Origin: Pseudomonadota bacterium
GTDB lineage: Bacteria > Pseudomonadota > Gammaproteobacteria > Burkholderiales > Burkholderiaceae
Assembly: GCA_023441105.1 (NCBI GenBank)
Contig: JAEZQX010000438.1
Span: 1 to 64,000 of the forward strand
Length of the DNA stretch: 64,000 bases
Direction of reading: 5' to 3'
In this document: one piece after another, positions 1-64,000 of the stretch
How the letters are laid out: each line of letters opens with the position of its first letter
Numbering within the stretch: position 1 is the stretch's first letter
The notes under the pieces: model-generated
Seen by the model: only the letters and a program-made list of their open reading frames with translations
The model's database searches: none
What the model was told of the DNA's origin: nothing
Program-made: the position numbers and the translations under genes

Positions 1-149
1 CGGGGGCGCCTGCGCGTTGGGGCAGACGCCTGGCCCTGCCCGAACGCAACCGACCGGGCCGGTCGCCCGTCAAGCCGCCAGCGAGAGCGCTCGAAGCAGG
101 CGGCGCGCGGCCTTCGACGCACGTTCAACCCTCCAGCCGGAACCTTGCC

Positions 150-1028
150 ATGCACCCGTTCGAGCCCCTGCTGTCCGTCATCGTCCCGGCCCGAGACGAG
201 GCCGCAAACCTGCCCGGGCTGCTGGAGGAGATCGACCGCGCTCTCGAGCGCTTCGCGCACGAGGTCATCGTCGTCGACGATGGATCCGTCGACGGGACAT
301 GGGACTTCCTGACGGCGCGGGCGGCGGCAGAGCCGCGCCTGCGGCCGCTGCGCCACCCCCGCAGCGCCGGCCAGAGCACCTCGCTGTGGCAGGCGGCGGC
401 GCACGCCCGCGGCGACTGGCTTGCAACCCTCGACGGCGACGGGCAGAACGATCCGGCCGATATCCCGCGCCTGCTCGCGCGCGCCCAGCGCGGCGACGTG
501 ACGCTGGTCGCCGGGCATCGCCAATCGCGCCGGGACGACCTGCTCAAGCGGGTCTCGTCGCGGGTGGCGAACCGGGTGCGGTCCGCGCTTCTCGGCGACG
601 GAACGCCGGATACCGGCTGTGGCCTGAAGCTGATCCGCCGCAGCGCCTTCCTGGCCCTGCCGTACTTCGACCATATGCATCGTTTCCTGCCGGCGCTGGT
701 GCAGATGCAGGGTGGGGTCTGCGTCTCGGTGCCGGTGGCTCATCGTCCCCGGTTGGCAGGCCGGTCGCACTACGGCGTGAACAACCGGCTGTGGGTCGGG
801 CTGGTGGACCTGGTCGGCGTCATGTGGCTGCGTCGTCGCTCGCGCTTGCCGGCTCCGCTGGAAGAGACAGCCTCCAGGACCAGCAACCCGCCGCCGGAAG
901 CTGAATCCTGGCGCCGCGACCGTCTCGCGGAGCATCCAGCCGACGACTCCTACGGCAAGAGCAAGGACGACAATCCCCCGCACGACGCGCTACTGCAGCG
1001 CGGCGTGCTCCACGGCAGGGAAGCTTGA
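150..1028 (+). CDS. Family 2 glycosyltransferase (DPM1/ArnC-like)
   Basis: Likely transfers a sugar from a nucleotide sugar to a polyprenyl-phosphate carrier at the inner membrane. The GT-A fold is visible: SVIVPARDEAANL near residues 9-21, VVDDGSVDGT at 41-50 and the metal-binding LDGDGQNDP at 94-102. The conserved C-terminal HRPR...YGVNNRLWVGLVDL segment of the ArnC/DPM group is present. A charged tail of about 60 residues follows (265-292 and before) that is longer than usual for the group. The stop is one base from the GTG of the next gene, so the three genes to 3045 look like one operon for lipid-linked sugar transfer. The frame stays open to the window edge, so a more upstream start cannot be excluded. 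Confidence 0.85.
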   Translation: MHPFEPLLSVIVPARDEAANLPGLLEEIDRALERFAHEVIVVDDGSVDGTWDFLTARAAAEPRLRPLRHPRSAGQSTSLWQAAAHARGDWLATLDGDGQNDPADIPRLLARAQRGDVTLVAGHRQSRRDDLLKRVSSRVANRVRSALLGDGTPDTGCGLKLIRRSAFLALPYFDHMHRFLPALVQMQGGVCVSVPVAHRPRLAGRSHYGVNNRLWVGLVDLVGVMWLRRRSRLPAPLEETASRTSNPPPEAESWRRDRLAEHPADDSYGKSKDDNPPHDALLQRGVLHGREA

Positions 1029-1029
1029 C

Positions 1030-1329
1030 GTGGGCAGCGAAGCGTTCTGGCTCGTCGTCGGCTTCCTCGGGCAGGCCTTCTTCTCCGCCCGTTTCCTGGT
1101 GCAGTGGATCGCCAGCGAGAGGGCTCGCCGCAGCATCGTGCCGATCGCCTTCTGGTTCCTGAGTCTCGGCGGCGGAGCGACCCTCTTCGCCTATGCGCTG
1201 TATCGGCGTGATCCGGTCTTCATCGCCGGCCAGGGGGTGGGGTTGTTCATCTACCTGCGCAACCTCGTGCTCATCTACCGCCATACGACGCCGAGTACCA
1301 GCGGCGGCCCCCAGACGCCCGCGGCCTAG
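1030..1329 (+). CDS. Lipid-A-disaccharide synthase N-terminal-domain (LAB_N) membrane protein
   Basis: A 99-residue protein with three hydrophobic segments and the hallmark FLGQAFFSARFLVQWI near residues 13-28, the signature of the LAB_N family (small inner-membrane proteins resembling the N-terminus of some LpxB proteins). The GTG start directly follows the stop of the glycosyltransferase. Family members usually sit with a GT2 and an ArnT-like GT39 exactly as here, and are thought to assist undecaprenyl-phosphate-sugar handling; the precise role is unknown. Confidence 0.8.
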   Translation: MGSEAFWLVVGFLGQAFFSARFLVQWIASERARRSIVPIAFWFLSLGGGATLFAYALYRRDPVFIAGQGVGLFIYLRNLVLIYRHTTPSTSGGPQTPAA

Positions 1330-1371
1330 GTCCGGCGGCCGGTGCTCGCTGCGCGCGTTCTTCGCCATGGG

Positions 1372-3045
1372 ATGAGTCGCCCGTTGGCGTGGCTGCTCGC
1401 CTTTGCGCTGCTCTATCTCGCGCTCGGCATCGGCCTGCGCGATCCCTGGCCTTCCGACGAACCGCGCTTCGCCCTGGTGGCGCAGGAGATGCTGGACACC
1501 GGGCATTTCTGGATACCGCACCGCGGTGGCGAGCCCTATCCCGACAAGCCGCCGATCTACATCTGGCTTACCGCGCTCGCGATCTCGCTCACCGGCTCGG
1601 TGCGGCTTGGCTTTCTCCTGCCGTCCTTGCTCGCGGCGGTGGGCACGTTGGCCCTGGTCGGCGACCTGGCGCGCCGGCTCTACGGCGCGCGCATCGCCGG
1701 GTTCGCCGTCGCGGCGCTGCTGGCCAGCGTGCAGTTCGTGCTGCAGGCGAAGGCAGCCCAGATCGACATGGTGCTCGCATTCCTCACCACCTTCGCCGCC
1801 TACGGGCTGCTGCGGCATGCGCTGCTGGGACCGGCGAGGGGTTGGTGGCTGGCGGCATGGGCGGCGGTGGGCGCCGGCATCATCACCAAGGGCGTCGGCT
1901 TCCTGCCGCTCCTGCTCCTGCCCGGCTGGGCCTGGCTGGCACGACGGGGGAAGACGACCCCGCTGAGTCTGAAGGATGTCGGGCTCGGCCTGGTGACCAT
2001 GATCGGCGTGGTTGCGCTATGGGGCCTGCCGATGATCGTGATGAGCCTGAACGATGCCGAGCTTGCCGCCTACCGCGACAACATCCTCTTTCGCCAGACC
2101 GGCCAGCGCTACGCCGCCTCCTGGCATCACCACAATCCCTGGTACTACTACTTCGTCGCCGTGATCCCCTGGGCCTGGTTGCCGCTGTCGCTGGCGTTGC
2201 CGTGGGCCATCCCGGCGTGGCGGCGGCGGATCCGCCGCGGCGACGCCCGTACCACCCTGCTGCTGTCGGGCGTGCTGCTGATCGTGCTCTTCTTCTCGCT
2301 GTCGCCGGGCAAGCGCGGCGTCTACCTCCTGCCCGCGCTGCCGCTCCTCGCGATCGCCATGGCGCCATTGCTGCCCGGCCTGCTGCGCCGGCGCGGCCTC
2401 AACCTGGTGGCCGCCATCCTTCTCGGCGTGGCGGGGCTTGCGTTGCTGGCCCTGGCCATCCTCGGCATCGCCGACCTGCCGGCTCTCGCGCGCCTGGCCG
2501 AGCGTCATCAGGTTGCGCCCTGGTACTGGTGGATGCTGCTTGGCGTGGCAGCGGTCGCGCTGTTGATCGGACTCGGGTGGCGCCGCGGTTTCACCGGACT
2601 GGTGCTCTGGCTCGTCGTGTTCTGGATGAGCTGGTCGACGCTCGGCTACCTGCAGCTCGACCGCACGCGGTCGCCGCGCGAGCTCATGACGCACGTCGCC
2701 GCCACCATCGGCGCCGATGCCTGGCTGGGCATGCCCAACTTCGACGAGGAGTTCCTGCTCCAGGCGCAGCAGCCGATGGTGCACTTCGGCCGGGACACGC
2801 CGGCTGCGGCGCAGCTCGAGCAGGCATTCCATTGGCTGCAACAGGTGCCCGACAAGCGATGGATGCTGATCGAGCAGAACCGCCGGCCCGATCTCGAATG
2901 TGCCAGGCTCGACCAGGCGCGGGACCTGGGCTACCAGAACGGCGACTACTGGTGGCTGATCCCGGGCAGTGCCTTCGCAGGATGCAAAGGGGCGGACGGC
3001 TCGGCACCGGTGTTCGTGGTGCCGACGACCGTCCGCTCGGGCTAG
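1372..3045 (+). CDS. ArnT-like glycosyltransferase family 39 membrane protein
   Basis: A 557-residue polytopic protein of the PMT/ArnT class, which moves a sugar from an undecaprenyl-phosphate donor to an acceptor such as lipid A on the periplasmic face. It opens with a hydrophobic segment and then SDEPRFALVAQEM at 28-40, the acidic motif in the first periplasmic loop that carries the catalytic Asp/Glu in this fold. Around ten more hydrophobic segments follow, then a soluble C-terminal part. The ATG at 1372 is chosen over a GTG at 1342 because it places the first helix at the N-terminus. It is the last gene of the three-gene set. The acceptor cannot be read from sequence. Confidence 0.83.
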   Translation: MSRPLAWLLAFALLYLALGIGLRDPWPSDEPRFALVAQEMLDTGHFWIPHRGGEPYPDKPPIYIWLTALAISLTGSVRLGFLLPSLLAAVGTLALVGDLARRLYGARIAGFAVAALLASVQFVLQAKAAQIDMVLAFLTTFAAYGLLRHALLGPARGWWLAAWAAVGAGIITKGVGFLPLLLLPGWAWLARRGKTTPLSLKDVGLGLVTMIGVVALWGLPMIVMSLNDAELAAYRDNILFRQTGQRYAASWHHHNPWYYYFVAVIPWAWLPLSLALPWAIPAWRRRIRRGDARTTLLLSGVLLIVLFFSLSPGKRGVYLLPALPLLAIAMAPLLPGLLRRRGLNLVAAILLGVAGLALLALAILGIADLPALARLAERHQVAPWYWWMLLGVAAVALLIGLGWRRGFTGLVLWLVVFWMSWSTLGYLQLDRTRSPRELMTHVAATIGADAWLGMPNFDEEFLLQAQQPMVHFGRDTPAAAQLEQAFHWLQQVPDKRWMLIEQNRRPDLECARLDQARDLGYQNGDYWWLIPGSAFAGCKGADGSAPVFVVPTTVRSG

Positions 3046-3065
3046 CGAACGCCGAAGTCGCGATA

Positions 3066-3083
3066 GCGGCCCCGCAGGGCCGC
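3066..3083. terminator. Hairpin between convergent genes
   Basis: Perfect 7-bp stem, GCGGCCC / GGGCCGC, around a CGCA loop in the 44-bp gap between the end of the GT39 gene and the end of the lipoprotein gene. There is no T-run on either side, so a terminator role is only suggested by stem strength and the convergent position. Confidence 0.4.
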
Positions 3084-3089
3084 GTCCGC

Positions 3090-4247
3090 TCAGTACAGCG
3101 GCGGGGGGTTGTCGCGCAGCTCGCTCGACGAGATGCCGCCGCCGGGTTCCTGCTTGCCGACGTCGCCCAGCGTGGTGAACGTGAAGGCCTGCCAGTCGTT
3201 GGTGACCAGCTTGCCGCGGGAAACGCCCACTGCCTCGAGGATGCGATCGTGCGACGCGTCGGTCGGGTAGTAGTCGGCGCCGACCTGCAACAGGTACTTC
3301 GCCTTCGACCGGTCGTCGACGCCGCTTTCGCTATCCTTGATCAGCCGCGCCTCGACGGAGATGACCATCGCCGCCATGTCCCACGATTCGATCGGCTCGC
3401 GGCCACCCCACCAGCCGTGCAGGTTGAGGTTGGAAATCGGCAGCGTGGATGCGCTGTCGCCATGGTCGCTGACCTTGGCCTGTTGCGGGCAATGGAAGTA
3501 GTTGCCGCCCTGGTCGCACTGGATGCCGGAGAAGCTGTCCGAGTCGATCAGCCGGGACCATTTCCCGGTGGAGTGGCTCTTGACGAAGAGGCGCAGGTTG
3601 CGCATCTCCACTCGCGTATTCCAGGCGCCGTTCTCGACACCTTCGAACTGCACGAACCAGGGAAGCACGAAGTTCGCGCCGTTCGCATTGGTGCCTGCCA
3701 GGTTGTAGCCCGGGCCTCTCGCGAAGCCGTACACCGGGTTCACGTCCTTCAGCGGCATGTCGTTCATCTCGCTCATGTCGCCGATCAGGGTGTCGACGAT
3801 GCTGCCGGAGATGCCGGACGAGGAGCCCTCGCTATCGGACTCGTCCGCTGCTTCTTCCGACGAGGCCTTGTCATCGCTTGCGTCGTCTTCCGTCGCGGCG
3901 GCGCGTTCTGCATCCTCGCCGCTCAGGTCGTCGTCCTTGGTGCCGTACGGCGTGGCCTGGACCGTGGCACGGACCTGGGGATTGGCGCTGACGAACGATT
4001 CGAACTTGGCCATGCTCGTATCGGCCTGGGGCGCCTCGGTCTGGACTGCGTCGGCCGAGTAGCCGGCGCCGTCACCGCCGCCGCCGCAGCCGGACAGAAT
4101 GAGGACCGCCATCGAGGCGGCGGCCAGTGGCTGAAGGTGCCGGGCACGCGCCGACGTAGTGGGACGGGATTCGATCCCGGAAGTGGCAGGGAAGCCGGAG
4201 GGCGATGCGGGCTGGTGCCTGAAGGCAGGCAGGAACGATGAAATCAT
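3090..4247 (-). CDS. Putative lipoprotein of unknown function
   Basis: A 385-residue protein. The ATG at 4247 is chosen because AAGGAG lies four bases upstream; a longer reading frame to 4298 has no such site. A hydrophobic stretch with a lipobox-like LILSGC ends at Cys54, followed by a Gly run, so export and lipid attachment are plausible, but the roughly 40-residue N-terminal lead before the hydrophobic core is unusually long. A low-complexity acidic/Ser region lies around 110-155. The C-terminal half is Trp- and aromatic-rich (YFHCPQ, NLHGWWGGREPIESW) and may form a beta-rich domain. I do not recognise a family. Confidence 0.6.
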   Translation of the reverse strand: MISSFLPAFRHQPASPSGFPATSGIESRPTTSARARHLQPLAAASMAVLILSGCGGGGDGAGYSADAVQTEAPQADTSMAKFESFVSANPQVRATVQATPYGTKDDDLSGEDAERAAATEDDASDDKASSEEAADESDSEGSSSGISGSIVDTLIGDMSEMNDMPLKDVNPVYGFARGPGYNLAGTNANGANFVLPWFVQFEGVENGAWNTRVEMRNLRLFVKSHSTGKWSRLIDSDSFSGIQCDQGGNYFHCPQQAKVSDHGDSASTLPISNLNLHGWWGGREPIESWDMAAMVISVEARLIKDSESGVDDRSKAKYLLQVGADYYPTDASHDRILEAVGVSRGKLVTNDWQAFTFTTLGDVGKQEPGGGISSSELRDNPPPLY

Positions 4248-4778
4248 TTCTCTCCTTGTTGTTTCCTCGTATCGAGGTGCGTTTGCGACAGGCGTCACTG
4301 ACGCAACCCGGTTGTCCTCCGCCGGGCACTCGATTTGCGTAAACCGTGAAAGCCTTGCTCCGACGAACGGTTGCTCGGAAAAGGCGGGCGGATATTAACC
4401 AGCGAAATCATCGACGAAGCCTGCGGAAGCCGCGTCGTTACGTTCGATTCCGTCCTCTTACCTCATCGTTACGGTTGTGTCGGACGTCAGCGACGAGGTC
4501 GTCCCGTCGGCGCCGGAGAGCGGTATGCGAGCGTCGCAAATGCGACGAAAATAGACCCCGCGGCATCCGTTTTCGGCTGTTGCTGTGGTAGCGCGTTGTG
4601 TGGGAACGCGACAGCGCCCACGCAGGGAAGTGCGCGGGAAAAGCGCGCAAAGGCAGAACCGGTTCAGCGAAAAGCGGATCGAACTACCGGATCCGGCGCA
4701 GCAAGGCGCCGGGGACGGAGGTTGCAACAACTGTTTCGCCCGGGGCGCTCCTCCGGATCCACCGAGCCTTCCTCCGGA
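4248..4778. other. Intergenic region without a visible gene
   Basis: A 531-bp stretch between the histidine kinase 3' end and the lipoprotein start. It must hold the lipoprotein promoter; base composition is lower in GC from about 4330 to 4600. An 11-bp direct repeat TCCTCCGGATC occurs at 4749 and 4770, the second copy touching the kinase stop codon. No convincing ORF, tRNA or T-tailed terminator is seen. Confidence 0.5.
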
Positions 4779-6110
4779 TCAATCGAACTTGAGGCTGAAC
4801 ATCGTGCCGCGCGAAGCGGCAGGTTCCAGTTCGAGGCGCCAGCCGCGAAGGTCGGCGGTCTGGCGGGCGATGGCAAGGCCAAGGCCTTTGTCACGCCTGG
4901 CTGCGCCGGGTGAATCCGCCAGGCGACCCTGGAAGTAGCGGTCGAACACGAACGGCCGATTCTCCGCGGCGATGCCCGGCCCGTCGTCGGCGACCGTCAG
5001 CCCATTCTCGATACGGCGCACGCTGCAGGCACCCGGCGAGGCATGTTCGATGGCGTTGCGTAGCAGGTTCCGCAGCACCGTGACCAGCGCCAGCCGGTCG
5101 AGATTCACCACGTCCTCGCGCGGCACCTGGTTGACCAGCGTCGCGCCGGAGCCGGCGGCAAGATGCGACAGGCTTTCCCATACCTCGTCGATGCATTGGG
5201 CCAGCTTGACCGGTTCCACCTGCGCGGGCGCTTCGCTCGACAAGGCATGCAGGCTGTCGAGGCCGCTCGATGCCTGGTCGACCGCAGCCATCATGCGCTG
5301 CAGGCGTTTCTCGCTCGCCTGCGACAGCCGCTCGGTCAGGAGGATCATCTCCGCGTCCGTGCGCAGCGCGGCGAGCGGCGTGCGAACCTCATGACGGGCA
5401 TTGGCCGCAAACTCCCGTTCGCGGACCAGCGACTCCTCCAGTCGCCGCTGGGCAGCGTCGAAGGCACGCAGCAGGAGCGCCTCCTCGTCCGAGCGCGTCG
5501 CCGGCGCCACCGATCCGCCGGGTGACCAGTTATTCAGCCGCTCGCTCATCCGGCGAAACGGGGCGACCACGATCCGCGCCAGGGACGATGAGATGAGCCA
5601 GCCCAGGAGGATGCAGAGCATCCCGGTGACGAGGATGGCACGGCCGAAGTCGTAGACGAACTGCTCGTTCTGGGTCGCCTCGAACTGCACGAACAGGCGG
5701 CCGTCGGGCACCGGTTCGATGATGGCGTGATAGATGCGGTCGCCATCGTGGAAATGGTGGGCGCCATCCGGCAGGGCGAGGAGATGCGCCGGCGGCGGAA
5801 CCACCGCTGCCGCCGTGTCCGGAGCGGCCGCATCGCGTTGGCTCTCGGCTGCTTCCCCAGGAGGCGCTCCCGCCGGCGACAGCCACGCCTGCAGGTTCGG
5901 TCCCAGGCGCAGCGGCTGCGTCGCCGGATCGAACACGATTTCCCGTGACTGCAACCGCCCGACCAACCGCTCGGTCTCCATCTGCAGGATCTCGTCGACC
6001 AGCACGTCCTCCTGCTTCTCGAGCGACTTGAAGGCCAGGTAGCCCTGCACCGTCACGAAGATCGTGATCACCGCCGTCAGGGCGAGGCTGATCCGCTTCT
6101 GCAGCACCAT
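4779..6110 (-). CDS. Sensor histidine kinase
   Basis: A 443-residue inner-membrane kinase: TM1 at about 7-27, a periplasmic sensor region 28-155 with a Pro/Ala-rich insert near 80-108, TM2 at about 158-178, a HAMP-like linker, the H-box ARHEVRTPLAALR with His240 as phospho-acceptor, N-box NLLRNAIEH near 348-356, G1 DDGPGI at 375-380 and G2 GLGLAI at 409-414. It starts four bases after the response-regulator gene ends, so the two form one operon. The periplasmic domain matches no ligand family I can name, so the signal is unknown. Confidence 0.92.
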   Translation of the reverse strand: MVLQKRISLALTAVITIFVTVQGYLAFKSLEKQEDVLVDEILQMETERLVGRLQSREIVFDPATQPLRLGPNLQAWLSPAGAPPGEAAESQRDAAAPDTAAAVVPPPAHLLALPDGAHHFHDGDRIYHAIIEPVPDGRLFVQFEATQNEQFVYDFGRAILVTGMLCILLGWLISSSLARIVVAPFRRMSERLNNWSPGGSVAPATRSDEEALLLRAFDAAQRRLEESLVREREFAANARHEVRTPLAALRTDAEMILLTERLSQASEKRLQRMMAAVDQASSGLDSLHALSSEAPAQVEPVKLAQCIDEVWESLSHLAAGSGATLVNQVPREDVVNLDRLALVTVLRNLLRNAIEHASPGACSVRRIENGLTVADDGPGIAAENRPFVFDRYFQGRLADSPGAARRDKGLGLAIARQTADLRGWRLELEPAASRGTMFSLKFD

Positions 6111-6114
6111 CCTT

Positions 6115-6813
6115 TCAGGTCTTCAATCGGTAGCCGACCGCATGAACGGTTTCGAGCCCGCCGTAACCGGCTTCCGACAAGGCACGCCTCAGCAGGTAGA
6201 CCTGGCCGCGCAGCGCATCGGCTGGCGGGTCCCCGTCGGGCCAGAGAATGCGCTCGAGCTCCTCGCGCTGAACCACCTCGCCAGGCTCCCGGATCAATCG
6301 CTCGAGCAACTGCATGCTCCGGGGCATCAGCTTGAGCGGCTTGCCCGCCACCGACACCTGCCGGGTGCGGCGGTCCAGCTGCAGATTGCCCGCGGTCGAG
6401 GTCTGGGCCACCACGCTGCCGGAGGCGCGCCGATGCAATGCCTGCAACCGAACCTCCACCTCGGCCAGGGCGAACGGTTTCTGCAGGTAGTCGTCGGCGC
6501 CTAGCTGGAAGCCGCGGATCTTCGCGTCCAGCTCGCCGCGGGCGGTCAGGATCAGGGTAGGCGTCGCCAGCAGCAGCTGCTGGCGCAGGTGATGCAGCAC
6601 CTGGAAGCCGTCGGCGCGCGGCAGGCCGATGTCGAGGACGATCACGTCCCAGCTTTGCGCGCCGAGCATGGCGATCGCCGACGGACCGTCGTAGGCAACG
6701 TCGGCGCGATGGCCGCGCAAGGCAAGGAATTCGAGCAGGTTGCCCGCGATGGTCAGGTCGTCTTCGACGACAAGGACCTTGATGCGCGTTTCGAACGCCG
6801 TGCCTGGTTCCAT
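6115..6813 (-). CDS. OmpR/PhoB-family response regulator
   Basis: A 232-residue partner of the downstream kinase. The receiver domain has the acidic pair ED18D19, the phospho-acceptor D61 in VIVLDIGLP, T90 and K112 (QKPF). A winged-helix DNA-binding domain follows, ending HAVGYRLKT. It is the first gene of the pair, divergent from the small plus-strand gene at 6940; the palindrome at 6876-6890 in that gap is a candidate autoregulatory or unrelated operator. Confidence 0.92.
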   Translation of the reverse strand: MEPGTAFETRIKVLVVEDDLTIAGNLLEFLALRGHRADVAYDGPSAIAMLGAQSWDVIVLDIGLPRADGFQVLHHLRQQLLLATPTLILTARGELDAKIRGFQLGADDYLQKPFALAEVEVRLQALHRRASGSVVAQTSTAGNLQLDRRTRQVSVAGKPLKLMPRSMQLLERLIREPGEVVQREELERILWPDGDPPADALRGQVYLLRRALSEAGYGGLETVHAVGYRLKT

Positions 6814-6875
6814 CTCGCTTTCACGCCTTCGATGGCTGCATGGTAAATCCTAGGCACAGGGGTTGCTTGCGAGTT

Positions 6876-6890
6876 GGTCGCCAGGCGACC
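6876..6890. promoter_or_regulatory. 15-bp palindrome in a divergent promoter region
   Basis: GGTCGCC-A-GGCGACC, a perfect inverted repeat around one base, between the divergent response-regulator gene and the DUF2158-like gene. It could be an operator or an RNA hairpin. OmpR-type regulators usually bind direct repeats, so autoregulation through this site is not implied. Confidence 0.35.
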
Positions 6891-6939
6891 CTCATGGGCC
6901 GAGACGGCCTGTGGAGGCGGGCGAACCGGAGACCGCGAG

Positions 6940-7155
6940 ATGGGAGAAGGACTCAGCATCGGCGACCTCGTGCGGGTCAAGACGCATTCCGAGCCGATCA
7001 TGAAGGTCGTCGACATCGAGGCTGCCGACGATCGATCCGGGGCCGGAAACGTCGTCGATTGCGAATGGGAGGACCATGGCACCGATCCCCCGACCCGACG
7101 GAGCTTCCGCTTCGCCGCCGCCGACCTCGTGCCGGTCTTGCAGCGGCCCGGCTGA
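6940..7155 (+). CDS. DUF2158 (YodC-like) small protein
   Basis: A 71-residue cytoplasmic protein with the pattern of the DUF2158 family: an N-terminal GDLVRVKTHSEPIMKV strand pair, a central C-x-W segment (VDCEWED) and FAAADLVPV near the end. ATG at 6940 is preceded by a purine-rich CGGAGA. Family members are small beta-rich proteins of unknown function. Confidence 0.65.
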   Translation: MGEGLSIGDLVRVKTHSEPIMKVVDIEAADDRSGAGNVVDCEWEDHGTDPPTRRSFRFAAADLVPVLQRPG

Positions 7156-7197
7156 TCCGGACCCGGCGTTCGACCCGACCAGAAAAAGGAAAGCAGC

Positions 7198-7476
7198 ATG
7201 TCGCGTTGGATCTTGCGGGCAGCGATCCTCTTTTCCTGCCTGGCCCTCCTGAGCGTTGCGGGGCTGTTGCTCGCCAGCGTGGAAGTCGCCAAGGATGGAG
7301 TGCCGGTAGTCCTGTCTTCGCTGGCATTGGCTGCGCTCGCCATCTTCGCGATCCTGCTTGCCATAGGGACGTGGTGGAAGTGGCGCAAGTCGGCAGGGCC
7401 GGGCTCGCGGGCCGGTGGCGACCCGATGCGGGCGAGAACGGCCGAAGAGATCGCCGGCGACCGTCAAAGCCTCTGA
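7198..7476 (+). CDS. Small two-TM membrane protein, unknown function
   Basis: A 92-residue protein with hydrophobic segments at about 5-27 and 37-60, then a basic cytoplasmic tail (WWKWRKS). AAGGAAAG lies a few bases before the ATG. Its 3' end overlaps the convergent HupE-like gene by 13 bp. No family recognised. Confidence 0.5.
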   Translation: MSRWILRAAILFSCLALLSVAGLLLASVEVAKDGVPVVLSSLALAALAIFAILLAIGTWWKWRKSAGPGSRAGGDPMRARTAEEIAGDRQSL

Positions 7477-8621
7477 ACCACCAATACGACACTGGTGGCG
7501 AGGATCAGCGCCGATAGCGCTTGCGGCAGCGAACTGCCCGGCCGCACGCCGCGCAGCCAGGCCAGCGCCGGGACCAGCAGCAGGACGACCAGCAACTGGC
7601 CGATCTCGATGCCGACGTTGAACCATAGCAACGACGACAGCAGCGCGTCGTGAGGCAGGCCGATGTCGCGCAGGACGTTGGCGAAGCCGAAGCCATGGAT
7701 GAGCCCGAAGGCGAATGCCACTGCCCAGCGGCGCGACATCGGCTTCACGCGGGCGAGGTTCTCAGCCGCAACCCAGCCGATCGACAGCGCAATCAGCGCC
7801 TCGACCGGCGCCGCCGGAACGCTCACCAGCTCGAGCGCTGCCGCACCGAGCGTGAGGCTGTGCGCGATCGTGAAGGCGGTCACGATGCGCACCAGGTTGC
7901 CGAGGCTGCCGCCGGGCAACACCAGCGCGAGCAGGAACAGCAAGTGGTCCCAGCCTTCGAGGATGTGCTGGATCCCGAGCGGCAGGAAACCGAAGGCGCC
8001 GGTCGGCGCATCGTCGGTGGCCGTGGCGGTCGGAGCGTTTCGGGCGGTCGGGGCGGTGGCGGACGGCGACCGGCCATCAGTCGCGATCGACGCCGCCGCC
8101 TGGAGATCGAACGAGGCGGAGCGACGTTCGTCGGCGAGCAGCACCGGCTGGGCCAGCGGTCGCTCCTGGCCCGCCACTTGCAACTGCATCAGGACATGGG
8201 AGCCCTGCCCGACGAAGTCGAATGAATCGTCCGTCACGTTGAGCACCCTGATCGGCGCCGGGCAGCGGAACTCGATGTGATAGGTGGTGCTGAGGCGCGG
8301 CGGCACCGGCGGCACGAAGTCGGCGGCGCCGGGGAGGCAGCGATGACCATCCGCCTCAATGCGCAGGTGCCGCGCCAGCATGCCGGTCATCCGGGCCGGA
8401 TCGCCTGCGGCGGCGCCCGCCGGTCCACCCAGTGGGCTGCCTGGCGGGAGCGGCTGGCTGGCGGTCGTCAGGGAGTACTCCAGCCGCGTGTCGTCCACCG
8501 TGAGGGCGGCAAACGAGGTAGGGGCGCCGTCATGCGCCTGGGCCGGGCCGGTTGCCAGCACGATCAGCACCGCGGCAATCGACCGCGCGAGCGCGTACGC
8601 CGCCGCACGCGGGCCGTTCAT
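7464..8621 (-). CDS. HupE/UreJ-type membrane protein (long form)
   Basis: A 385-residue protein. A signal peptide ends near ATGPAQAH; an extracytoplasmic domain runs to about 205, with a low-complexity Thr/Ala stretch near 190. The C-terminal six-helix HupE/UreJ_2 domain carries GIQHILEGWDHLLFLLAL, FTIAHSLTLG, LIHGFGFA and FNVGIEIGQ. The family is associated with nickel/cobalt or other metal handling, though long forms are not well characterised. The start at 8621 forms an ATGA overlap with the preceding gene, making it the last gene of the operon that begins at 13198. A second, short-form HupE-like domain occurs at 13419. Confidence 0.82.
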   Translation of the reverse strand: MNGPRAAAYALARSIAAVLIVLATGPAQAHDGAPTSFAALTVDDTRLEYSLTTASQPLPPGSPLGGPAGAAAGDPARMTGMLARHLRIEADGHRCLPGAADFVPPVPPRLSTTYHIEFRCPAPIRVLNVTDDSFDFVGQGSHVLMQLQVAGQERPLAQPVLLADERRSASFDLQAAASIATDGRSPSATAPTARNAPTATATDDAPTGAFGFLPLGIQHILEGWDHLLFLLALVLPGGSLGNLVRIVTAFTIAHSLTLGAAALELVSVPAAPVEALIALSIGWVAAENLARVKPMSRRWAVAFAFGLIHGFGFANVLRDIGLPHDALLSSLLWFNVGIEIGQLLVVLLLVPALAWLRGVRPGSSLPQALSALILATSVVLVVQRL

Positions 8622-9235
8622 GGCGACGCGAAGTCGGCGACGGCGCTCCATTCGCTGCCGACGAATCGCGAGATCAGGTAGATCCCGTCGTGCCCATCCG
8701 CGGACAGGTACTGCGCCGTCCCTTCGGGAGTATCGCCGCCGAAGCGGACGGCGATCAGCGGGCCCTGTTTGCCGTGCAGGATGGCGCTGACCGCCGGTCG
8801 CTCCAGGCCGAAGGCGGCAGGCGTCATGCCGACCAGCTCCTTCTGCGACAGGTGGCGCAGCGGTGCCGACGTGTTCAGGAACTGCACTGCCAGTGACAGG
8901 TGACGGCCTGCCTCAGGCGTCACCTTGCCACCGCCTTCACGAATCCAGCTGCCGCCGTCGCGTACGAAGACGCTGCGCCGTCCGGCACGCAGCACCTCGA
9001 CTTGCAGTACCGCTTCCGGCGGCTCCCGCATGAGCCCGCGCGCCTCGAATTCCACCAGCTGCCGCTGGCGCGGCAAGGCGCCGGTCACGACCATGACGAT
9101 CAGGTAGGCGAGGGCGAGCAACGCCAGCAGACTGGCCTGCCATCGGCGACCGAGGACACGGCGGTGACCGGTCGCGGCGAGCGGAGCAGGGCCTGCCACC
9201 GGCGGCGCATCGGCGCGGGCCGCGGATCCGCTCAT
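8618..9235 (-). CDS. DUF4340-like single-pass membrane protein of the Gld-type ABC operon
   Basis: A 205-residue protein with one TM segment near 32-52 and a soluble C-terminal domain (QKELVGMTPAAFGLERP, then DGIYLISRFVGSEW) of the kind seen in DUF4340 proteins that accompany GldF/GldG-like ABC genes. Start 9235 overlaps the stop of the GldG-like gene (ATGA), and its stop overlaps the start of the HupE-like gene, implying translational coupling on both sides. Function unknown. Confidence 0.6.
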   Translation of the reverse strand: MSGSAARADAPPVAGPAPLAATGHRRVLGRRWQASLLALLALAYLIVMVVTGALPRQRQLVEFEARGLMREPPEAVLQVEVLRAGRRSVFVRDGGSWIREGGGKVTPEAGRHLSLAVQFLNTSAPLRHLSQKELVGMTPAAFGLERPAVSAILHGKQGPLIAVRFGGDTPEGTAQYLSADGHDGIYLISRFVGSEWSAVADFASP

Positions 9236-10782
9236 CGTCGCCGCCACCAGGTCAGCAGGCCACCGGCAACCGCCAGCAACGGCAGCGCGACCACGATCAG
9301 CAGGAACACCGCTTTCATCTGCGCGTTCGACAGCACGATCATCGGCGGGACGGGAATGCGGGTCGGCACCGTCGTCAGCCGCTCCTCCCGCAGCAACCAG
9401 CGCGTCATTGCCAGGGCGAGGTCGCTGTTGGCCAGGTAGGGCAGGAACGAATTGCTCGCGAAGTCGCTGTCGCCGACCACGATGGCGCGCATCGGGACGG
9501 AGTCCGGCGTCGCTTCGGCGAGGCGTCCCTCGATCGCCGCCGCCAGCAGTCGCGGACCGGTGGCAGCCGGCGCGGCGAGCTCCGGGTCCGGCTCCTCCGC
9601 CGACGGTGGCGGCGATCCCGCTCCCGGCACCGTCTCCACCGGGCGGACGTAGCTGTCGCGACTGCTCGAGAAGAGCGGGATGCGGGTCAAGCCCGCCGCC
9701 GGTGGTCTTTCGGCCAGCGGTCGGGCCCCGGGGAAGAAGCTCATCGACAGGTTGCGCGTGAGCGGACTCGAGGCGTAGCTCGTGACCGCAACCATCTCGG
9801 CGTCGGTTGCATAGTGGCTCAGCGGGTCGACCACCACCTGCGCGGGCAGGGCGAGGCCGAAACGCTCCAGCAGCCGGCCCATCTCGGGGTCCGGCACGAA
9901 GCCGAGGTCGAGAAGCGCAAGCAGCGCACCACCACCAGCCAGGAAGCGGCTGATCGCCAGCGATTCGGCGGGCAGGAACGTGGTGCGCGGGCCGGGAATC
10001 GCCAGCAGCCTGCAGGCGGCGGGCAGTTCCGGGCTGGTGGCCAGCGCCACCTTGCGGACCTCGTAGCCCTGCGCCTCGAGCGCGCGGCGCAGCCGGCCGA
10101 TCCCATGGCCCGTCGTCATCACCACGGCCGAGGAGGCGTCGTCGTGGCTGTGATCCGAGACGCTTTCCAGATGGGTGTGGAACTCGAAGTTGTCGATCGG
10201 CAGCTCGTTGTGTCCTTCCAGGAAGCAGACCGTTTGCAGGTCGGTGCGCAGCAGGCGCTGGATGCCGATCGCGATCTGGCGCTCGTCGGTGGTTTCGACC
10301 TGGACCCGGCGTCCGTCCGCCTCGAGCACAGCGGTGTTGGTCGCTCGCAGGCCGGCAGCCCTGGCTGCGGCGGGCTCGCGGTCCGGATCGATGACCCGCA
10401 ACTGCAGCCGCGGATTGCTGCGCGCCATCTGCTCGAGCACGGTGCGCAACCGCTGGCTGCTGGGATCCTGCGCGCGCAGGAAGTAGGTGAGTGCCACCGG
10501 ACGCTGGAGTTCCTCGACGACCTTCAGCGCCTGTCCCGACGGCGTGTAGGTCTTCTCGCGGGTCAGGTCGATGTGAACGTCATGCAGCACGATGGCCACG
10601 TTGGCCAGCACCGCGACGCCGATGGCGACGAGGATCACGCCGAGCTGGTAGAGCAGGTTGGTCGCGCGGCCCCAGCGGCTCTGCAGCGGCAGCCGCCATC
10701 CGACTGCGAGCAGGATGCCGACGGCGAGCAGCCAGCCGACGAACCATGAAAGGGCAGCGACGTCGAGCGGTCCGTGCTCCAA
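9232..10782 (-). CDS. GldG-like ABC transporter auxiliary protein
   Basis: A 516-residue protein of the GldG/ABC-type uncharacterised transport group: two N-terminal TM segments (about 11-30 and 42-65), a large extracytoplasmic domain and a C-terminal TM helix (VFLLIVVALPLLAVAGGLLTW region) ending in WWRRR. VDIDLTREKTYTPS-like text (HIDLTREKTYTPSGQ near 71-85) is typical of the family. The start is TTG at 10782 with a strong TAGGAGG eight bases upstream. It is flanked by the permease and the DUF4340-like gene, as in other Gld-type clusters. In Bacteroidetes GldAFG supports gliding; here it is more probably a general export or envelope ABC system. Confidence 0.8.
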   Translation of the reverse strand: MEHGPLDVAALSWFVGWLLAVGILLAVGWRLPLQSRWGRATNLLYQLGVILVAIGVAVLANVAIVLHDVHIDLTREKTYTPSGQALKVVEELQRPVALTYFLRAQDPSSQRLRTVLEQMARSNPRLQLRVIDPDREPAAARAAGLRATNTAVLEADGRRVQVETTDERQIAIGIQRLLRTDLQTVCFLEGHNELPIDNFEFHTHLESVSDHSHDDASSAVVMTTGHGIGRLRRALEAQGYEVRKVALATSPELPAACRLLAIPGPRTTFLPAESLAISRFLAGGGALLALLDLGFVPDPEMGRLLERFGLALPAQVVVDPLSHYATDAEMVAVTSYASSPLTRNLSMSFFPGARPLAERPPAAGLTRIPLFSSSRDSYVRPVETVPGAGSPPPSAEEPDPELAAPAATGPRLLAAAIEGRLAEATPDSVPMRAIVVGDSDFASNSFLPYLANSDLALAMTRWLLREERLTTVPTRIPVPPMIVLSNAQMKAVFLLIVVALPLLAVAGGLLTWWRRR

Positions 10783-10794
10783 GGCTGCAGCCTC

Positions 10795-11496
10795 CTAGCG
10801 GCGTGCCAGCGAACGCACGGCCACGAACAAGGCAAGCGCCGTCACCGTGACGAAGAAGCCGAAGTCCGAGGCGTACATTGCGCCGGTGGCAAACGGGGTG
10901 AAGCGCGCCAGCAGGGACAGGCTGATGAAGACGCGCTCCAGCCCGGTGGGCAGGAGCTGCGCCAGCGAATCCAGCGTCCACAGCAGGAAGGAGGCGCCGA
11001 TCGCAAGTATGGCCGCCACCACCTGGTTCGACGTCATCGCCGAGAACATGATGCCGATCGCCACCAGCGTCGCGCCGAGCAGCGCGAGCCCGAGATAGCC
11101 GCCGTAGATCGCGCCCCAGTCGGGCAGGCCGAACCAGCCGAGCACCGCGGCGTAGGCGCCGGTGGCGGCGATCATGACGAGCACGGCCGCCAGGCTGGCG
11201 ACGAATTTGGCGAGCACCAGCTGGCCTTCGCGCACCGGCGCGGTCAGCAGCAACTCGAGGGTGCCCTGCTTGCGTTCCTCGGCGAAGCTGCGCATGGTGA
11301 TGATCGGCACCAGCAACAGCAGCAGGCCGGCTGCCTGGAAGAAGATGTGCACCAGGCTGGCGGCGCTGGTCGCAAAGAGCGTCAAGGTGAACGAGTAGCC
11401 CATCAGGAAGAGAAACACGGCGATCAGGGCCCAGGCGATCGGCGAAAGGAACAGGGCGCGCAGCTCCTTGTCGACGAGCACGGCGAACGATCTCAC
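10795..11496 (-). CDS. ABC-2 type permease (GldF-like)
   Basis: A 233-residue inner-membrane subunit with six hydrophobic segments and the ABC-2 signature MRSFAEERKQGTLELLLTAP after TM2. GTG start at 11496 overlaps the TGA of the ATPase gene (GTGA), so the two are coupled. It pairs with the ATPase at 11493 and the GldG-like protein downstream. Confidence 0.85.
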   Translation of the reverse strand: MRSFAVLVDKELRALFLSPIAWALIAVFLFLMGYSFTLTLFATSAASLVHIFFQAAGLLLLLVPIITMRSFAEERKQGTLELLLTAPVREGQLVLAKFVASLAAVLVMIAATGAYAAVLGWFGLPDWGAIYGGYLGLALLGATLVAIGIMFSAMTSNQVVAAILAIGASFLLWTLDSLAQLLPTGLERVFISLSLLARFTPFATGAMYASDFGFFVTVTALALFVAVRSLARR

Positions 11497-12347
11497 GCGT
11501 GCCTCGCCGCAGCCCCGGACGGCTGCTCGTCCGTCGTCAGCTGCAGGAAGACCTGCTCGAGCCCGCCCGGCGGCAGGCCGGCGAGCGACAGCACGTCGAG
11601 CAGGCGTCCGTCCAGCAGGATGGCCGCGCGATCGGCGACCCGTTCGATCTCGGCAAGGACGTGCGAGCTGACGAGGATGGCAACCTCGCCGGCGAGCAGG
11701 CGGATGGTCTCGCGCAGCTCGATGATCTGGCGCGGATCGAGCCCGTTGGTCGGTTCATCGAGCAGCAGCAGGGCGGGCCGGCCGAGCAGTGCCTGCGCGA
11801 TGGCGACCCGTTGCCGGAAGCCGCGCGACAACTTGCCGATCAGCGTCGACTGCACCCGCTGCAGCGACAATCGTTCGACGACCTCTTCCACGGCGCGCGC
11901 GAGCGCCGGGCGTGCCAGCCCGCGCACCCTGCCCATGAAGAACAGGAACTCCTGCGTTCGCATTGCCGTGTACAGCGGCACGTCTTCAGGGACATAGCCG
12001 ATGCGGCGACGTGCCTCGAGGCCTTCCTGCACCACGTCGAATCCCGCCACCCGGATCTGCCCGGCGCTCGGACGAAGGTAGCCGGCGATCATCCTCAGGA
12101 TGGTGCTCTTGCCCGAACCGTTCGGCCCGAGCAGCCCGACGACCTCGTTGCGGGCGAGCACCAGGTCGAACGACTCGACGACCCGCCGCCCGCCGAACGC
12201 CTTGCCCAGGCCGCTCGCAACGAGGATCGGTATTTCCGGCTGGCTCAGTCGTAGTACTCCGGCGCCTTCTTCATCGCCTTGAATGCATCCGGATCGTGGG
12301 CGGTGAAGAAGTCCGCCTTCTCGGTGGCCATCATGGTGCGAATCCAT
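11493..12347 (-). CDS. ABC transporter ATP-binding protein (GldA-like)
   Basis: A nucleotide-binding subunit with Walker A GPNGSGKST, a Q-loop region (VPEDVPLYTAM), the signature LSRGFRQRV in place of LSGGQ, Walker B LLLLDEPTNGLDP and the H-loop SSHV. The start is uncertain. The only ATG/GTG/TTG upstream of the domain is at 12347, which overlaps the metallo-beta-lactamase gene by 103 bp. A CTG at 12248 overlapping that gene's TGA would give a protein beginning just before the ABC domain and may be the true start. Forms an export complex with the downstream permease and GldG-like protein. Confidence 0.85.
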   Translation of the reverse strand: MDSHHDGHREGGLLHRPRSGCIQGDEEGAGVLRLSQPEIPILVASGLGKAFGGRRVVESFDLVLARNEVVGLLGPNGSGKSTILRMIAGYLRPSAGQIRVAGFDVVQEGLEARRRIGYVPEDVPLYTAMRTQEFLFFMGRVRGLARPALARAVEEVVERLSLQRVQSTLIGKLSRGFRQRVAIAQALLGRPALLLLDEPTNGLDPRQIIELRETIRLLAGEVAILVSSHVLAEIERVADRAAILLDGRLLDVLSLAGLPPGGLEQVFLQLTTDEQPSGAAARHA

Positions 12348-13198
12348 TCATAGGCCGTGAAGAAGCCTTGCGGGTTGTAGGCCAGGACCAGGTTGGGCGG
12401 GATGTTCTTCTCGACGTTCTCGCGGAAGTAGGCATTGTCCCCGGTGAGAATGGTCGTCCCGCGGTTCTTGAGCTTGACGACCATCATCTGGCTGCCCGGC
12501 GTGTGCGCCACCCAGCGCTTGATCACGATGCTGCCATCGCCATAGAGATCCATGTCGCCTTCGAGCAGCACCATCTTCTGGGCGTTCGCATAGGTGGATT
12601 CGTTGCTGCGCAACGGCAGGATGTCCCCGACCACGTAGGAGTTGCCGGTTCCGGGAGCCGGCCAGAGGGCATTCTGCAATTCCGACTTCTGCACGACGAT
12701 GGTCGAGTTCGGGAACTTGCCGACGTTGCCGCCGTGGTCCAGGTGCAGGTGGCTGGGGACGACGTAGGCGATGTCGTCCGGCGTCAGGCCGATCTTCTTC
12801 AACTGCACGTCGATGGCCATGTCCGGCGTCATGGCGGGCTTCATCGCTGCATTCGCCTTGCCCCACCAGTTCGGATCGTTGATCAGCTTGTCGTTGTTGC
12901 CGGTGTCGAAGAGGACGTTGCCCTTGGGATGCTTGATGACATAGAAGCCGACCGGCACGGTGATCGGCGGATCCATGGGCGCGAAGTTGAGCAATGCTCC
13001 CTTGCCGACCGTCAAGGCTCCGGAGCTGAAGCCGTAGAGGCGGATGTCCCCGCCCTCGCTGGCGGCCTGCGCGATTCCCGGCGCCGTGACCGCCGCCTTC
13101 TCCTGTGCCTGCGCGGTACCGAACCCTGTCACCAGCGCAGCCGCCGTCAACCCAATCCACAATCCCCGGCCACGCGATCTTGTACGTTCCCGATTCAT
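12245..13198 (-). CDS. Secreted metallo-beta-lactamase-fold hydrolase (lactonase-like)
   Basis: A 317-residue protein. The ATG at 13198 has CAGGAGAG six bases upstream and gives a signal peptide (positive RERTRSRGR, hydrophobic core, TAQAQ near 28-32). The zinc motif HLHLDH at residues 150-155, a later TPGSQ loop and LTGDNAYF match the MBL fold; overall layout resembles periplasmic relatives of the AHL-lactonase/AttM group, but substrate cannot be assigned. First gene of the six-gene operon running to 7464, divergent from the HupE-receptor fusion. Confidence 0.85.
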   Translation of the reverse strand: MNRERTRSRGRGLWIGLTAAALVTGFGTAQAQEKAAVTAPGIAQAASEGGDIRLYGFSSGALTVGKGALLNFAPMDPPITVPVGFYVIKHPKGNVLFDTGNNDKLINDPNWWGKANAAMKPAMTPDMAIDVQLKKIGLTPDDIAYVVPSHLHLDHGGNVGKFPNSTIVVQKSELQNALWPAPGTGNSYVVGDILPLRSNESTYANAQKMVLLEGDMDLYGDGSIVIKRWVAHTPGSQMMVVKLKNRGTTILTGDNAYFRENVEKNIPPNLVLAYNPQGFFTAYEWIRTMMATEKADFFTAHDPDAFKAMKKAPEYYD

Positions 13199-13418
13199 GG
13201 AATTCTCTCCTGGGTGCGCCAGCCAGAGCGTTGCCGGCGGGAATTTAGTGTAGCGCTGAACATGCGCTTGCGCTTGCCGAACGCTTGACAAGGATTGCGA
13301 CCTGCCGCGAGATTCACGGCTGCGCAGCGCGTAGCCGCGACAGTTTCATCACGCGGTGACACTTTTCGACATTGCTAACTGCCGGGCTCGGCAAGAAACG
13401 TTTGAAGGGACCGTTCAA

Positions 13419-15962
13419 GTGGAACTTCTTCTCGTCGGTTTCCTCCACCCCCTGCACGGCTCGGATCACGTCATCGCGATGCTGGCGGTTGGCTTGTTGG
13501 CGGTCCAGCGCGAACGCCGTGCCGGTTGCCTGCTGGCGGCTGCATTCGCCGGGGCGATGCCGGTCGGCGCACTCGCGGGATTGCCGGCGTTTTTCGACGC
13601 CTTCGGTCCGGGTTCCGCGCTCCTGGAGACCGGCGTCGCCGTCTCGACGCTTGCGGTGGCCGCTGCCTGCCTCGTCCGGCCACTGCGACAGCGGGCGTTC
13701 CTGCTGCTCGCGCTGGCCGGGTTGCTGCACGGGCTCGCTCACGGAAAGGAATCAGGTGCTGCGACCGTCGCGGCAGCCTTGCCTTTTGTCGCCGGCATGA
13801 TGGCATCGACGCTGCTCCTGCACCTGGGGGGAGCCGCCATCGGCAGGTTGCTGCTGGCGCGGTGGTTGTCCTCGCGGCTTGCGCCGACGTTTCTCGGCAG
13901 CGGTCTGCTGGTGCCGCAGGCCGCTCTGGCGCAGCCGGCCGCGGCTTCGTTCGAGCTCGGCACCATCGAGGTGACGGGCAACTACGACAATGCCGTCGGC
14001 ACCTCGGATGCGGCATCGGCAGGAAGGGTGACCTCCAACCTCCTGTCCACCCGCCCGCTCCTGCGTCCGGCCGAAGTGCTGGAGTACGTTCCGGGGCTGA
14101 TCGTCACCCAGCATTCGGGCGACGGCAAGGCCAACCAGTACTTCCTGCGCGGCTTCAATCTGGACCACGGCACCGACTTTGCAACGCATGTGGACGGGAT
14201 GCCGGTCAACCTGCCCACGCATGCCCACGGCCACGGCTATACCGACCTGAACTTCCTCATCCCGGAGCTGATCGATACCATCGACTATGCCAAGGGGCCG
14301 TACCGCGCGGCCAGCGGCGACTTCGCGTCGGCCGGGTCGGCGCGGATCGGCCTGAAGAACCGGCTATCCGGGCCGACCGGCATGCTGACGGTCGGGGAAA
14401 ACGGCTATCGTCGTTTCTTTGCCGGCCATTCGCTGCCGCTGGCGCGCACTGCCGACGCTGCCGGGGGGCCTACGCTGCTGCTCGGCGCCGAAGTGCAGCG
14501 CTACGATGGTCCCTGGACCGTGGCGCAGGACCACAGCCGCGCCAACGGCGTCGTCCGGCTTTCCGACGGCACGCGTCGCGACGGCTGGTCGGCCACGCTG
14601 ATGGGCTACGACGCCCGCTGGACCGCCACCGATCAGGTGGCGCAACGCGCGGTCGACAGCGGCGCCATCGACCGTTACGGATCTCTCGATCCCACCAGCG
14701 GCGGGCGGAGTTCCCGCTACAGTGCCAGCGGCGGCTGGCGGCGTTCGGTGACCGACGGCTCGTTCGATGTCTCGGCCTACGCCATGCACTATTCGCTCGA
14801 CCTGTTCTCGAACTTCACCTACTTCCTCGACGACCCGGTGCAGGGCGACCAATTCGAGCAGCGCGATCGCCGCAACGTCTTCGGCTTGACGGCGAGCCGG
14901 CTCTGGCACGGCAGCCTCGGCTCCCGCCCCATGACCAACGAGCTGGGCCTGCAGACCCGCCACGACCGGATCGCCGTCGGACTCTACGACACGGTGGCGC
15001 GTGAGCGGACGGCCACGACGCGGGACGACCGGGTCCGACAGCAGAGCTATGGCCTGTACTGGGAAAACGGCATCGAGTGGCATGAGCGCCTGCGCAGCGT
15101 GGCAGGCGTGCGCGCCGATCGCTACCGCTTCGATGTCGATGCAGACTTGAGCGAGAACAGCGGCCGGGGGCAGGACTCGCTGGTGTCGCCGAAGCTGTCG
15201 CTGATCGCCGGCCCCTGGTTGAAGACCGAAACCTTCGTCAACTGGGGCCGGGGATTTCACAGCAACGATGCGAGGGGCACGGTGACGCGACTCGACCCGG
15301 GATGCCTGCGAACGAGCCCGCTCGACGAATGCGCCGTGAGTCCGGTGCCCGGCCTGGTACGCAGTACCGGCTATGAAATCGGCGTGCGCAGCGAAGCCAT
15401 CCGCGGACTGCAGAGCTCCCTGTCCCTGTGGCGGCTCGACATCGGCTCCGAGCTCGTCTTTGTCGGCGATGCAGGCACCACCGAGCCGAGCCGGCCGAGC
15501 CGGCGGCATGGCGTCGAGTTCAGCAACCGCTACCTGCCGAGGTCCTGGCTGCTGGTGGACCTGGATCTCGCCTGGAGCCACGCCAGGTTCGACGACGACG
15601 ATCCTGCCGGCAACGCGATTCCCGGATCTGTCGGGCGGGTCGGATCCTTGGCGGTGACCGTGCGCGATGTCGGTCCATGGAGCGGCACGTTCGCCTTGCG
15701 ATACCTTGGCGAGCGACCGCTGGTCGAGGACAACAGCGTTGTCGCGGGCGCCTTCACGCTGGCGAACTTGCGGATCGGCTATCGATTCAGCAGGGAGATC
15801 GAGACCTTCCTGGACGTATTCAACCTGTTCGACCGCAAGGCGGCCGACATCGAATACTTCTACGAATCGCGGTTGCGCAACGAGGCCGCGGCGGTGGCCG
15901 ACCGGCATTTCCATCCTGTCGAGCCGCGCACCATCCGGCTTTCCGTGAGATTGACGCTCTGA
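13419..15962 (+). CDS. HupE/UreJ-like membrane domain fused to a TonB-dependent receptor
   Basis: One uninterrupted frame of 847 codons from a GTG with AAGGGA eight bases upstream (an earlier GTG at 13356 is possible). Residues 1-165 resemble a short HupE/UreJ permease: HPLHGSDH at 10-17, LLHGLAHGKE at 102-111 and several TM segments, but lacking the usual signal peptide. The last hydrophobic stretch runs into PQAALAQ, which looks like a signal-peptidase site. A TonB-dependent outer-membrane receptor then starts near 173 with GTIEVTGNYD, a plug domain (RGFNLDHGTDFATHVDG, GYTDLNFLIPELIDTIDYAKG) and a beta barrel to the end. Either a genuine fusion, a precursor cleaved after ALAQ, or a receptor gene starting in frame at 13797/13800. 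Substrate may be a metal chelate, inferred only from HupE. Confidence 0.75.
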   Translation: MELLLVGFLHPLHGSDHVIAMLAVGLLAVQRERRAGCLLAAAFAGAMPVGALAGLPAFFDAFGPGSALLETGVAVSTLAVAAACLVRPLRQRAFLLLALAGLLHGLAHGKESGAATVAAALPFVAGMMASTLLLHLGGAAIGRLLLARWLSSRLAPTFLGSGLLVPQAALAQPAAASFELGTIEVTGNYDNAVGTSDAASAGRVTSNLLSTRPLLRPAEVLEYVPGLIVTQHSGDGKANQYFLRGFNLDHGTDFATHVDGMPVNLPTHAHGHGYTDLNFLIPELIDTIDYAKGPYRAASGDFASAGSARIGLKNRLSGPTGMLTVGENGYRRFFAGHSLPLARTADAAGGPTLLLGAEVQRYDGPWTVAQDHSRANGVVRLSDGTRRDGWSATLMGYDARWTATDQVAQRAVDSGAIDRYGSLDPTSGGRSSRYSASGGWRRSVTDGSFDVSAYAMHYSLDLFSNFTYFLDDPVQGDQFEQRDRRNVFGLTASRLWHGSLGSRPMTNELGLQTRHDRIAVGLYDTVARERTATTRDDRVRQQSYGLYWENGIEWHERLRSVAGVRADRYRFDVDADLSENSGRGQDSLVSPKLSLIAGPWLKTETFVNWGRGFHSNDARGTVTRLDPGCLRTSPLDECAVSPVPGLVRSTGYEIGVRSEAIRGLQSSLSLWRLDIGSELVFVGDAGTTEPSRPSRRHGVEFSNRYLPRSWLLVDLDLAWSHARFDDDDPAGNAIPGSVGRVGSLAVTVRDVGPWSGTFALRYLGERPLVEDNSVVAGAFTLANLRIGYRFSREIETFLDVFNLFDRKAADIEYFYESRLRNEAAAVADRHFHPVEPRTIRLSVRLTL

Positions 15963-15970
15963 GCCGGGCT

Positions 15971-18295
15971 TCAGTCCCGGGCCATCGCGACCGCGAGCCG
16001 CCGCTCGAGGTCGACGTAGGCATCGTCGGCGATGTCGTAGACCACTTTGATGATTCTTCCGCCCGAGAACGGGAATCTCCCCTTGTAATCCGAGCTGACC
16101 GCGTCGCCGCTGTCGTAGCCGATGCAGAGGCCTTCTCCGCAAAGTGCGTAGTGCCCGGTTTGCGTGCGCAACCTGCCGCTTGCGACAGCCTTGTCGTCGA
16201 CGTACAGGGACGCATTGCCGAGACACTCGAGATCCTTGCTCACCGACTCCTTGTCGAACGAGACACCCACGATGTGCCTGCCGAGCTTCGGCGCGTCGAA
16301 GGCCAGGCGTTGCTCCGGTGGAACGCCGAGGAAGTTGTAGACGAAGACGAGCATTCCGTTCCTGACGAACAGGGCATAGCCGCCGAAGCGCGATCCTTGC
16401 GAGCAGATGATGCCTTGCGTGTCGCCGGTGAACTCGACTTCGGCGAGGATCCGGAACGACGTGCCGAGCGTTCGCGCGGCCACCGCCTCCGATACTTCGG
16501 TCGTGCCGGGGTAGTAGACGTAGTTGCCACTGGCGGGGGCAGTCCCATGGAATTCCATCTCGTGGACCGCGTGAACCCCCACATCCACGAGTGGAAGCAC
16601 GTTGTTGTTCTTCGCCTCGGCCAGCCAGAGCTCGGCCAGTTCCTTCACGCGTTCGGGATGCTCGGCCGCGAGATCATGCGCCTCGGCGCGGTCCTTCTCG
16701 ACGTGAAAAAGCTGCCATCGATCCTTGTCGAAATTCCCCCGGTCGGAGGGCGCCGGCGCATGTTCGGTCGACGCCTTCCACCCCTTGTGCCAGATGCCTC
16801 GCGTTCCCACCATTTCGTAATACTGGGTCTCCTTCGTCGTCGGTGCATCGGCGTCGTCGAACGAGTAGCGCATGGAAACGCCGTGAAGCGGCGCCTGCTG
16901 CTGCCCGTCGATGGCCTCCGGCATCCTGACGCCGCAGCAGTCGAGGATCGTCGGCACGATGTCGGTGCAATGATGGTATTGATGCCGCACCTCGCCCCGC
17001 GCCTGCATGCCCTTGGGCCAATGGATGACCATCGGATCGCAAGTGCCTCCCGCGTACGACGCGTAGCGCTTGAACATGCGGTAGGGCGTCGAAAAGGCCA
17101 CCGCCCATCCCGTCGGGTAGTGGTTGTACGTGTCCGGCGAACCGAGCTTGTCGATCATCGCCATGTTGGATTCGATGTCGTCCGGATAGCCGTTGAAGAA
17201 CCGGTTCTCGTTGACCGAGCCGCTCGGACTACCTTCACCGGAGGCGCCGTTGTCCGCACAGTAGAAGATCAACGTGTTCTCGAGCTGCCCTGATTCCTCC
17301 AGGTAATCGATCACGCGTCCGACCTGCACATCGGTGTATTCGGAGAATGCCGCATAGACCTCGGCCATTCTCGAAAAGAGCTTCTTCTCGTCCGCGGACA
17401 GCGTGTGCCACGGCCGGACACTGTCCGATTCCGGCAGGATGTCTTTCGGCAGCGGATTGATCGGGGTGAGCTCGGTGCCGTCCGGCAGGATGCGGCGATC
17501 GATCATCCGCTGCAGGACCCAATCGCGATACGCCTCGTAGCCGTCGTCGAACTTTCCCTTGTACTTGTCGATGTACTCTTTCGGCGCGTGGTGCGGCGCA
17601 TGGTTCGCACCCGGGCAATACCACAGGTACCACGGCTTGTCCGGTCGCGACTGCTTGCCGTCCTGGATGAACGTGATCGCCTTGTCGGCGATGTCCTTCG
17701 AGAAGTGGTAGCCCTCTTCGGGCGGATAAGGCTGGTCGATGAAGTGATTGTCCTCGATCAGCTCCGGATACCACTGGTTTGTCTCGCCGCCGATGAAGCC
17801 GTAGAAGCGGTCGAAGCCGAGGCCGAGCGGCCAGCGCTTCTTCGACCCCCCCATGTCGAACGCGTCCACCGGCACGTTGTGATTCTTGCCGACCCAGTAG
17901 GTGCTCCACCCCGCGTCGCGCAGTACCTGGGCGATCGTGCCGTTCTCCGGCGGGAGATGCCCGGAGTAACCCGGGAAGCCGAGGGCCATCTCCGAGATCG
18001 ATCCGAAACCGTTGCTGTGATGATCGCGGCCGGTCAGGAAGCACGAGCGCGTCGGCGAGCACACGGCGGTCGTGTGCCATTGGGAGTAGACGAGCCCGTT
18101 CTTCGCGAGTCGATCGAGCGTCGGCATCTGAATCCGCCCGCCATAGGTCGACCAAGCGGCCTGGCCGGTGTCGTCGTAGAGGATGACGAGGACGTTCGGC
18201 GCCTCCTTGGGCGCCTGTGGGTCGAGGAACGCCTCCCAGTCGGGCTTCGAAGCGCGGACGTCGAGTTCGATCCTACCCTGGAATGTCTTGGCCAT
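15971..18295 (-). CDS. Arylsulfatase with C-terminal extension
   Basis: A 774-residue sulfatase hydrolysing sulfate esters. DD41-42 are metal ligands, and CSPTRSCFLTGR gives Cys79 in a C-x-P-x-R site for conversion to formylglycine. Later HAPHH, DNGASGEGS and GTCDPMV also match the arylsulfatase fold. The last 180 residues or so form a beta-rich extension (GIICSQGSRFGGYALFV) found in a subset of long arylsulfatases. No signal peptide is present, so it appears cytoplasmic. It ends 8 bp from the receptor gene (convergent) and is the last gene of the set starting at 21422. No formylglycine-generating enzyme is in the window. Confidence 0.9.
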   Translation of the reverse strand: MAKTFQGRIELDVRASKPDWEAFLDPQAPKEAPNVLVILYDDTGQAAWSTYGGRIQMPTLDRLAKNGLVYSQWHTTAVCSPTRSCFLTGRDHHSNGFGSISEMALGFPGYSGHLPPENGTIAQVLRDAGWSTYWVGKNHNVPVDAFDMGGSKKRWPLGLGFDRFYGFIGGETNQWYPELIEDNHFIDQPYPPEEGYHFSKDIADKAITFIQDGKQSRPDKPWYLWYCPGANHAPHHAPKEYIDKYKGKFDDGYEAYRDWVLQRMIDRRILPDGTELTPINPLPKDILPESDSVRPWHTLSADEKKLFSRMAEVYAAFSEYTDVQVGRVIDYLEESGQLENTLIFYCADNGASGEGSPSGSVNENRFFNGYPDDIESNMAMIDKLGSPDTYNHYPTGWAVAFSTPYRMFKRYASYAGGTCDPMVIHWPKGMQARGEVRHQYHHCTDIVPTILDCCGVRMPEAIDGQQQAPLHGVSMRYSFDDADAPTTKETQYYEMVGTRGIWHKGWKASTEHAPAPSDRGNFDKDRWQLFHVEKDRAEAHDLAAEHPERVKELAELWLAEAKNNNVLPLVDVGVHAVHEMEFHGTAPASGNYVYYPGTTEVSEAVAARTLGTSFRILAEVEFTGDTQGIICSQGSRFGGYALFVRNGMLVFVYNFLGVPPEQRLAFDAPKLGRHIVGVSFDKESVSKDLECLGNASLYVDDKAVASGRLRTQTGHYALCGEGLCIGYDSGDAVSSDYKGRFPFSGGRIIKVVYDIADDAYVDLERRLAVAMARD

Positions 18296-18354
18296 GGCGG
18301 AGACCTGTTACGTTGCAGTGGTTGAGTGCTTGGTTGCTGCAGGACGGATCGAGG

Positions 18355-19923
18355 TCAAGTCGATCCGGCCGCCGCCTCCGACATCTTCGCCATCGCGTCG
18401 TCGATGGTGAAGCTGTTCGGCTTCTGGACCGCCGGGAAATCCCTGAACGTTTGAGCGAACTTCGCCGCCACTGCCTGCACTGCATAGATCAGGAACGCGT
18501 GGCCGAACATCCAGTCGTTGTACGTGTTCGACGTGACGGTGGCGAACTCGAACGGGTCGGTGCGCAGGTTGTACATGATGGGCGCTCTGAGCCGTACAAA
18601 GGGATCCCGCCAGACGGCGAGTGTTCCCGCCGTGCGCTGCTCGAGGAAGACGACCTTCCAGTTGTCCATTCGTACCGCAATCACGTCGCCGTCGTCGCTG
18701 AAATAGAAGAAGAAGTTGCGTGGACTCTTCTTCTCCTCGCCGGTCAGATAGGGCAGCAGGTTATAGCCGTCGATGTGATTCCTGTAGGTCCGGCCGATGG
18801 CCTTGTATCCCTTCCTGAGCTCCTCGACGACGCCGGGAGCGCCGGCCATCGCGAGGAATGTCGGCAGCCAGTCATGGTGCTGCACGATCTCGTTGCTGAC
18901 CGTTCCGGGGGCGATCTTTCCGGGCCAGCGGACGATCAGCGGCACGCGAAAGGCACCCTCCCAGTTGGTGTTCTTCTCGCTGCGGAATGGCGTGGTGCCG
19001 GCGTCGGGCCAGGTGTTGCGATGCGGCCCGTTGTCGGTCGAGTACTGCACGAATGTCTTGTCCGCGATCCCCAGCTTGTCGAGGAAGTCGAGCATCTGTC
19101 CGACGTTCCTGTCGTGGTCGATCATCGTGTCGTGATACGGCGATTGCCAGCGCCCGGCCTGGCCGCGGCTCTCCTTCTTGGTATGGGTGAAGGCGTGCAT
19201 GTGCGTGGTGTTGACCCACACGAACCACGGCTTGCCGTCCTTCTCCGCCTGCTCGATGAACTTCTGCGCGGCGGCGACGAACTCGTCGTCGCAGGTCTCC
19301 ATCCGCTTGCGGTCCAGCGGACCGGTGTCCTCGATCCGCTGCCTGCCGACCTTGCCCCAGCGCGGCATCTCGGTCGTGTCGTCCTTGTCGTTCGCCCACG
19401 AGTGGATGACGCCGCGCGGGCCGAACTGGTTGCGGAAGTCCGGGAAGTCGCTCTCCGATGGATAGTCGTCCATCTCCGGCTCTTCCTCGGCGTTCAGGTG
19501 GTAGAGGTTGCCGAAGAACTCGTCGAAACCGTGGTTGGTCGGCAGCATGTGGTTGAGGTCGCCGAGGTGGTTCTTGCCGAACTGACCGGTCGCGTAGCCT
19601 TGCTCCTTCAGCAGCGCCGCGATCGTCACCAGCTTCTCCGACATGCCGACCGGCGCCCCCGGCAAGCCGACTTTCGACAGCCCGGTGCGGTAGCAGCTCT
19701 GTCCGGTGATGAACGAGGAGCGCCCAGCGGTACAGCTCTGCTCGCCATAGCTATCGGTAAACATCATGCCTTCCTTGGCGAGGCGGTCGATGTTTGGCGT
19801 CCGGTAGCCCATCACTCCGTGCGAGTAGCAGGAGAGGTTGGAGATGCCGATATCGTCTCCCCAGAAGACGAGGATGTTCGGCTTGCGAGCCGACTTGCCG
19901 TTGCGCTTTCCGTTCGTTGCCAT
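18355..19923 (-). CDS. Arylsulfatase (second, C-x-A-x-R type)
   Basis: A 522-residue sulfatase. ATG at 19923 is preceded by CCAGGAGGATCACC, an excellent ribosome site, which rules out the longer frame to 20010. NILVFWGDD carries the metal Asp pair, SCTAGRSSFITGQ gives Cys64 in a C-T-A-G-R formylglycine site, and GKNHLGD and YSTDNGPH are further fold motifs. The Ala in place of Pro is an accepted variant. No signal peptide. It lies 59 bp from the other sulfatase, and the two differ enough in length and signature that they are not a recent duplication. Confidence 0.9.
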   Translation of the reverse strand: MATNGKRNGKSARKPNILVFWGDDIGISNLSCYSHGVMGYRTPNIDRLAKEGMMFTDSYGEQSCTAGRSSFITGQSCYRTGLSKVGLPGAPVGMSEKLVTIAALLKEQGYATGQFGKNHLGDLNHMLPTNHGFDEFFGNLYHLNAEEEPEMDDYPSESDFPDFRNQFGPRGVIHSWANDKDDTTEMPRWGKVGRQRIEDTGPLDRKRMETCDDEFVAAAQKFIEQAEKDGKPWFVWVNTTHMHAFTHTKKESRGQAGRWQSPYHDTMIDHDRNVGQMLDFLDKLGIADKTFVQYSTDNGPHRNTWPDAGTTPFRSEKNTNWEGAFRVPLIVRWPGKIAPGTVSNEIVQHHDWLPTFLAMAGAPGVVEELRKGYKAIGRTYRNHIDGYNLLPYLTGEEKKSPRNFFFYFSDDGDVIAVRMDNWKVVFLEQRTAGTLAVWRDPFVRLRAPIMYNLRTDPFEFATVTSNTYNDWMFGHAFLIYAVQAVAAKFAQTFRDFPAVQKPNSFTIDDAMAKMSEAAAGST

Positions 19924-19949
19924 GGTGATCCTCCTGGTAGGTGGCGCCG

Positions 19950-21422
19950 TTAGGCTTTGCGGCCACGCGTTGGCTGGCTGGAAGTCTTCTCGACCGGTGG
20001 CGGAGACCACGACCCGTCAAGGACCGGAGTCCGTGGCCAGTAGGCTCGGACGTAGAGGGAGAAGTCGGCGCCCTTTGGCGCGGGCAGCCAGTTTGCATGC
20101 TCATTCGCATCAGCCGGCGCGTCTGCCTGCACATGGAGGGTCAGCGAACCGTCCGGACCGAGCCGCAAGGTCCTGTTCTTTGTCCCGAGCGAGTAGCGGC
20201 CAAGCTCGTTCGGTTCGAAGAAGTGCTCCTCGTTGTACAGCGTCAGCGACCAGAAGCCATTGACCGGCGGTGTTTCGCCTCTTGCGAATGTGACTGTGTA
20301 GCGATTGGCGCCATTGAGCCGTCCGCCGTTTGCATCAAGGTCTTGGTAGTAGTACTTCGTCTCGCCCGGCGAGTTGACGAAAATGTTCGATTTCGCAATC
20401 GCGGTTCGCGTGAAGTAGTCGGTGCCGAACGCGGATTCGTTGGAGATCGTGCTCCAGTTGTGAGGCAATTGCTGCCCGAAATTGCGGAACTGGAAAAGCG
20501 GCGCAATGATCTGTTCTTCGACTTCGGCTGCGGCCCTGAGCATCGTTTCCTTGAGAGCCGGGCTGCTCCGGAGTGCCTCCAGCACGGCCAGAACCTGCGC
20601 ATAGCGCGCCTCTTCGCCTGGCAGTGGCGGCGCGTCGGCGAGGACGGCCGGAAGGTGCTCGAAGAAGCTCTCCGGAATCACCCACTTTGTCTCGCTCCGG
20701 CTGGCTGCCTGAGCGGGCATCCGCGGAAGCCTGCTCCAGTCCATGCTCTTCATCTTCCCGTCATAGTCTGCCAACGGGTACATCAGGACCTGCGTGAGCG
20801 GAAGTTGGAGGGCCTGCTTGTCTTCCGGGTCATCCCTTTGTGCGATCCGCGGAGCGGCGATGCCCGTCCTGGAGGTGCTGCGGAACATCTTGGTGATGCC
20901 TCTCGGCGTCTCGCCCTTCCAGTCCGGGCCGCAAAGCAGGTAGAAGCCCGGCGTCGTGTTGTACATCTTGCCGAGTTGGACGAAGCTGTCCGTGCGGATA
21001 TCGACGATCTGATACACCCAGAAGCGATCGCCAAAATCAGGCACCTGGATGACCACCGGCGAAACGTCCAGCCCCAGCGCACCGATGCCGTAGACGACGT
21101 CCTGGTTCGGACAGGCGACGTTCCGCTGTTCCGGCGCGACATAGTCGGTGAGCATCGTAAGTCTGTTCAGAGGTGCCTGGGGCAACGGACCGGTGTATTG
21201 CTGCTGCTCGATCTGAGAGAAGTAGAGACGCCGGTTGTAGACGTTCACCATCGGCCAGGCCCAGAAGTAGACGTCGCGCGCAACCAGTCCGGCGTACTCC
21301 TCCGTGATCTTGACGCGAACGTCAGGCCCCGGCGGCATCGCGCGCGACCAGTTCGGAGTCGGTAGCACTTCGGTGCTCAACGCCGGCTCCGCCGCTGTTG
21401 CTTCCGTTCTCTTCGTTGCCAT
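19950..21422 (-). CDS. DUF1254/DUF1214 domain protein
   Basis: A 490-residue protein. ATG 21422 follows AGGAAG; a longer frame to 21545 lacks a good site. The N-terminal half (ARDVYFWAWPMVNVYNR, PNQDVVYGIGALGLD, PDFGDRFWVYQIVD) matches DUF1254; the C-terminal half (PPVNGFWSLTLYNEEHFF, then LGTKNRTLRLGPDGSLTL) matches DUF1214. No clear signal peptide. Such proteins are abundant in environmental proteobacteria and often lie next to sulfatases; their function is unknown. Start of the minus-strand group with the two sulfatases (26-bp gap). Confidence 0.85.
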   Translation of the reverse strand: MATKRTEATAAEPALSTEVLPTPNWSRAMPPGPDVRVKITEEYAGLVARDVYFWAWPMVNVYNRRLYFSQIEQQQYTGPLPQAPLNRLTMLTDYVAPEQRNVACPNQDVVYGIGALGLDVSPVVIQVPDFGDRFWVYQIVDIRTDSFVQLGKMYNTTPGFYLLCGPDWKGETPRGITKMFRSTSRTGIAAPRIAQRDDPEDKQALQLPLTQVLMYPLADYDGKMKSMDWSRLPRMPAQAASRSETKWVIPESFFEHLPAVLADAPPLPGEEARYAQVLAVLEALRSSPALKETMLRAAAEVEEQIIAPLFQFRNFGQQLPHNWSTISNESAFGTDYFTRTAIAKSNIFVNSPGETKYYYQDLDANGGRLNGANRYTVTFARGETPPVNGFWSLTLYNEEHFFEPNELGRYSLGTKNRTLRLGPDGSLTLHVQADAPADANEHANWLPAPKGADFSLYVRAYWPRTPVLDGSWSPPPVEKTSSQPTRGRKA

Positions 21423-21501
21423 TGCTGCATCTTCCTGTTGCGCGTCGCTGCGTGCCGGTTGCCCGGCCAGGCTCGAGATGTCGGTACCCCTGGGGCTGCC
21501 G

Positions 21502-22119
21502 TCACGATGCGAGAGCGTCGAGCCGCTGCAGCCCCACGATGACAATCTGCACGGCGAGCGCGACCTGAAGCACGGCCAGCACTGCGCCGAGGACCTGCAG
21601 CACGACCAGCGTCATGCCCGTCATCAGATGGCGTGCGAACACCATTGCCAGCAGGTTCAGCACCATCACGGCCACGAGCAGGGCGAGGATCGACAAGGTC
21701 CGGCCGGCGTCCTGCGTCGCCGCCAGGACCGTGATGACGGCAGCGATGCCGTACGGGGTGAGTACGATCGGAAATACGATGCGGAGCGCCGCGGCGTTGG
21801 CGGCGGGTGGTAGCGAGGCGTCGGCGTCGGAGGGAGCGGGCTCGTATTGCTCGAGCAGGTGCTTCACCGCGACGATGAAGAAGACGATGCCCGCGGTCAG
21901 CTCGAGCGCCGCGAGTGAAATGCTCCATCTTGCCGCCAGGGCGCGGCCGGCGATGCTGCCGACGATGATGGCGGCAGTGGCGATCGCAAACGCGCGCACC
22001 GCGATCTGTCGCGCAACCTGGCGGTCGAGCCCGGCAGTGCGCTGCGCGAAGGGCCCGAGCACCTTCAACGGACCGAGGGTCACGAAAAAGAGGGTGAAGA
22101 TCTCGCCGGGACCAAGCAT
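21502..22119 (-). CDS. MarC family integral membrane protein
   Basis: A 205-residue protein with six hydrophobic segments and the family text FFVTLGPLKVLGPFAQRTAGLD near the N-terminus and IVFPIVLTPYGIAAVI after TM3. MarC proteins are inner-membrane proteins of unknown transport role, despite the name. Lies 80 bp upstream of the DUF1254 gene in the same orientation. Confidence 0.85.
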   Translation of the reverse strand: MLGPGEIFTLFFVTLGPLKVLGPFAQRTAGLDRQVARQIAVRAFAIATAAIIVGSIAGRALAARWSISLAALELTAGIVFFIVAVKHLLEQYEPAPSDADASLPPAANAAALRIVFPIVLTPYGIAAVITVLAATQDAGRTLSILALLVAVMVLNLLAMVFARHLMTGMTLVVLQVLGAVLAVLQVALAVQIVIVGLQRLDALAS

Positions 22120-22328
22120 CAGGCGTGTCCTTCAGAGGCCAAGCGACCATCGGCCGCGCGCACGAGAGCCAAGGGCTTCAGCCCCTGGTGCGGATTTCAC
22201 TTCGACGTCTCGGTGCGCCTTGATGCGGACGCAAGCCTTTTCGCGAGCGGCCGGGCGGCAGTGGCGATGTGGGGCCGATGCCGGGGGAGAAAGGGCCCTA
22301 AACTACCCCCAGGCTCCCGGGGGCGACA

Positions 22329-22344
22329 TTGGACCTTGGTCCAA
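22329..22344. promoter_or_regulatory. 16-bp inverted repeat upstream of marC-like gene
   Basis: TTGGACC-TT-GGTCCAA, 7-bp arms around two bases, in the 281-bp gap between the end of the SLAC1-like gene and the start of the MarC gene, about 210 bp before the latter. A GC-rich imperfect hairpin with CCCCC/GGGGG arms lies just before it (22304-22322). Could be an operator or the SLAC1-like gene's 3' structure. Confidence 0.35.
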
Positions 22345-22400
22345 GGCGGCGTGTCCGGCCCGAACCCCCCGCTGGCGCTCGCGACGCCGGCCTCCTTTTT

Positions 22401-23426
22401 TCATGGTGCCAGGGCTTCCGGATCGCCCCGCGCCATGCTCGCGATGGTGCGCACGCTCAGCGAAAGGATGACGAAGCTGGTGAATGCCAGCAGCGCGACT
22501 GCAAACGCCTGCGTCACCCACGACGGTTGATGGATGCTGAACTTCAGCGACGCGTTCGTCATCGCCGCGAGAGGGAAACCTACTGCCCACCAGGAAAGGC
22601 CGAAGGCAGAGGAGCTGCGCAGGCGGAGTAGCTTCGGCGCCAACACGAAGAACATGAAGACGGCGAGGTAGAAGAGCGAGCTCGCGAAAAGGTCGAGCCG
22701 CCGAGTGACATTCAGATAGGCCGAGAAGCCGACGGCGAACGGCGCCACGAGGATCATCAACGAAGGCTGCAGAGGCTGCGGCATCGGCTCCTCGAAGATC
22801 AGCCGCGAAAGGATCAGGGTGAAAAGCGGGATCGCGAAGAACAGTCCCAGGGCGAGGCCGAACGCGCTTATCGCCTGGGCGCCCGGGATGTCGATGGCGA
22901 CGCCCGCGATGGCGATGTTCAGGGTGCCGACGACGGGAACCATCCAGGCAGGCGTGGCATGGGCGACTTGTTGCCGGACGCTCATCCATCGGCTGACGAT
23001 CAACCATGCAAAACCGATCATGGCCAAGGTGCCGGTCACCCAGAGAGCCTTGGCTACTGCGAGCGCGTAAGGGGCGACGATTGCCGGCAGCAACAGCAGC
23101 GAGATGATCGGTGTGGCGAAGAAGTTCGCCGCGACAGGATGCGCGAACTCGGCGCGAATGGCGGCCGGCGATGCCACACACTTCTTTCCGTAGGCCAGCA
23201 GCAGCGCGACGAAGGTGCCGGCCGCGACCAGCCCCAGCACCTCTCCGATCCAAGCCGGCAGGCCCCACTCGCTGGCCGCGAGCCGCCAGGCGAGCGCCAG
23301 GCCGGACAAGGCCATCACCGCGCCGAACAGGCTGACGGGCAAGCGGGCCCAGCGCCCTGCGTCGGTTCCGTGCGCCATGTCAAGCGGTTCGGACATCAGG
23401 GCGGCGTCGAGCGTTCGGTCGATCAC
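22401..23426 (-). CDS. SLAC1/TDT-family transporter
   Basis: A 341-residue protein with about ten hydrophobic segments and the SLAC1 (TehA-type / tellurite-resistance, C4-dicarboxylate) layout: RLPVSLFGAVMALSGLALAW at the start, FAHPVAANFFATP after TM2 and SWWAVGFPLAAMTNASL near the end. These proteins pass anions across the inner membrane. The GTG at 23426 or the ATG at 23396 could be the start; neither has a strong ribosome site. Confidence 0.8.
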   Translation of the reverse strand: MIDRTLDAALMSEPLDMAHGTDAGRWARLPVSLFGAVMALSGLALAWRLAASEWGLPAWIGEVLGLVAAGTFVALLLAYGKKCVASPAAIRAEFAHPVAANFFATPIISLLLLPAIVAPYALAVAKALWVTGTLAMIGFAWLIVSRWMSVRQQVAHATPAWMVPVVGTLNIAIAGVAIDIPGAQAISAFGLALGLFFAIPLFTLILSRLIFEEPMPQPLQPSLMILVAPFAVGFSAYLNVTRRLDLFASSLFYLAVFMFFVLAPKLLRLRSSSAFGLSWWAVGFPLAAMTNASLKFSIHQPSWVTQAFAVALLAFTSFVILSLSVRTIASMARGDPEALAP

Positions 23427-23604
23427 GGCATTCTGCCAACCTCAGTGTACGGGTGCGGTCTGCCGGGACGCAAGGTGCTGGTTCTTCCCGGCCCCGGTCC
23501 AGCCTGCCGGGCGAGTGCTATCCGTCGATTGCACCCGGGCGCTTCGGCTATCGCAACCCCGGGCCGACCGACTACACTCGAGCAGGTTGATCACGGAGAC
23601 CGCC

Positions 23605-23889
23605 ATGGCAGAGCTGTCGTTCGAGGAATTCTCGGCCCGCGCCACCAAAGCCGGATTCGACGAGGTCATCGTGCGCGAATGGGCGCCGGATGCAGTGACG
23701 CAGACGCACAGCCATCCGTTCGATGTCGATGCCATCGTCGTGCGCGGGGAGTTCTGGCTGACTTGCGGCGACCAGACGCGCCATGTTGCCAGCGGCGACA
23801 CCTTCGACCTGGCGCGCGATGTGCCGCATGCGGAACGCTACGGTCCCCAAGGCGCGACGATCTGGGTGGCGCGCCGCAAGGCCGGCTAG
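23605..23889 (+). CDS. Cupin-domain protein
   Basis: A 94-residue single cupin barrel. Metal-ligand pattern THSHPFDVDAIVVRGEFWL near 33-51 and GDTFDLARDVPHAERYG near 64-80 fits cupin motifs 1 and 2 (two His plus a later His). ATG at 23605 follows CACGGAGA. Overlaps the convergent LysR gene by 4 bp. Role unknown; small cupins bind metal or small ligands. Confidence 0.75.
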   Translation: MAELSFEEFSARATKAGFDEVIVREWAPDAVTQTHSHPFDVDAIVVRGEFWLTCGDQTRHVASGDTFDLARDVPHAERYGPQGATIWVARRKAG

Positions 23890-24839
23890 CGCCGGCCGGA
23901 CGTTTTCGCGCTCCGTCTGGCCGAGGCTGCCGTTGCGGATGCGGGTTGGCTGATTGCGGTGGCTGCCTGGTCGCGCAGCCAGGAAAGGAATGCCGCGACC
24001 GGCGGTCGCTTGCCATGGCGCAGCGGGTAGACGGCAAAGTGCGCCTTCACCCTGATCGACTTGTCGCCGCGCAGCACCGGACGAAGCCTGCCTTCGGCAA
24101 GATGCTTGCTTCCGGTCGTCATGCTTTCCAGGGCGACGCCGAGTCCCTGCGCGGCGGCATCCAGGGACATGTGAGCGCGATCGAAGCGTAGCGAGAACCG
24201 ATCGGGCGCGCGCTGGTCGGCGAATGTGACGAACCAGTCCGACCACTGGACGACGCTCACGTTGCTCTGGATGAGCGGCACGCGCAATAGATCCTCCGGT
24301 CGCTCGAGCCGGTGCTTGCGGATGAATGCGGCGCTGGCCAGAGGCGTGATGAGCTCCTCGAACAACGGCTCCACCACGAGATCAGGCCACTGCGCGATGC
24401 CGTAGCGGATGTCGAGGTCGACCTGGCCCAGCGCGAAATCGCTGTGGGTATGCGCGGCCGACAGATTGAGGGAGATCTCCGGATGAGCCTGCGCGAACAG
24501 ATGCAGGCGCGGCATGAGCCACTGGGTGGCGAGGCTCGGGGAGCAATGGACATAGAGGCTGTTGCTCACCCCCTGGCGCAGGTCCTCGGTTGCCGCGGCA
24601 ATGGCCGACAGCGCGCCGGCGATGCGTGACAGGTACTGCTCACCGGAGGGGCTCAGCCGGACGCCGTGCGCACTGCGCTCGAACAGGCGGATCCCCAGGT
24701 CGGCCTCCAGACGTGCGATCTGGTGGCTGATCGCCGACGCCGTGAGGTGCAACTCTGCCGCGGCCAGGGCGAAGCTGCGGCGCCTGGCCACGGTTTCGAA
24801 TGCCCGCAGGCTCGGCATTGCGGGGACTGAAGCGGACAT
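23886..24839 (-). CDS. LysR-family regulator (GcvA-like)
   Basis: A 317-residue regulator: N-terminal winged helix-turn-helix (PSLRAFETVARRRSFALAA, then LTASAISHQIARLEADLG) followed by a periplasmic-binding-like effector domain of GcvA type (LRQGVSNSLYVHCSPSLATQ region). Divergent from the SDR-TRAP-transketolase operon, which it probably controls through the palindrome at 24860-24874. The effector is presumably the substrate of that pathway. Confidence 0.88.
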   Translation of the reverse strand: MSASVPAMPSLRAFETVARRRSFALAAAELHLTASAISHQIARLEADLGIRLFERSAHGVRLSPSGEQYLSRIAGALSAIAAATEDLRQGVSNSLYVHCSPSLATQWLMPRLHLFAQAHPEISLNLSAAHTHSDFALGQVDLDIRYGIAQWPDLVVEPLFEELITPLASAAFIRKHRLERPEDLLRVPLIQSNVSVVQWSDWFVTFADQRAPDRFSLRFDRAHMSLDAAAQGLGVALESMTTGSKHLAEGRLRPVLRGDKSIRVKAHFAVYPLRHGKRPPVAAFLSWLRDQAATAISQPASATAASARRSAKTSGRR

Positions 24840-24859
24840 GGGTGCCTCCAGCTCCTTGC

Positions 24860-24888
24860 ATGACGAATCGTCATCTTAGCCTGACGAA
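24860..24888. promoter_or_regulatory. Candidate LysR operator with spaced half-site
   Basis: A perfect 15-bp palindrome ATGACGA-A-TCGTCAT at 24860-24874 is followed by a second TGACGAA at 24882. The two TGACGAA copies (24861 and 24882) start 21 bp apart, two helical turns. This sits between the divergent LysR and SDR genes, where a LysR-type recognition and activation site is expected. Confidence 0.6.
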
Positions 24889-24950
24889 CAATCGCTTGCT
24901 GACAACCGAGGCGAACTTCAACATCCGCTCCTCGAACACCGGAGGAGTCG

Positions 24951-25706
24951 ATGGAGATGCTGCTCGAGGACAAGGTCGCCGTGATCACCGGCGGCGCCGG
25001 CCGCAACGGCCTGGGTTTCGCAACGGCCAGGCTGATGGCCCGACACGGCGCGCGAGTCGCCATCCTCGACCTGGCGCGCGCCGAACCAGGCTCGGTCGCA
25101 GCCGACCTCGGCACCGGCCATATCGGCTTGGTGGCCGACGTCACCGACAAGGCATCCTGCGACGCCGCCGTCGCCGCAATCCTCGAGGCTTGCGGCCGGA
25201 TCGATATCCTGGTCAACAACGCCGGCATCACGCAGCCGCGCAGGACGATGGAGATCAGCCGCTCGGACTATGACGCGGTCCTCGACGTGAGCCTGCGCGG
25301 CACGCTCCTGATGTCGCAGGCGGTGATCCCCACGATGCAGCGCCAGCGCGGCGGCTCGATCATCTGCATCTCGTCGGTCTCCGCGCAGCGCGGCGGCGGC
25401 ATCCTGGGCGGTCCGCACTACTCCGCGGCGAAGGCCGGCGTCCTGGGACTGGCGCGGGCCATGGCCCGGGACCTCGGCGCGGACTCGATTCGCGTCAATT
25501 CGATCACCCCCGGGCTGATCCAGACCGACATCAGCAAAGGCAAGCTCAGCGACCAGCGCAAGGCGGAGATCGCCGGCACGGTCCCGCTGGGCCGACTCGG
25601 CGAAGCGGCCGACGTGGCCGGCGCCTGCCTGTTCCTGGCCAGCGACCTGTCCGGCTACTGCACCGGCATCACGCTCGACGTGAATGGCGGCATGTTGATT
25701 CACTGA
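24951..25706 (+). CDS. SDR-family oxidoreductase
   Basis: A 251-residue classical short-chain dehydrogenase: cofactor loop TGGAGRNGLG at 13-22, NNAG at 89-92, catalytic Ser142 in ISSVSA, Tyr157 and Lys161 in HYSAAKAG, and the C-terminal LDVNGGMLIH. CGGAGGAG precedes the ATG. First gene of an operon with dctPQM and a split transketolase; probably oxidises the imported polyol or sugar acid. Confidence 0.9.
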   Translation: MEMLLEDKVAVITGGAGRNGLGFATARLMARHGARVAILDLARAEPGSVAADLGTGHIGLVADVTDKASCDAAVAAILEACGRIDILVNNAGITQPRRTMEISRSDYDAVLDVSLRGTLLMSQAVIPTMQRQRGGSIICISSVSAQRGGGILGGPHYSAAKAGVLGLARAMARDLGADSIRVNSITPGLIQTDISKGKLSDQRKAEIAGTVPLGRLGEAADVAGACLFLASDLSGYCTGITLDVNGGMLIH

Positions 25707-25743
25707 CTTCGATCGATCCGACAAACCACCGAGGAGACAACTG

Positions 25744-26733
25744 ATGCAACGCAAGCTGCTCGTTCGTACGCTGATCGCGCTCGCCGCCTGTGCCGCCATC
25801 ATGCCCGCCGCCCAGGCCCAGGCCACGAAGCTGACGCTCGGTCACGGCGCAGCACCCGGCAACCCGCGCCACGAAGCGGCGTTGAAGTTCGCCGAACTCG
25901 TCAAGGCGCGCAGCGACGGACGGATCGAGGTGCAGGTGGCGCCATCGGCGCAGCTCGGCGACGACGCCGCGATGGTGACGGCCTTGCGGACCGGCGCGCT
26001 GGACCTGTCGGCCAATTCGCAAGGGGCGGTTGCCAATGCGGTGCCCGAGTATGCCGCCTTCGGAATGCCCTTCCTGTTCGCCAACGCGACGCAGGCGTTC
26101 AAGGTGCTCGACGGGCCGCTCGGCAGGGAACTTGCCGCGAAGTCGGCGGACAAGGGCCTCGTCGTCCTCGGCTACTGGGATAACGGCATCCGGCACATGA
26201 CCGACAGCAAGCGCCCGATCACCAAGGTGGCGGACATGAAGGGGCTCAAGATGCGCACGCCACCGGACACCGTCCTGGTGGACATCATGAAGGCGCTGGG
26301 GGCCGAGGCGCAGCAGATCAAGTTCGCGGAGCTGTATGTCGCGCTTCAGCAGGGCGTCGTCGACGGACAGGAGAATCCGGTGATGAACTTCCATGCCAGC
26401 AAGCTCTACGAGGTCCAGAAGCATCTTGCGCTGACCAGTCACCAGTTTCAGATGACCCCGTTCCTGATCAGCAAGCGCTCCTGGGACCGGCTGCCGGGAA
26501 GCGACCAGAAGGTGCTGCAGGAGGCAGCCGCTGAGGCGACTGCATTGCAGCGCAAGCTGTCCCAGGATTCGGAGGATTCCCTGCTGGCCGACCTCAAGGC
26601 GAAGGGCGTCCAGGTGACGGAGGTGGACAAGGCCGCCTTCCAGAAGGCGACCGAGCCGGTGCTCGAGAAATGGCGCGCGGCGCCGATCGGCGCCTACGTC
26701 AGGAAGGTGGTGGCCGCCGCGCAGGGCAATTGA
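25744..26733 (+). CDS. dctP: TRAP transporter solute-binding protein (DctP family)
   Basis: A 329-residue periplasmic protein: signal peptide ending near AAQAQA, then the DctP fold with GNPRHEAALKFAELVKARSDG and the binding-site region MKGLKMRTPPDT and QEGVVDGQENP (written LQQGVVDGQENP). Binds the substrate for the membrane subunits encoded next. Ligand not deducible; the surrounding SDR and transketolase suggest a sugar-derived acid. Confidence 0.9.
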   Translation: MQRKLLVRTLIALAACAAIMPAAQAQATKLTLGHGAAPGNPRHEAALKFAELVKARSDGRIEVQVAPSAQLGDDAAMVTALRTGALDLSANSQGAVANAVPEYAAFGMPFLFANATQAFKVLDGPLGRELAAKSADKGLVVLGYWDNGIRHMTDSKRPITKVADMKGLKMRTPPDTVLVDIMKALGAEAQQIKFAELYVALQQGVVDGQENPVMNFHASKLYEVQKHLALTSHQFQMTPFLISKRSWDRLPGSDQKVLQEAAAEATALQRKLSQDSEDSLLADLKAKGVQVTEVDKAAFQKATEPVLEKWRAAPIGAYVRKVVAAAQGN

Positions 26734-26775
26734 CGACCAGGGCACGCCGGCAGGCAGAGGCCCGGAGGAGGAGAC

Positions 26776-27297
26776 ATGAACCCGATCGAACGCATCATCG
26801 GCAGCATCTGCCGGTCCGTGCTGTGGCTCAGCACCTCGGTGATCTTCGTGATCCTGTGCGGCAACACGTTCCTGCGATACGCCACCGGATCGAGCCTGCA
26901 GTGGGGCAACGAGCTGCCCGAGCTGCTGTTCCCGTGGCTCGTGATGGCCGGCGTGGTGCTGGCGGCGCAGCAGGGGGCGCACATCACCACCACCTTCCTG
27001 GTCGAGAAGCTGCCGCATGCGACCCGGCGCCTGCTTGGCGTGCTGACCTGGCTTGGCGTCGCGGTCCTGTATGCAATGCTCGCCGGCGCGACCTTCAGGA
27101 TGCTCGAGATCGTGCATGACGAGAAGTCGCCGATCCTCCTGGTTCCGGGCTCGATCACCTACGGCTGCGTCATGGGCGGCATGACGATGCTGTCGGTCCT
27201 GGCCTTGTTCTCGGCATTGCGGGCCTGGCAGCCGCGGCCCGAGCCGGTCGCCGGCGCCGACGCCGCCACGCCCGGGTTGCCGCAGGTTCACTGGTAG
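26776..27297 (+). CDS. dctQ: TRAP transporter small permease (DctQ family)
   Basis: A 173-residue membrane subunit with four hydrophobic segments; GNELPELLFPWLVMAGVVLA is the conserved core around TM2. AGGAGGAG precedes the ATG. Its stop codon lies inside the first unit of a 20-bp tandem duplication (27294-27333). Confidence 0.87.
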   Translation: MNPIERIIGSICRSVLWLSTSVIFVILCGNTFLRYATGSSLQWGNELPELLFPWLVMAGVVLAAQQGAHITTTFLVEKLPHATRRLLGVLTWLGVAVLYAMLAGATFRMLEIVHDEKSPILLVPGSITYGCVMGGMTMLSVLALFSALRAWQPRPEPVAGADAATPGLPQVHW

Positions 27298-27333
27298 CAG
27301 CTGGTTCATCGTCGTAGCAGCTGGTTCATCGTC
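27294..27333. repeat. 20-bp perfect tandem duplication
   Basis: Two adjacent identical 20-bp units beginning GTAGCAGCTGG and ending TTCATCGTC, spanning the dctQ stop codon and the dctQ-dctM gap. The unit length is not a multiple of three, but the stop codon lies in the first copy so dctQ is unaffected. Probably a slippage event. Confidence 0.9.
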
Positions 27334-27351
27334 AAGGCGAAGGGGGCCGAC

Positions 27352-28611
27352 ATGAGCGCATTGATCCTGACCGCTTTCCTGGGCATGGCAGTGATCGCGA
27401 TGCCGATCGCGCATGCGTTGCTGGTTGCCGCGTTGGCTGCGGCGGCGAGCTCCGACCGCGTGCCGCTGGACCTGCTGGTGCAGCAGATGGTGGCACAGGT
27501 CCAGAGCTTTCCCTTGATCGCCATCCCGTTCTTCATGCTCACGGGCAGCCTGATGATGGGTGGCAAGCTCGGCGAGGCGCTGATCGGCGTGCTCTCGACG
27601 CTGATTGGACGCTTCCATGGCGGTCCGGGACAGGTCGGCGTATTGTCGTCGACGATCTTCGGCGGCGTCTCCGGCTCCGCCGTGGCCGATGCGTCGGCGA
27701 TCGGCTCCTTGCTGATCCCCTGGCAGAAGCGCATCGGTTACCCGCCCGCCTTCTCGGCGGCGACCCTGGCGGCGGCGGCGACGATCGACATCCTGATCCC
27801 GCCGTCGATCCCGATGATCCTGTTCGCGCTGGTCAGCAACACCTCGATCGCCGCCCTGTTCGTCGCCGGCATCCTGCCCGGGCTGATGATGTGCGCCCTG
27901 TTCATGCTGGTCTGCTGGTGGAGCGGGTGGCGCCGCAATTTCCCGCGGGAGACGAGGCCGCTGGACTGGCCGGCGTTCTGCAAGCAACTGGTCTATGCGG
28001 CGCCGGCGCTGCTGCTGCCGGTGCTGGTGGTCGTCCTGCTGCGCTTCGGCTTTGCCACCCCCACCGAAGTGTCCGTGCTGTCCACGCTGTTCGCCGGCCT
28101 GGTGTCCGCAATCGTCTATCGCGACCTCGGGTTCAAGCGCTTGAACACAGCGGTCGTCGAAGCTGGCCTGGCAACCGGCGTCGTGCTGCTCGTGATCATG
28201 GCGTCGGCTGCCATCGGCTGGCTCCTGACATTCGACCGCATGCCGGACGGCATCGTGAGCTGGGCGCAGACGCATCTTTCGAGCGGCTGGAGCGTGATCC
28301 TGCTGATGAATGGCTTGATGCTGGTGTGCGGCATGTTCATTGACCTGCCGGCGGCGGTGCTGCTGCTGACGCCGGTCTTCGTGCCGCTTGCCAACGCGAT
28401 CGGGATGGATCTGGTGCAGCTGGGGATCATGATGACCGTCAACCTGGCGATCGGGCTTTATACGCCGCCGGTGGGCACGACGCTGTTCATCACCAGCGCG
28501 GTGGCCAAGGTCAAGGTCGGCGAAACCGTCCGCGAGCTGGTGCCGTTCTATGCGATGGCGCTGCTGGTTCTGCTGCTCGTGTCCTACGTGCCGGCCACCA
28601 TTCTCAAGTGA
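27352..28611 (+). CDS. dctM: TRAP transporter large permease (DctM family)
   Basis: A 419-residue subunit with about 12 hydrophobic segments and family motifs IPFFMLTGSLMMGGKLG, STIFGGVSGSAVADASAIG and the substrate-region LIPPSIPMILFA. Completes a DctPQM system that imports its solute using the sodium/proton gradient. Confidence 0.92.
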   Translation: MSALILTAFLGMAVIAMPIAHALLVAALAAAASSDRVPLDLLVQQMVAQVQSFPLIAIPFFMLTGSLMMGGKLGEALIGVLSTLIGRFHGGPGQVGVLSSTIFGGVSGSAVADASAIGSLLIPWQKRIGYPPAFSAATLAAAATIDILIPPSIPMILFALVSNTSIAALFVAGILPGLMMCALFMLVCWWSGWRRNFPRETRPLDWPAFCKQLVYAAPALLLPVLVVVLLRFGFATPTEVSVLSTLFAGLVSAIVYRDLGFKRLNTAVVEAGLATGVVLLVIMASAAIGWLLTFDRMPDGIVSWAQTHLSSGWSVILLMNGLMLVCGMFIDLPAAVLLLTPVFVPLANAIGMDLVQLGIMMTVNLAIGLYTPPVGTTLFITSAVAKVKVGETVRELVPFYAMALLVLLLVSYVPATILK

Positions 28612-28630
28612 ATCTGCAAGGAGCAATTCG

Positions 28631-29494
28631 ATGACCACGGTTGATCACCTCCCGCGCCTCGGCGACCGCGCCTACCGTATCCGGCGCTTCGCGCTGCGGA
28701 TGGGCGAGGTGCAGGGGCAGGGCTACATCGGCCAGGCCTTGGGCTATGCCGACGTGCTGGCGGTGGCCTATTGCCATGCGATGAACCTGAAGGCCGGCGA
28801 TCCGGAATGGGAAGGGCGTGACCGCTTCCTGCTCTCGCACGGTCACTATGCGATCGCGTTCTATGCCGCGCTGATCGAAGCCGGGGTCATCCCGGAAAGC
28901 GAGATCGAATCCTACGGCAGTGACGACAGCCGCTTGCCGATGTCGGGGATGGCCACCTACACCCCGGGCATGGAGATCTCCGGCGGCTCGCTGGGGCAGG
29001 GGCTGGCGATCGCGGTCGGCATGGCCCTGGGCCTGAGGTGCAAAGGCAACCCGGCCTTCATCTACAACTCGATGTCGGACGGCGAGCTCGACGAAGGCGC
29101 AACCTGGGAAGCTGCCATGGGCGCCGCCCACCATCAGCTGGGCAATCTGATCTGCCTAGTGGACATCAACAACCAGCAGGCCGACGGTCCCTCCGGAAAG
29201 GTGCTCGGCTTCGAGCCGCTGGCGGACAAGTGGGCGGCTTTCGGCTGGCACGTCCAGCGCGTGAACGGCAACGACCTCGCCGCGGTCGTCGAGGCATTCG
29301 ATGCGGCCCGCGCGCTGCAACTGCCGAAGCCGCGCGTGATCCTGTTCGACACGCTGATGGGCAAGGGCGTTCCGTTCCTGGAGAGCCGGGACAAGAACCA
29401 CTTCATCCGTGTCGACCCGCCCGAGTGGCAGGAGGCGATCGATGTCCTCGACCTGGCGCAAGTGCAACCGCAGTCCTCTGGAGCCCCGGCATGA
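28631..29494 (+). CDS. Transketolase N-terminal subunit
   Basis: A 287-residue protein holding the thiamine-diphosphate-binding half of a split transketolase. LSHGHYAIAFYAAL near 74-87, GGSLGQGLAIAVGMALG and SDGELDEG...VDINNQQADG (the GDG-x-NN motif with the first Gly replaced by Ser) are visible. AAGGAG precedes ATG 28631. It overlaps the C-terminal subunit by ATGA. Split transketolases are used in several sugar catabolic pathways as well as generic pentose metabolism. Confidence 0.9.
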   Translation: MTTVDHLPRLGDRAYRIRRFALRMGEVQGQGYIGQALGYADVLAVAYCHAMNLKAGDPEWEGRDRFLLSHGHYAIAFYAALIEAGVIPESEIESYGSDDSRLPMSGMATYTPGMEISGGSLGQGLAIAVGMALGLRCKGNPAFIYNSMSDGELDEGATWEAAMGAAHHQLGNLICLVDINNQQADGPSGKVLGFEPLADKWAAFGWHVQRVNGNDLAAVVEAFDAARALQLPKPRVILFDTLMGKGVPFLESRDKNHFIRVDPPEWQEAIDVLDLAQVQPQSSGAPA

Positions 29495-30498
29495 ATACTG
29501 CAACCGAGAAGAAGCCCCGCCTGACCACGTCGGCGATGATCGCGTCGATCGCCGCCGAAGGCCAGCGTGTCAAGGCTGCGCCGTTCGGCAAGTCGCTGGT
29601 GGAATACGCGGCTGCGCGGCCGGAGATCGTCGGCCTGACCGCTGACCTGGCGAAGTACACCGACCTGCACCTGTTCGCCCAGGCCTACCCCGAGCGGTTC
29701 TTCCAGATGGGCATGGCCGAGCAGCTCCTGCTGGCCGCGGCCGGCGGCATGGCCAAGGAAGGCCTGGTGCCCTTTGCGACCACCTACGCCGTGTTCGGAA
29801 CCCGCAGGGCGTATGACTTCATCCACCAGGTGATCGCGGAGGAGAACCTCAATGTCAAGATCTGCTGCGCGCTGCCCGGACTGACCACCGGCTACGGCCC
29901 GAGTCACCAGGCCACCGACGACGTCGCGATGATGCGCGCCATCCCGGGGCTGACGATCGTCGACCCCTGCGACGCGCTCGACATCGAGCAGGCGGTGCCG
30001 CAGATTGCTGCTCACCCGGGGCCGGTTTACATGCGCCTGCTGCGCGGACAGGTGCCGCTGGTGCTCGACGAGATCGACGGCTATCGCTTCGAGCTCGGCA
30101 AGGCCAGGCTGCTGCGCGAGGGGACGGACGTGCTGGTGATTGCCAGCGGCTTTCTGACGATGCGCGCGCTCGAGGCGGCGAAAGACCTGGCGGCCGACGA
30201 CATCGGCGTCGCCGTCCTCCATTGCCCCACCATCAAGCCGCTGGACGAAGCGACGATCGTTGCCGCCGCGCGCCACCAGAACCGGCTGGTGGTGGTGGCC
30301 GAGAACCATTCGATCGTCGGCGGCCTGGGCGAGGCGGTGGCGAGTGCGCTGATGCGGCATCGGGTGCAGCCCGCGGGATTCCAGCTGGCCGGCCTGCCCG
30401 ACGCCTTCCTCGATGCCGGGGCGCTGCCGACCTTGCACGAGCGCTACGGGATCAGCCGCAGCGGCCTCGCGGCGCGCATCAAGGGATGGCTCGGCTGA
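29491..30498 (+). CDS. Transketolase C-terminal subunit
   Basis: A 335-residue protein with the pyrimidine-binding and C-terminal domains: FFQMGMAEQLLLAAAGGMA, containing the catalytic Glu of transketolases, then TGYGPSHQATDDVAMMRAIPG and AENHSIVGGLGEAVA. Start ATG overlaps the upstream stop. Together with the previous gene it makes one functional enzyme that transfers a two-carbon unit in the pathway fed by the TRAP transporter. Confidence 0.9.
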   Translation: MNTATEKKPRLTTSAMIASIAAEGQRVKAAPFGKSLVEYAAARPEIVGLTADLAKYTDLHLFAQAYPERFFQMGMAEQLLLAAAGGMAKEGLVPFATTYAVFGTRRAYDFIHQVIAEENLNVKICCALPGLTTGYGPSHQATDDVAMMRAIPGLTIVDPCDALDIEQAVPQIAAHPGPVYMRLLRGQVPLVLDEIDGYRFELGKARLLREGTDVLVIASGFLTMRALEAAKDLAADDIGVAVLHCPTIKPLDEATIVAAARHQNRLVVVAENHSIVGGLGEAVASALMRHRVQPAGFQLAGLPDAFLDAGALPTLHERYGISRSGLAARIKGWLG

Positions 30499-30584
30499 GG
30501 CACAGCCTTTGCCTCACGATGGCGTCGATCCCGGGCGCCATCCGCGCGGCGCCGGGATGTCGTGCATCTGCCAGGAGCCCCAAC

Positions 30585-30809
30585 ATGCCAGACCAGAAGG
30601 GAAAGCTGAAGCCCGGCGAACATGTCGAGTGGAACACGTCGCAAGGCAAGACCCAAGGCGTCGTTACCCGCAAGGTGACGGGAACGGCCAAGGCCGGCGG
30701 CCACACGGCGCATGCCACGCCAGCGGCGCCGGAGTACGAAGTCAAGAGCGACAAGAGCGGCAAGACCGCCATCCATCGCCCGGATGCCTTGAAGAAGTCG
30801 GGCGCCTGA
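30585..30809 (+). CDS. DUF2945 (hypervirulence-associated TUDOR-domain) small protein
   Basis: A 74-residue protein matching DUF2945: GEHVEWNTSQGKTQGVV near 12-28, HTAHATPAAPEYEV and KTAIHRPDALKK. CCAGGAG precedes the ATG. Function unknown; often next to DUF3140 genes, as here. Confidence 0.8.
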   Translation: MPDQKGKLKPGEHVEWNTSQGKTQGVVTRKVTGTAKAGGHTAHATPAAPEYEVKSDKSGKTAIHRPDALKKSGA

Positions 30810-30810
30810 G

Positions 30811-31149
30811 ATGGACCCAGGCGAGCGCAAGAGCACCCTCGACGAGTTCGACCGCGCGGTCAACATGACGGCCACCCAGCTTCGTGACTGGCTCGCCGGG
30901 GAGGAGTCCCGCGGTGTCGGTTGGACATCCGCCGGCGAGACCGAGTCGGTTGGCCATCGCTCGGGCGAGCGCATCGTCGAGCTTCTCGGGAAGAAGCGGT
31001 CCGAATTCGACGACGACGACCTCGCGCACGCCCGCAAGGTGACCGGCTTCGTGCATCGCCACCTGGCGCAGCGACCGGACGGCGATATCCGGGAGACGCG
31101 CTGGCGATACTCGCTGATGAACTGGGGGCACGATCCCTTGCGACGCTGA
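30811..31149 (+). CDS. DUF3140 protein
   Basis: A 112-residue hydrophilic protein. LDEFDRAVNMTATQLRDWL, SVGHRSGERIVELL and HLAQRPDGDIRETRWRYSLM fit the DUF3140 family. Starts one base after the DUF2945 gene. The pair recurs in soil bacteria and may be stress related; this is not shown by the sequence. Confidence 0.8.
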   Translation: MDPGERKSTLDEFDRAVNMTATQLRDWLAGEESRGVGWTSAGETESVGHRSGERIVELLGKKRSEFDDDDLAHARKVTGFVHRHLAQRPDGDIRETRWRYSLMNWGHDPLRR

Positions 31150-31333
31150 CCGCAGGTGATTCCGCCACCCGATGCCTGCCAACCTTCAGGGCGCCGCCAT
31201 CTGCCGCTCATCCGATTCAGGGGCGGCTGAAGGTGGGATGCTCAACAATTGCATCGCTTTCGGATGCCAGCCGGTCAGGGGCGCTCGTCGCCTGCTCCCA
31301 TTCACCAACTTCAATTGCGCTAGTTCGATTTCC

Positions 31334-31711
31334 ATGACCAAGCCTTCGCTGCAAGTCCTTGTTGTCGATGACGACGTCGACGTGGCGGAGTCCGTCGCGG
31401 CGATCATAGAGACGTGGGGTCATCGCGCGACCACGGTTTACGACGGACTCGGGGTGCTCGACAGTGCGCTGCGGGTCCGGCCGGACGTAATCCTGCTGGA
31501 CCTGGGGCTTCCGGAAGTGAACGGCTACCAGGCGGCAGCCATCGTCCGGCGCGAAAGGCTGCTCGACCAGGTGAGACTGGTCGCCCTGACCGGCTGGGAA
31601 AGCGACGCCCACAAGCAGGCGTCCAGGCATGCCGGCTTCGATGCCTACCTCACCAAGCCGGTGTCCCCGGACGCGCTCATGAAGGTGCTGGCCGGGGTGG
31701 AGCCGCGCTAG
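31334..31711 (+). CDS. Single-domain response regulator
   Basis: A 125-residue receiver domain without an output domain: VVDDDVDVA acidic pocket, phospho-acceptor Asp in ILLDLGLPEVNGY, ALTG Thr and YLTKPVS Lys. The ATG at 31334 starts exactly at the domain; longer frames add an unlikely leader. No kinase adjacent. The fold resembles receivers of the CheY-like type used in phosphorelays. Confidence 0.85.
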   Translation: MTKPSLQVLVVDDDVDVAESVAAIIETWGHRATTVYDGLGVLDSALRVRPDVILLDLGLPEVNGYQAAAIVRRERLLDQVRLVALTGWESDAHKQASRHAGFDAYLTKPVSPDALMKVLAGVEPR

Positions 31712-31835
31712 AGGCGTTCGGCGGCGGGGTCTAAGTCTTCGACAATTGACATTCTTCCGCTTGGCGACCCATACTGCACAGGCGTGGCAAGAGATGCCCC
31801 GCGCATCGCTCTCTCTGGTGTTCGAGGAGACGATC

Positions 31836-32897
31836 ATGCGGCCGAGCGCGAAATGGCTTCTTGCAGTCCTGCTACTGACACATCTTGGTAGCGCGGCGCT
31901 GGCAGGCGATAGGGAAGATCTTCGGGTAACCGACTTCTTCGTTGCCCACATCAGCAACGATCCCTTCTATTCCCTAGCCAAGATCGACAACCGCGTTTCC
32001 CTGCATATGCGTGAAGTTGTCGTCGCCGGGCGAGAGCGTTCTGCCGCGGTCGACGGCAGGGTGCTGTTGCTCATACATGGCGCAACCATCCCCGGCTATG
32101 CCGCGTTCGACTCGGACAACGAGAGTTGCTCCCTGATGCGCTTTCTCGCTCGATCCGGGTGGGATACGTTTGCGGTGGATCTCGAGGGTTTCGGATTGTC
32201 TACGCGCCCCGGCGTCATGGATGACCCGGAAGCCTTCCCGACTGCGAAGGCACCGATGCGGTTGGACGTCACGATTCGCGATGTGGAACGCGCCGTGGAA
32301 TTCATCAGTAACCTGCGGGGAGTTCAGAAGATTCACATACTGGGCTGGTCGCAAGGAGCCTCTCTGGAAGCTCCCCTGTACGCAATTCGTCATCCACAGC
32401 GTGTCTCCAAGCTGGTGCTCTTCGGTGGGACTGACGACCTCGGCCGTAGTCCTGAAGATCGCGCCAGGATCGCTGCCGAACGCGAGACGAAGAAGGTCGA
32501 CGCTACCGCGCCAGACGTGAAGGCCTGGGCTGGCCTGGGCACGGAAGCGAACCTGGTCTTGCCGACCTGCTTCGAGGCATACAAGGTTGCTCATTTGGCA
32601 TCAGATCCCAAGTCGTCGGAGCTTGGCGGCAAGGTGCGCTTTCCGACTGGTCGGTCCGTGGACACGAACGCGAAGCCGCTATATGACGCGTCGCAGATCA
32701 CGGTGCCTACGCTACTGATTCGAGGCGACGCGGATAAGTTCGCGACCAGTGACAACAACCGCCAACTGCTGGGCAAGCTGTCCACCGGCACGAAGCGATT
32801 GGTCGAGATCCCGGACGCCGGTCACTTCATCCAGTTCGAGAAGATGCAGCGTCAGTTCTTCGAATCGGTCAAGGCTTTTCTTGAGGAAGTGCATTAA
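31836..32897 (+). CDS. Secreted alpha/beta hydrolase
   Basis: A 353-residue enzyme. ATG 31836 has GAGGAGA upstream; a signal peptide ends near SAALAGD. VLLLIHGATIPG is the oxyanion loop, HILGWSQGAS gives the nucleophile Ser in G-x-S-x-G form, RGDADKF the acid and DAGHFIQF the His. Codon use is less GC-rich than in neighbouring genes, suggesting a different origin. Substrate unknown. Confidence 0.85.
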   Translation: MRPSAKWLLAVLLLTHLGSAALAGDREDLRVTDFFVAHISNDPFYSLAKIDNRVSLHMREVVVAGRERSAAVDGRVLLLIHGATIPGYAAFDSDNESCSLMRFLARSGWDTFAVDLEGFGLSTRPGVMDDPEAFPTAKAPMRLDVTIRDVERAVEFISNLRGVQKIHILGWSQGASLEAPLYAIRHPQRVSKLVLFGGTDDLGRSPEDRARIAAERETKKVDATAPDVKAWAGLGTEANLVLPTCFEAYKVAHLASDPKSSELGGKVRFPTGRSVDTNAKPLYDASQITVPTLLIRGDADKFATSDNNRQLLGKLSTGTKRLVEIPDAGHFIQFEKMQRQFFESVKAFLEEVH

Positions 32898-33039
32898 GCC
32901 AAAAGCGTTGGGCTCCAATAGCAGCGTCAAGCGGAACCTCCAGGGCCGCGCGGGACGGCCGCAGCCGGCGCGATACCAATCGTTGCCAGAAGCCGGTGTG
33001 CGTCGGCTGGCGACGCTGCAGGTCGCGGTTCGGGAAGCG

Positions 33040-33246
33040 CTAGAGGATTCCCGGTTTTGACCAGACGAGCGCCAGGCGATCGCCGGTCTTGCGGCCATCG
33101 ATCCGACCGAAGTCGAAGTCCTCCAGCGAATAGACCTTGAGTCCGCGCAGCGGCTGGATGCCGGTCTCATCGTAGACGGCGCAATCCAGGTCGCCGTAGC
33201 TGTCCCTGAGCCACTCCAGCTCCTTGAGCATCTGACTTATCTTCAT
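33040..33246 (-). CDS. Hypothetical small protein
   Basis: A 68-residue protein from ATG 33246. KISQMLKELEWLRDSYGDLDCAVYDETG looks like a compact mixed alpha/beta fold similar to small hypothetical proteins seen in phages and genomic islands. The start lacks a strong ribosome site. No function assigned. Confidence 0.5.
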   Translation of the reverse strand: MKISQMLKELEWLRDSYGDLDCAVYDETGIQPLRGLKVYSLEDFDFGRIDGRKTGDRLALVWSKPGIL

Positions 33247-33448
33247 GGCGTAACTTCGTTCAACGTGGTTGCGCCGGTAGAGCAACTAGCTCTCCCGGGT
33301 CGCTGCTTGGTCCTCAGGGACGCGGCAATTGCCTCCCTGCCGAGGCCACCTGGCCGACGTTTCCGCGGAAACGCCGGTCGATATGACCTGGCTGGTTGCC
33401 CGATGCCGCCCAATGGCATTGGCACTTTCTCGGCAGGAAGCCGTCCGT

Positions 33449-33943
33449 TCAATCGAGATGCTCGAGCTGCCCGAGGAGCCGGTTCAGCATGTCGTCCAGC
33501 GCGCGCCGCTCGGCATCGGTGAGTACCGACAGGAGTTTCGCCTCGCGCCGCCGCGCGATCGGATTGATTTCCTGGAACAGCCGCTCGCCGGCGTCGGTCA
33601 GCGACAGGTTGACGACACGTTGGTCGTGCGAATCCGGCTCGCGCAGGATGAAGGCGCGCCGCTCGAGGCGTGCCACGGCACGGCAGGCGTTGCCCTTGTC
33701 GACTGCAATGCGGTTCGCGATGGCGTTGGCGGACATGGGGCCGTACCAGTGCAGTACGTTGACGATTCGCCAGTCGAGCAGGGGAAGGTCGTAGTTGACC
33801 GAGTAGATGCGCGCCGTGCCCTGGCTGAACCTGCTCGAGAGCATCGCAAGCCGGTACGAATAGGTTCGATCCAAAGGCCGGATGGGTGATCGATCCACTT
33901 CCAGTCTTGGATCAATAGGGGATGCTGCGGCCGGAGCCGCCAT
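33449..33943 (-). CDS. MarR-family regulator
   Basis: A 164-residue winged-helix protein: MSANAIANRIAVDKGNACRAVARLERRAFI is the recognition region (split here: ANRIAVDKGNACR) and REPDSHDQRVVNLSLT the wing. The start overlaps the end of the SDR gene by 32 bp, placing it as the last gene of the minus-strand catabolic operon that it may regulate. A GTG at 33898 is an alternative start. Confidence 0.87.
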   Translation of the reverse strand: MAAPAAASPIDPRLEVDRSPIRPLDRTYSYRLAMLSSRFSQGTARIYSVNYDLPLLDWRIVNVLHWYGPMSANAIANRIAVDKGNACRAVARLERRAFILREPDSHDQRVVNLSLTDAGERLFQEINPIARRREAKLLSVLTDAERRALDDMLNRLLGQLEHLD

Positions 33944-34763
33944 CCACCGCGATGGCTTGCCCGGTCATCGCACCAGACCGGTCGTTGCACAGGAAAGCGA
34001 CCAGATGCGCCAGTTCCGCCGGCTGGATGAAGCGACCGATCGGGATTTCGGCACTGCGCTTTCGCTGCTGCTCTTCCACCGTAGTCCCTTCGAGCTCGGC
34101 CCAGCGGGCGAGCCCTGCCTCGAGCCTCGGCGTCCAGGTGAGCCCCGGATGGACCGTGTTGACGGTGATGCCTTTCGCAGCAACCTGTTCAGCCAGGTGC
34201 TTCGAAAAATTGGTCACGGCGGAATTGACTGCCCCATTGGTCATCCGGAAGTCGGTCACGATCCGCGCCGACATGCCCGCGATGTTGACGATCCGCCCGA
34301 AACCGGCCTCTGCCATCACGGGCACGACAGCCCGGCAGAAGCGGACGTAACCAAGCAGCTTCACGTCGATGTGGTACTGCCATGCCTGGTCGTCGAGGCC
34401 CTCGAACGCGTCCTGGACCGAGGTCACCGCGTTGTTGACCAGGATGTCGATGCGTCCGAAAGCGCTCGCGACCATCTCGACGAACCTGGCAATGTCCGCC
34501 GGCTTGGTGACGTCGGCCGGCGCGGCAAGCACGCGGGTTCCGTGGCGCTCGAGCCGCTTCGCGGCCTCCCTCAATGCCGCCTCGCCGCGGGCGCAAATCG
34601 CGATGTCGGCGCCGCCGGCTGCGAATTCGTCGGCAATGGCATAGCCGATGCCCTTGCTGCCGCCGGTCACGATCGCCAGGCGTCCGGCGAATGCGGCGCG
34701 GCCTGACATCACATCCGGTCGATTCTGCTCGACGGGTGGCTTGGTGCTCAAGGCGTCAACCAT
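33912..34763 (-). CDS. SDR-like protein lacking the catalytic Tyr and Lys
   Basis: A 283-residue short-chain dehydrogenase fold with an intact cofactor loop TGGSKGIG (33-40) and NNAV (110-113). At the Y-x-x-x-K position the sequence reads N176-G-A-V-N180 in RMTNGAVNSAVTNF, and the Ser position is Gly163 (IAGMSA). So none of the classical Ser-Tyr-Lys triad is present. It may bind NAD(P) and catalyse differently or act as a non-catalytic or divergent enzyme. Start overlaps the Bug gene end by 8 bp. Confidence 0.85.
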   Translation of the reverse strand: MVDALSTKPPVEQNRPDVMSGRAAFAGRLAIVTGGSKGIGYAIADEFAAGGADIAICARGEAALREAAKRLERHGTRVLAAPADVTKPADIARFVEMVASAFGRIDILVNNAVTSVQDAFEGLDDQAWQYHIDVKLLGYVRFCRAVVPVMAEAGFGRIVNIAGMSARIVTDFRMTNGAVNSAVTNFSKHLAEQVAAKGITVNTVHPGLTWTPRLEAGLARWAELEGTTVEEQQRKRSAEIPIGRFIQPAELAHLVAFLCNDRSGAMTGQAIAVDGGSGRSIPY

Positions 34764-35757
34764 CCAGGGGCTGGAAGCGCGCCAGCTTGACCGCGTTCTG
34801 CCAGAAGTCGAAGTTCCGCCGCATCAGCGCCGCGACCTCACCGCGAGCCAAGGGCATCGCATTCATGCCGAGTTTCTTTGCTTCGGGCCCGAACTCGTCA
34901 GAGCGCACGAAGGAATCGATCGAAGAAGCGACTTCGTCCTGCAGCGCCTCCGGCAGCTTGGGCGAAGAGAACACCAGGAAGGCACTTTCGGCGACCAGAG
35001 ATGAAAAGCCGCTTTGCACGAAGGTCGGTACGTCCGGGAGGTCTGCCGAGGGCTTTGCCGACGAATGAGCCAGCAGCCGCAGGAGCCCGCCGGCCACTTG
35101 CTGCGAGGCGGCCGATTGCGTCACGATCAGAAAAGGGATGCGTCCACCGAGCACGTCCTGCATCGCTGCTGGTCCGCCCTTGTAGCCGACGTGGGTCAAT
35201 GGCACCCCTGCCTCCTGCCCTAGCGCCTCACCCAGCAGGTGCTGAGGCGTGCCCTGACCGGGTGTTCCGAAGGTGGCCTGCCCGGGATTGGCCTTGCACC
35301 ATCCGATCAGATCCTCCAGCTTGCGGTACGGCGACTTGGCGTCGACAGCGACGACGTAAGGCGTCGCAGCCACGGACGCCAGCGGAACGAGGTCCGTGAA
35401 CGGGTCATAGCCGACGTTCCGGTAGACGTGCGGCAACAGCGTCAGGATCTCGATCGGCGACATGAGAAGCGGCGGCGGTTCGGCTGCGGCGGTGCGTAGG
35501 GTATTGATCGCGATACGCCCCGAGGCGCCGGTCCGGTTCTCGACGATCGTGTTCCAGCCGCGCTGGCGGCGTAGCCCTTCGGCGACTGCGCGCGCGGCAA
35601 GGTCGAGCCCGCCGCCGCTGGGGAAGCCACAGATCATGCGGATCTGGCGGCCGGCGTCGGCATGGGCGAGCCGCGTGCCGGCAAGAGGCAGCGCCAGTGA
35701 TGCGCCGGCAAGAAGCCCGGTCCGCAGGGCCAGACGGCGGCGATGGTTCGGATTCAA
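34756..35757 (-). CDS. Bug-family (TTT) periplasmic binding protein
   Basis: A 333-residue tripartite-tricarboxylate-type binding protein. TTG start at 35757 with CAGGAG upstream, signal peptide ending near RLAHAD, then the family texts VENRTGASGRIA, NVGYDPFTDLVPL, THVGYKGGPAAMQDVLGG. Orphan Bug proteins often sense or capture carboxylates; no TctA/TctB membrane subunits are in the window. Confidence 0.88.
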   Translation of the reverse strand: MNPNHRRRLALRTGLLAGASLALPLAGTRLAHADAGRQIRMICGFPSGGGLDLAARAVAEGLRRQRGWNTIVENRTGASGRIAINTLRTAAAEPPPLLMSPIEILTLLPHVYRNVGYDPFTDLVPLASVAATPYVVAVDAKSPYRKLEDLIGWCKANPGQATFGTPGQGTPQHLLGEALGQEAGVPLTHVGYKGGPAAMQDVLGGRIPFLIVTQSAASQQVAGGLLRLLAHSSAKPSADLPDVPTFVQSGFSSLVAESAFLVFSSPKLPEALQDEVASSIDSFVRSDEFGPEAKKLGMNAMPLARGEVAALMRRNFDFWQNAVKLARFQPLDG

Positions 35758-35784
35758 CAGTTGCTCCTGTCAGAACGGGCGGCG

Positions 35785-36657
35785 TCAGTGCCGCGCGGCT
35801 GGTGCATCGTCATTGCGCAGTTGAGTCCGGTGCAGCACCCGGCGCGAATCGGCAGGGAAGCTGTCGCGGCGGTGCATCGTGCACCGGTTGTCCCAGAGGA
35901 TCAGATCACCGAGCTGCCAGGTCTGCGTCCAGTGAAGCTCCGGACGGGCACAGTGCGCCCAGAGTGCATCCAGCAGGGCCTCGCTGTCGTCGAGTGAAAG
36001 CCCCGGCAGATACGCCCACTTTCGTCGGCCAAGATAGAGGTGACGACGGCGAGTCCGAGGATGTTCGAGGACCAGCGGGTGCACTGCGCCCTGCGCGTTG
36101 CGCGGGTCGGTGGTCGGGGTATAGCCCTTGCGCGGCCGACCGGCGCTGTCGAGCGTGATGTCATGGATGCAGCCAAGCGACTGAACCTGCCGTTGCAGCG
36201 ACGGCTCGAGCGTCTCAAAGGCGCGATACAGGTCGCAGAACGACGTGTCGCCACCCCGGTCCGGCAACTCGATGGCGTAGAGAAACGCCCCGACCGGGGG
36301 TGATTCGTTGTAGGTCATGTCCTGGTGCCACGCTGCTTCGGCATCACCCAGCTCGCCGATCGGCTTCCCGTTCTCGATGACGTTCGAGATCGTGAGCACG
36401 TAGTCCGCAACGCCTTCGACCGGCACGGCGGTCGCGGAGCGTTTCGGCGCGCGGTCAAGCGCGCCGAACTGCATGGAGAACGCCATCAGCTGTTCATCCG
36501 TCAGCGATTGTCCGCGAAAGCGCAGGACGAGATGGCGATGCCAGGCGTCACGGACGGCAGCCATCTGCGCGGCGTCGAGCGGCCGGGCAAGGTCGATGCC
36601 GACGACGTCCGCGCCGAGGCCGGCTTCCGAGGGCACGATGCTGGGCAACGCTGTCAA
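35785..36657 (-). CDS. TauD/TfdA-family Fe(II)/2-oxoglutarate dioxygenase
   Basis: A 290-residue enzyme. The start is a TTG at 36657 preceded by GGAGGAG five bases upstream; the ATGs further upstream place that site inside coding sequence and are less likely. Iron ligands H111 and D113 (WHQDMTY) and H262 (CTMHRRD), with R273 for 2-oxoglutarate, are all present. It cleaves a C-S, C-O or C-N bond by hydroxylation; the substrate is unknown. Belongs to the operon 38918 to 33449. Confidence 0.88.
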   Translation of the reverse strand: MTALPSIVPSEAGLGADVVGIDLARPLDAAQMAAVRDAWHRHLVLRFRGQSLTDEQLMAFSMQFGALDRAPKRSATAVPVEGVADYVLTISNVIENGKPIGELGDAEAAWHQDMTYNESPPVGAFLYAIELPDRGGDTSFCDLYRAFETLEPSLQRQVQSLGCIHDITLDSAGRPRKGYTPTTDPRNAQGAVHPLVLEHPRTRRRHLYLGRRKWAYLPGLSLDDSEALLDALWAHCARPELHWTQTWQLGDLILWDNRCTMHRRDSFPADSRRVLHRTQLRNDDAPAARH

Positions 36658-36682
36658 GAATTCTCCTCCGCACTTCCGCATT

Positions 36683-36698
36683 GGTTGTAAGAACAACC
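36683..36698. promoter_or_regulatory. Inverted repeat upstream of the TauD gene
   Basis: GGTTGT-AAGA-ACAACC, 6-bp arms around four bases, 26 bp before the TTG start, in the gap after the enolase-superfamily gene. The shape resembles GntR/MarR-type operators; it could also be a weak hairpin. Confidence 0.4.
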
Positions 36699-36751
36699 TT
36701 TAGGCGGCGAAGTCTAGGGGCCAGTCTGGACGGTGTCAACTGGGAGACTGC

Positions 36752-37927
36752 TCAGGCAGAAACGTGCCAGGGCCCGCCATTGGGGCAGCGGCCGGCGGCA
36801 TGGCGCGCCACCGCCGCCTCGTCGAACTCGAACCCCAGTCCGGCGGCTGCCGGGAGTGAGACGCGCCCGTCCGAGAAGGCCAGCTCGCCGGTGATGAGTC
36901 GACCGAAGTTCATCACGCGCTCGCCCGGCATGAACTCGAGCCATCCTTCAGATCCGATGGCGCCGAGCAGATGCACGTGCAGGTCGTGATAGGCATGGGG
37001 GCAGACGAGGACGTTCCGGTTGGCAGCCATGGCCGCGATCCTCATCCACGGCGTGATACCGCCGCAGACGGTCGCATCGGGCTGGATGATGGCTGCAGCG
37101 CCGGCCCGCAGGATCTCCTTGAACCGGAGCGGATTGGCCTCGTTCTCCCCCGTTGCGACTCGGATGCCCGACGTCGCCGCTAGCTGCCGCAGCGCATCGA
37201 TGTCGTCCTCGACGAATGGCTCCTCGATCCAGAACGGGTTCAGCCCTTCCAGGGGCCGCAGGTAGCGCATCGCCGCCTCGACATCGGGCCACGCGTTGTT
37301 CGCATCCAATAACAGGTCGGCATCCGGGCCGATCTCGCGGCGGGCCGCCTCGACCCTCCGTTGCTCGGCCTCGGGCGTGAGCTTTCCGGTCTTGATCTTG
37401 ATCGCCCGGAATCCCAGCTCGCGCAGCTCCTGCAGCTCCGCTACCAGCTCGGGAATCCCCTTGTTGGCCCCGTAGTACCCGCCCGCAGCATACGCATCAA
37501 CGGCGGCGCGGTCTCCTCCGCCAAGCTGGCGATAGAGCGGCAGGCCGTTGCGGCGCGCCTTCAGGTCCCACAGTGCGATGTCAATCAGGCCCATGGCGCG
37601 ATGCACCGCCCCCGCTCTGCCATGCAGCTGAGTGGCCATCGCCATCCGAGCCCACAGGATCTCGACGGCCGAGGTCTCCTGGCCGAGCACGACCGGTGCA
37701 AGCAGTTCGGCAATCGCGGTTGCGACCAGGCTCACAGGGCGATTGCCGAGGAAGCAGTAGCCAAGGCCGACGCCCCCATCGGAATCGTGTACCTTCAACA
37801 GGCCAAAGCAACGGGTCGCTACGTCGCCGGTCGCGAATCCGATCGGTTCATCGAGCGGCACCGCAACCGCGCAGTAGGAGAGTCTTTCGATCCGGATCAT
37901 CGCGCGTTCCGAAGGAACGTTCGCCAT
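36752..37927 (-). CDS. Enolase-superfamily dehydratase/racemase, mandelate racemase subgroup
   Basis: A 391-residue enzyme with a capping domain and a barrel. Active-site residues line up with mandelate racemase: K177 and K179 (IKIKTG), metal ligands D208 (LLLDANNAW), E235 (WIEEP) and E261 (ATGENE), and H311 (CPHAYHD). These abstract a proton next to a carboxylate, as in sugar-acid dehydration or racemisation. Sits between Bug and TauD genes. Starts 4 bp after the Bug gene ends. Confidence 0.9.
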   Translation of the reverse strand: MANVPSERAMIRIERLSYCAVAVPLDEPIGFATGDVATRCFGLLKVHDSDGGVGLGYCFLGNRPVSLVATAIAELLAPVVLGQETSAVEILWARMAMATQLHGRAGAVHRAMGLIDIALWDLKARRNGLPLYRQLGGGDRAAVDAYAAGGYYGANKGIPELVAELQELRELGFRAIKIKTGKLTPEAEQRRVEAARREIGPDADLLLDANNAWPDVEAAMRYLRPLEGLNPFWIEEPFVEDDIDALRQLAATSGIRVATGENEANPLRFKEILRAGAAAIIQPDATVCGGITPWMRIAAMAANRNVLVCPHAYHDLHVHLLGAIGSEGWLEFMPGERVMNFGRLITGELAFSDGRVSLPAAAGLGFEFDEAAVARHAAGRCPNGGPWHVSA

Positions 37928-37931
37928 CTGC

Positions 37932-38918
37932 CTAGTCGACGGTCGCCCCGGATCGCTCGATCACCTGACGCCACTTGGCGATCTCGGTCTGCATGAAGGC
38001 GGTCAGCGCTTCAGGCCCTTTGCCGACCGGTTCGAGACCCATCGTCAAGAAGCGCGACCGAATCTCGGGCGCCGCCAGGACTTCGCCGATCTTCGCGTTC
38101 AGCTTGTCGATGATCGGCCGTGGCGTTCCTGCCGGAGCGAAAACGGCGTACCAGCCGATGATCTCGTAGCCGGGAATGCCGGATTCGGAAACGGTCGGCA
38201 CGTCCGGCATCACCGGGCTGCGAGTCGAAGACGTGACCGCGAGCGCCCGCGTTCGGCCGGACTGCACGTTCTGCGCGGCGAGAACGATAGGGTCGAGGTA
38301 GACCTGCACCTGGCCGCCCATCAGGTCGGTCAGGGCCTGGCCGCCGCCTTTGTAGGGAACATGGAGCAGATCGATTCCTGCCATCGACTTCAGCAGCTCG
38401 ACGCCGAGATGAGACGGTGCACCCGTTCCGCCTGATGCGTAGCTGAGCTTGCCCGGCTCGGCCTTCGCGAGCGCGACGAGTTCGGCCACGGTTTTTGCCG
38501 GTAGCGATGGCGTCACCTCGAGGATATAGGGCGTGTTGGCGACCCAGCTGACCGGCTCGAAGTCCTTCAACGGATCGTAGCCGGCGTTCCGGTACAGGCT
38601 TGGATTGGTCGCGAAGCTGCTCGCGACGATATGGATGGTGTAGCCGTCGGCCGGGGCTCGGGCGGTCATCTGGGCGGCGAGGTTGCCGCCCGCCCCGGGA
38701 CGGTTCTCGATCAGCACCGGCTGGCCTAGCGCCTCCGAAAGCTTCTGGCCGAAGACACGCGCTACGGAGTCCGTTCCGCCTCCAGCCGCAAAACCGACCA
38801 GCATGCGGACCGGTTTCGAAGGGTACTCCTGGGCCAGGGCAGGAGCGCCGAGTGCAAGCGCTGCGGCAAGGGTGAAAGCGGCGAGGATCTCCGGAACGAG
38901 ACGATGCGATCGATTCAC
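37932..38918 (-). CDS. Bug-family (TTT) periplasmic binding protein
   Basis: A 328-residue protein; GTG start at 38918 with AAGGG upstream. Signal peptide ends near APALAQ, then YPSKPVRMLVGFAAGGGTDS, IENRPGAGGNLAAQ, NAGYDPLKDFEPVSW and HVPYKGGGQALTDLMGG. First gene of the minus-strand catabolic operon; lies 153 bp downstream of the TIR-NB-ARC-WD40 gene, which may or may not read through. Confidence 0.9.
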   Translation of the reverse strand: MNRSHRLVPEILAAFTLAAALALGAPALAQEYPSKPVRMLVGFAAGGGTDSVARVFGQKLSEALGQPVLIENRPGAGGNLAAQMTARAPADGYTIHIVASSFATNPSLYRNAGYDPLKDFEPVSWVANTPYILEVTPSLPAKTVAELVALAKAEPGKLSYASGGTGAPSHLGVELLKSMAGIDLLHVPYKGGGQALTDLMGGQVQVYLDPIVLAAQNVQSGRTRALAVTSSTRSPVMPDVPTVSESGIPGYEIIGWYAVFAPAGTPRPIIDKLNAKIGEVLAAPEIRSRFLTMGLEPVGKGPEALTAFMQTEIAKWRQVIERSGATVD

Positions 38919-39071
38919 GTCGGGCCCTTGGTGCGGTTGGATTGAGGCAGCAGATCACCGGCAAGATGCGCCGGACCTGGCGGGAGATGGTAATGAATGT
39001 GAGCGCCAGGCGATACATCTTTGCGAGGAAGATCGAGCGGCCGCCTGCAGGCAGGGCGGCAGACGATGCAG

Positions 39072-42000
39072 TCATTGTCCTGGTGAGGGTCCAGTCGATG
39101 TGGGGCCGGAAGAGCTGCCATCGTCTGCCTCGAGCCGGAGAAAATGAGCACAGCCGAGCGCATCGCCGGCAACGATCAGGCGCCCGTCGGCGCTCGCAGC
39201 AGCGCCCGTCACGACGGAATCGCATTCGAAGGCGGCAACTGGCGCCAGGGAAGGGTAGTGCCAGACCTTGACGTGGCGGTCATAGCCCGAAGTGACGACA
39301 AGCCCCGCGGGTTCCAGCAGTTGGATACTGCGCACGCGGCCCGCATGCGCCGCCAGGCTGGCGAGCATCCTGCATCCGGGGAAGCTCCAGATGCGCAGCG
39401 TGCCGTCTCCCCCGCCGGTCAGGAGCAGTCGTGAGTCCTGTGACAGCGTGCCGGAGGTGACGCCCTCGTTGTGTGCGGGAAGGCTTCGGAAGCATTTCGG
39501 CCGGCCGGGATCCCAGATGCTGAGCGTTCCGTCCGAGGAGCCGGTGATGGCGACTTGTCCGTGTGCGCTGACAGCGGCAAAGGTCACTGCTCGCCGATGG
39601 GCTTCCCAGCGTCGCTCGATGCGCGCGCGGTCGATGTCCCAAACCTGGGCGAAGCCATCCTGGGTACCGACGAACGTCTTGCCGGTCGCAGGAGCGATGG
39701 CGAGCGCACTGATGGCCCCGCTGGCACCCGAGAGAACCTGTGGCCGCTCGGTCTGCAACTCTCGAACATGGATCTTGCCGTCCCGCGAACCGGACACCAG
39801 GAGCTTGCGGCGCCAATCCAGAGCGATGGCGCTCACGACGTCTCGATGCCCCGCCAGCTCGTGGACGACCTCCCCCTTGCCTGGATTCCATACCCGCAGC
39901 ACGCCATCCTGGCCGGACGTCACTGCGACCGAGCCGTCCGGCGCCATCGCCACCGCATGAATCCAGCCTTCGTGCTCTTGCGTCGGCGCCCGAACCTCCC
40001 CGGCGTCCAGGCTCCATAGCCGAACGGTGCGGTCTTGTCCGCCGGAGAAGGCGGAGCGCCCGCCGGGAGGCAGTGCAAGGGCGTTGACCGAGTCCGCGTG
40101 TCCCTGCAGGATGCGATGTGGCTTGCCTGATTCCAGGTCCCAGACCCGCACCGTTCGATCGTGTGAGCCGGACAGGGCGAATCGGCCGTCCGGCGAGAAA
40201 GCCACCGCGTAGACCCGATGTGTGTGGCCGCTGAGGGTGAAGCGGATGGCGGCCCCACCCCGGTCCGGGTTCAGTTCCCACAGGCGGACGTTCGCGTCGG
40301 CGGCACCGGTGAGCGCCAGTCGTCCGTCGAAGGAGAGGGCGACGCAATAGATGACGCCTTCGTTGCTGGCATAGAGGGTTTCGATGAGGTCGCCGGTGTC
40401 CAGGTTCCACAGGCGGGCCGCCTTGTCGTAGCCGCCGGAGAGACCGGTACGACCATCTGCGGTGATCGCAACCGATGCGATCGCGGATCGATGGCCGCGG
40501 AGGGAGGGTAATGGTTCCCAGGAATCCGTTTGCCAGGCGTGAAGTGTTCCTTTCCGCGAGCCGACAAGCAGCCGGCTGGCGTCTGCGGCGACTGCCAGGG
40601 CAATCACGCCGCCGGGAATCTTCAGCTTGATGCAGGGTGCGGATCCGGAGCGGGGATCCCAGACTGCCAGACCGCGCGACCCGCCGAGCGCCAGGCACTC
40701 TCCGGGCATCGCGGCGAGAAATGCAGCTGCTCCCACGGGTGGCGCAGCCGCCGGATCGTCCGTCGCCGCTGCCGTTGATGGGGAGAAGACCTGCAGCTTC
40801 GTGCCTTCGGCGATATCCCACACGGCAAGCTTGCCATCGTCCGTCGTGGCGAAGATGCGATTGCCGCGATCGGACACTACCAGCGAGGACACTGCGCCAG
40901 GCATGTCGAGGGTGCGCACCAGCGGTCCGCCGGGTCCGCTCAAGCTCGGTAGCAGCGGTCGCAGCCATGGTTTGCGTCCAGCCGCCTGTTGCTGCAGGCT
41001 GGCCCGCAAGGAGAGCGCAGTCGTCGGCAAGCGTGCCAGGAGCTGGGCGACGAGCTGGGAAGGATCATGTGCGAGCGCGTGCGAGGCGACCTGCAGGGCA
41101 GCGGCAAGCAGGGCGGCGTCCGTGCCGGGTGAGACGTGCCGGAAGTCCTCCAGGAGGGCATAGATCCCGCATCGGTCGAGCTTTGCCTCGAGCCACGAGA
41201 CGTCGCCCAGTAGCGCGTCGACATCCTCTTGGCGGCCGGCGCCCAGGAGGTGCCGGACGACCCAGCGCCAGGCGAAAGCATGTGGCAGGCGGTGCTTGTC
41301 CCCCCAGGTGGCAAGCAGCGTCTCATGCGCCGATTGGCCGGCGCCCGGAAGACGCGTGGCGAAGTAGGCGAGCACGACGTCGTGGACCTGCACAAGCCCC
41401 AGCTTGAGGTCGAAGTCCACCAGCGACGAGTTGTCCAGGCGTGACAGCGTCTCCTCGGTATCGAAGGCGTCGAGTCCCCAGAGTTCGCCGGCAACATCGA
41501 TCGGCACATCCTCGTCCTCCGGAAAGATGGCGAGGCGGATACAACGGTCGCGGTCGTCCGCGGCGAGCTGTTCGAGTCCGAGGTCGATGGTGGACGCCAC
41601 CGCGCCGCGACGATCGCCGGCGTTCTCCCGGTCGAAGGCAACCACGCCTCGGCGATCGAGCGCCTTTCCGACGTATGCCAATGCACCGGCCAAGGTGTCG
41701 CCGCGTTCGATGCGCTGGCGCAGGGCACCGGCCGCTAGCTTGAGCAGGAGCGGCCATTCTCCGAGGCGGTGAGCGAGTTGCCTGAAGGGATCGAGCGAGG
41801 CGGGCTTTTGCGGAAGCCGTGCGATGAGCAGCGCCACCGCTTCCCCAGCTGTCATTTCGTCGACTTCGACACGCTCCGCCTCGGCCGCGACCGCGGCCTG
41901 GCGCGTGGTGACCAGGCGGGCGCAGCCCGACCCACCGCGGCAGAACGGGCCGAGGTCGGCGGGGTTCCAGACGTCGTCGATGACGATCAGGCAGTTGCGG

Positions 42001-42755
42001 TTCTGGAGCTTGTCACCGAGAGCCTGCGCCGCGTCCTCGACGCTCACGAAGGCGGGTCGCTCCCCCGTAAGCGCCGCGTAGAGGCGAGTCAGCTCACCCT
42101 GCAGGTTGGGTGACTGGCCAAGGGTGGCCCACAAGATGCCGTCGTCGAACGCCGTCAGAACGTCGTCGTCGTGCGCCATCGCGGCGGCCAGGGTCGTCTT
42201 GCCGAATCCTCCGGCGCCCGTCAAAGCCGTGGTGATCGCAATGGCATCGTGCTTGTCCTGCGTGAGCAGCAGGCGCTTGAGCGTCCCGAGTTCCTGCGCC
42301 CGGTTGATGAAGTCATTGGGCAGCGGAGGCGCCATGAATGGCACCCGTACCGGCGTTGCCCCGCGGCGCAGATGCGCGACGAACTGCTCCCACTGGACGT
42401 CCAGGTCATACCAGTGCAGCTTGCTCATCCACCGCGGTACTTCAGCGCTGGCGGGATCCAGTCCAGGTCCCTTGATCGGAAATACCGCTACCCCGCTCTG
42501 TCGCGCAGCGCGCCATTCCAGGCGAGTCACTGCCGACCGGAGGACGGCCGGCGTCATCACGACCACGAGGAACTCGACGCGCTCGAGTGCATCCTCGATC
42601 TGCCGCCACCAACCGAGGCCCCCTTCGATCTCCGGACGGTCCTGCCAAACCGGGATTTCGGGCGCACCCCGCGCCAGCCTGGCCCGCAGGTTGTCGGCAA
42701 AGCCTTGCCCGTCACTCCGGGCGTAGGAGATGAAGATCCCCGACTTGGCAGCCAT
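39072..42755 (-). CDS. TIR - NB-ARC - WD40 (14 repeats) STAND NTPase
   Basis: A 1227-residue cytoplasmic protein with the architecture of a nucleotide-sensing receptor. The N-terminal TIR domain (about 5-130) has IFISYARSDGQGFADNL and E80 in RLEW, the position of the catalytic Glu of NAD-cleaving TIRs. The NB-ARC STAND NTPase spans about 150-480, with P-loop GAGGFGKTT (180-188), Walker B CLIVIDDVW (255-263), a sensor LVTTRQ and VHD (457-459), equivalent to the MHD motif. A helical region follows, then 14 WD40-like repeats (about 620-1215), enough for two seven-bladed propellers. Bacterial proteins of this class can act in anti-phage defence by depleting NAD on ligand recognition. The ATG at 42755 begins the domain; an upstream GTG at 42782 is possible. 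Confidence 0.9.
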   Translation of the reverse strand: MAAKSGIFISYARSDGQGFADNLRARLARGAPEIPVWQDRPEIEGGLGWWRQIEDALERVEFLVVVMTPAVLRSAVTRLEWRAARQSGVAVFPIKGPGLDPASAEVPRWMSKLHWYDLDVQWEQFVAHLRRGATPVRVPFMAPPLPNDFINRAQELGTLKRLLLTQDKHDAIAITTALTGAGGFGKTTLAAAMAHDDDVLTAFDDGILWATLGQSPNLQGELTRLYAALTGERPAFVSVEDAAQALGDKLQNRNCLIVIDDVWNPADLGPFCRGGSGCARLVTTRQAAVAAEAERVEVDEMTAGEAVALLIARLPQKPASLDPFRQLAHRLGEWPLLLKLAAGALRQRIERGDTLAGALAYVGKALDRRGVVAFDRENAGDRRGAVASTIDLGLEQLAADDRDRCIRLAIFPEDEDVPIDVAGELWGLDAFDTEETLSRLDNSSLVDFDLKLGLVQVHDVVLAYFATRLPGAGQSAHETLLATWGDKHRLPHAFAWRWVVRHLLGAGRQEDVDALLGDVSWLEAKLDRCGIYALLEDFRHVSPGTDAALLAAALQVASHALAHDPSQLVAQLLARLPTTALSLRASLQQQAAGRKPWLRPLLPSLSGPGGPLVRTLDMPGAVSSLVVSDRGNRIFATTDDGKLAVWDIAEGTKLQVFSPSTAAATDDPAAAPPVGAAAFLAAMPGECLALGGSRGLAVWDPRSGSAPCIKLKIPGGVIALAVAADASRLLVGSRKGTLHAWQTDSWEPLPSLRGHRSAIASVAITADGRTGLSGGYDKAARLWNLDTGDLIETLYASNEGVIYCVALSFDGRLALTGAADANVRLWELNPDRGGAAIRFTLSGHTHRVYAVAFSPDGRFALSGSHDRTVRVWDLESGKPHRILQGHADSVNALALPPGGRSAFSGGQDRTVRLWSLDAGEVRAPTQEHEGWIHAVAMAPDGSVAVTSGQDGVLRVWNPGKGEVVHELAGHRDVVSAIALDWRRKLLVSGSRDGKIHVRELQTERPQVLSGASGAISALAIAPATGKTFVGTQDGFAQVWDIDRARIERRWEAHRRAVTFAAVSAHGQVAITGSSDGTLSIWDPGRPKCFRSLPAHNEGVTSGTLSQDSRLLLTGGGDGTLRIWSFPGCRMLASLAAHAGRVRSIQLLEPAGLVVTSGYDRHVKVWHYPSLAPVAAFECDSVVTGAAASADGRLIVAGDALGCAHFLRLEADDGSSSGPTSTGPSPGQ

Positions 42756-42826
42756 GGTTTGCGGATCCCGGCTCCGGAACACACTGCCCCCAAGAGTATC
42801 TCAACGCGCCGCGCGGGCATCCATCC

Positions 42827-42840
42827 TTGACCTGAATCAA
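42827..42840. promoter_or_regulatory. Candidate FNR/ANR box
   Basis: TTGACCTGAATCAA matches the FNR/ANR consensus TTGAT-N4-ATCAA at nine of ten half-site positions. It lies 72-85 bp upstream of the TIR-NB-ARC-WD40 start and 115 bp beyond the end of the LysR gene, so if real it should act on the TIR gene. A single match of this length can arise by chance. Confidence 0.4.
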
Positions 42841-42955
42841 CTGTTCCGGCGGGTAGTTGAGTAGCATGAGCCATCGACGTGCAGCGAGGTGATGGCACCC
42901 GGCCGCGGGACGCGCCTGCCGCTCTGCCGTCTCGCCTCTTCGAGGCGGATGAAGA

Positions 42956-43918
42956 TCAAGCGTCGCGACTTCGCCGATGCCTTGCCGCTGTCTTGTGTGC
43001 CAGCCGTCGCGTCAGCGTCGCGTTGAGGTGTGCCACGCTTTCGCGCAGCGCTTCGAGGAACGCGTGGGCTGCTTCATCGAGTGGGCGCCGCGCGGGTTCG
43101 ATGATCACCAGGTCCAGGATCATTTCCGGTTCCAGGATGGCACTGACGTGGAGCCGGGCGCCGTCGAGGTCTTCGACGAGCATGAGGCCGGGGAGGATCG
43201 CGACCCAGTCCGTCATCGCGACGTAGTCGAGGGTTCCGAACATCGAGTCCATTTCGAGGCGCCGCTCGATCGGGACTCCGGCGGATGCGAGGTATGCCTC
43301 GATGCGCGGGCCGCGCGTGTTCCGCCCGCTTGGCAGGATCAGCCGCAGGGGACCATGGTCGACCAGCCGCACCGGCCGGAGGTGCGGCAGCCCGCGCGAG
43401 GGAGAGCTGACGACGAGTTCGGGCGTCGAAGCGAAGAATCCGCTGCGGATCCCGGCGCCGTGGTCGGAGGCCGGCACGATTGCGAAGGCCAGTTCCGACG
43501 AACGGATCTGCGAGACGAGCTCGGCGCTATAGCCCTCCACGATCCTCAAGGAGACGTTCGGATGGCGAGCGACGAATGCGCGCAGGGCAGGTGCCAGCGC
43601 GCCGCGGGTCATCGTCGGCATCAGTCCGATCACGAGTTCGCCGTGCAGACTGCCGGAGTGGCCGCGGACAACGCGCTCCGTCCGCTCCTGTGTCCGGATC
43701 ATCTCGAGGCAGCCCTGATAGTAGGCCTCGCCGGCGGGCGTCGGCGCGACCGCAACCCCGCGGCGCACGAAGAGCCGGACACCGAGGCGATCCTCGATCT
43801 GCCGGATGCGCTGCGAGACGCCGGACTGCGTCATGTTCTCGCGATGGGCCGCCGCCGTGAACGAACGTTCCTCGAACGCAGCAACGAAGAGCCGGATCTC
43901 CCGCAACCCTGGTCTCAC
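42956..43918 (-). CDS. LysR-family regulator
   Basis: A 320-residue regulator with an N-terminal winged helix (REIRLFVAAFEERSFTAAA and MTQSGVSQRIRQIEDRLG) and an effector domain. Divergent from the Bug-enolase-TauD-monooxygenase operon that starts at 44073; the inverted repeat at 43939-43959 lies 20 bp upstream of its start and is the likely operator. Confidence 0.88.
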   Translation of the reverse strand: MRPGLREIRLFVAAFEERSFTAAAHRENMTQSGVSQRIRQIEDRLGVRLFVRRGVAVAPTPAGEAYYQGCLEMIRTQERTERVVRGHSGSLHGELVIGLMPTMTRGALAPALRAFVARHPNVSLRIVEGYSAELVSQIRSSELAFAIVPASDHGAGIRSGFFASTPELVVSSPSRGLPHLRPVRLVDHGPLRLILPSGRNTRGPRIEAYLASAGVPIERRLEMDSMFGTLDYVAMTDWVAILPGLMLVEDLDGARLHVSAILEPEMILDLVIIEPARRPLDEAAHAFLEALRESVAHLNATLTRRLAHKTAARHRRSRDA

Positions 43919-43938
43919 GCCGCTCCCTCCCTGTGATT

Positions 43939-43959
43939 CCCATTAGCCAGTTTAATGGG
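43939..43959. promoter_or_regulatory. LysR-type operator (T-N11-A)
   Basis: CCCATTA-N7-TAATGGG: perfect 7-bp arms, containing ATTA-N7-TAAT, which fits the T-N11-A LysR recognition pattern. It lies between the divergent LysR gene and the Bug gene in a locally AT-rich stretch. Confidence 0.65.
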
Positions 43960-44072
43960 TTTGAGAAGTACAAAGAATTTTTAGTTCTGACGCCGGTTAG
44001 GTAGGATCGCCTCCTGTTGCTGCACCTGTCCGGGCGGATGGTGCAAGAAACGCCGACTTGAATGGAGGAGAC

Positions 44073-45086
44073 ATGCCCTCGTCGAAGCAACGTCCCCCGA
44101 CGTCGACCGGACGCCGCCGGATGCTGACGACCCTGTCGCTTGCAGCGTCCATCGCGAGCATCGGACCCGCAAGAGCGCAATCGGCAACATTTCCGATCCG
44201 GCCGATACGCCTTGTGGTTCCGTTTCCCCCGGGCGGTGGCGCCGACTTCATGGGCCGCCAACTGGCGCAAAGGCTCGGAGCCCGGTTGCCGCATCCGGTC
44301 GTCGTCGACAATCGACCTGGCGCTTCCGGCATTATCGGATCGACGACGGTTGCGCACGCGGCGCCGGACGGTTACACCCTTCTTCTCGCCACGACCGGAA
44401 CCCACTCGAGCAATCCCGCGGCTTACGTCGAGCTGCCTTACCACCCGACACGCGACTACGTGCCGGTTGCGATCTTCGCCGATGCGCCGTTCATGCTCTG
44501 CATCCACGAACGGCTGCCGATCCAGAATGTCGCCGAGCTCATTGCCTACTCGAAAGCAAATCCGGAGGCGCTGACCTACGGTTCGGCCGGCACCGGCAGT
44601 TCGACGCACCTGGGTTTCGAGGCGTTGAAGGTCGCGACGGGCATCCACGCGCGCCACGTTCCGTACAAGGGCCTGCCGCCCGCGATGGCAGATACCCTGG
44701 CGGGCCACCTTTCGATGACATTCGACTCGATCCAGAGCGCGCTTCCGCAGCTGGCTGCGAAGCGCCTGCGAGTGCTCGGGGTTGGCAGCGCCAAGCGGGT
44801 TCCCGGCCTCGAGCAGGTGCCGACGCTTGCGGAATCCGTACCGGAGTTCACGCTCGGCTCGTGGTATGGAGTCCTGGCACCGTCCGGTACGCCGGCGGCG
44901 ATCGTAGAGCGGCTGAACGGCGAGATCAACGCACTGCTCGCGACGGGGGAGTTTCGCGACGTCCTCGCCGCTGCCGGGGCAACGCCGCTGATTGCGGATC
45001 CGGCGCGGACCGCGAGGTACCTGGCCGACGATATTGCCCGCTGGCGCAAGGTGGCGGTCGACCTGGACATCAAGGTCGAGAAGTGA
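44073..45086 (+). CDS. Bug-family (TTT) periplasmic binding protein
   Basis: A 337-residue protein. ATG 44073 follows GGAGGAGAC. Twin-arginine-like GRRRMLTTLSLAAS then signal cleavage near PARAQS, and family texts VVPFPPGGGADFMGRQLAQ, DNRPGASGIIGS, HVPYKGLPPAMADTLAG. First gene of the plus-strand catabolic operon; its stop overlaps the enolase start (GTGA). Confidence 0.9.
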   Translation: MPSSKQRPPTSTGRRRMLTTLSLAASIASIGPARAQSATFPIRPIRLVVPFPPGGGADFMGRQLAQRLGARLPHPVVVDNRPGASGIIGSTTVAHAAPDGYTLLLATTGTHSSNPAAYVELPYHPTRDYVPVAIFADAPFMLCIHERLPIQNVAELIAYSKANPEALTYGSAGTGSSTHLGFEALKVATGIHARHVPYKGLPPAMADTLAGHLSMTFDSIQSALPQLAAKRLRVLGVGSAKRVPGLEQVPTLAESVPEFTLGSWYGVLAPSGTPAAIVERLNGEINALLATGEFRDVLAAAGATPLIADPARTARYLADDIARWRKVAVDLDIKVEK

Positions 45087-46210
45087 AGAAGTCGCGCCGC
45101 CAGCCGCTGACGATCCGTCGCATCGATGCGATCGCCGCTTCCTTGCCCTTGAGGAAGCCGATGCGGATGGCTGGCGTGAGCATAGGGTCAGCCGACAACC
45201 TGCTTGTCCGGGTCGAAGCCGACAATGGGTTGCTCGGCTGGGGCGAGGCGGCGTCGGCGCCGACGATGACCGGCGATTTGCAGGCGGGGATGGTCGCCGC
45301 GGTCAGGGAGATTCTTGCTCCCGCGCTGATCGGCGAAGACGCGCTCGAACACGCCAGGCTCGGGCGCAGCTGCGCAGGGCTTCTCGCGGGGAACCATGGG
45401 GCGAAGTCCGCAGTCGAGATGGCGCTGCTCGACCTCGCAGGTCGTCACCTGGAGGTGCCGGTCTCCGACTTGCTGGGAGGAGCGCTGCGGCGCCGGGTTC
45501 GGCCGATGCTGCTGCTGGGTAACGAGCGGGTCGACGACGACATTGCGGAGGCTCGCGCCAACAGCGAGCAGGGCGTCGGTTTCTTCAAGCTGAAGCTCGG
45601 GGTCAAGCCGCTGGACGAGGAGATCGCCGCCACGCGCGCGTTGCGCGCTGCGCTGGGCGAAGCCACGACCATCTGCGCGGATGCCAACATGGGCTACACA
45701 GTCGAGCAGGCGGAGCGATACGCCGCGGCGGTCGCGGAATGTGGTCTGCTGTTCCTCGAGCAGCCGGTCCGGGATGCCGACATCGAAGGAATGGCGCGCG
45801 TTGCGGCGAGCGGCGCGATCCCGCTATGCGCCGACGAGCCGATCGCCGGCGCCGAGGACATTCGTCGCTTCCACGCCGCCGGCGCGGCGCGCGGTGTCAA
45901 TCTGAAGACGATCAAGTTCGGCGGGCCGAGTGCGACGGTACGGGCAGGCCATCTGTGCGAGGCACTGGGACTATCCGTCAACCTCGCCTGCAAGGTCGCC
46001 GAGTCCAGCATCGGGGCTGCCGCGCTTGCGCACGTGGGCGCCGCGATTGCGCGGCTCGACTGGGGCGTCAGCGTCACGCACCGCTACCTGGCCGACGATC
46101 TCGTCATCGAACCGCTCGAAATTCGCAATGGCGAGGTGGAGGTCCCGACCGGTCCAGGTCTTGGCGTCGAAATCGATGAGCGCCGAATCGAGCGCTACCG
46201 GGTCCGCTGA
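45083..46210 (+). CDS. Enolase-superfamily enzyme, muconate-lactonizing subgroup
   Basis: A 375-residue enzyme from GTG 45083. Residues match the muconate lactonizing enzyme set: K169 and K171 (FFKLKLG), metal ligands D200 (CADANMG), E226 (LEQP) and D251 (CADEP), and K275 (NLKTIKFGG). So it belongs to a different subgroup from the enzyme at 36752. Acts on a carboxylate substrate by cycloisomerisation, dehydration or epimerisation. Confidence 0.9.
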   Translation: MKKSRRQPLTIRRIDAIAASLPLRKPMRMAGVSIGSADNLLVRVEADNGLLGWGEAASAPTMTGDLQAGMVAAVREILAPALIGEDALEHARLGRSCAGLLAGNHGAKSAVEMALLDLAGRHLEVPVSDLLGGALRRRVRPMLLLGNERVDDDIAEARANSEQGVGFFKLKLGVKPLDEEIAATRALRAALGEATTICADANMGYTVEQAERYAAAVAECGLLFLEQPVRDADIEGMARVAASGAIPLCADEPIAGAEDIRRFHAAGAARGVNLKTIKFGGPSATVRAGHLCEALGLSVNLACKVAESSIGAAALAHVGAAIARLDWGVSVTHRYLADDLVIEPLEIRNGEVEVPTGPGLGVEIDERRIERYRVR

Positions 46211-46239
46211 GTTGCACGCACGATAACGAGGAGACACGA

Positions 46240-47211
46240 ATGATCCACCGCATGCTTGCCGGCTTGCTGCTGGCGCTTGGGCTCGCAGCCGCGGCGCCGG
46301 CCGCCGCCGATCCGGGCTTTCCCACGCGACCGATCCGGCTGCTCGTCGCCTATCCGAGCGGTGGCGCGGTGGATACCGTCAGCCGCGCGTTGGCCGAGGA
46401 GGTGAGCCGGACCATCGGGCAGCCGGTGGTCGTGGAGAATCGGCCCGGCGCCGGGGGGCGGATCGCTACCGAGTTGCTGGCCAACAGCCCCGCCGACGGC
46501 TATACGCTTCTGGCGACAACCGGTGCGCCGATCACCGTCGCGCCGGCGTTGACGTCCAAGCTCGCCTACACGATGGCCGACCTGACGCCGCTGGTACGCG
46601 TCGGCGAGATCCTCAACGTGATGCTCGTATCGTCCGAGTCGGGCGTGAAGTCGGTCAGTGAATTCGTGGACTGGGCGAAGCGGCAGGGACGGCCGATCAT
46701 GTACGGCAGCGCCGGCGTCGGTTCGGCCGATCATCTCGCCGGAGAGTTGTTCCGCAAACTGACCGGCGTGCCGATGACCCACGTGCCTTACAAGGGTGGC
46801 GCCGCCGCACTCCAGGATCTCGTGGGAGGGCAGGTCGACGTCGGGTTCTCGACCTTCACGGTGGCGCGGCCGTTCGTCGCCGCCGGCAAGCTTCGTCAGA
46901 TCGCCGTCACGTCTGCGGAACGCCAGGCGTCGTTGCCGGAACTGCCTGCTGTCGCCGAAGCCGTGCCGGGATTTGCGATCACGAACTGGGCAGGCGTCTT
47001 CGCGCCACGCGCGTTGCCCGAGACTCTGACCATTCGCCTGTTCGAAGCGTTCCGTGGTGCGGCGATGCAGTCCAGCGTGAGTGGCAAGCTGGTCGCCGCC
47101 GGCGTGGAGCCGTCGCCAAGCGCCTCGGTTGACGACTTCCGCGCCTTCGTCAGCAAGGATGCGCGTGAGTGGAGCGAGATCGTGACGCTCGCAGAAGTCC
47201 CGAGGGAGTAA
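46240..47211 (+). CDS. Bug-family (TTT) periplasmic binding protein
   Basis: A 323-residue protein with signal peptide ending near PAAADP, then FPTRPIRLLVAYPSGGAVDT, ENRPGAGGRIATELLAN, THVPYKGGAAALQDLVGGQ. ACGAGGAGA precedes the ATG. A second Bug gene in this operon; the two differ in sequence, so they may bind different ligands or act at different stages. Confidence 0.9.
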   Translation: MIHRMLAGLLLALGLAAAAPAAADPGFPTRPIRLLVAYPSGGAVDTVSRALAEEVSRTIGQPVVVENRPGAGGRIATELLANSPADGYTLLATTGAPITVAPALTSKLAYTMADLTPLVRVGEILNVMLVSSESGVKSVSEFVDWAKRQGRPIMYGSAGVGSADHLAGELFRKLTGVPMTHVPYKGGAAALQDLVGGQVDVGFSTFTVARPFVAAGKLRQIAVTSAERQASLPELPAVAEAVPGFAITNWAGVFAPRALPETLTIRLFEAFRGAAMQSSVSGKLVAAGVEPSPSASVDDFRAFVSKDAREWSEIVTLAEVPRE

Positions 47212-47281
47212 GCAGAGGCGAGTGCATGTGCCATCTTGCTGGCCACGATCACCGATCAACCTATCGATTCGCAGAATCTCA

Positions 47282-48289
47282 ATGAGCCATATCGTCCTCG
47301 AGCAACCATCGCTCGCTGCCCCGCCGGCGAAGCTCCAGCCTCTCGCCGGCCCGATCGTCTGGGATCGCAACAGCCTTGGCGTTGACGCCGGCCGCATCCT
47401 GGTCGATCAAGCCTGCCTCGACGAAATCGACCTTCTGGTGAAGACGCTGCGCCGCAATTGTCTCGCGACGGAGTTGCTCTCGCCGGACGACTTCGCTCTC
47501 GATGCTTGTCGCGCGCTCATGACCCGGGCTCGGCAGGAGTTGGAGGACGGCGTTGGCTTCGTGATCATCGATCGGCTGCAGCCGCAGCACTATTCAGTCG
47601 AAGAGAACCGGCAGGTCTACTGGGTGCTCGCACAGCTCATCGAGCGCCCGGTCGCGCAAGACCGGCATGGCCGGACCATGTACGACGTCCGCGACGAAGG
47701 GCGCCCGGTTGGCAACGGCGTGCGTCCCGTGCTCACGTCGGTCGGGCAGCCTTTCCACACGGACAACAACTTCAACCTGTGCCCACCGGATTACGTCGCG
47801 CTGTACTGTCTGCGCACGGCGAAGGAGGGTGGCATCAACAGCATCGTCAGCTTCTACACCGTCTTCAACGAGATGCTTCGGCGCGAGCCAGGTCTGGTCC
47901 CGCGGCTGTTCGAACCGTTCCTCTACGACCGGCAGCGCGAGCATGCCGAGGGCGAACCGATGGTGCTGAGTCATCCGGCATTCGAGTTCGACGCAGCGGG
48001 GCGCCTGACCTGCCGGTTTTCGATCAAGCAGGTGCAAAACGGCTACCAGCTCGCAGGCCAGGCGCTCGATGAGCAAGGCGAACGCGCTTTGACGATGCTG
48101 GAATCGATCATGCGAGAACCGCAATTCCAGCGGGAGTTTCTTTTCGAGGTCGGGCAGATCCAGATCGTCGACAACCGTCGCTGCGGTCATAGAAGGACCG
48201 CGTTTACCGATTTCCCGGATCCGGAGCTGCGGCGCCATTTGCTGAGGCTCTGGCTGCGCCGCGGCGGCCGCCGCTTCTACAACGGCTGA
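47282..48289 (+). CDS. TauD/TfdA-like Fe(II)/2-oxoglutarate dioxygenase
   Basis: A 335-residue protein. QPFHTDNNFNLCPPDYVALY gives the H-x-D iron pair, and NRRCGHRRTAFTDF the distal His and 2-oxoglutarate Arg region. Longer N-terminus than typical TauD, closer to the broader TauD/TfdA (gamma-butyrobetaine-like) class. ATG 47282 is used; GTG 47222 is possible. Member of the plus-strand operon. Confidence 0.8.
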   Translation: MSHIVLEQPSLAAPPAKLQPLAGPIVWDRNSLGVDAGRILVDQACLDEIDLLVKTLRRNCLATELLSPDDFALDACRALMTRARQELEDGVGFVIIDRLQPQHYSVEENRQVYWVLAQLIERPVAQDRHGRTMYDVRDEGRPVGNGVRPVLTSVGQPFHTDNNFNLCPPDYVALYCLRTAKEGGINSIVSFYTVFNEMLRREPGLVPRLFEPFLYDRQREHAEGEPMVLSHPAFEFDAAGRLTCRFSIKQVQNGYQLAGQALDEQGERALTMLESIMREPQFQREFLFEVGQIQIVDNRRCGHRRTAFTDFPDPELRRHLLRLWLRRGGRRFYNG

Positions 48290-48319
48290 CTTGCCGCTCT
48301 TTGCACACGGCCGAACGCA

Positions 48320-48907
48320 ATGAATGACTCGTCGACGCCCCTCTTCAAGCAACCCTGGCCAGTTGGCGGCTCCGGTCCGAAGCTGATCGAGACCGGGGAT
48401 GAGCGCCGGTTCCGCGATGCCCTGGGTCGGTTCGCAACCGGTGTGACCGTCGTGACGACGCGTGACGAGGAAGGACGCCTCTTCGGCGTCACCGCGAGTT
48501 CGTTCAACGCGGTGTCGCTCGACCCGCCGATGGTCCTCTGGTCCCAGGCGACGCGAGCACCCAGCAATCGGGTTTTTCAACGGGCACCGCACTATTGCGT
48601 CAACGTGCTGGGTGCCGACCAGCGTTCCCTGTCCGACCGCTTCGCTCGACCGGCGGAGGACAAGTTTGCCGGCGTCCCATTCTCAGTCGGTGTCGAAGGG
48701 GTGCCGCTGTTGCATGACGCCATTGCCCATTTCGTCTGCCGCAACGACTACCGCTGCTACGGCGGTGATCACATGATCTTTGTCGCCACTGTACTCCGCT
48801 ACGGCCTGGCGCCCGAGGCCGAGCCGCTGATCTTCTTCGGGGGGCGCTATGTCGATCGCGCGACCGGAGGGGATGTCGGCGACAGGCACCGCGTCGCGAG
48901 CAGCTGA
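48320..48907 (+). CDS. Flavin reductase-like protein
   Basis: A 195-residue flavin reductase of the two-component type: DALGRFATGVTVVTTRDEEG, FGVTASSFNAVSLDPPMVLW, YCVNVLGADQRSLSDRFA and HMIFVATVLRYG. Probably supplies reduced flavin to the luciferase-like monooxygenase encoded next. Confidence 0.9.
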   Translation: MNDSSTPLFKQPWPVGGSGPKLIETGDERRFRDALGRFATGVTVVTTRDEEGRLFGVTASSFNAVSLDPPMVLWSQATRAPSNRVFQRAPHYCVNVLGADQRSLSDRFARPAEDKFAGVPFSVGVEGVPLLHDAIAHFVCRNDYRCYGGDHMIFVATVLRYGLAPEAEPLIFFGGRYVDRATGGDVGDRHRVASS

Positions 48908-48971
48908 CGCGGTGCGCCGGCAGCGATTGCCGCCGATGAAGCCACTCCGAATCCTCACCTGGAGCCTGTGA

Positions 48972-50111
48972 ATGAAGCTGGGACTGTTCATGATGCCCGT
49001 GCATCCGATCCATCGCGAATTGCGCGAGACGCTACGGGAGGATCGGGAGGCGATTCTCCTGGCCGACCGCCTTGGCTACGAGGAGGCCTATGTCGGCGAG
49101 CACGTGACCGATCGAGCCGAGACGATCACTTCGTCGCTGATGTTCCTGGCAAGCCTGGTGCACGACACTCGTCGGATTCGCCTGGGTACCGGGACGCTGA
49201 ACTTGCCGAATGCCCATCCGGCCGCGATTGCCGCGCAGGCGGCGATGCTCGATCACATGCTCGAAGGCCGGTTCATCATGGGCATCAGTCCCGGCGGTCT
49301 GATGTCTGATGCCGAGGTCTTCGGCAACCTCGGCAACAATCGCACCGAAATGTTTGTCGAGTGCATCGACACCATCCTCGAGATCTGGCGCCGCGACCCG
49401 CCATACGACATCCAGGGCAAGTACTGGAACGTGTCCGTCGCGAAGACGATGATCCCGGAAATTGGACAGGGTTCGATCATGCGCCCGTACCAGACTCCAC
49501 ATCCGCCCATCGTCGGGACTGCGGTTGCGCCGTATTCCGCCGGGGTGACCGAGATGGCCAAGCGAGGATGGCAACCGATCTCCGCCAACTTCCTGATGCC
49601 CGAATGGGTCGCGACGCATTGGCCCAAGTATGTCGAGGGACGAGCTGCGGTAGGCGCTGTCGCGCATCCCGCCGAATGGCGGGTGGCCAAGTCGATCTTC
49701 GTCGCCGACGACGAGAAGACCGCAAAACGTTATGGGCACGGCCCGGATGGACCATACCACTTCTACTTCCGGCAGCTGGTCCGAAAGCTGGTCGGCGGCG
49801 GCGGCCGCGGCAACCTGTTCAAGACCGATCCGGCGATGCCCGACGCGTCGATCACGCCCGACTACGTGACCGAGCGGCTTGTCATTGCCGGCACGCCGGA
49901 TAGCGTCGTCGAACAGTTGTTGGCTTTCCGCGACCAGGTGGGCGATTTCGGCACGCTGCTGTACGCGTGCATGGACTGGCAGGATTCGAGCCTCGGCAAA
50001 CGCTCGATGCAGCTGATGGCAGAGGAGGTGATGCCGCGGCTGAATGCTGCCATCGCCGGCACGGGCCGCGCCGGTGCGTCGTCCGGCGCCGCGACCCTCG
50101 CCGTGTCCTGA
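48972..50111 (+). CDS. Luciferase-like (LLM) flavin-dependent monooxygenase
   Basis: A 379-residue bacterial-luciferase-family enzyme. LGLFMMPVHPIHR at the start, ADRLGYEEAYVGEHVTD, IRLGTGTLNLPNAHP, DHMLEGRFIMGISPGG and YVTERLVIAGTPDSVVEQL support the (beta/alpha)8 fold with FMN/FAD use. Forms a two-component system with the flavin reductase; the substrate would be an organic compound handled by the rest of the operon. Confidence 0.9.
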   Translation: MKLGLFMMPVHPIHRELRETLREDREAILLADRLGYEEAYVGEHVTDRAETITSSLMFLASLVHDTRRIRLGTGTLNLPNAHPAAIAAQAAMLDHMLEGRFIMGISPGGLMSDAEVFGNLGNNRTEMFVECIDTILEIWRRDPPYDIQGKYWNVSVAKTMIPEIGQGSIMRPYQTPHPPIVGTAVAPYSAGVTEMAKRGWQPISANFLMPEWVATHWPKYVEGRAAVGAVAHPAEWRVAKSIFVADDEKTAKRYGHGPDGPYHFYFRQLVRKLVGGGGRGNLFKTDPAMPDASITPDYVTERLVIAGTPDSVVEQLLAFRDQVGDFGTLLYACMDWQDSSLGKRSMQLMAEEVMPRLNAAIAGTGRAGASSGAATLAVS

Positions 50112-50127
50112 ATTCGCGGGGGCAGGA

Positions 50128-50964
50128 ATGGAGCCAATCGAAGATGTCGCCCTCGTCGCCGATGGTCCATCGGACGCCCCGGTCATCGTCGTTGCCGGCT
50201 CGTTGGCGGCAAGTCCGGCGATGTGGTATGCGCAGCTGGCTGCCTGGCGCAGCCATGCCCGGGTGCTCGTATACCGGTACCCAGGCCACGATGGCCGGGC
50301 GCCGGAGGCGTCCGTCGATTCGATCGAGGCGCTGGCCCGGGACCTGCTGGATCGCCTTGATCGACGAGGAGTAGGAGAATTCGCGTTCTGCGGGCTGTCT
50401 CTCGGCGGCCTGCTCGGCATGCAGCTGGCGGCCACAACCGGCCGGGTGAGGCGCCTGGTCGTCGGCAACAGCCGGTGGTACCAGTCGGACGCGTCACGGG
50501 CGATGTGGGACCAGCGGATCGGGGCGGTCCGTGCAGGCGGCATGAAGGCGGTCGTCGACGCCACGTTGGCGACATGGCTTACCGAGGCCTTCCAGGCGCG
50601 TGAGCCTGAACGTGCCGACGCAGTCCGACGGATGTTCCTGTCGACCGACCCTGGCGGCTATGTCGCCTGCGCGACCGTCGTCCGTGGCTTCGACGGGCGT
50701 GGGCTTCTCGACCGGATTTCGTGTCCCGTGATGATCGTCTCATCCGATCAGGACCGGCCGGCGCCGACCGAGCACCTCGCCGAGTTGGCGGCTGCACTGG
50801 CCGCCGGCTCGCGCGGCGGGTCGGCGGTCGAAACGCTCGTCATCGCAGACTGCGCCCATCTGTCGAGTGTCGAGGGCGCCGAGGCTTGGACCAGGCGGGT
50901 GGGCGATTTCCTCGGCGCCTCGAAGGCGAACGGTCGCTCCGGCGAAGTGCCGAGAGGGTCGTAG
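50128..50964 (+). CDS. Alpha/beta hydrolase (enol-lactonase-like)
   Basis: A 278-residue cytoplasmic hydrolase: AGSLAASPAMWYAQLAAW oxyanion loop and the nucleophile elbow FCGLSLGGLLGMQLA, then VMIVSSDQDRPAPTEH acid region and CAHLSSVEGAEAW His. Resembles 3-oxoadipate enol-lactonase relatives. Starts 17 bp after the monooxygenase gene, closing the operon. May hydrolyse an ester or lactone made upstream. Confidence 0.85.
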   Translation: MEPIEDVALVADGPSDAPVIVVAGSLAASPAMWYAQLAAWRSHARVLVYRYPGHDGRAPEASVDSIEALARDLLDRLDRRGVGEFAFCGLSLGGLLGMQLAATTGRVRRLVVGNSRWYQSDASRAMWDQRIGAVRAGGMKAVVDATLATWLTEAFQAREPERADAVRRMFLSTDPGGYVACATVVRGFDGRGLLDRISCPVMIVSSDQDRPAPTEHLAELAAALAAGSRGGSAVETLVIADCAHLSSVEGAEAWTRRVGDFLGASKANGRSGEVPRGS

Positions 50965-51039
50965 AAGGAACACGAGCGTGCCGTCCTTGGCCCCGTTCGT
51001 GAAGACGGAGCCAAGCTCATCTTTCCGGCGCCCGCCTCG

Positions 51040-51345
51040 TCATTGCGGGTTCGGGCCCTCCCTCCCCGGGGCGACGGCCACCTGCGGTGTCGCGATCGAT
51101 GGCGTAGTCCGGTCCGGTTGCCGATGCCTGGAGGCGATCAGGGCCGGATCCTCGCTTGGGGCGCTGGGGGCCTCAGGCAGCAGGTAAAGCCACGCCGGAT
51201 GCGGGTAGAACTTGGACGCGTAGTCGTAGCCCTGCGTGGGATACAGGCGCTTGACGATGACGGCCGGATGGTCGCCGGGCCTGTCGGCCAGCGCGGCGAC
51301 AGGGGCGACGGTGGCCAGGCCGACGATGAACAGCTTGCCTTTCAT
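51040..51345 (-). CDS. Small secreted hypothetical protein
   Basis: A 101-residue protein with a clear signal peptide (KGKLFIVGLATVAPVAALAD) and a Pro-rich body (YPTQGYDYASKFYPHPAWLY). AAGGGAG precedes the ATG. No family recognised. Confidence 0.6.
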   Translation of the reverse strand: MKGKLFIVGLATVAPVAALADRPGDHPAVIVKRLYPTQGYDYASKFYPHPAWLYLLPEAPSAPSEDPALIASRHRQPDRTTPSIATPQVAVAPGREGPNPQ

Positions 51346-51523
51346 GGAGCACTCCCTTTCGATGTCCTCTCCGGATGCCGGTGCGTGGCGATGCCACAGC
51401 CAGAACTTGCCCGATCGACCCAGGAGGTGTCCTTTGGCGGGATGATGCTTTGCTAAGGGTTGCTAACTGCTACATGTGGCGCCAACTTGCGGGGAAGCGG
51501 GAACCTTCACATACTCGCAAGCC

Positions 51524-52282
51524 ATGAAGAGCGAACAGGTGTCCTTCCCCTCCGCGCAGGGCGTTATGCTCGCCGCGCGCCTGGACTTGCCGGACGAGGG
51601 GGCGCACGCGCATGCCCTGTTCGCCCATTGCTTCACCTGCGGCAAGGACATCTTTGCCGCCAGCAGCATCGCGCAGGCGCTGGTGGAGCAGGGCATCGCG
51701 GTGCTGCGCTTCGATTTCACCGGCCTGGGCCACAGCGAAGGCGAGTTCGCCAACACCACGTTTTCGTCCAACGTGCAGGATCTGGTGGCGGCGACGGATT
51801 GGCTGCGGCGCAGCGATCGCGCACCATCCCTGCTGATCGGCCATAGCCTGGGCGGAGCTGCCGTGCTTGTCGCCGCTGCCGAGATGCCCGAAGTGCGGGC
51901 GGTTGCCACCATCGGCGCGCCCAGCGACGTCTCCCACGTGACCGGGCTCTTCCGGGACCGGGTCGCGGAGATCGAGGCAAGCGGCGAGGCGCTGGTGCAG
52001 CTCGCCGGCCGGCCATTCCGGATCCGACGCGAGTTCCTGGCCGATGCCGCGGACCAGAACGTGCGACAGAAGGTCGGCAGTCTGGGACGTGCGCTCCTGA
52101 TCCTGCATTCGCCGGCGGACGAGACCGTGCCGATCGGCAACGCCACCGGCATTTTCGTCAACGCCAGGCATCCGAAGAGCTTCGTGTCGCTGGTCGATGC
52201 CGATCACCTGCTGCGGCGCCGCCGCGATGCGGTGTATGCAGCCAAGCTCATCGCCGCGTGGAGCGAACGGTTCGTTCGCTGA
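51524..52282 (+). CDS. Alpha/beta hydrolase
   Basis: A 252-residue hydrolase. FAHCFTCGKDIFAASSIAQA is the HG-like loop, LLIGHSLGGAAVLVAAAEM the nucleophile elbow, HSPADETVPI the acid and DADHLL the His. Sequence closely matches the hydrolase half of alpha/beta-hydrolase/OsmC fusion proteins, but no OsmC domain follows. ATG 51524 is weakly supported by its upstream bases. Confidence 0.82.
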   Translation: MKSEQVSFPSAQGVMLAARLDLPDEGAHAHALFAHCFTCGKDIFAASSIAQALVEQGIAVLRFDFTGLGHSEGEFANTTFSSNVQDLVAATDWLRRSDRAPSLLIGHSLGGAAVLVAAAEMPEVRAVATIGAPSDVSHVTGLFRDRVAEIEASGEALVQLAGRPFRIRREFLADAADQNVRQKVGSLGRALLILHSPADETVPIGNATGIFVNARHPKSFVSLVDADHLLRRRRDAVYAAKLIAAWSERFVR

Positions 52283-52325
52283 CGCCGGCGGCAGGCTACC
52301 GGGGTCGGCGGGGCAGGCCGGACGG

Positions 52326-53609
52326 ATGAAGACGGACTTCGCAAGGACCGACGGCGTCTCCGAGGCCCACCTCCGGCTGAAGCGTCTCGGCCCTGGCCTC
52401 ATCACCGGCGCAGCTGACGACGATCCGAGCGGCATAGCCACCTATTCCCAGGCTGGTGCGCAGTTCGGACTCTCGATGCTCTGGACCGTGATCTTCACGC
52501 TGCCCCTCATGATTGCGATCCAGATGGTCAGCGCGCGCATCGGCCGGGTCACGCGTCGTGGATTGGCGGCCAACATCCGCGGGGCCTTTCCGCGCTGGGT
52601 TCTCCTTCTCGTCGTCGGCCTGCTGCTCGGGGCCAATACGCTCAACCTGGCGGCAGACATCGCCGCCATGGCTGAAGCCCTGCGGCTGGTTCTCGGAGGG
52701 TCGGCCCACGTCTATTCCGTGACCTTCGGCCTCATTTGCCTGGCACTGCAGGTCTTCCTGCCCTACACCCTGTACGTGCGCTGGCTGAAGTGGCTGACGT
52801 TGGTACTGTTCTCCTATGTCGCGGTTGCCTTCTCGCTCCGCCTGGACTTGTGGCAAGTGGCCGCCGAGGTGTTCCACCCCCGCCTGCAGGCGACTTCGGG
52901 GTTGCTCTTGATGGTGGTGGCGGTCCTGGGGACGACCATCAGTCCATACCTGTTCTTCTGGCAAGCTGCCCAGGAGATGGAAGAGGCGCGCGGGGCGCCA
53001 AAGTACAGCCCGCACGAGGTGCGACTTCACCTGAGGCGCATCCGGACCGATACGGTGATCGGCATGACGTTCTCCAACCTGATCTCCTTCTTCATCATCC
53101 TGACGACGGCTGGCACGTTGCACGCGGCGGGCATCGTCGACATCCAGACCTCTGCTCAGGCTGCCGAAGCGCTGCGGCCGCTGGCCGGTGACCTGGCGTT
53201 CGTGCTCTTCAGCCTGGGGATCATCGGCACCGGGATGCTGGCCGTGCCGGTCCTGGCAGGATCGGCTGCCTATGCCGTATTGGAAGCGACCGGGAGGCAG
53301 GCGAGCCTGAGTGCCCGCCTGGAGCGTGGCGAGGGCCGTTCCTTCTACGCGATCATCGCCGCGGCGACGCTTGGCGCCGTGGCCTTGTGCTTCACGCCTG
53401 CAGACCCCGTCAAGGAACTGCTATGGGCTGCGACGATCAATGGCGTGATCGCCGTCCCCATCATGGTGGTGATGATGCTGCTCGCATCTCGCCGCAGCGT
53501 CATGGGGGAACATGTCATCGGGCCCCGGCTGCGCTGGCTGGGCTGGACCGCGACGCTTTGCATGGGCCTGGTCGTGGTTGCGATGTGCATCTCGATGGTG
53601 GCGGGCTGA
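52326..53609 (+). CDS. NRAMP-like divalent metal transporter
   Basis: A 427-residue protein with about 11 TM segments. The TM1 unwound motif is D33-P-S-G rather than the DPGN of Mn/Fe NRAMPs, and TM6 reads ISPYLFFWQ (S206-P-Y) where canonical proteins have a metal-binding Met in (A/M)-P-H. So it belongs to a divergent NRAMP-related subgroup with an altered metal site and uncertain substrate. Follows the hydrolase gene by 43 bp. Confidence 0.82.
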   Translation: MKTDFARTDGVSEAHLRLKRLGPGLITGAADDDPSGIATYSQAGAQFGLSMLWTVIFTLPLMIAIQMVSARIGRVTRRGLAANIRGAFPRWVLLLVVGLLLGANTLNLAADIAAMAEALRLVLGGSAHVYSVTFGLICLALQVFLPYTLYVRWLKWLTLVLFSYVAVAFSLRLDLWQVAAEVFHPRLQATSGLLLMVVAVLGTTISPYLFFWQAAQEMEEARGAPKYSPHEVRLHLRRIRTDTVIGMTFSNLISFFIILTTAGTLHAAGIVDIQTSAQAAEALRPLAGDLAFVLFSLGIIGTGMLAVPVLAGSAAYAVLEATGRQASLSARLERGEGRSFYAIIAAATLGAVALCFTPADPVKELLWAATINGVIAVPIMVVMMLLASRRSVMGEHVIGPRLRWLGWTATLCMGLVVVAMCISMVAG

Positions 53610-53708
53610 TCCACGACCTAGCAGCAGGATCTGCTTCCCGCAGGACATCGCGAATTCCGGCGACGGCCTGTCTTGCCGCCAGCCGAACCGGCCATTCACT
53701 CCCTCTGC

Positions 53709-55457
53709 TCACATCTGATCGCTGGTTTCTGCCGCCGGTGAGGAATCAAACAGATCATGTCCAGGTGGCCGCATGAGTTCCTTGACCCGGTCAGCAACCC
53801 GGATGGCAAGTGCCAGGATGGTCAGAGTCGGAGGGGCGAATCCGCTGGTGGGGAAGACGGAGCTGCTGGCGACGAAGAGGTTGCTCATCCCGTGCACCTT
53901 GCAGTCGGCGTCTACGACTCCCGTCCTTGGGCTGTGCGACATGCGGGTAGTGCCCGACGGGTGGTGAGCGGACATCTGCGCCAGTATGGGGTAACCCTCG
54001 CGCCGTTCGAGCCGCAACTCGCCGATACCAGCGCGGGCGAACTCCTCCGCGAGGATGTCCTGCGTCCTGACGATACTGAAGATATCGAGGTCGTTCCATT
54101 TGAACGTGACGCGTCCTCGCTGCATGCCCACGGCATCGCGTTCCGCTGTCAGCGTGATCCGGTTGTGCGGGTCCGGCGACTGTTCGCACATCTGATGCAC
54201 GTCGAGCGTGGGGAAGCGCTTCTCGAAATCCTTCGTTCCGTGCCATCCGAGGCTGTCGAAGTTGAACTCGGGCCGATACGACATCCTGCGCAGCATCTTG
54301 ATGTAGACGAGATCATCGATTCCCCGTGCGATTTCCAGCAGGTGAGGCAGCAGCTGGCGTGGAAGCTTTCGCTCCCGCCAAGCCGCAACGAGGGCGCGAG
54401 CGGAGCGATGGGCGGGAGCACGCGAGGTGGCCTCGCGTCCGAAAGGGCGATGCAGGCCCTGGTAAAGGGAGAATCGCTCACGTGGCGAGAAGCTGATCAG
54501 GTTCCCGAGAATTGCTTCTTCGCTCAGCGTCTTCGTCGACAAGGTCAGCTTGCCGAGAACCTGCTTGCCATGCGACCGATGCATGTCGTAGAAGGCGAAC
54601 TTGCGAAGCCCCGCCGCGGAGGTAGGAGTCAACACACCGGCCCTGACGATCTGGCGGTCCATCAGGTAGCGTCCGACAAGGTCGTGGTGGTTCCCGATTC
54701 CCGCGCGGGCGGTCGATCGCGACGCGAGCAACAGCCGAGGCACCTCGAACGCGCCCTGCGCCAGGATCAGCATCCGAGGCTTGATGCTGAACCGATTGCC
54801 GTTCATGCAGGCTACTTGAACTGCCGAGATGGTGTCGGCGGTTTCATTGCTCAGCAGCTCGACGACGTTGGACCAGGTGATGATCGTGACGTCTGGGCTG
54901 GACGCCAGCCGTTGCGGCAGGTGCTTCTGGAATACGTCTTGTGCCCCGAAGCTGACCACTCTGCTGGTCAGTCTCTCATTCTCGAACAGGCGGTGGGCGT
55001 CATCCGCGTGCGCTTCAGGTCGGTAGTCGATATTCCCCGCTTCGCACGCCTCCTGCGCCCGGTGCAGGAACGGGGCCAGCGTCCGGGCGCTGATTGGCCA
55101 GCCGCTGTCGGGCAACCAGGGGCGTTCCAGGAAATCAGATTCGTCCAGTGGCACCAGGTGCAGATGGCGCTGCCGATCGATGAGCACGTCCCATTGGGCA
55201 GAGGTCCCGCCAACCCGACGATCATGCCCGTGCAGTGGGTCGGGGTAGAGATCGTCGTTTTCCTCCACTTCGAACTGTGCAAGAAGCTGGGTGGCAGCAT
55301 CGGGCTCGAAGCCGCCGGACTCGACCAGGCAGATCCGGAATCCACATCCCAGGAACTCCTTCGCCGCGACCAGTCCGGCCGGACCTGCACCCACGATGCA
55401 AACGTCATAACCGGCCAGGGCAGCATCCCTGTCGATCGTTCGTCCATCTACGATCAT
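53709..55457 (-). CDS. GMC-family oxidoreductase
   Basis: A 582-residue FAD enzyme: dinucleotide-binding VCIVGAGPAGLVAAKEFL at 19-36, VGGTSAQW, AQGAFEVPRLLLAS and a C-terminal active-site region AHHPSGTTRMSHSPRTGVVD followed by HGMSNLFVASSSVFPTSGFA. Similar to membrane-linked or cytoplasmic sugar/alcohol dehydrogenases. It lacks a signal peptide. Last chromosomal gene before the integrated element. Confidence 0.88.
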   Translation of the reverse strand: MIVDGRTIDRDAALAGYDVCIVGAGPAGLVAAKEFLGCGFRICLVESGGFEPDAATQLLAQFEVEENDDLYPDPLHGHDRRVGGTSAQWDVLIDRQRHLHLVPLDESDFLERPWLPDSGWPISARTLAPFLHRAQEACEAGNIDYRPEAHADDAHRLFENERLTSRVVSFGAQDVFQKHLPQRLASSPDVTIITWSNVVELLSNETADTISAVQVACMNGNRFSIKPRMLILAQGAFEVPRLLLASRSTARAGIGNHHDLVGRYLMDRQIVRAGVLTPTSAAGLRKFAFYDMHRSHGKQVLGKLTLSTKTLSEEAILGNLISFSPRERFSLYQGLHRPFGREATSRAPAHRSARALVAAWRERKLPRQLLPHLLEIARGIDDLVYIKMLRRMSYRPEFNFDSLGWHGTKDFEKRFPTLDVHQMCEQSPDPHNRITLTAERDAVGMQRGRVTFKWNDLDIFSIVRTQDILAEEFARAGIGELRLERREGYPILAQMSAHHPSGTTRMSHSPRTGVVDADCKVHGMSNLFVASSSVFPTSGFAPPTLTILALAIRVADRVKELMRPPGHDLFDSSPAAETSDQM

Positions 55458-55920
55458 CTATACAACCACCGGTTCAGGCCTTGCCTGTCCTCCGGACGTC
55501 CGTGGTGAGGGAAGCGTCCTGCAAAGGACCAGGATGCGGAGCAGCGACGTCATGAGTCTGACCGTCCGGCCAACCTCTTGGCGGGACGCATGCGTTTCGC
55601 GCGCAGGCGCTCAGGGAGGCATTCAGTGCCACTTCGTGCTGCATCGGTCGCGGGTGGCAACTCAGGCCTAAGCCGTCCAGCAGGAGCGCTGGACGTGAGT
55701 TCAGGATAGCGCTCGGCCTGCCAGCCTGCAACGGCCGGAACCGCCGTTGATCCAGGAGGGTTTGCCGCTCGTTGAATCAGCGGACGGTCGGCGTCTGGCC
55801 GGAGGGCGGCGGTCCAGTCAGCGTCGTGTCGTCATGGCCGACCCACACGAGTGCGGCATCCCATGCACCTGGGAAGACTGGAGCGACAGTGAAGCCAACT
55901 GGAACGCTGGCTGGGTGAAG
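55458..55920. other. Gene-free stretch left of the attachment site
   Basis: 463 bp between the GMC start and the tRNA remnant. It must contain the GMC promoter. A minus-strand ORF (about 55777-56028) crosses the remnant and ends DDTTLTGPPPSGQTP, which reads like the end of a real protein but has no recognisable family. Nothing else convincing. Confidence 0.4.
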
Positions 55921-55965
55921 TGGTGGCCAAGGGCGGAATTGAACCACCGACACAAGGATTTTCAG
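55921..55965 (-). other. tRNA-Phe(GAA) 3' remnant, attachment site
   Basis: On the minus strand the 45 bases give the 3' part of tRNA-Phe: CTGAAAATC (anticodon GAA with loop), variable region GTGTC, T-arm GGTGG-TTCAATT-CCGCC and the encoded ACCA end. Homology stops at the anticodon loop; the sequence to the right cannot form the 5' half. This is the classic duplicated attB core left when an element integrates at a tRNA 3' end. The integrase begins 173 bp to the right. The intact tRNA-Phe should lie at the far end of the element. Confidence 0.85.
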
Positions 55966-56137
55966 GCCGGCGGCTCGCGAGGCGCAACGCGGCACATCGA
56001 CGCCGATTATGGCTGGGCGTGCTTTCAACTTATTGATTTATCAGGGAAAGTCCTCCCCGAGGACGGCTCATAAGACATGGCCTCCCACTGCGCGCTCACG
56101 TACATTGCCCGTACATCACCGGACATAGGAGTGGGAA

Positions 56138-57397
56138 GTGGGCAAGCGATTCTTGGTCAAGAAGGCAGCGGACGCATTCACTTGTCCGCCGGATAAGGAC
56201 CAGGCGTTCCTTTGGTGTACGGAACCGCGGGGGTTCGGGCTTAGATGCACCCGGGGCGGCTTCAAGAGCTTCGTGCTGGCGGGAACCTTTGAGAGAAAGG
56301 AGCGTCGGATCACGCTCGGCGCCTATGGCGATCTCACGATCGCAGCAGCCAGGGCGATAGCCTACGAACGACGGCTGGAGCTGCTGGCCGGTAAGGATCG
56401 GCAGGTGGAGAAGAGGCGGGCTGAGGTCCTGCAGGTTACGCTTCGAACCGTCTCCGAGCGATACATCGCGGAGCGGCGCACGGCGCATGGACCTTTGCGA
56501 CCTGCCACCAAACGGGACATCGCGCGGCACGTGACGAAGACCTTTGCTGACTGGGCCGACAAGCCGATCAACTCAATAACCCGAGATCTTTGCGTCGAAA
56601 GGTTCGACGAGATTTCCAAGAATTCGCCTTACGCAGCGAATCAAGCCATGCGATACCTAGCTGCTCTGTGCTCCTAGGCGCGTGAGGAGTACTCGGACGG
56701 GGAGGGCTACCCCCTCCTCGAGCAGAATCCGGTGTCGCGGCTCTTCCGGATACGGCGAAGGAACCTTGAGCGACCACGTACCAAGCGGATCCCCTTAGAC
56801 AAGGTCGGGGAGGTCTGGCGGATGCTCGAACTCCGGCAGGCGGTCGGTCGCACGGTTGAGGAACGGACTTCGGCAGCGTTCGTCCTGTTCCTGATCGCCA
56901 CCGGAGCTAGGCGCTCGGAAGCCGGTCAGCTGAAGTGGGAAGACGTGCATCTCAAGGAGGGCTGGTTCGAGTTTCCAGCGACGGTTACCAAGACCCACGT
57001 GTCTCATCGGCTGCCGATCACGCCTTTACTGAAGCAACTCCTCGAATCACTCCCGAGACGGGAGTCGAACCCGTACTGCTTCGCGTCCTCCGGGGTAAAG
57101 CATCGCTATATCACTCTACCGAGGGCCGCGATGAAGGCTGTAAGCAAGATCGCCGGCATCGCACTTAGTCCTCATGATTTAAGACGAACGGCCGACTCGA
57201 TTGCGAAGGAGGCGGGTGTTGATGCTGACGATCGACGCGCGATCCTCGCCCACGCTGCCTCCGACATCCATAGCAAGCATTACGGGAACGACGTGACTCC
57301 CAAGGCGCTGGCGAAGGCAGTCGAGACCATGCACGCGTGGATCGTCACTCAAGTCTGCTCGTTGGCGGATCAAGTGAACCTTAGGGAAGCGGTGTAG
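56138..57397 (+). pseudogene. Tyrosine integrase interrupted by an in-frame amber codon
   Basis: The 420-codon frame is intact except for a single TAG at 56675-56677 (codon 180) after AMRYLAALCS; the same frame continues AREEYSDGEG. The N-terminal half holds a DUF4102-like arm-binding/SAM region (TLGAYGDLTIAAARA). The catalytic half, from about 56732, has Arg in IATGARRSEAGQL, Lys in TKTHVSHRLPI, H-x-x-R in SPHDLRRT, His in ILAHAAS and Tyr in SKHYGND. It is adjacent to the tRNA-Phe remnant. The amber may be a nonsense mutation of a Trp, Tyr or Gln codon, or a sequencing error; a suppressible codon is possible. Confidence 0.85.
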
Positions 57398-57424
57398 GGT
57401 AAAACCGGGGTGGTAGTGGCGTGC

Positions 57425-57630
57425 GCGGCTATGGTACGCTGTGGTTAACCAGCGGGTCGTAACCCCGCGGGCCGTGTGATCCGCAGCACGCTCATGAGGC
57501 GCAGGCGGGAACGTTAGCCGGTCGGAGCAAGGGTGAGAATCCCCCAGGACCCGGACTCCCATGCGGGTGACCATCCGCAGGACCGATGCGCAAGCATCGG
57601 ATACCTGTGCTTGGCTCACCCGTTTTGCTA
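57425..57630 (+). ncRNA. Structured RNA between integrase and AlpA-like gene (int-alpA type)
   Basis: A non-coding stretch with several compatible stems. GCGGG 57452-57456 pairs with CCCGC 57464-57468; TGCGG 57562-57566 with CCGCA 57575-57579; CCGATGC 57583-57589 with GCATCGG 57594-57600 over a GCAA tetraloop; and a long-range GGGTGAG 57531-57537 with CTCACCC 57615-57621 enclosing the last two. Position, length and structure fit the int-alpA RNA motif reported by comparative genomics between integrase and alpA genes. A match to its covariance model has not been made here. Confidence 0.65.
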
Positions 57631-57663
57631 TCTACGTGGTGAGCGATCAATAAGGCGCGCACC

Positions 57664-57879
57664 ATGTCTATCTCCGATCTACCCAAGTTTCTGACGACGG
57701 ATCAGGCAGCTGAACTGCTAACCGTCAGCCCCTCTACGCTTGAGGTTTGGCGCTACCGAGGAACCGGTCCACGATTCGTCAAGATCGGCCGGAGCGTCCG
57801 CTATCGGCAATCAGACCTTGCGGCGTTCATCGACGAACGGGCTCGGGTTAGTCAGCAAGAATCGGCTGTCGCTCGATGA
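57664..57879 (+). CDS. AlpA-like helix-turn-helix excisionase/regulator
   Basis: A 71-residue MerR/HTH_17-type DNA-binding protein: FLTTDQAAELLTVSPSTLEVW is the helix-turn-helix and YRGTGPRFVKIGRSVRYRQSDL the wing. AlpA and excisionase proteins of this kind direct integrase activity and early transcription of P4-like elements. Confidence 0.8.
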   Translation: MSISDLPKFLTTDQAAELLTVSPSTLEVWRYRGTGPRFVKIGRSVRYRQSDLAAFIDERARVSQQESAVAR

Positions 57880-58034
57880 GCAGAGGATCATCCCGTCCGC
57901 GGCCCCCGACCTGCGGGCCTAGCAAGGCTGTGCTTCTCCGTCCGTATCGGCTCTCCATGTCGGTCGGCTGTCGGATCGAGGGTGGCCGGACAGGCCATCC
58001 CTCAACCAACGTATAAGCTCACCACGCTGCGATC

Positions 58035-60104
58035 GTGGCAGCCAGCGGTGTCGACGTGAGCCAGGTTCCGAACGTTGCGCCAGGGCGCTGGAATCCAGAG
58101 CTGTGGGTCAACATCCCATCGGAGCTCAAGGCACTGCCGCAGTGGTGTCTGGCTCTAGAAAGTGGAGCACCCGCATACTTAGGAGGCGACGACAAACTGT
58201 ACCCTGCTTCCGTAAGCGACCCGTCCACTTGGACCTCCTTTGAGAAGGCCTCCGCCGCAGGAGCTCGACTCGGCCTCCACATCGGCTTTGTCCTGGCTGC
58301 AGGCACGTGCCTATCGTGCATTGATCTTGACGTTGTCGACGAGGACTCGCAGCGCCGGAAGGGTCAGCCAATAGACCCGGCCAGATGGACCAATCAGAAG
58401 GACTTCGAGAGGTTTAACCGAATCCTTGACAGCTTCGACAGTTACACAGAGTGGTCGAGGAATGGCAAGGGGGTCCATGTTTGGGCTCGGGGAGAGATCG
58501 GGGAGGGTAAAAGACGTGATCACGTTGAGCTTTACTCCCAACAGCGGTTCATCATCTGTACTGGCGCAACATTCCATCCGGTCCCAAAGCCGATCGCAGC
58601 ACGGCAGGACCTACTTGACATCCTCTGGGGCGAGTTGCATCGCGGATCATCGGAACTCGTCAAGCATCACGACGATCCCACTGGCGACCCGTGGTGGTAC
58701 ATCGGGCAGCAGGCGCTTGACGAAGAAGGCCATCCGAAGAACAACGAATTCGGCCGTCTTTTTGCTGGGAAGTGGCAAGGCCGACACTACGCATCGCAGT
58801 CAGAAGCGGACCTTGCGCTCGTCAAGATGCTTTGCAGACTCAGCACCTCAGATGAGCAGGTATGGGCTGCATTCAAGGTGTCCATGCTCGGTCGACGCAC
58901 GAAAGCAGACAGACCGGACTACAGGCTTTCCACACTTCGACTTGCTCGGACACACCTTGCGAACGATGAGGTCTTGGCCGCGCATGGTCGACAAGTCACG
59001 GAGAGCTTACTGCAGATGCCGCTGACGCAGCCCACGTGTACGGCCAGTCAACGGTCAATCGCCATCCTATCTGATGACGAGTTGCAGAACCTACCGGCAC
59101 AGCGTTGGATCGTGAAGGGGATCGTTCCTGAAACCGGCGTCGGCGCCATCTATGGCGCTTCCGGAACCTATAAGTCGTTCCTGGCGCTCGACATGCTGGC
59201 ACACGTTGGCAACGGCGTTGCTTGGTTCGGGAACCGAGTCCGCCTTGCCCATGCGCTCTACCTTCCGTTCGAAGGTCAGGGCGGAATACCGAAGCGAGTT
59301 GCCGCCTGGCGGCAGATCAAGTCGCAGCAGTCGGGGCATCTGGTCTCAGCTCGGGTGGGATTCGTGATGGACCGCCTGAACTTACGAGACCAGACGGACC
59401 GCGACCGACTGGTTGCTTCCTTGAGGGAGAGGGGCTGGGCGGGAGGCTTGATATGCATAGACACTCTCGCTCAAGCCGGGCAAGGAATCGAGGAGAACAG
59501 CAGTGCTATGGGGGAGATGATCGGCATCTTCGAAGAACTCAAGCTCCGGCTGAACTGCGCGGTGCTCATCATTCACCATGCGGGCAAGGATCTTGGCAGG
59601 GGCATGCGAGGCTGGTCGGGACTACATGCTGCAATGGACTTCGTCATTGAGGTAGAGCCGAGGGGGAAGGGGGCGGTGAACTCGAAATTCGTCCTCACCA
59701 AAGTCAAGGATGGGCAGGACGGCCGTGCATTCGAGTTCAGCACAACGCCCGTCGATCTGGGTGTAGACGAGGACGGGGACCGGATAACATCTCTTACGGT
59801 CTCCCCGCCCGTGCAGATCGACATTGGCGGGCTGATGGGTGATGAGCAGGAAGACAGTGCCAGGCAGGAGGCGCGCGACGCCGAGGATGACGAGTTTGTT
59901 TGGAGGTGGATCAAGGAACAAGTGGAAGCAGGCGGGTACCCCACAGGTCGTTCGCTCGAGGGCCAGCGGGAACAGATGAGGAGGCTTCGCACCTTAACTC
60001 AGAAGCAGCTTCGTGATTCCATCAATAGGCTAAAAGCCGCGAGCCGAGTAGTTGAGAGTGAGGAGAAGGCGCCTTCGGGTAACAAGTGGCTTGAGGCGAA
60101 GTAG
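58035..60104 (+). CDS. Primase-polymerase / RepA-like helicase fusion
   Basis: A 689-residue replication protein. The N-terminal archaeo-eukaryotic primase/polymerase domain has the acidic CIDLD (95-99), the S-x-H-like KGVHVW (145-150) and ELYSQQRFIICTG (165-177). The AAA/RecA-like RepA helicase has P-loop GASGTYKS (374-381), Walker B LICIDTL and IIHHAGKDLG. A C-terminal winged-helix segment (TLTQKQLRDSINRLKAA) probably contacts the origin. GTG start. Iteron-like repeats follow directly, as expected for an autonomous replication module. Confidence 0.85.
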   Translation: MAASGVDVSQVPNVAPGRWNPELWVNIPSELKALPQWCLALESGAPAYLGGDDKLYPASVSDPSTWTSFEKASAAGARLGLHIGFVLAAGTCLSCIDLDVVDEDSQRRKGQPIDPARWTNQKDFERFNRILDSFDSYTEWSRNGKGVHVWARGEIGEGKRRDHVELYSQQRFIICTGATFHPVPKPIAARQDLLDILWGELHRGSSELVKHHDDPTGDPWWYIGQQALDEEGHPKNNEFGRLFAGKWQGRHYASQSEADLALVKMLCRLSTSDEQVWAAFKVSMLGRRTKADRPDYRLSTLRLARTHLANDEVLAAHGRQVTESLLQMPLTQPTCTASQRSIAILSDDELQNLPAQRWIVKGIVPETGVGAIYGASGTYKSFLALDMLAHVGNGVAWFGNRVRLAHALYLPFEGQGGIPKRVAAWRQIKSQQSGHLVSARVGFVMDRLNLRDQTDRDRLVASLRERGWAGGLICIDTLAQAGQGIEENSSAMGEMIGIFEELKLRLNCAVLIIHHAGKDLGRGMRGWSGLHAAMDFVIEVEPRGKGAVNSKFVLTKVKDGQDGRAFEFSTTPVDLGVDEDGDRITSLTVSPPVQIDIGGLMGDEQEDSARQEARDAEDDEFVWRWIKEQVEAGGYPTGRSLEGQREQMRRLRTLTQKQLRDSINRLKAASRVVESEEKAPSGNKWLEAK

Positions 60105-60132
60105 GACGGTAGGACGGCAGGACCGCAGGACG
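60101..60132. repeat. Four 8-bp tandem repeats
   Basis: GTAGGACG, GTAGGACG, GCAGGACC and GCAGGACG in a row, the first covering the stop codon of the primase gene. Part of the repeat-rich, origin-like region. Confidence 0.8.
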
Positions 60133-60160
60133 GACAGGTCCCCGCCACAGGCCCATGGGC

Positions 60161-60291
60161 GCGTTGGGGGTGCGTTAACACATCGACGCACATACGAACG
60201 CCCAGGGCTGCAAACGCACCCCCTAGTGGGTGCGTTGCCTGCGTTAGCCCTATAGGTAACGCGCCTCCCTAACGCACCTCTGCAACGCACC
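60161..60291. repeat. Iteron-like octamer cluster, candidate replication origin
   Basis: The octamer GGTGCGTT or its complement AACGCACC occurs five times: 60169, 60213 (complement), 60229, 60271 (complement) and 60284 (complement), with an AACGCGCC variant at 60258. The copies at 60213-60221 and 60228-60236 form a perfect 9-bp inverted repeat AACGCACCC...GGGTGCGTT. The cluster lies 65 bp after the primase-helicase gene, where element origins of this kind are found. Confidence 0.65.
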
Positions 60292-60786
60292 TGCTGCCTC
60301 ATGGTTCCGTTGGCTTCACCGGGAGCTCATTGTGGTTTCGCAATCCCCTCGTGTCGATCCACGGCTCCGTTGCCTCAGCGCGTCAGCATCCGCCCAGGAT
60401 AGTCCCTCAGCGTGGAGGCGGGGAGGCGAAGTTGAACATTCGTTAGATTGTTCGATGCAAATCGGCTTGCGGCTGCGCTCAGCAAACTGAACCCTGGATT
60501 TTCCAAGGCCAGTGGGCAATCATTTCCTGCGAGAGCCCTGCAGTCACTCAAGCCCCGCGCGGTTAGTGGGCGCTCAGACCTGCGCGTGATAGCAGCGATA
60601 TATGGATCGGCCTTCCTGGAACGATGTCGATGTTGATCAGTGGGAGCGTCTGCTAGGCCGCCCAGCGGCCTGAGCGTTCGATGACTACGTTCTGGCTGGG
60701 CGGATCCGGTGACGACAGTCAGCGATTGACTCACCAGAGCCCGACATGCTTGGAGTCTCGAGACGCTCATGAAAGGGGAGGCGGCG
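60292..60786. other. Gene-free stretch right of the repeat cluster
   Basis: 495 bp with no convincing reading frame, RNA or terminator; may contain the rest of the origin and the promoter of the next gene. Confidence 0.4.
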
Positions 60787-61374
60787 ATGCCCGATGCAGA
60801 CAAATGGAACGAATCCCAGGATCCTGATTTTGCTAACTGGAAGCGCATCAGGTTGGCGGTTGAGCATGAGAACCTGCTTCTTAACTCGCGAATGACTTGG
60901 CTATTGTCCGCTCAGGCGTTTCTGCTGGCCGCATATGTATTAGTCTTCACAGCCACGGCAAGGCTCGACTTCACCCCAGGCAGGGTGGTTGAGGCTAACT
61001 TCCTGTTGTATGCGCTTACCGCGTTGGGAATATTTGCTAGCGGCTATCTATCCTTGGGACTTAAGGCGGCTTACGATCAGCACTACGAGTTAGTCGAGTG
61101 GTGGAGCCGCAATCGGCTTAATCCGGATCGTCACCCTCCAATCTGCGGAGCGGAGCCTAGGGCATTCTTTTTAGTGTATGTGCCGTACTACGTGTTCGGC
61201 CTTTCGTTCGTCCTGATTTGGGTGGCCCTCGCATTTGTTCCGCGCGCTCAGCACGCCGAGAGCTACCGACGGTTTGTTGAAGCTATCGTGCAGCAGTATG
61301 GAGTACTAGCTCTAGTAGTTCTCGCGCTGATCGTCATTGCTTTCTTTGTAGGGCGCGTAGGAAGGAAGACATGA
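60787..61374 (+). CDS. Multi-TM membrane protein of unknown function
   Basis: A 195-residue protein from ATG 60787, preceded by GGGGAGG at six bases; ATG 60769 is less favoured. The N-terminal helix is charged (WKRIRLAVEHENLLLNSRMT), then about four TM segments (near 37-57, 75-95, 127-150 and 172-192). The LAVEHENLLLNSRMTWLL text resembles a family of small membrane proteins common in mobile and defence-rich islands, but I cannot name it. Codon use is less GC-rich than the chromosome. Confidence 0.65.
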   Translation: MPDADKWNESQDPDFANWKRIRLAVEHENLLLNSRMTWLLSAQAFLLAAYVLVFTATARLDFTPGRVVEANFLLYALTALGIFASGYLSLGLKAAYDQHYELVEWWSRNRLNPDRHPPICGAEPRAFFLVYVPYYVFGLSFVLIWVALAFVPRAQHAESYRRFVEAIVQQYGVLALVVLALIVIAFFVGRVGRKT

Positions 61375-61892
61375 GCGCAAAAGGTGGTCGAGTCTAGCTG
61401 CATAGGCTTTCGCTCCACAGGCCGAAAATTCCCTCTGCTCGGCTTGACGGTAGCTAGGCAATTGCGTTCGCTAGGTTTCAGGTCTATTTGTGCGGCGGTG
61501 GTTCGGAGTTTTTTCGGCAAGGCTTGCCGGGGCCTTGGAACGCATCTCGCGGGGCCCGACCTCTTCGCCTCTGCTGGTCCGTGCGGTCCCTACGGCTTGT
61601 TAGTTCGTACTCGGACCCCCACGGAGCCACTTGTTTCGCCCCCTTCTCTTATGCCGCCAGTTGCCTCATGTCATGTGGGTTGAGCGCCCCCGAAGGATCG
61701 ACGCTCCTCTGGGCGATGGGGCAAGGTGCTGATTTCGCTGGCCCTGACGCATAGGGGAAGGCTACTGTAACCACAGCGTCCGCAACGTGTTTGGCAGCCG
61801 GGGCTTGTCTGGAGGGCGACACCTAGGACGTCACCACTGACCCGGGAAAGGCGGGCCAGAGATTGCAACTAGTTTGCTGAGAGCAAGAAGTT
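61375..61892. other. Gene-free stretch in the element
   Basis: 518 bp with only weak open frames, none coding-like. A perfect 15-bp palindrome CGGCAAG-G-CTTGCCG at 61515-61529 has its T-run on the left side only, so it does not act as a rightward terminator. Confidence 0.4.
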
Positions 61893-62333
61893 ATGACCTC
61901 ACCCGATCGATCTCCCCGTCCTCCAGGCAACCCCAACTGGTCAAAAGGAATGATCAGCCCGAACCCCGCGGGCAGGCCTGTGGGCCTCCTGGACCGTCGG
62001 CAGAAGCTGAACAAGGCCCTCCTTGACAGCGCCAGCGAGATCGCCCAGCTGGTGGTCGACAAGGCCCTCGAGGGTGACATGCATGCCGCTTCCATTGTCC
62101 TGGCGCGGGTCGCACCAGCCCTGAAGCCCCAGGCGGAACGGGTCCAGTTCGATCTCGACGCCAGCGCACCCCTGACTGATCAGGCAGAGGCTGTGGTCCA
62201 GGCAATCGCAAGCGGCGACCTGGCTGCCGATACGGCGAAGATGATCATCGATGCCATCGCGGCTCTAGGTGCAATCCGGCAACTCGACGAGATGGAGCAA
62301 CGACTGCAAAAACTTGAAAGGAGAGCAGCATGA
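61893..62333 (+). CDS. DUF5681-like mobile-element protein
   Basis: A 146-residue protein. PNWSKGMISPNPAGRPVGL near 14-32 resembles the DUF5681 (phage/element) N-terminal motif of KG-x-S-x-NPxGRP form; the rest is helical with a C-terminal coiled-coil stretch (DEMEQRLQKLERR). AAGAAG precedes the ATG. Such proteins are found in phage packaging and island contexts. Confidence 0.65.
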   Translation: MTSPDRSPRPPGNPNWSKGMISPNPAGRPVGLLDRRQKLNKALLDSASEIAQLVVDKALEGDMHAASIVLARVAPALKPQAERVQFDLDASAPLTDQAEAVVQAIASGDLAADTAKMIIDAIAALGAIRQLDEMEQRLQKLERRAA

Positions 62334-62725
62334 TGAAGACACAGGCGGCTGTGGACACAAGTCTCCTACGCTATTCCATGGCCCGTGAAGTGCCTGGAAG
62401 GGCACCGACCTACGTCAACCTCTTTCGGCCGCCGTGGGGGCTCTCCGTGACCCGCTCCGTGGACGAGCCAGTCGATGAGTTTTGGACTCGTGTGACGGAG
62501 GTCGCAGACGCCCTTCGAAGGGAAGTAGTTCGGGCGGGCCTACATCCTCCCCGAGAACCAATGTGGTTGACCGTCTTGTGCCACTACGAGGAGACCTCCG
62601 CCCCGGAATCTGACCTCTTGGAGGCATGCCGGCAGCCACTCAGGAAGCTGATCGGGTCGCCTTCACCATTCGAGGACTTGAAGATCCGGGCGGCAGTGGC
62701 GCTGGCGGCGCTGACAATGAAGTGA
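62330..62725 (+). CDS. Hypothetical element protein
   Basis: A 131-residue protein whose start overlaps the preceding stop (ATGATGA) and follows AAAGGAG at seven bases, so it is translationally coupled. No family recognised. C-terminal ALRRE...DLKIRAAVALAAL is helical. Confidence 0.55.
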   Translation: MMKTQAAVDTSLLRYSMAREVPGRAPTYVNLFRPPWGLSVTRSVDEPVDEFWTRVTEVADALRREVVRAGLHPPREPMWLTVLCHYEETSAPESDLLEACRQPLRKLIGSPSPFEDLKIRAAVALAALTMK

Positions 62726-62943
62726 AGCCTCGGCTCACGTCGCACCTCAGGAAACGGCTAGAGCTCCTAGAGGCACGGGGGCTAGCTGTGATGACCCGGG
62801 GCGGCTGGCCGCCGCTCCAACGTGATCTAGAGGTCTGGGAATCTGAGGCTGTTCCGACTCAAGCCGCGCTAGTAAGCGACACGCATTGGGAGCCGTCGGG
62901 TCAGAAAGCTACCCGGGCAGGATCTAGATGTTCGAGACCTTGA
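62722..62943 (+). CDS. Possible small coupled protein
   Basis: A 73-residue frame from GTG 62722 overlapping the previous TGA (GTGA). LTSHLRKRLELLEARGLAV gives a plausible helix. Too short and without relatives I know, so only tentative. Confidence 0.4.
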   Translation: MKPRLTSHLRKRLELLEARGLAVMTRGGWPPLQRDLEVWESEAVPTQAALVSDTHWEPSGQKATRAGSRCSRP

Positions 62944-63724
62944 GCGGCACCTGAGCGCGGCGGGACCAACACCGGGCGGCCGGTAACGGCAAAACACCCG
63001 CAGCAAGGGGGCTACAGTGCGCGCAACGCGCGCAAAGCAATGGGGGAAGGTTGGGGGCGAGGTGATGCTTGCGCGGCGCTACGCGCTTGCTTTGGGTGCT
63101 CCCAAGTTCTCCGACCTGAACTATTTAGGCCGGGCTTGATGAGCTGCGAGAACGTGGCCCTGTTTTGGCGCTGACCCGAGCGCTAAAGCCCTTCTGACCA
63201 GCACATCAGGCGCTACTGCCACGACTGCGCTTGGTCACTTCTCCGGCAACAAGGTCTTCTGTGAGCCGTGCCACGCCGTAGAGATGAGTGGTCAGGAAAG
63301 TGAGGGGTAGGTCAAACTAGGCGCTTAATCTCCCGTTATCCAGAAACCAGTAGTCACCCGGTCTTCTGTTGAAAGCGCTGATCAGGAGCCGTCCTCGCAG
63401 TTCACGTCATGCCCGACGATATTCGTTTGCCGGGCATAGCGATGCCCAACGGGCAGTTGCTCAAATTCGGCATCCGCCATGCCGGGCGGCGGAAGTTCCT
63501 TGGCGACTAGCGTTGGTGATCGGACGGGTGTAGGGTAGGGGTGTCGCAACCATGCATTAATGCATTGATGGTCGGGACTGCGAGCATGGAATAGATGGAT
63601 CGCAGGATTACGTCTCGAAATTGCGGCTACCTAGGATCTCCCGACTATATGGAAGAGCAAGTTCCAAATGGCGGAGCGGGCCAACGCACGGGCAATGGGA
63701 GACAGCAGGCGAGGGCGAGGCCTC
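62944..63724. other. Gene-poor stretch with decayed coding remnants
   Basis: About 780 bp with no intact gene. A split zinc-ribbon-like remnant spans 63196-63310 (CHDC in one frame, CEPC in another). A 33-codon ORF from 63408 begins MPDDIRLPGIAMPNG. A perfect 14-bp palindrome ATGCATTAATGCAT lies at 63552-63565. Confidence 0.4.
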
Positions 63725-63940
63725 CTACGGCAGCGGCCGGGTCCTGACGTAGCGCCCGGTTGAGCCAGGCTCTGGAGAATACAGCGACCTCGAGCCATGC
63801 ACCACCAGTCCGTGATGGGCCACGACGTCACCCGGGTCCAGTTCGCTGTCCACCGCGAGCCGCAGGTCCTCCGCCGTCATGCTGGGGTTGCAGTTGAGCG
63901 TGTAGCGATCGCCATCCCAGTGGCTGCGCGGCCCCTGCCG
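63725..63940 (-). pseudogene. Fragment resembling a phytanoyl-CoA-type dioxygenase C-terminus
   Basis: A 71-codon open frame ends at the stop 63725 and contains HWDGDRYTLNCNPSM, VDSELDPGDVVAHHGLVVHG and GRYVRTRPLP, close to the C-terminal Fe-ligand region of phytanoyl-CoA-like dioxygenases. It is closed upstream by an in-frame TAG (63941-63943). The frame one base off carries LHAYRYSWGHTPRIK toward the window edge, suggesting a frameshift in a decayed gene. Confidence 0.4.
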
Positions 63941-64000
63941 CTACGGCACTTGCGCTTGATACGCGGAGTGTGGCCCCAGGAGTAACGGTAGGCGTGAAGG

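Follow-up and report, generated by a model that had tools for sequence, protein, structure and literature searches.

A single open reading frame on the reverse strand of the window, the whole stretch of 64,000 nucleotides that was analyzed, encodes a protein with an N-terminal TIR domain, a central NB-ARC switch, and two C-terminal WD40 propellers. The ATG start is backed by homologues, many of which begin at the same methionine or close by. The features are as follows, with borders inside the NB-ARC and first helical region placed by us from the predicted model and the alignment:

39072..42755, (-): whole gene, single open reading frame with an ATG start, 1227 amino acids plus stop
42363..42737, (-): TIR domain, residues 7 to 131
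42516..42518, (-): Glu80, candidate catalytic residue, from conservation and alignment with SARM1
42300..42362, (-): linker, residues 132 to 152, with RVPFMAP at 137 to 143; the joint where the effector differs in closer relatives
41631..42299, (-): NB-ARC nucleotide-binding domain and first helical domain, residues 153 to 375, from PF00931 and structure
42192..42218, (-): P-loop GAGGFGKTT, residues 180 to 188
41973..41993, (-): Walker B CLIVIDD, residues 255 to 261
41346..41630, (-): winged-helix domain, residues 376 to 470, from structure; VHD (457 to 459) replaces MHD
40956..41345, (-): second helical domain (APAF1_C), residues 471 to 600
40011..40925, (-): WD40 propeller 1, residues 611 to 915, seven blades inferred
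39123..39989, (-): WD40 propeller 2, residues 923 to 1211, seven blades inferred

The Pfam scan matched TIR_2 at residues 7 to 125 (E = 2.5e-17) and NB-ARC (E = 6.8e-16), and matches to WD40 repeats follow toward the C-terminus. The winged helix gave a weak match to the APAF-1-like model, below its cut-off (E = 0.085), and APAF1_C (PF17908; E = 1.6e-4) fell just short, with 22.1 bits versus a cut-off of 22.8; precomputed PF17908 annotations are present in several of the listed homologues. The Pfam scan found no N-terminal CARD, the mark of Apaf-1 proper, and a TIR domain is in that place. DUF4062, a domain found in relatives, is likewise absent from this protein, whose N-terminus is TIR_2. A scan for promoters and terminators found none.

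Apaf-1 is the nearest solved protein both by sequence and by fold. Full-length murine Apaf-1 (3sfz) heads the VIA list of fold matches, and the structural alignment with Apaf-1 covers residues 82 to 618, including the second helical domain. The plant resistance proteins RPP1, Roq1, and WRR4A are all present in the fold-match lists. Structure prediction, which the first-pass annotation had proposed as a check, thus gave an Apaf-1-like fold, a TIR fold, and, in the predicted model and its structural alignments, two WD40 propellers. Together with Pfam and conservation, this bears out the order TIR, NB-ARC, WD40 that had been read from the letters. The gene is a clear member of a large uncharacterized family with an Apaf-1 chassis. 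The earlier comparison with Avs is not supported, because the closest solved relative is Apaf-1 and none of the eight PADLOC-DB families that matched at E ≤ 1 is an Avs model.

The ten flanking genes scanned in the window are catabolic or regulatory (LysR, TctC receptors, enolase-superfamily enzymes, TauD dioxygenases, and an SDR), and neither a defense island nor a partner gene was found among them. Across 46 TIR loci, many of which had short flanks, no partner recurred; the neighbor families present in three or more of these loci were Nitrospirota vertical synteny, a cluster with a PAS-like domain (identified by eye), and a cluster of WD40 or TIR proteins. Among 99 neighbor open reading frames of 25 relatives (two of them DUF4062 loci), taken as the longest nonoverlapping frames rather than curated genes, no Pfam family occurred more than three times, and of the 15 PADLOC models that matched at E ≤ 1e-15 none did so in more than two frames. 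The earlier statement that no partner gene is visible holds. We count such ordinary neighbors against a role as a defense receptor.

Conservation of the putative active site, the switch, and the sensor

Of the 7997 candidates scored in a protein search, 1008 were homologues at E ≤ 1e-3, and the nearest was 91% identical over the first 630 residues. In 97 aligned proteins (set A2), Glu80, Lys186 of the P-loop, Asp260, Asp261, and His458 are invariant, and Asp459 is kept in 92. The protein thus has an NB-ARC domain with a P-loop, a Walker B motif, and a VHD that stands for MHD, just as first annotated. Mean identity to the query across 23 relatives was 62% for the TIR domain, 64% for the nucleotide-binding domain, 49% for the winged helix, 43% for the second helical domain, and 37% for the propellers, which indicates that effector and switch are held while the sensor drifts.

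The proposal that Glu80 is catalytic gains from comparison with solved TIR proteins. A profile built from 18 TIRs of the family was run against PDB sequences and matched 41 of them at E ≤ 0.01, headed by the TPR protein 9m0n and the TIR protein 8qlo. Many forms of SARM1 followed (E from 4e-6), with AbTIR, SPARTA TIR-APAZ, TIR-SAVED, and others further down. The Glu80 column aligns with the glutamate of the SARM1 Lys-Glu pair, which we take to be the catalytic Glu642. Profile, counts, and fold thus point to a TIR fold with a candidate catalytic glutamate in register. Glutamate is present at this position in 270 of the 271 TIR-labeled proteins examined (267 of 268 distinct; three of the 274 labeled lie outside the count). 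The lone exception is a glutamine in L019, the first copy of a tandem pair, and we count it against the NAD-cleaving reading. Some animal TIRs act as scaffolds, and the L019 copy would suit a TIR of that kind, through which oligomers recruit another enzyme by TIR-TIR contacts. Such a role is very improbable for this family, given the near-universal glutamate and the other complete enzyme domains that occupy the same place in relatives.

The propellers of the closest group (33 sequences) show no hypervariability, and each blade keeps its own residues. This suggests a constant ligand in that subgroup. It is no sign of an arms race, and we count it against a receptor for an invader. Mean internal identity among the blades of this protein is 0.24 (10 of its 14 blades were caught by the blade finder), the 35th lowest of 249, with a median of 0.30. 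Some other relatives have nearly identical blades, with mean internal identity up to the maximum of 0.78. As to the idea of a sensor driven by a DGR, the blades are not homogenized here, and the two short DNA tandem arrays within the gene both lie outside the WD40 part.

Relatives at E ≤ 1e-60 were found in 1 of 399 genomes of one order, 4 of 200 of one family, and 3 of 398 of one phylum; the carrier on which each search was centered is part of its count. A first genome scan with the single protein as query confirmed no relative. Plasmid matches at E ≤ 1e-20 occurred in 10 of 72,556 records; on a Rhizobium megaplasmid, a 1215-amino-acid NB-ARC protein that matches from the TIR on sits between ordinary genes. 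No relative was found in the phage records searched, and none was confirmed in viral contigs by a two-pattern scan. The distribution is patchy and relatives are scarce, which we count in favor of a suicide receptor.

The same observations also bear on a different role. Here the ligand of the propellers would come from the host itself, either a protein or a metabolite, much as cytochrome c is the ligand of Apaf-1; activation would lead to regulated death or dormancy, and phage would be just one of the triggers or none at all. An endogenous switch for stress or development of this kind would fit the blade-specific conservation in the closest group, the position of the gene among catabolic operons and next to a LysR gene, and the lack of relatives in the phage records and viral contigs. 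We nevertheless consider it quite unlikely, since rare, patchy occurrence and repeated effector change are usual in conflict systems and unusual in housekeeping regulation.

Exchange of the effector among relatives

Many relatives match the protein only from about residue 126 onward and have a different N-terminus. When the N-termini of 20 non-TIR relatives were scanned (for P0224, the whole protein), DUF4062 was found in eight, a trypsin-like domain in two, a match under the cut-off in one, and nothing in nine. The first ten gave seven of the DUF4062 domains; the next ten gave one more and both trypsin-like domains (L055 and P0224). Local profiles then labeled 314 core proteins as TIR (274), DUF4062 (16), or other (24), or 271, 15, and 24 when distinct by core, a ratio that is not a census because the set was assembled from similarity searches with a single TIR query and a single DUF4062 query. 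The "other" class includes truncated genes and L008, whose TIR is in another frame (tblastn match from residue 7). Most of the 24 "other" N-termini have no effector match, which we count against the receptor reading.

According to the accessible text of a 2026 preprint (PMC13174449), DUF4062 is a TIR-like NADase, distantly similar to TIR, and bacterial forms serve in abortive antiphage defense, one of them sensing a phage portal. The motif S-x-[TV]-x-x-E, with a putative catalytic glutamate, is present in 16 of 16 DUF4062 N-termini in our set (15 distinct). The best match of one of these domains (L095) among PDB sequences was a fragment of TEP1, at a nonsignificant E of 0.59.

Cores that carry different effectors can be nearly identical. 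Identity between the cores of DUF4062 and TIR forms was 96.8% for L030 and L016, 94.8% for L037 and P0079, 93.2% for L027 and P0071, and 63% for P0121 and P0123; the trypsin form P0224 was 88.5% identical to the TIR form P0240, and P0135 and P0214, also of different forms, were 76.9% identical. Upstream of the joint, the six pairs shared 0 to 12 identical columns per 20, mostly 0 to 6, and the 12 of 20 reflects an N-terminal leader common to L037 and P0079. At the linker, identity per 20 columns was 16 to 20 in the three cyanobacterial pairs, 13 to 20 for P0224, 8 to 20 for P0136, and 8 to 16 for P0121 (in the stretch listed). The closer cases share a conserved linker at the joint, RVPFM...DLP. 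The R-V-P-F pattern, loosely defined, occurs in 257 of 271 TIR, 8 of 15 DUF4062, and 1 of 24 other distinct cores, so the fixed joint applies to the exchanges nearest this protein and not to the distant DUF4062 and actinobacterial forms.

The exchange appears to have been repeated. On a quick tree of 122 core rows, in which 45 of 119 inner branches are open, the distribution of DUF4062 requires 8 changes of label, and well-supported branches force at least 7 of these. A single origin of the DUF4062 form was rejected (log-likelihood lower by 376; p-AU, 1.9e-64) in an AU test that constrained 12 of the 15 DUF4062 rows to a single group and omitted three actinobacterial rows, which makes the test milder. 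One cyanobacterial metagenome-assembled genome (MAG), G011, carries both the TIR form and the DUF4062 form.

A chimera may be present in a single short contig, and the genes of L030 and L016 run off their contigs. We rejected assembly chimeras as the cause of the effector change because three different MAGs (L027, L030, and L037) contain the cyanobacterial DUF4062 form and because a DUF4062 form is also present in an isolate, Aquabacterium humicola (P0121, on a 366-kb contig). The P0121 core is about 60% identical to that of the TIR protein P0127 from another isolate, Piscinibacter sp. XHJ-5 (6.6-Mb contig). The nearest other DUF4062 core is 53% identical to it, below its identity to P0127 and to the TIR form P0123.

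As read from these alignments, TIR is one of the exchangeable enzyme cassettes that this core carries, the others being DUF4062 and a trypsin-like protease, and in the closer cases they are attached at the RVPFM joint. Replacement of one NADase by another on an unchanged switch is the trace expected from selection for NAD cleavage as the output. Two distantly similar NADase cassettes on one switch thus speak for a suicide receptor that cleaves NAD and whose effector can be replaced, and the relatives in which a reported NADase replaces TIR lend support to NAD depletion, the output initially proposed. The protease-bearing forms suggest that the core can also drive outputs other than NAD cleavage.

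TIR NADases can either deplete NAD+ or produce a signaling nucleotide. This TIR might thus, in the manner of Thoeris, supply cyclic or modified ADP-ribose to a protein whose gene lies elsewhere, with no NAD+ depletion of its own; the NCBIfam model for ThcB4 of type III Thoeris does match the TIR, weakly (26.7 bits versus a cut-off of 220). We regard this as unlikely, because no partner gene recurs beside the gene and because swaps to a protease and to DUF4062, the reported products of which are ADP-ribose and nicotinamide (PMC13174449, accessible text), fit direct execution better.

Proposed mechanism and relation to known systems

We consider that the gene probably encodes a one-gene, Apaf-1-like suicide receptor in which a propeller-gated switch controls NAD+ cleavage by the TIR domain through Glu80, with the enzyme as a replaceable cassette. 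By analogy with Apaf-1, the two propellers would at rest be folded back on the ADP-bound core of NB-ARC and winged helix, keeping it shut. The propellers would then bind a ligand; our best guess is a protein of an invader, for example a structural protein of a phage. As in Apaf-1 and NLRs, ATP would replace ADP and the subunits would assemble into a wheel. The clustered TIR domains would cleave NAD+ through Glu80, as TIR and DUF4062 enzymes do, and the infected cell would stop or die. The parts that this scheme draws on, namely domain order, motif conservation, an Apaf-1-like core, two propellers, and effector change, come from sequence or prediction.

More tentatively, the family may form apoptosome-like wheels in bacteria whose executioners can be swapped. 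A single sensor-switch chassis of the Apaf-1 type would carry TIR NADase, DUF4062 NADase, or trypsin-like protease cassettes exchanged by recombination at the linker, offering hosts an escape from phage inhibitors of one effector, and the DUF4062 form would be the bacterial counterpart of the TEP1/NWD1 domain plan.

In this bacterial gene, an effector predicted to cleave NAD is combined with an Apaf-1 chassis. In its relatives the effector has changed while the switch is almost unchanged, as expected of a modular self-destruct sensor, and this makes the origin of the Apaf-1 domain plan testable, including whether NAD cleavage or proteolysis was its early output. Because effector swaps already exist, a natural experiment is available: among siblings with cores more than 90% identical and different enzymes, the switch mechanism is expected to be the same, and the way in which the cell is stopped to vary with the enzyme. 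The exchange of TIR, DUF4062, and protease on a near-identical core is the new and surprising part of the finding, and it lifts the family above one more NLR-like protein. Our literature search, which covered the main text of largely open-access papers, found neither a report of this exchange nor a functional study of a bacterial TIR-NB-ARC-WD40 protein. The JGI annotation of two listed relatives reads "NB-ARC domain/TIR domain/WD domain".

Two other assignments were rejected on NCBIfam scores. The TPR protein of the FxSxx-COOH system (NF040586, FxSxx_TPR) scored 91.8 bits against a cut-off of 300, and the sensor here is WD40 rather than TPR; ThcB4 (NF058526) is likewise below its cut-off, as given above. 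Avs and bNACHT proteins also combine a STAND NTPase with an N-terminal effector and a C-terminal sensor (PMC10907252, accessible text), and the NTPase of this protein is NB-ARC. Bacterial AP-ATPases (NB-ARC) with an N-terminal TIR are already in print (Kaur et al. 2020, PMC7159879); in the accessible part of that paper the AP-ATPase effectors have TPRs and accompany ternary systems of peptide-processing and vWA proteins, in contrast to the two propellers and the lack of a recurring partner here. NB-ARC/APAF1_C/WD40 proteins are described from cyanobacteria in the part of PMC8891106 available, and a TIR-NBARC-WD40 protein from the red alga Chondrus crispus in that of PMC9806590; the latter has the same three-part architecture, is eukaryotic, and is likened by architecture only.

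The plant resistance proteins RPP1, Roq1, and WRR4A likewise have TIR followed by NB-ARC. The propellers of Apaf-1 have 7 and 8 blades, versus the 7 and 7 inferred for this bacterial protein, which has TIR where Apaf-1 has CARD and for which no caspase partner was seen. Also among the closest known systems are Swarozyc, TEP1, and NWD1 as described in the accessible text of PMC13174449. There, TEP1 and NWD1 have a TIR-like NADase N-terminal to an NTPase and an APAF-1-like helical domain, WD40 repeats are present in several of these DUF4062 proteins, including human TEP1, which is an active NADase, and the auxiliary domain of the Swarozyc protein that was studied is of the HTH/winged type. The NTPase of TEP1 and NWD1 is NACHT, in contrast to NB-ARC here, and this protein carries TIR_2 rather than the DUF4062 that occurs in its own relatives.

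A tandem TIR-NB-ARC pair

In an Anaerolineae metagenome-assembled genome (locus L019), two TIR-NB-ARC genes lie in tandem, head to tail:

L019:3537-7607, first copy
L019:7608-11663, second copy

In the first copy, glutamine occupies the position of Glu80, the candidate catalytic residue of the window protein's TIR domain, and the BB-loop region is also altered. The second copy retains the glutamate. A dead copy adjoining a live one might work as a functional pair.

Other relatives and genomic neighbors

A large open reading frame adjoining another TIR-NB-ARC relative (L020:2313-5297) has a start that is TIR-like by eye, and it groups with WD40 proteins. A Methanosarcinales archaeon metagenome-assembled genome (L014) also carries a TIR-NB-ARC relative.

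ADP-ribosylglycohydrolase (PF03747) was found in 2 of the 99 neighboring open reading frames from 25 relatives' loci. This proximity to the relatives is possibly due to chance but would be consistent with ADP-ribose chemistry.

Within the window, G+C content is reduced (0.58-0.62) at 56138-62725, ca. 13 kb from the TIR-NB-ARC-WD40 gene. The open reading frames there, judged by eye, include an integrase-like protein, a primase-like protein, and small phage-type proteins. The region is perhaps a prophage or another mobile element.

N termini and propeller blades of relatives

In most actinobacterial relatives (L042-L080), ca. 40 to 155 residues precede NB-ARC, with longer stretches in a few. When 11 of these N termini were scanned, Pfam matches were above the cutoff in two (DUF4062 and Trypsin_2) and below it in one; the other eight had no Pfam match. 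These N termini are candidates for uncharacterized effector or adaptor domains.

Within each of four relatives (L002, L006, P0054, and P0136), the propeller blades are almost alike, with mean internal identities of 0.67-0.78. Blade sequences thus similar indicate that the sensor has been homogenized recently in these lineages, and the near-identical blades contrast with those of the window protein.
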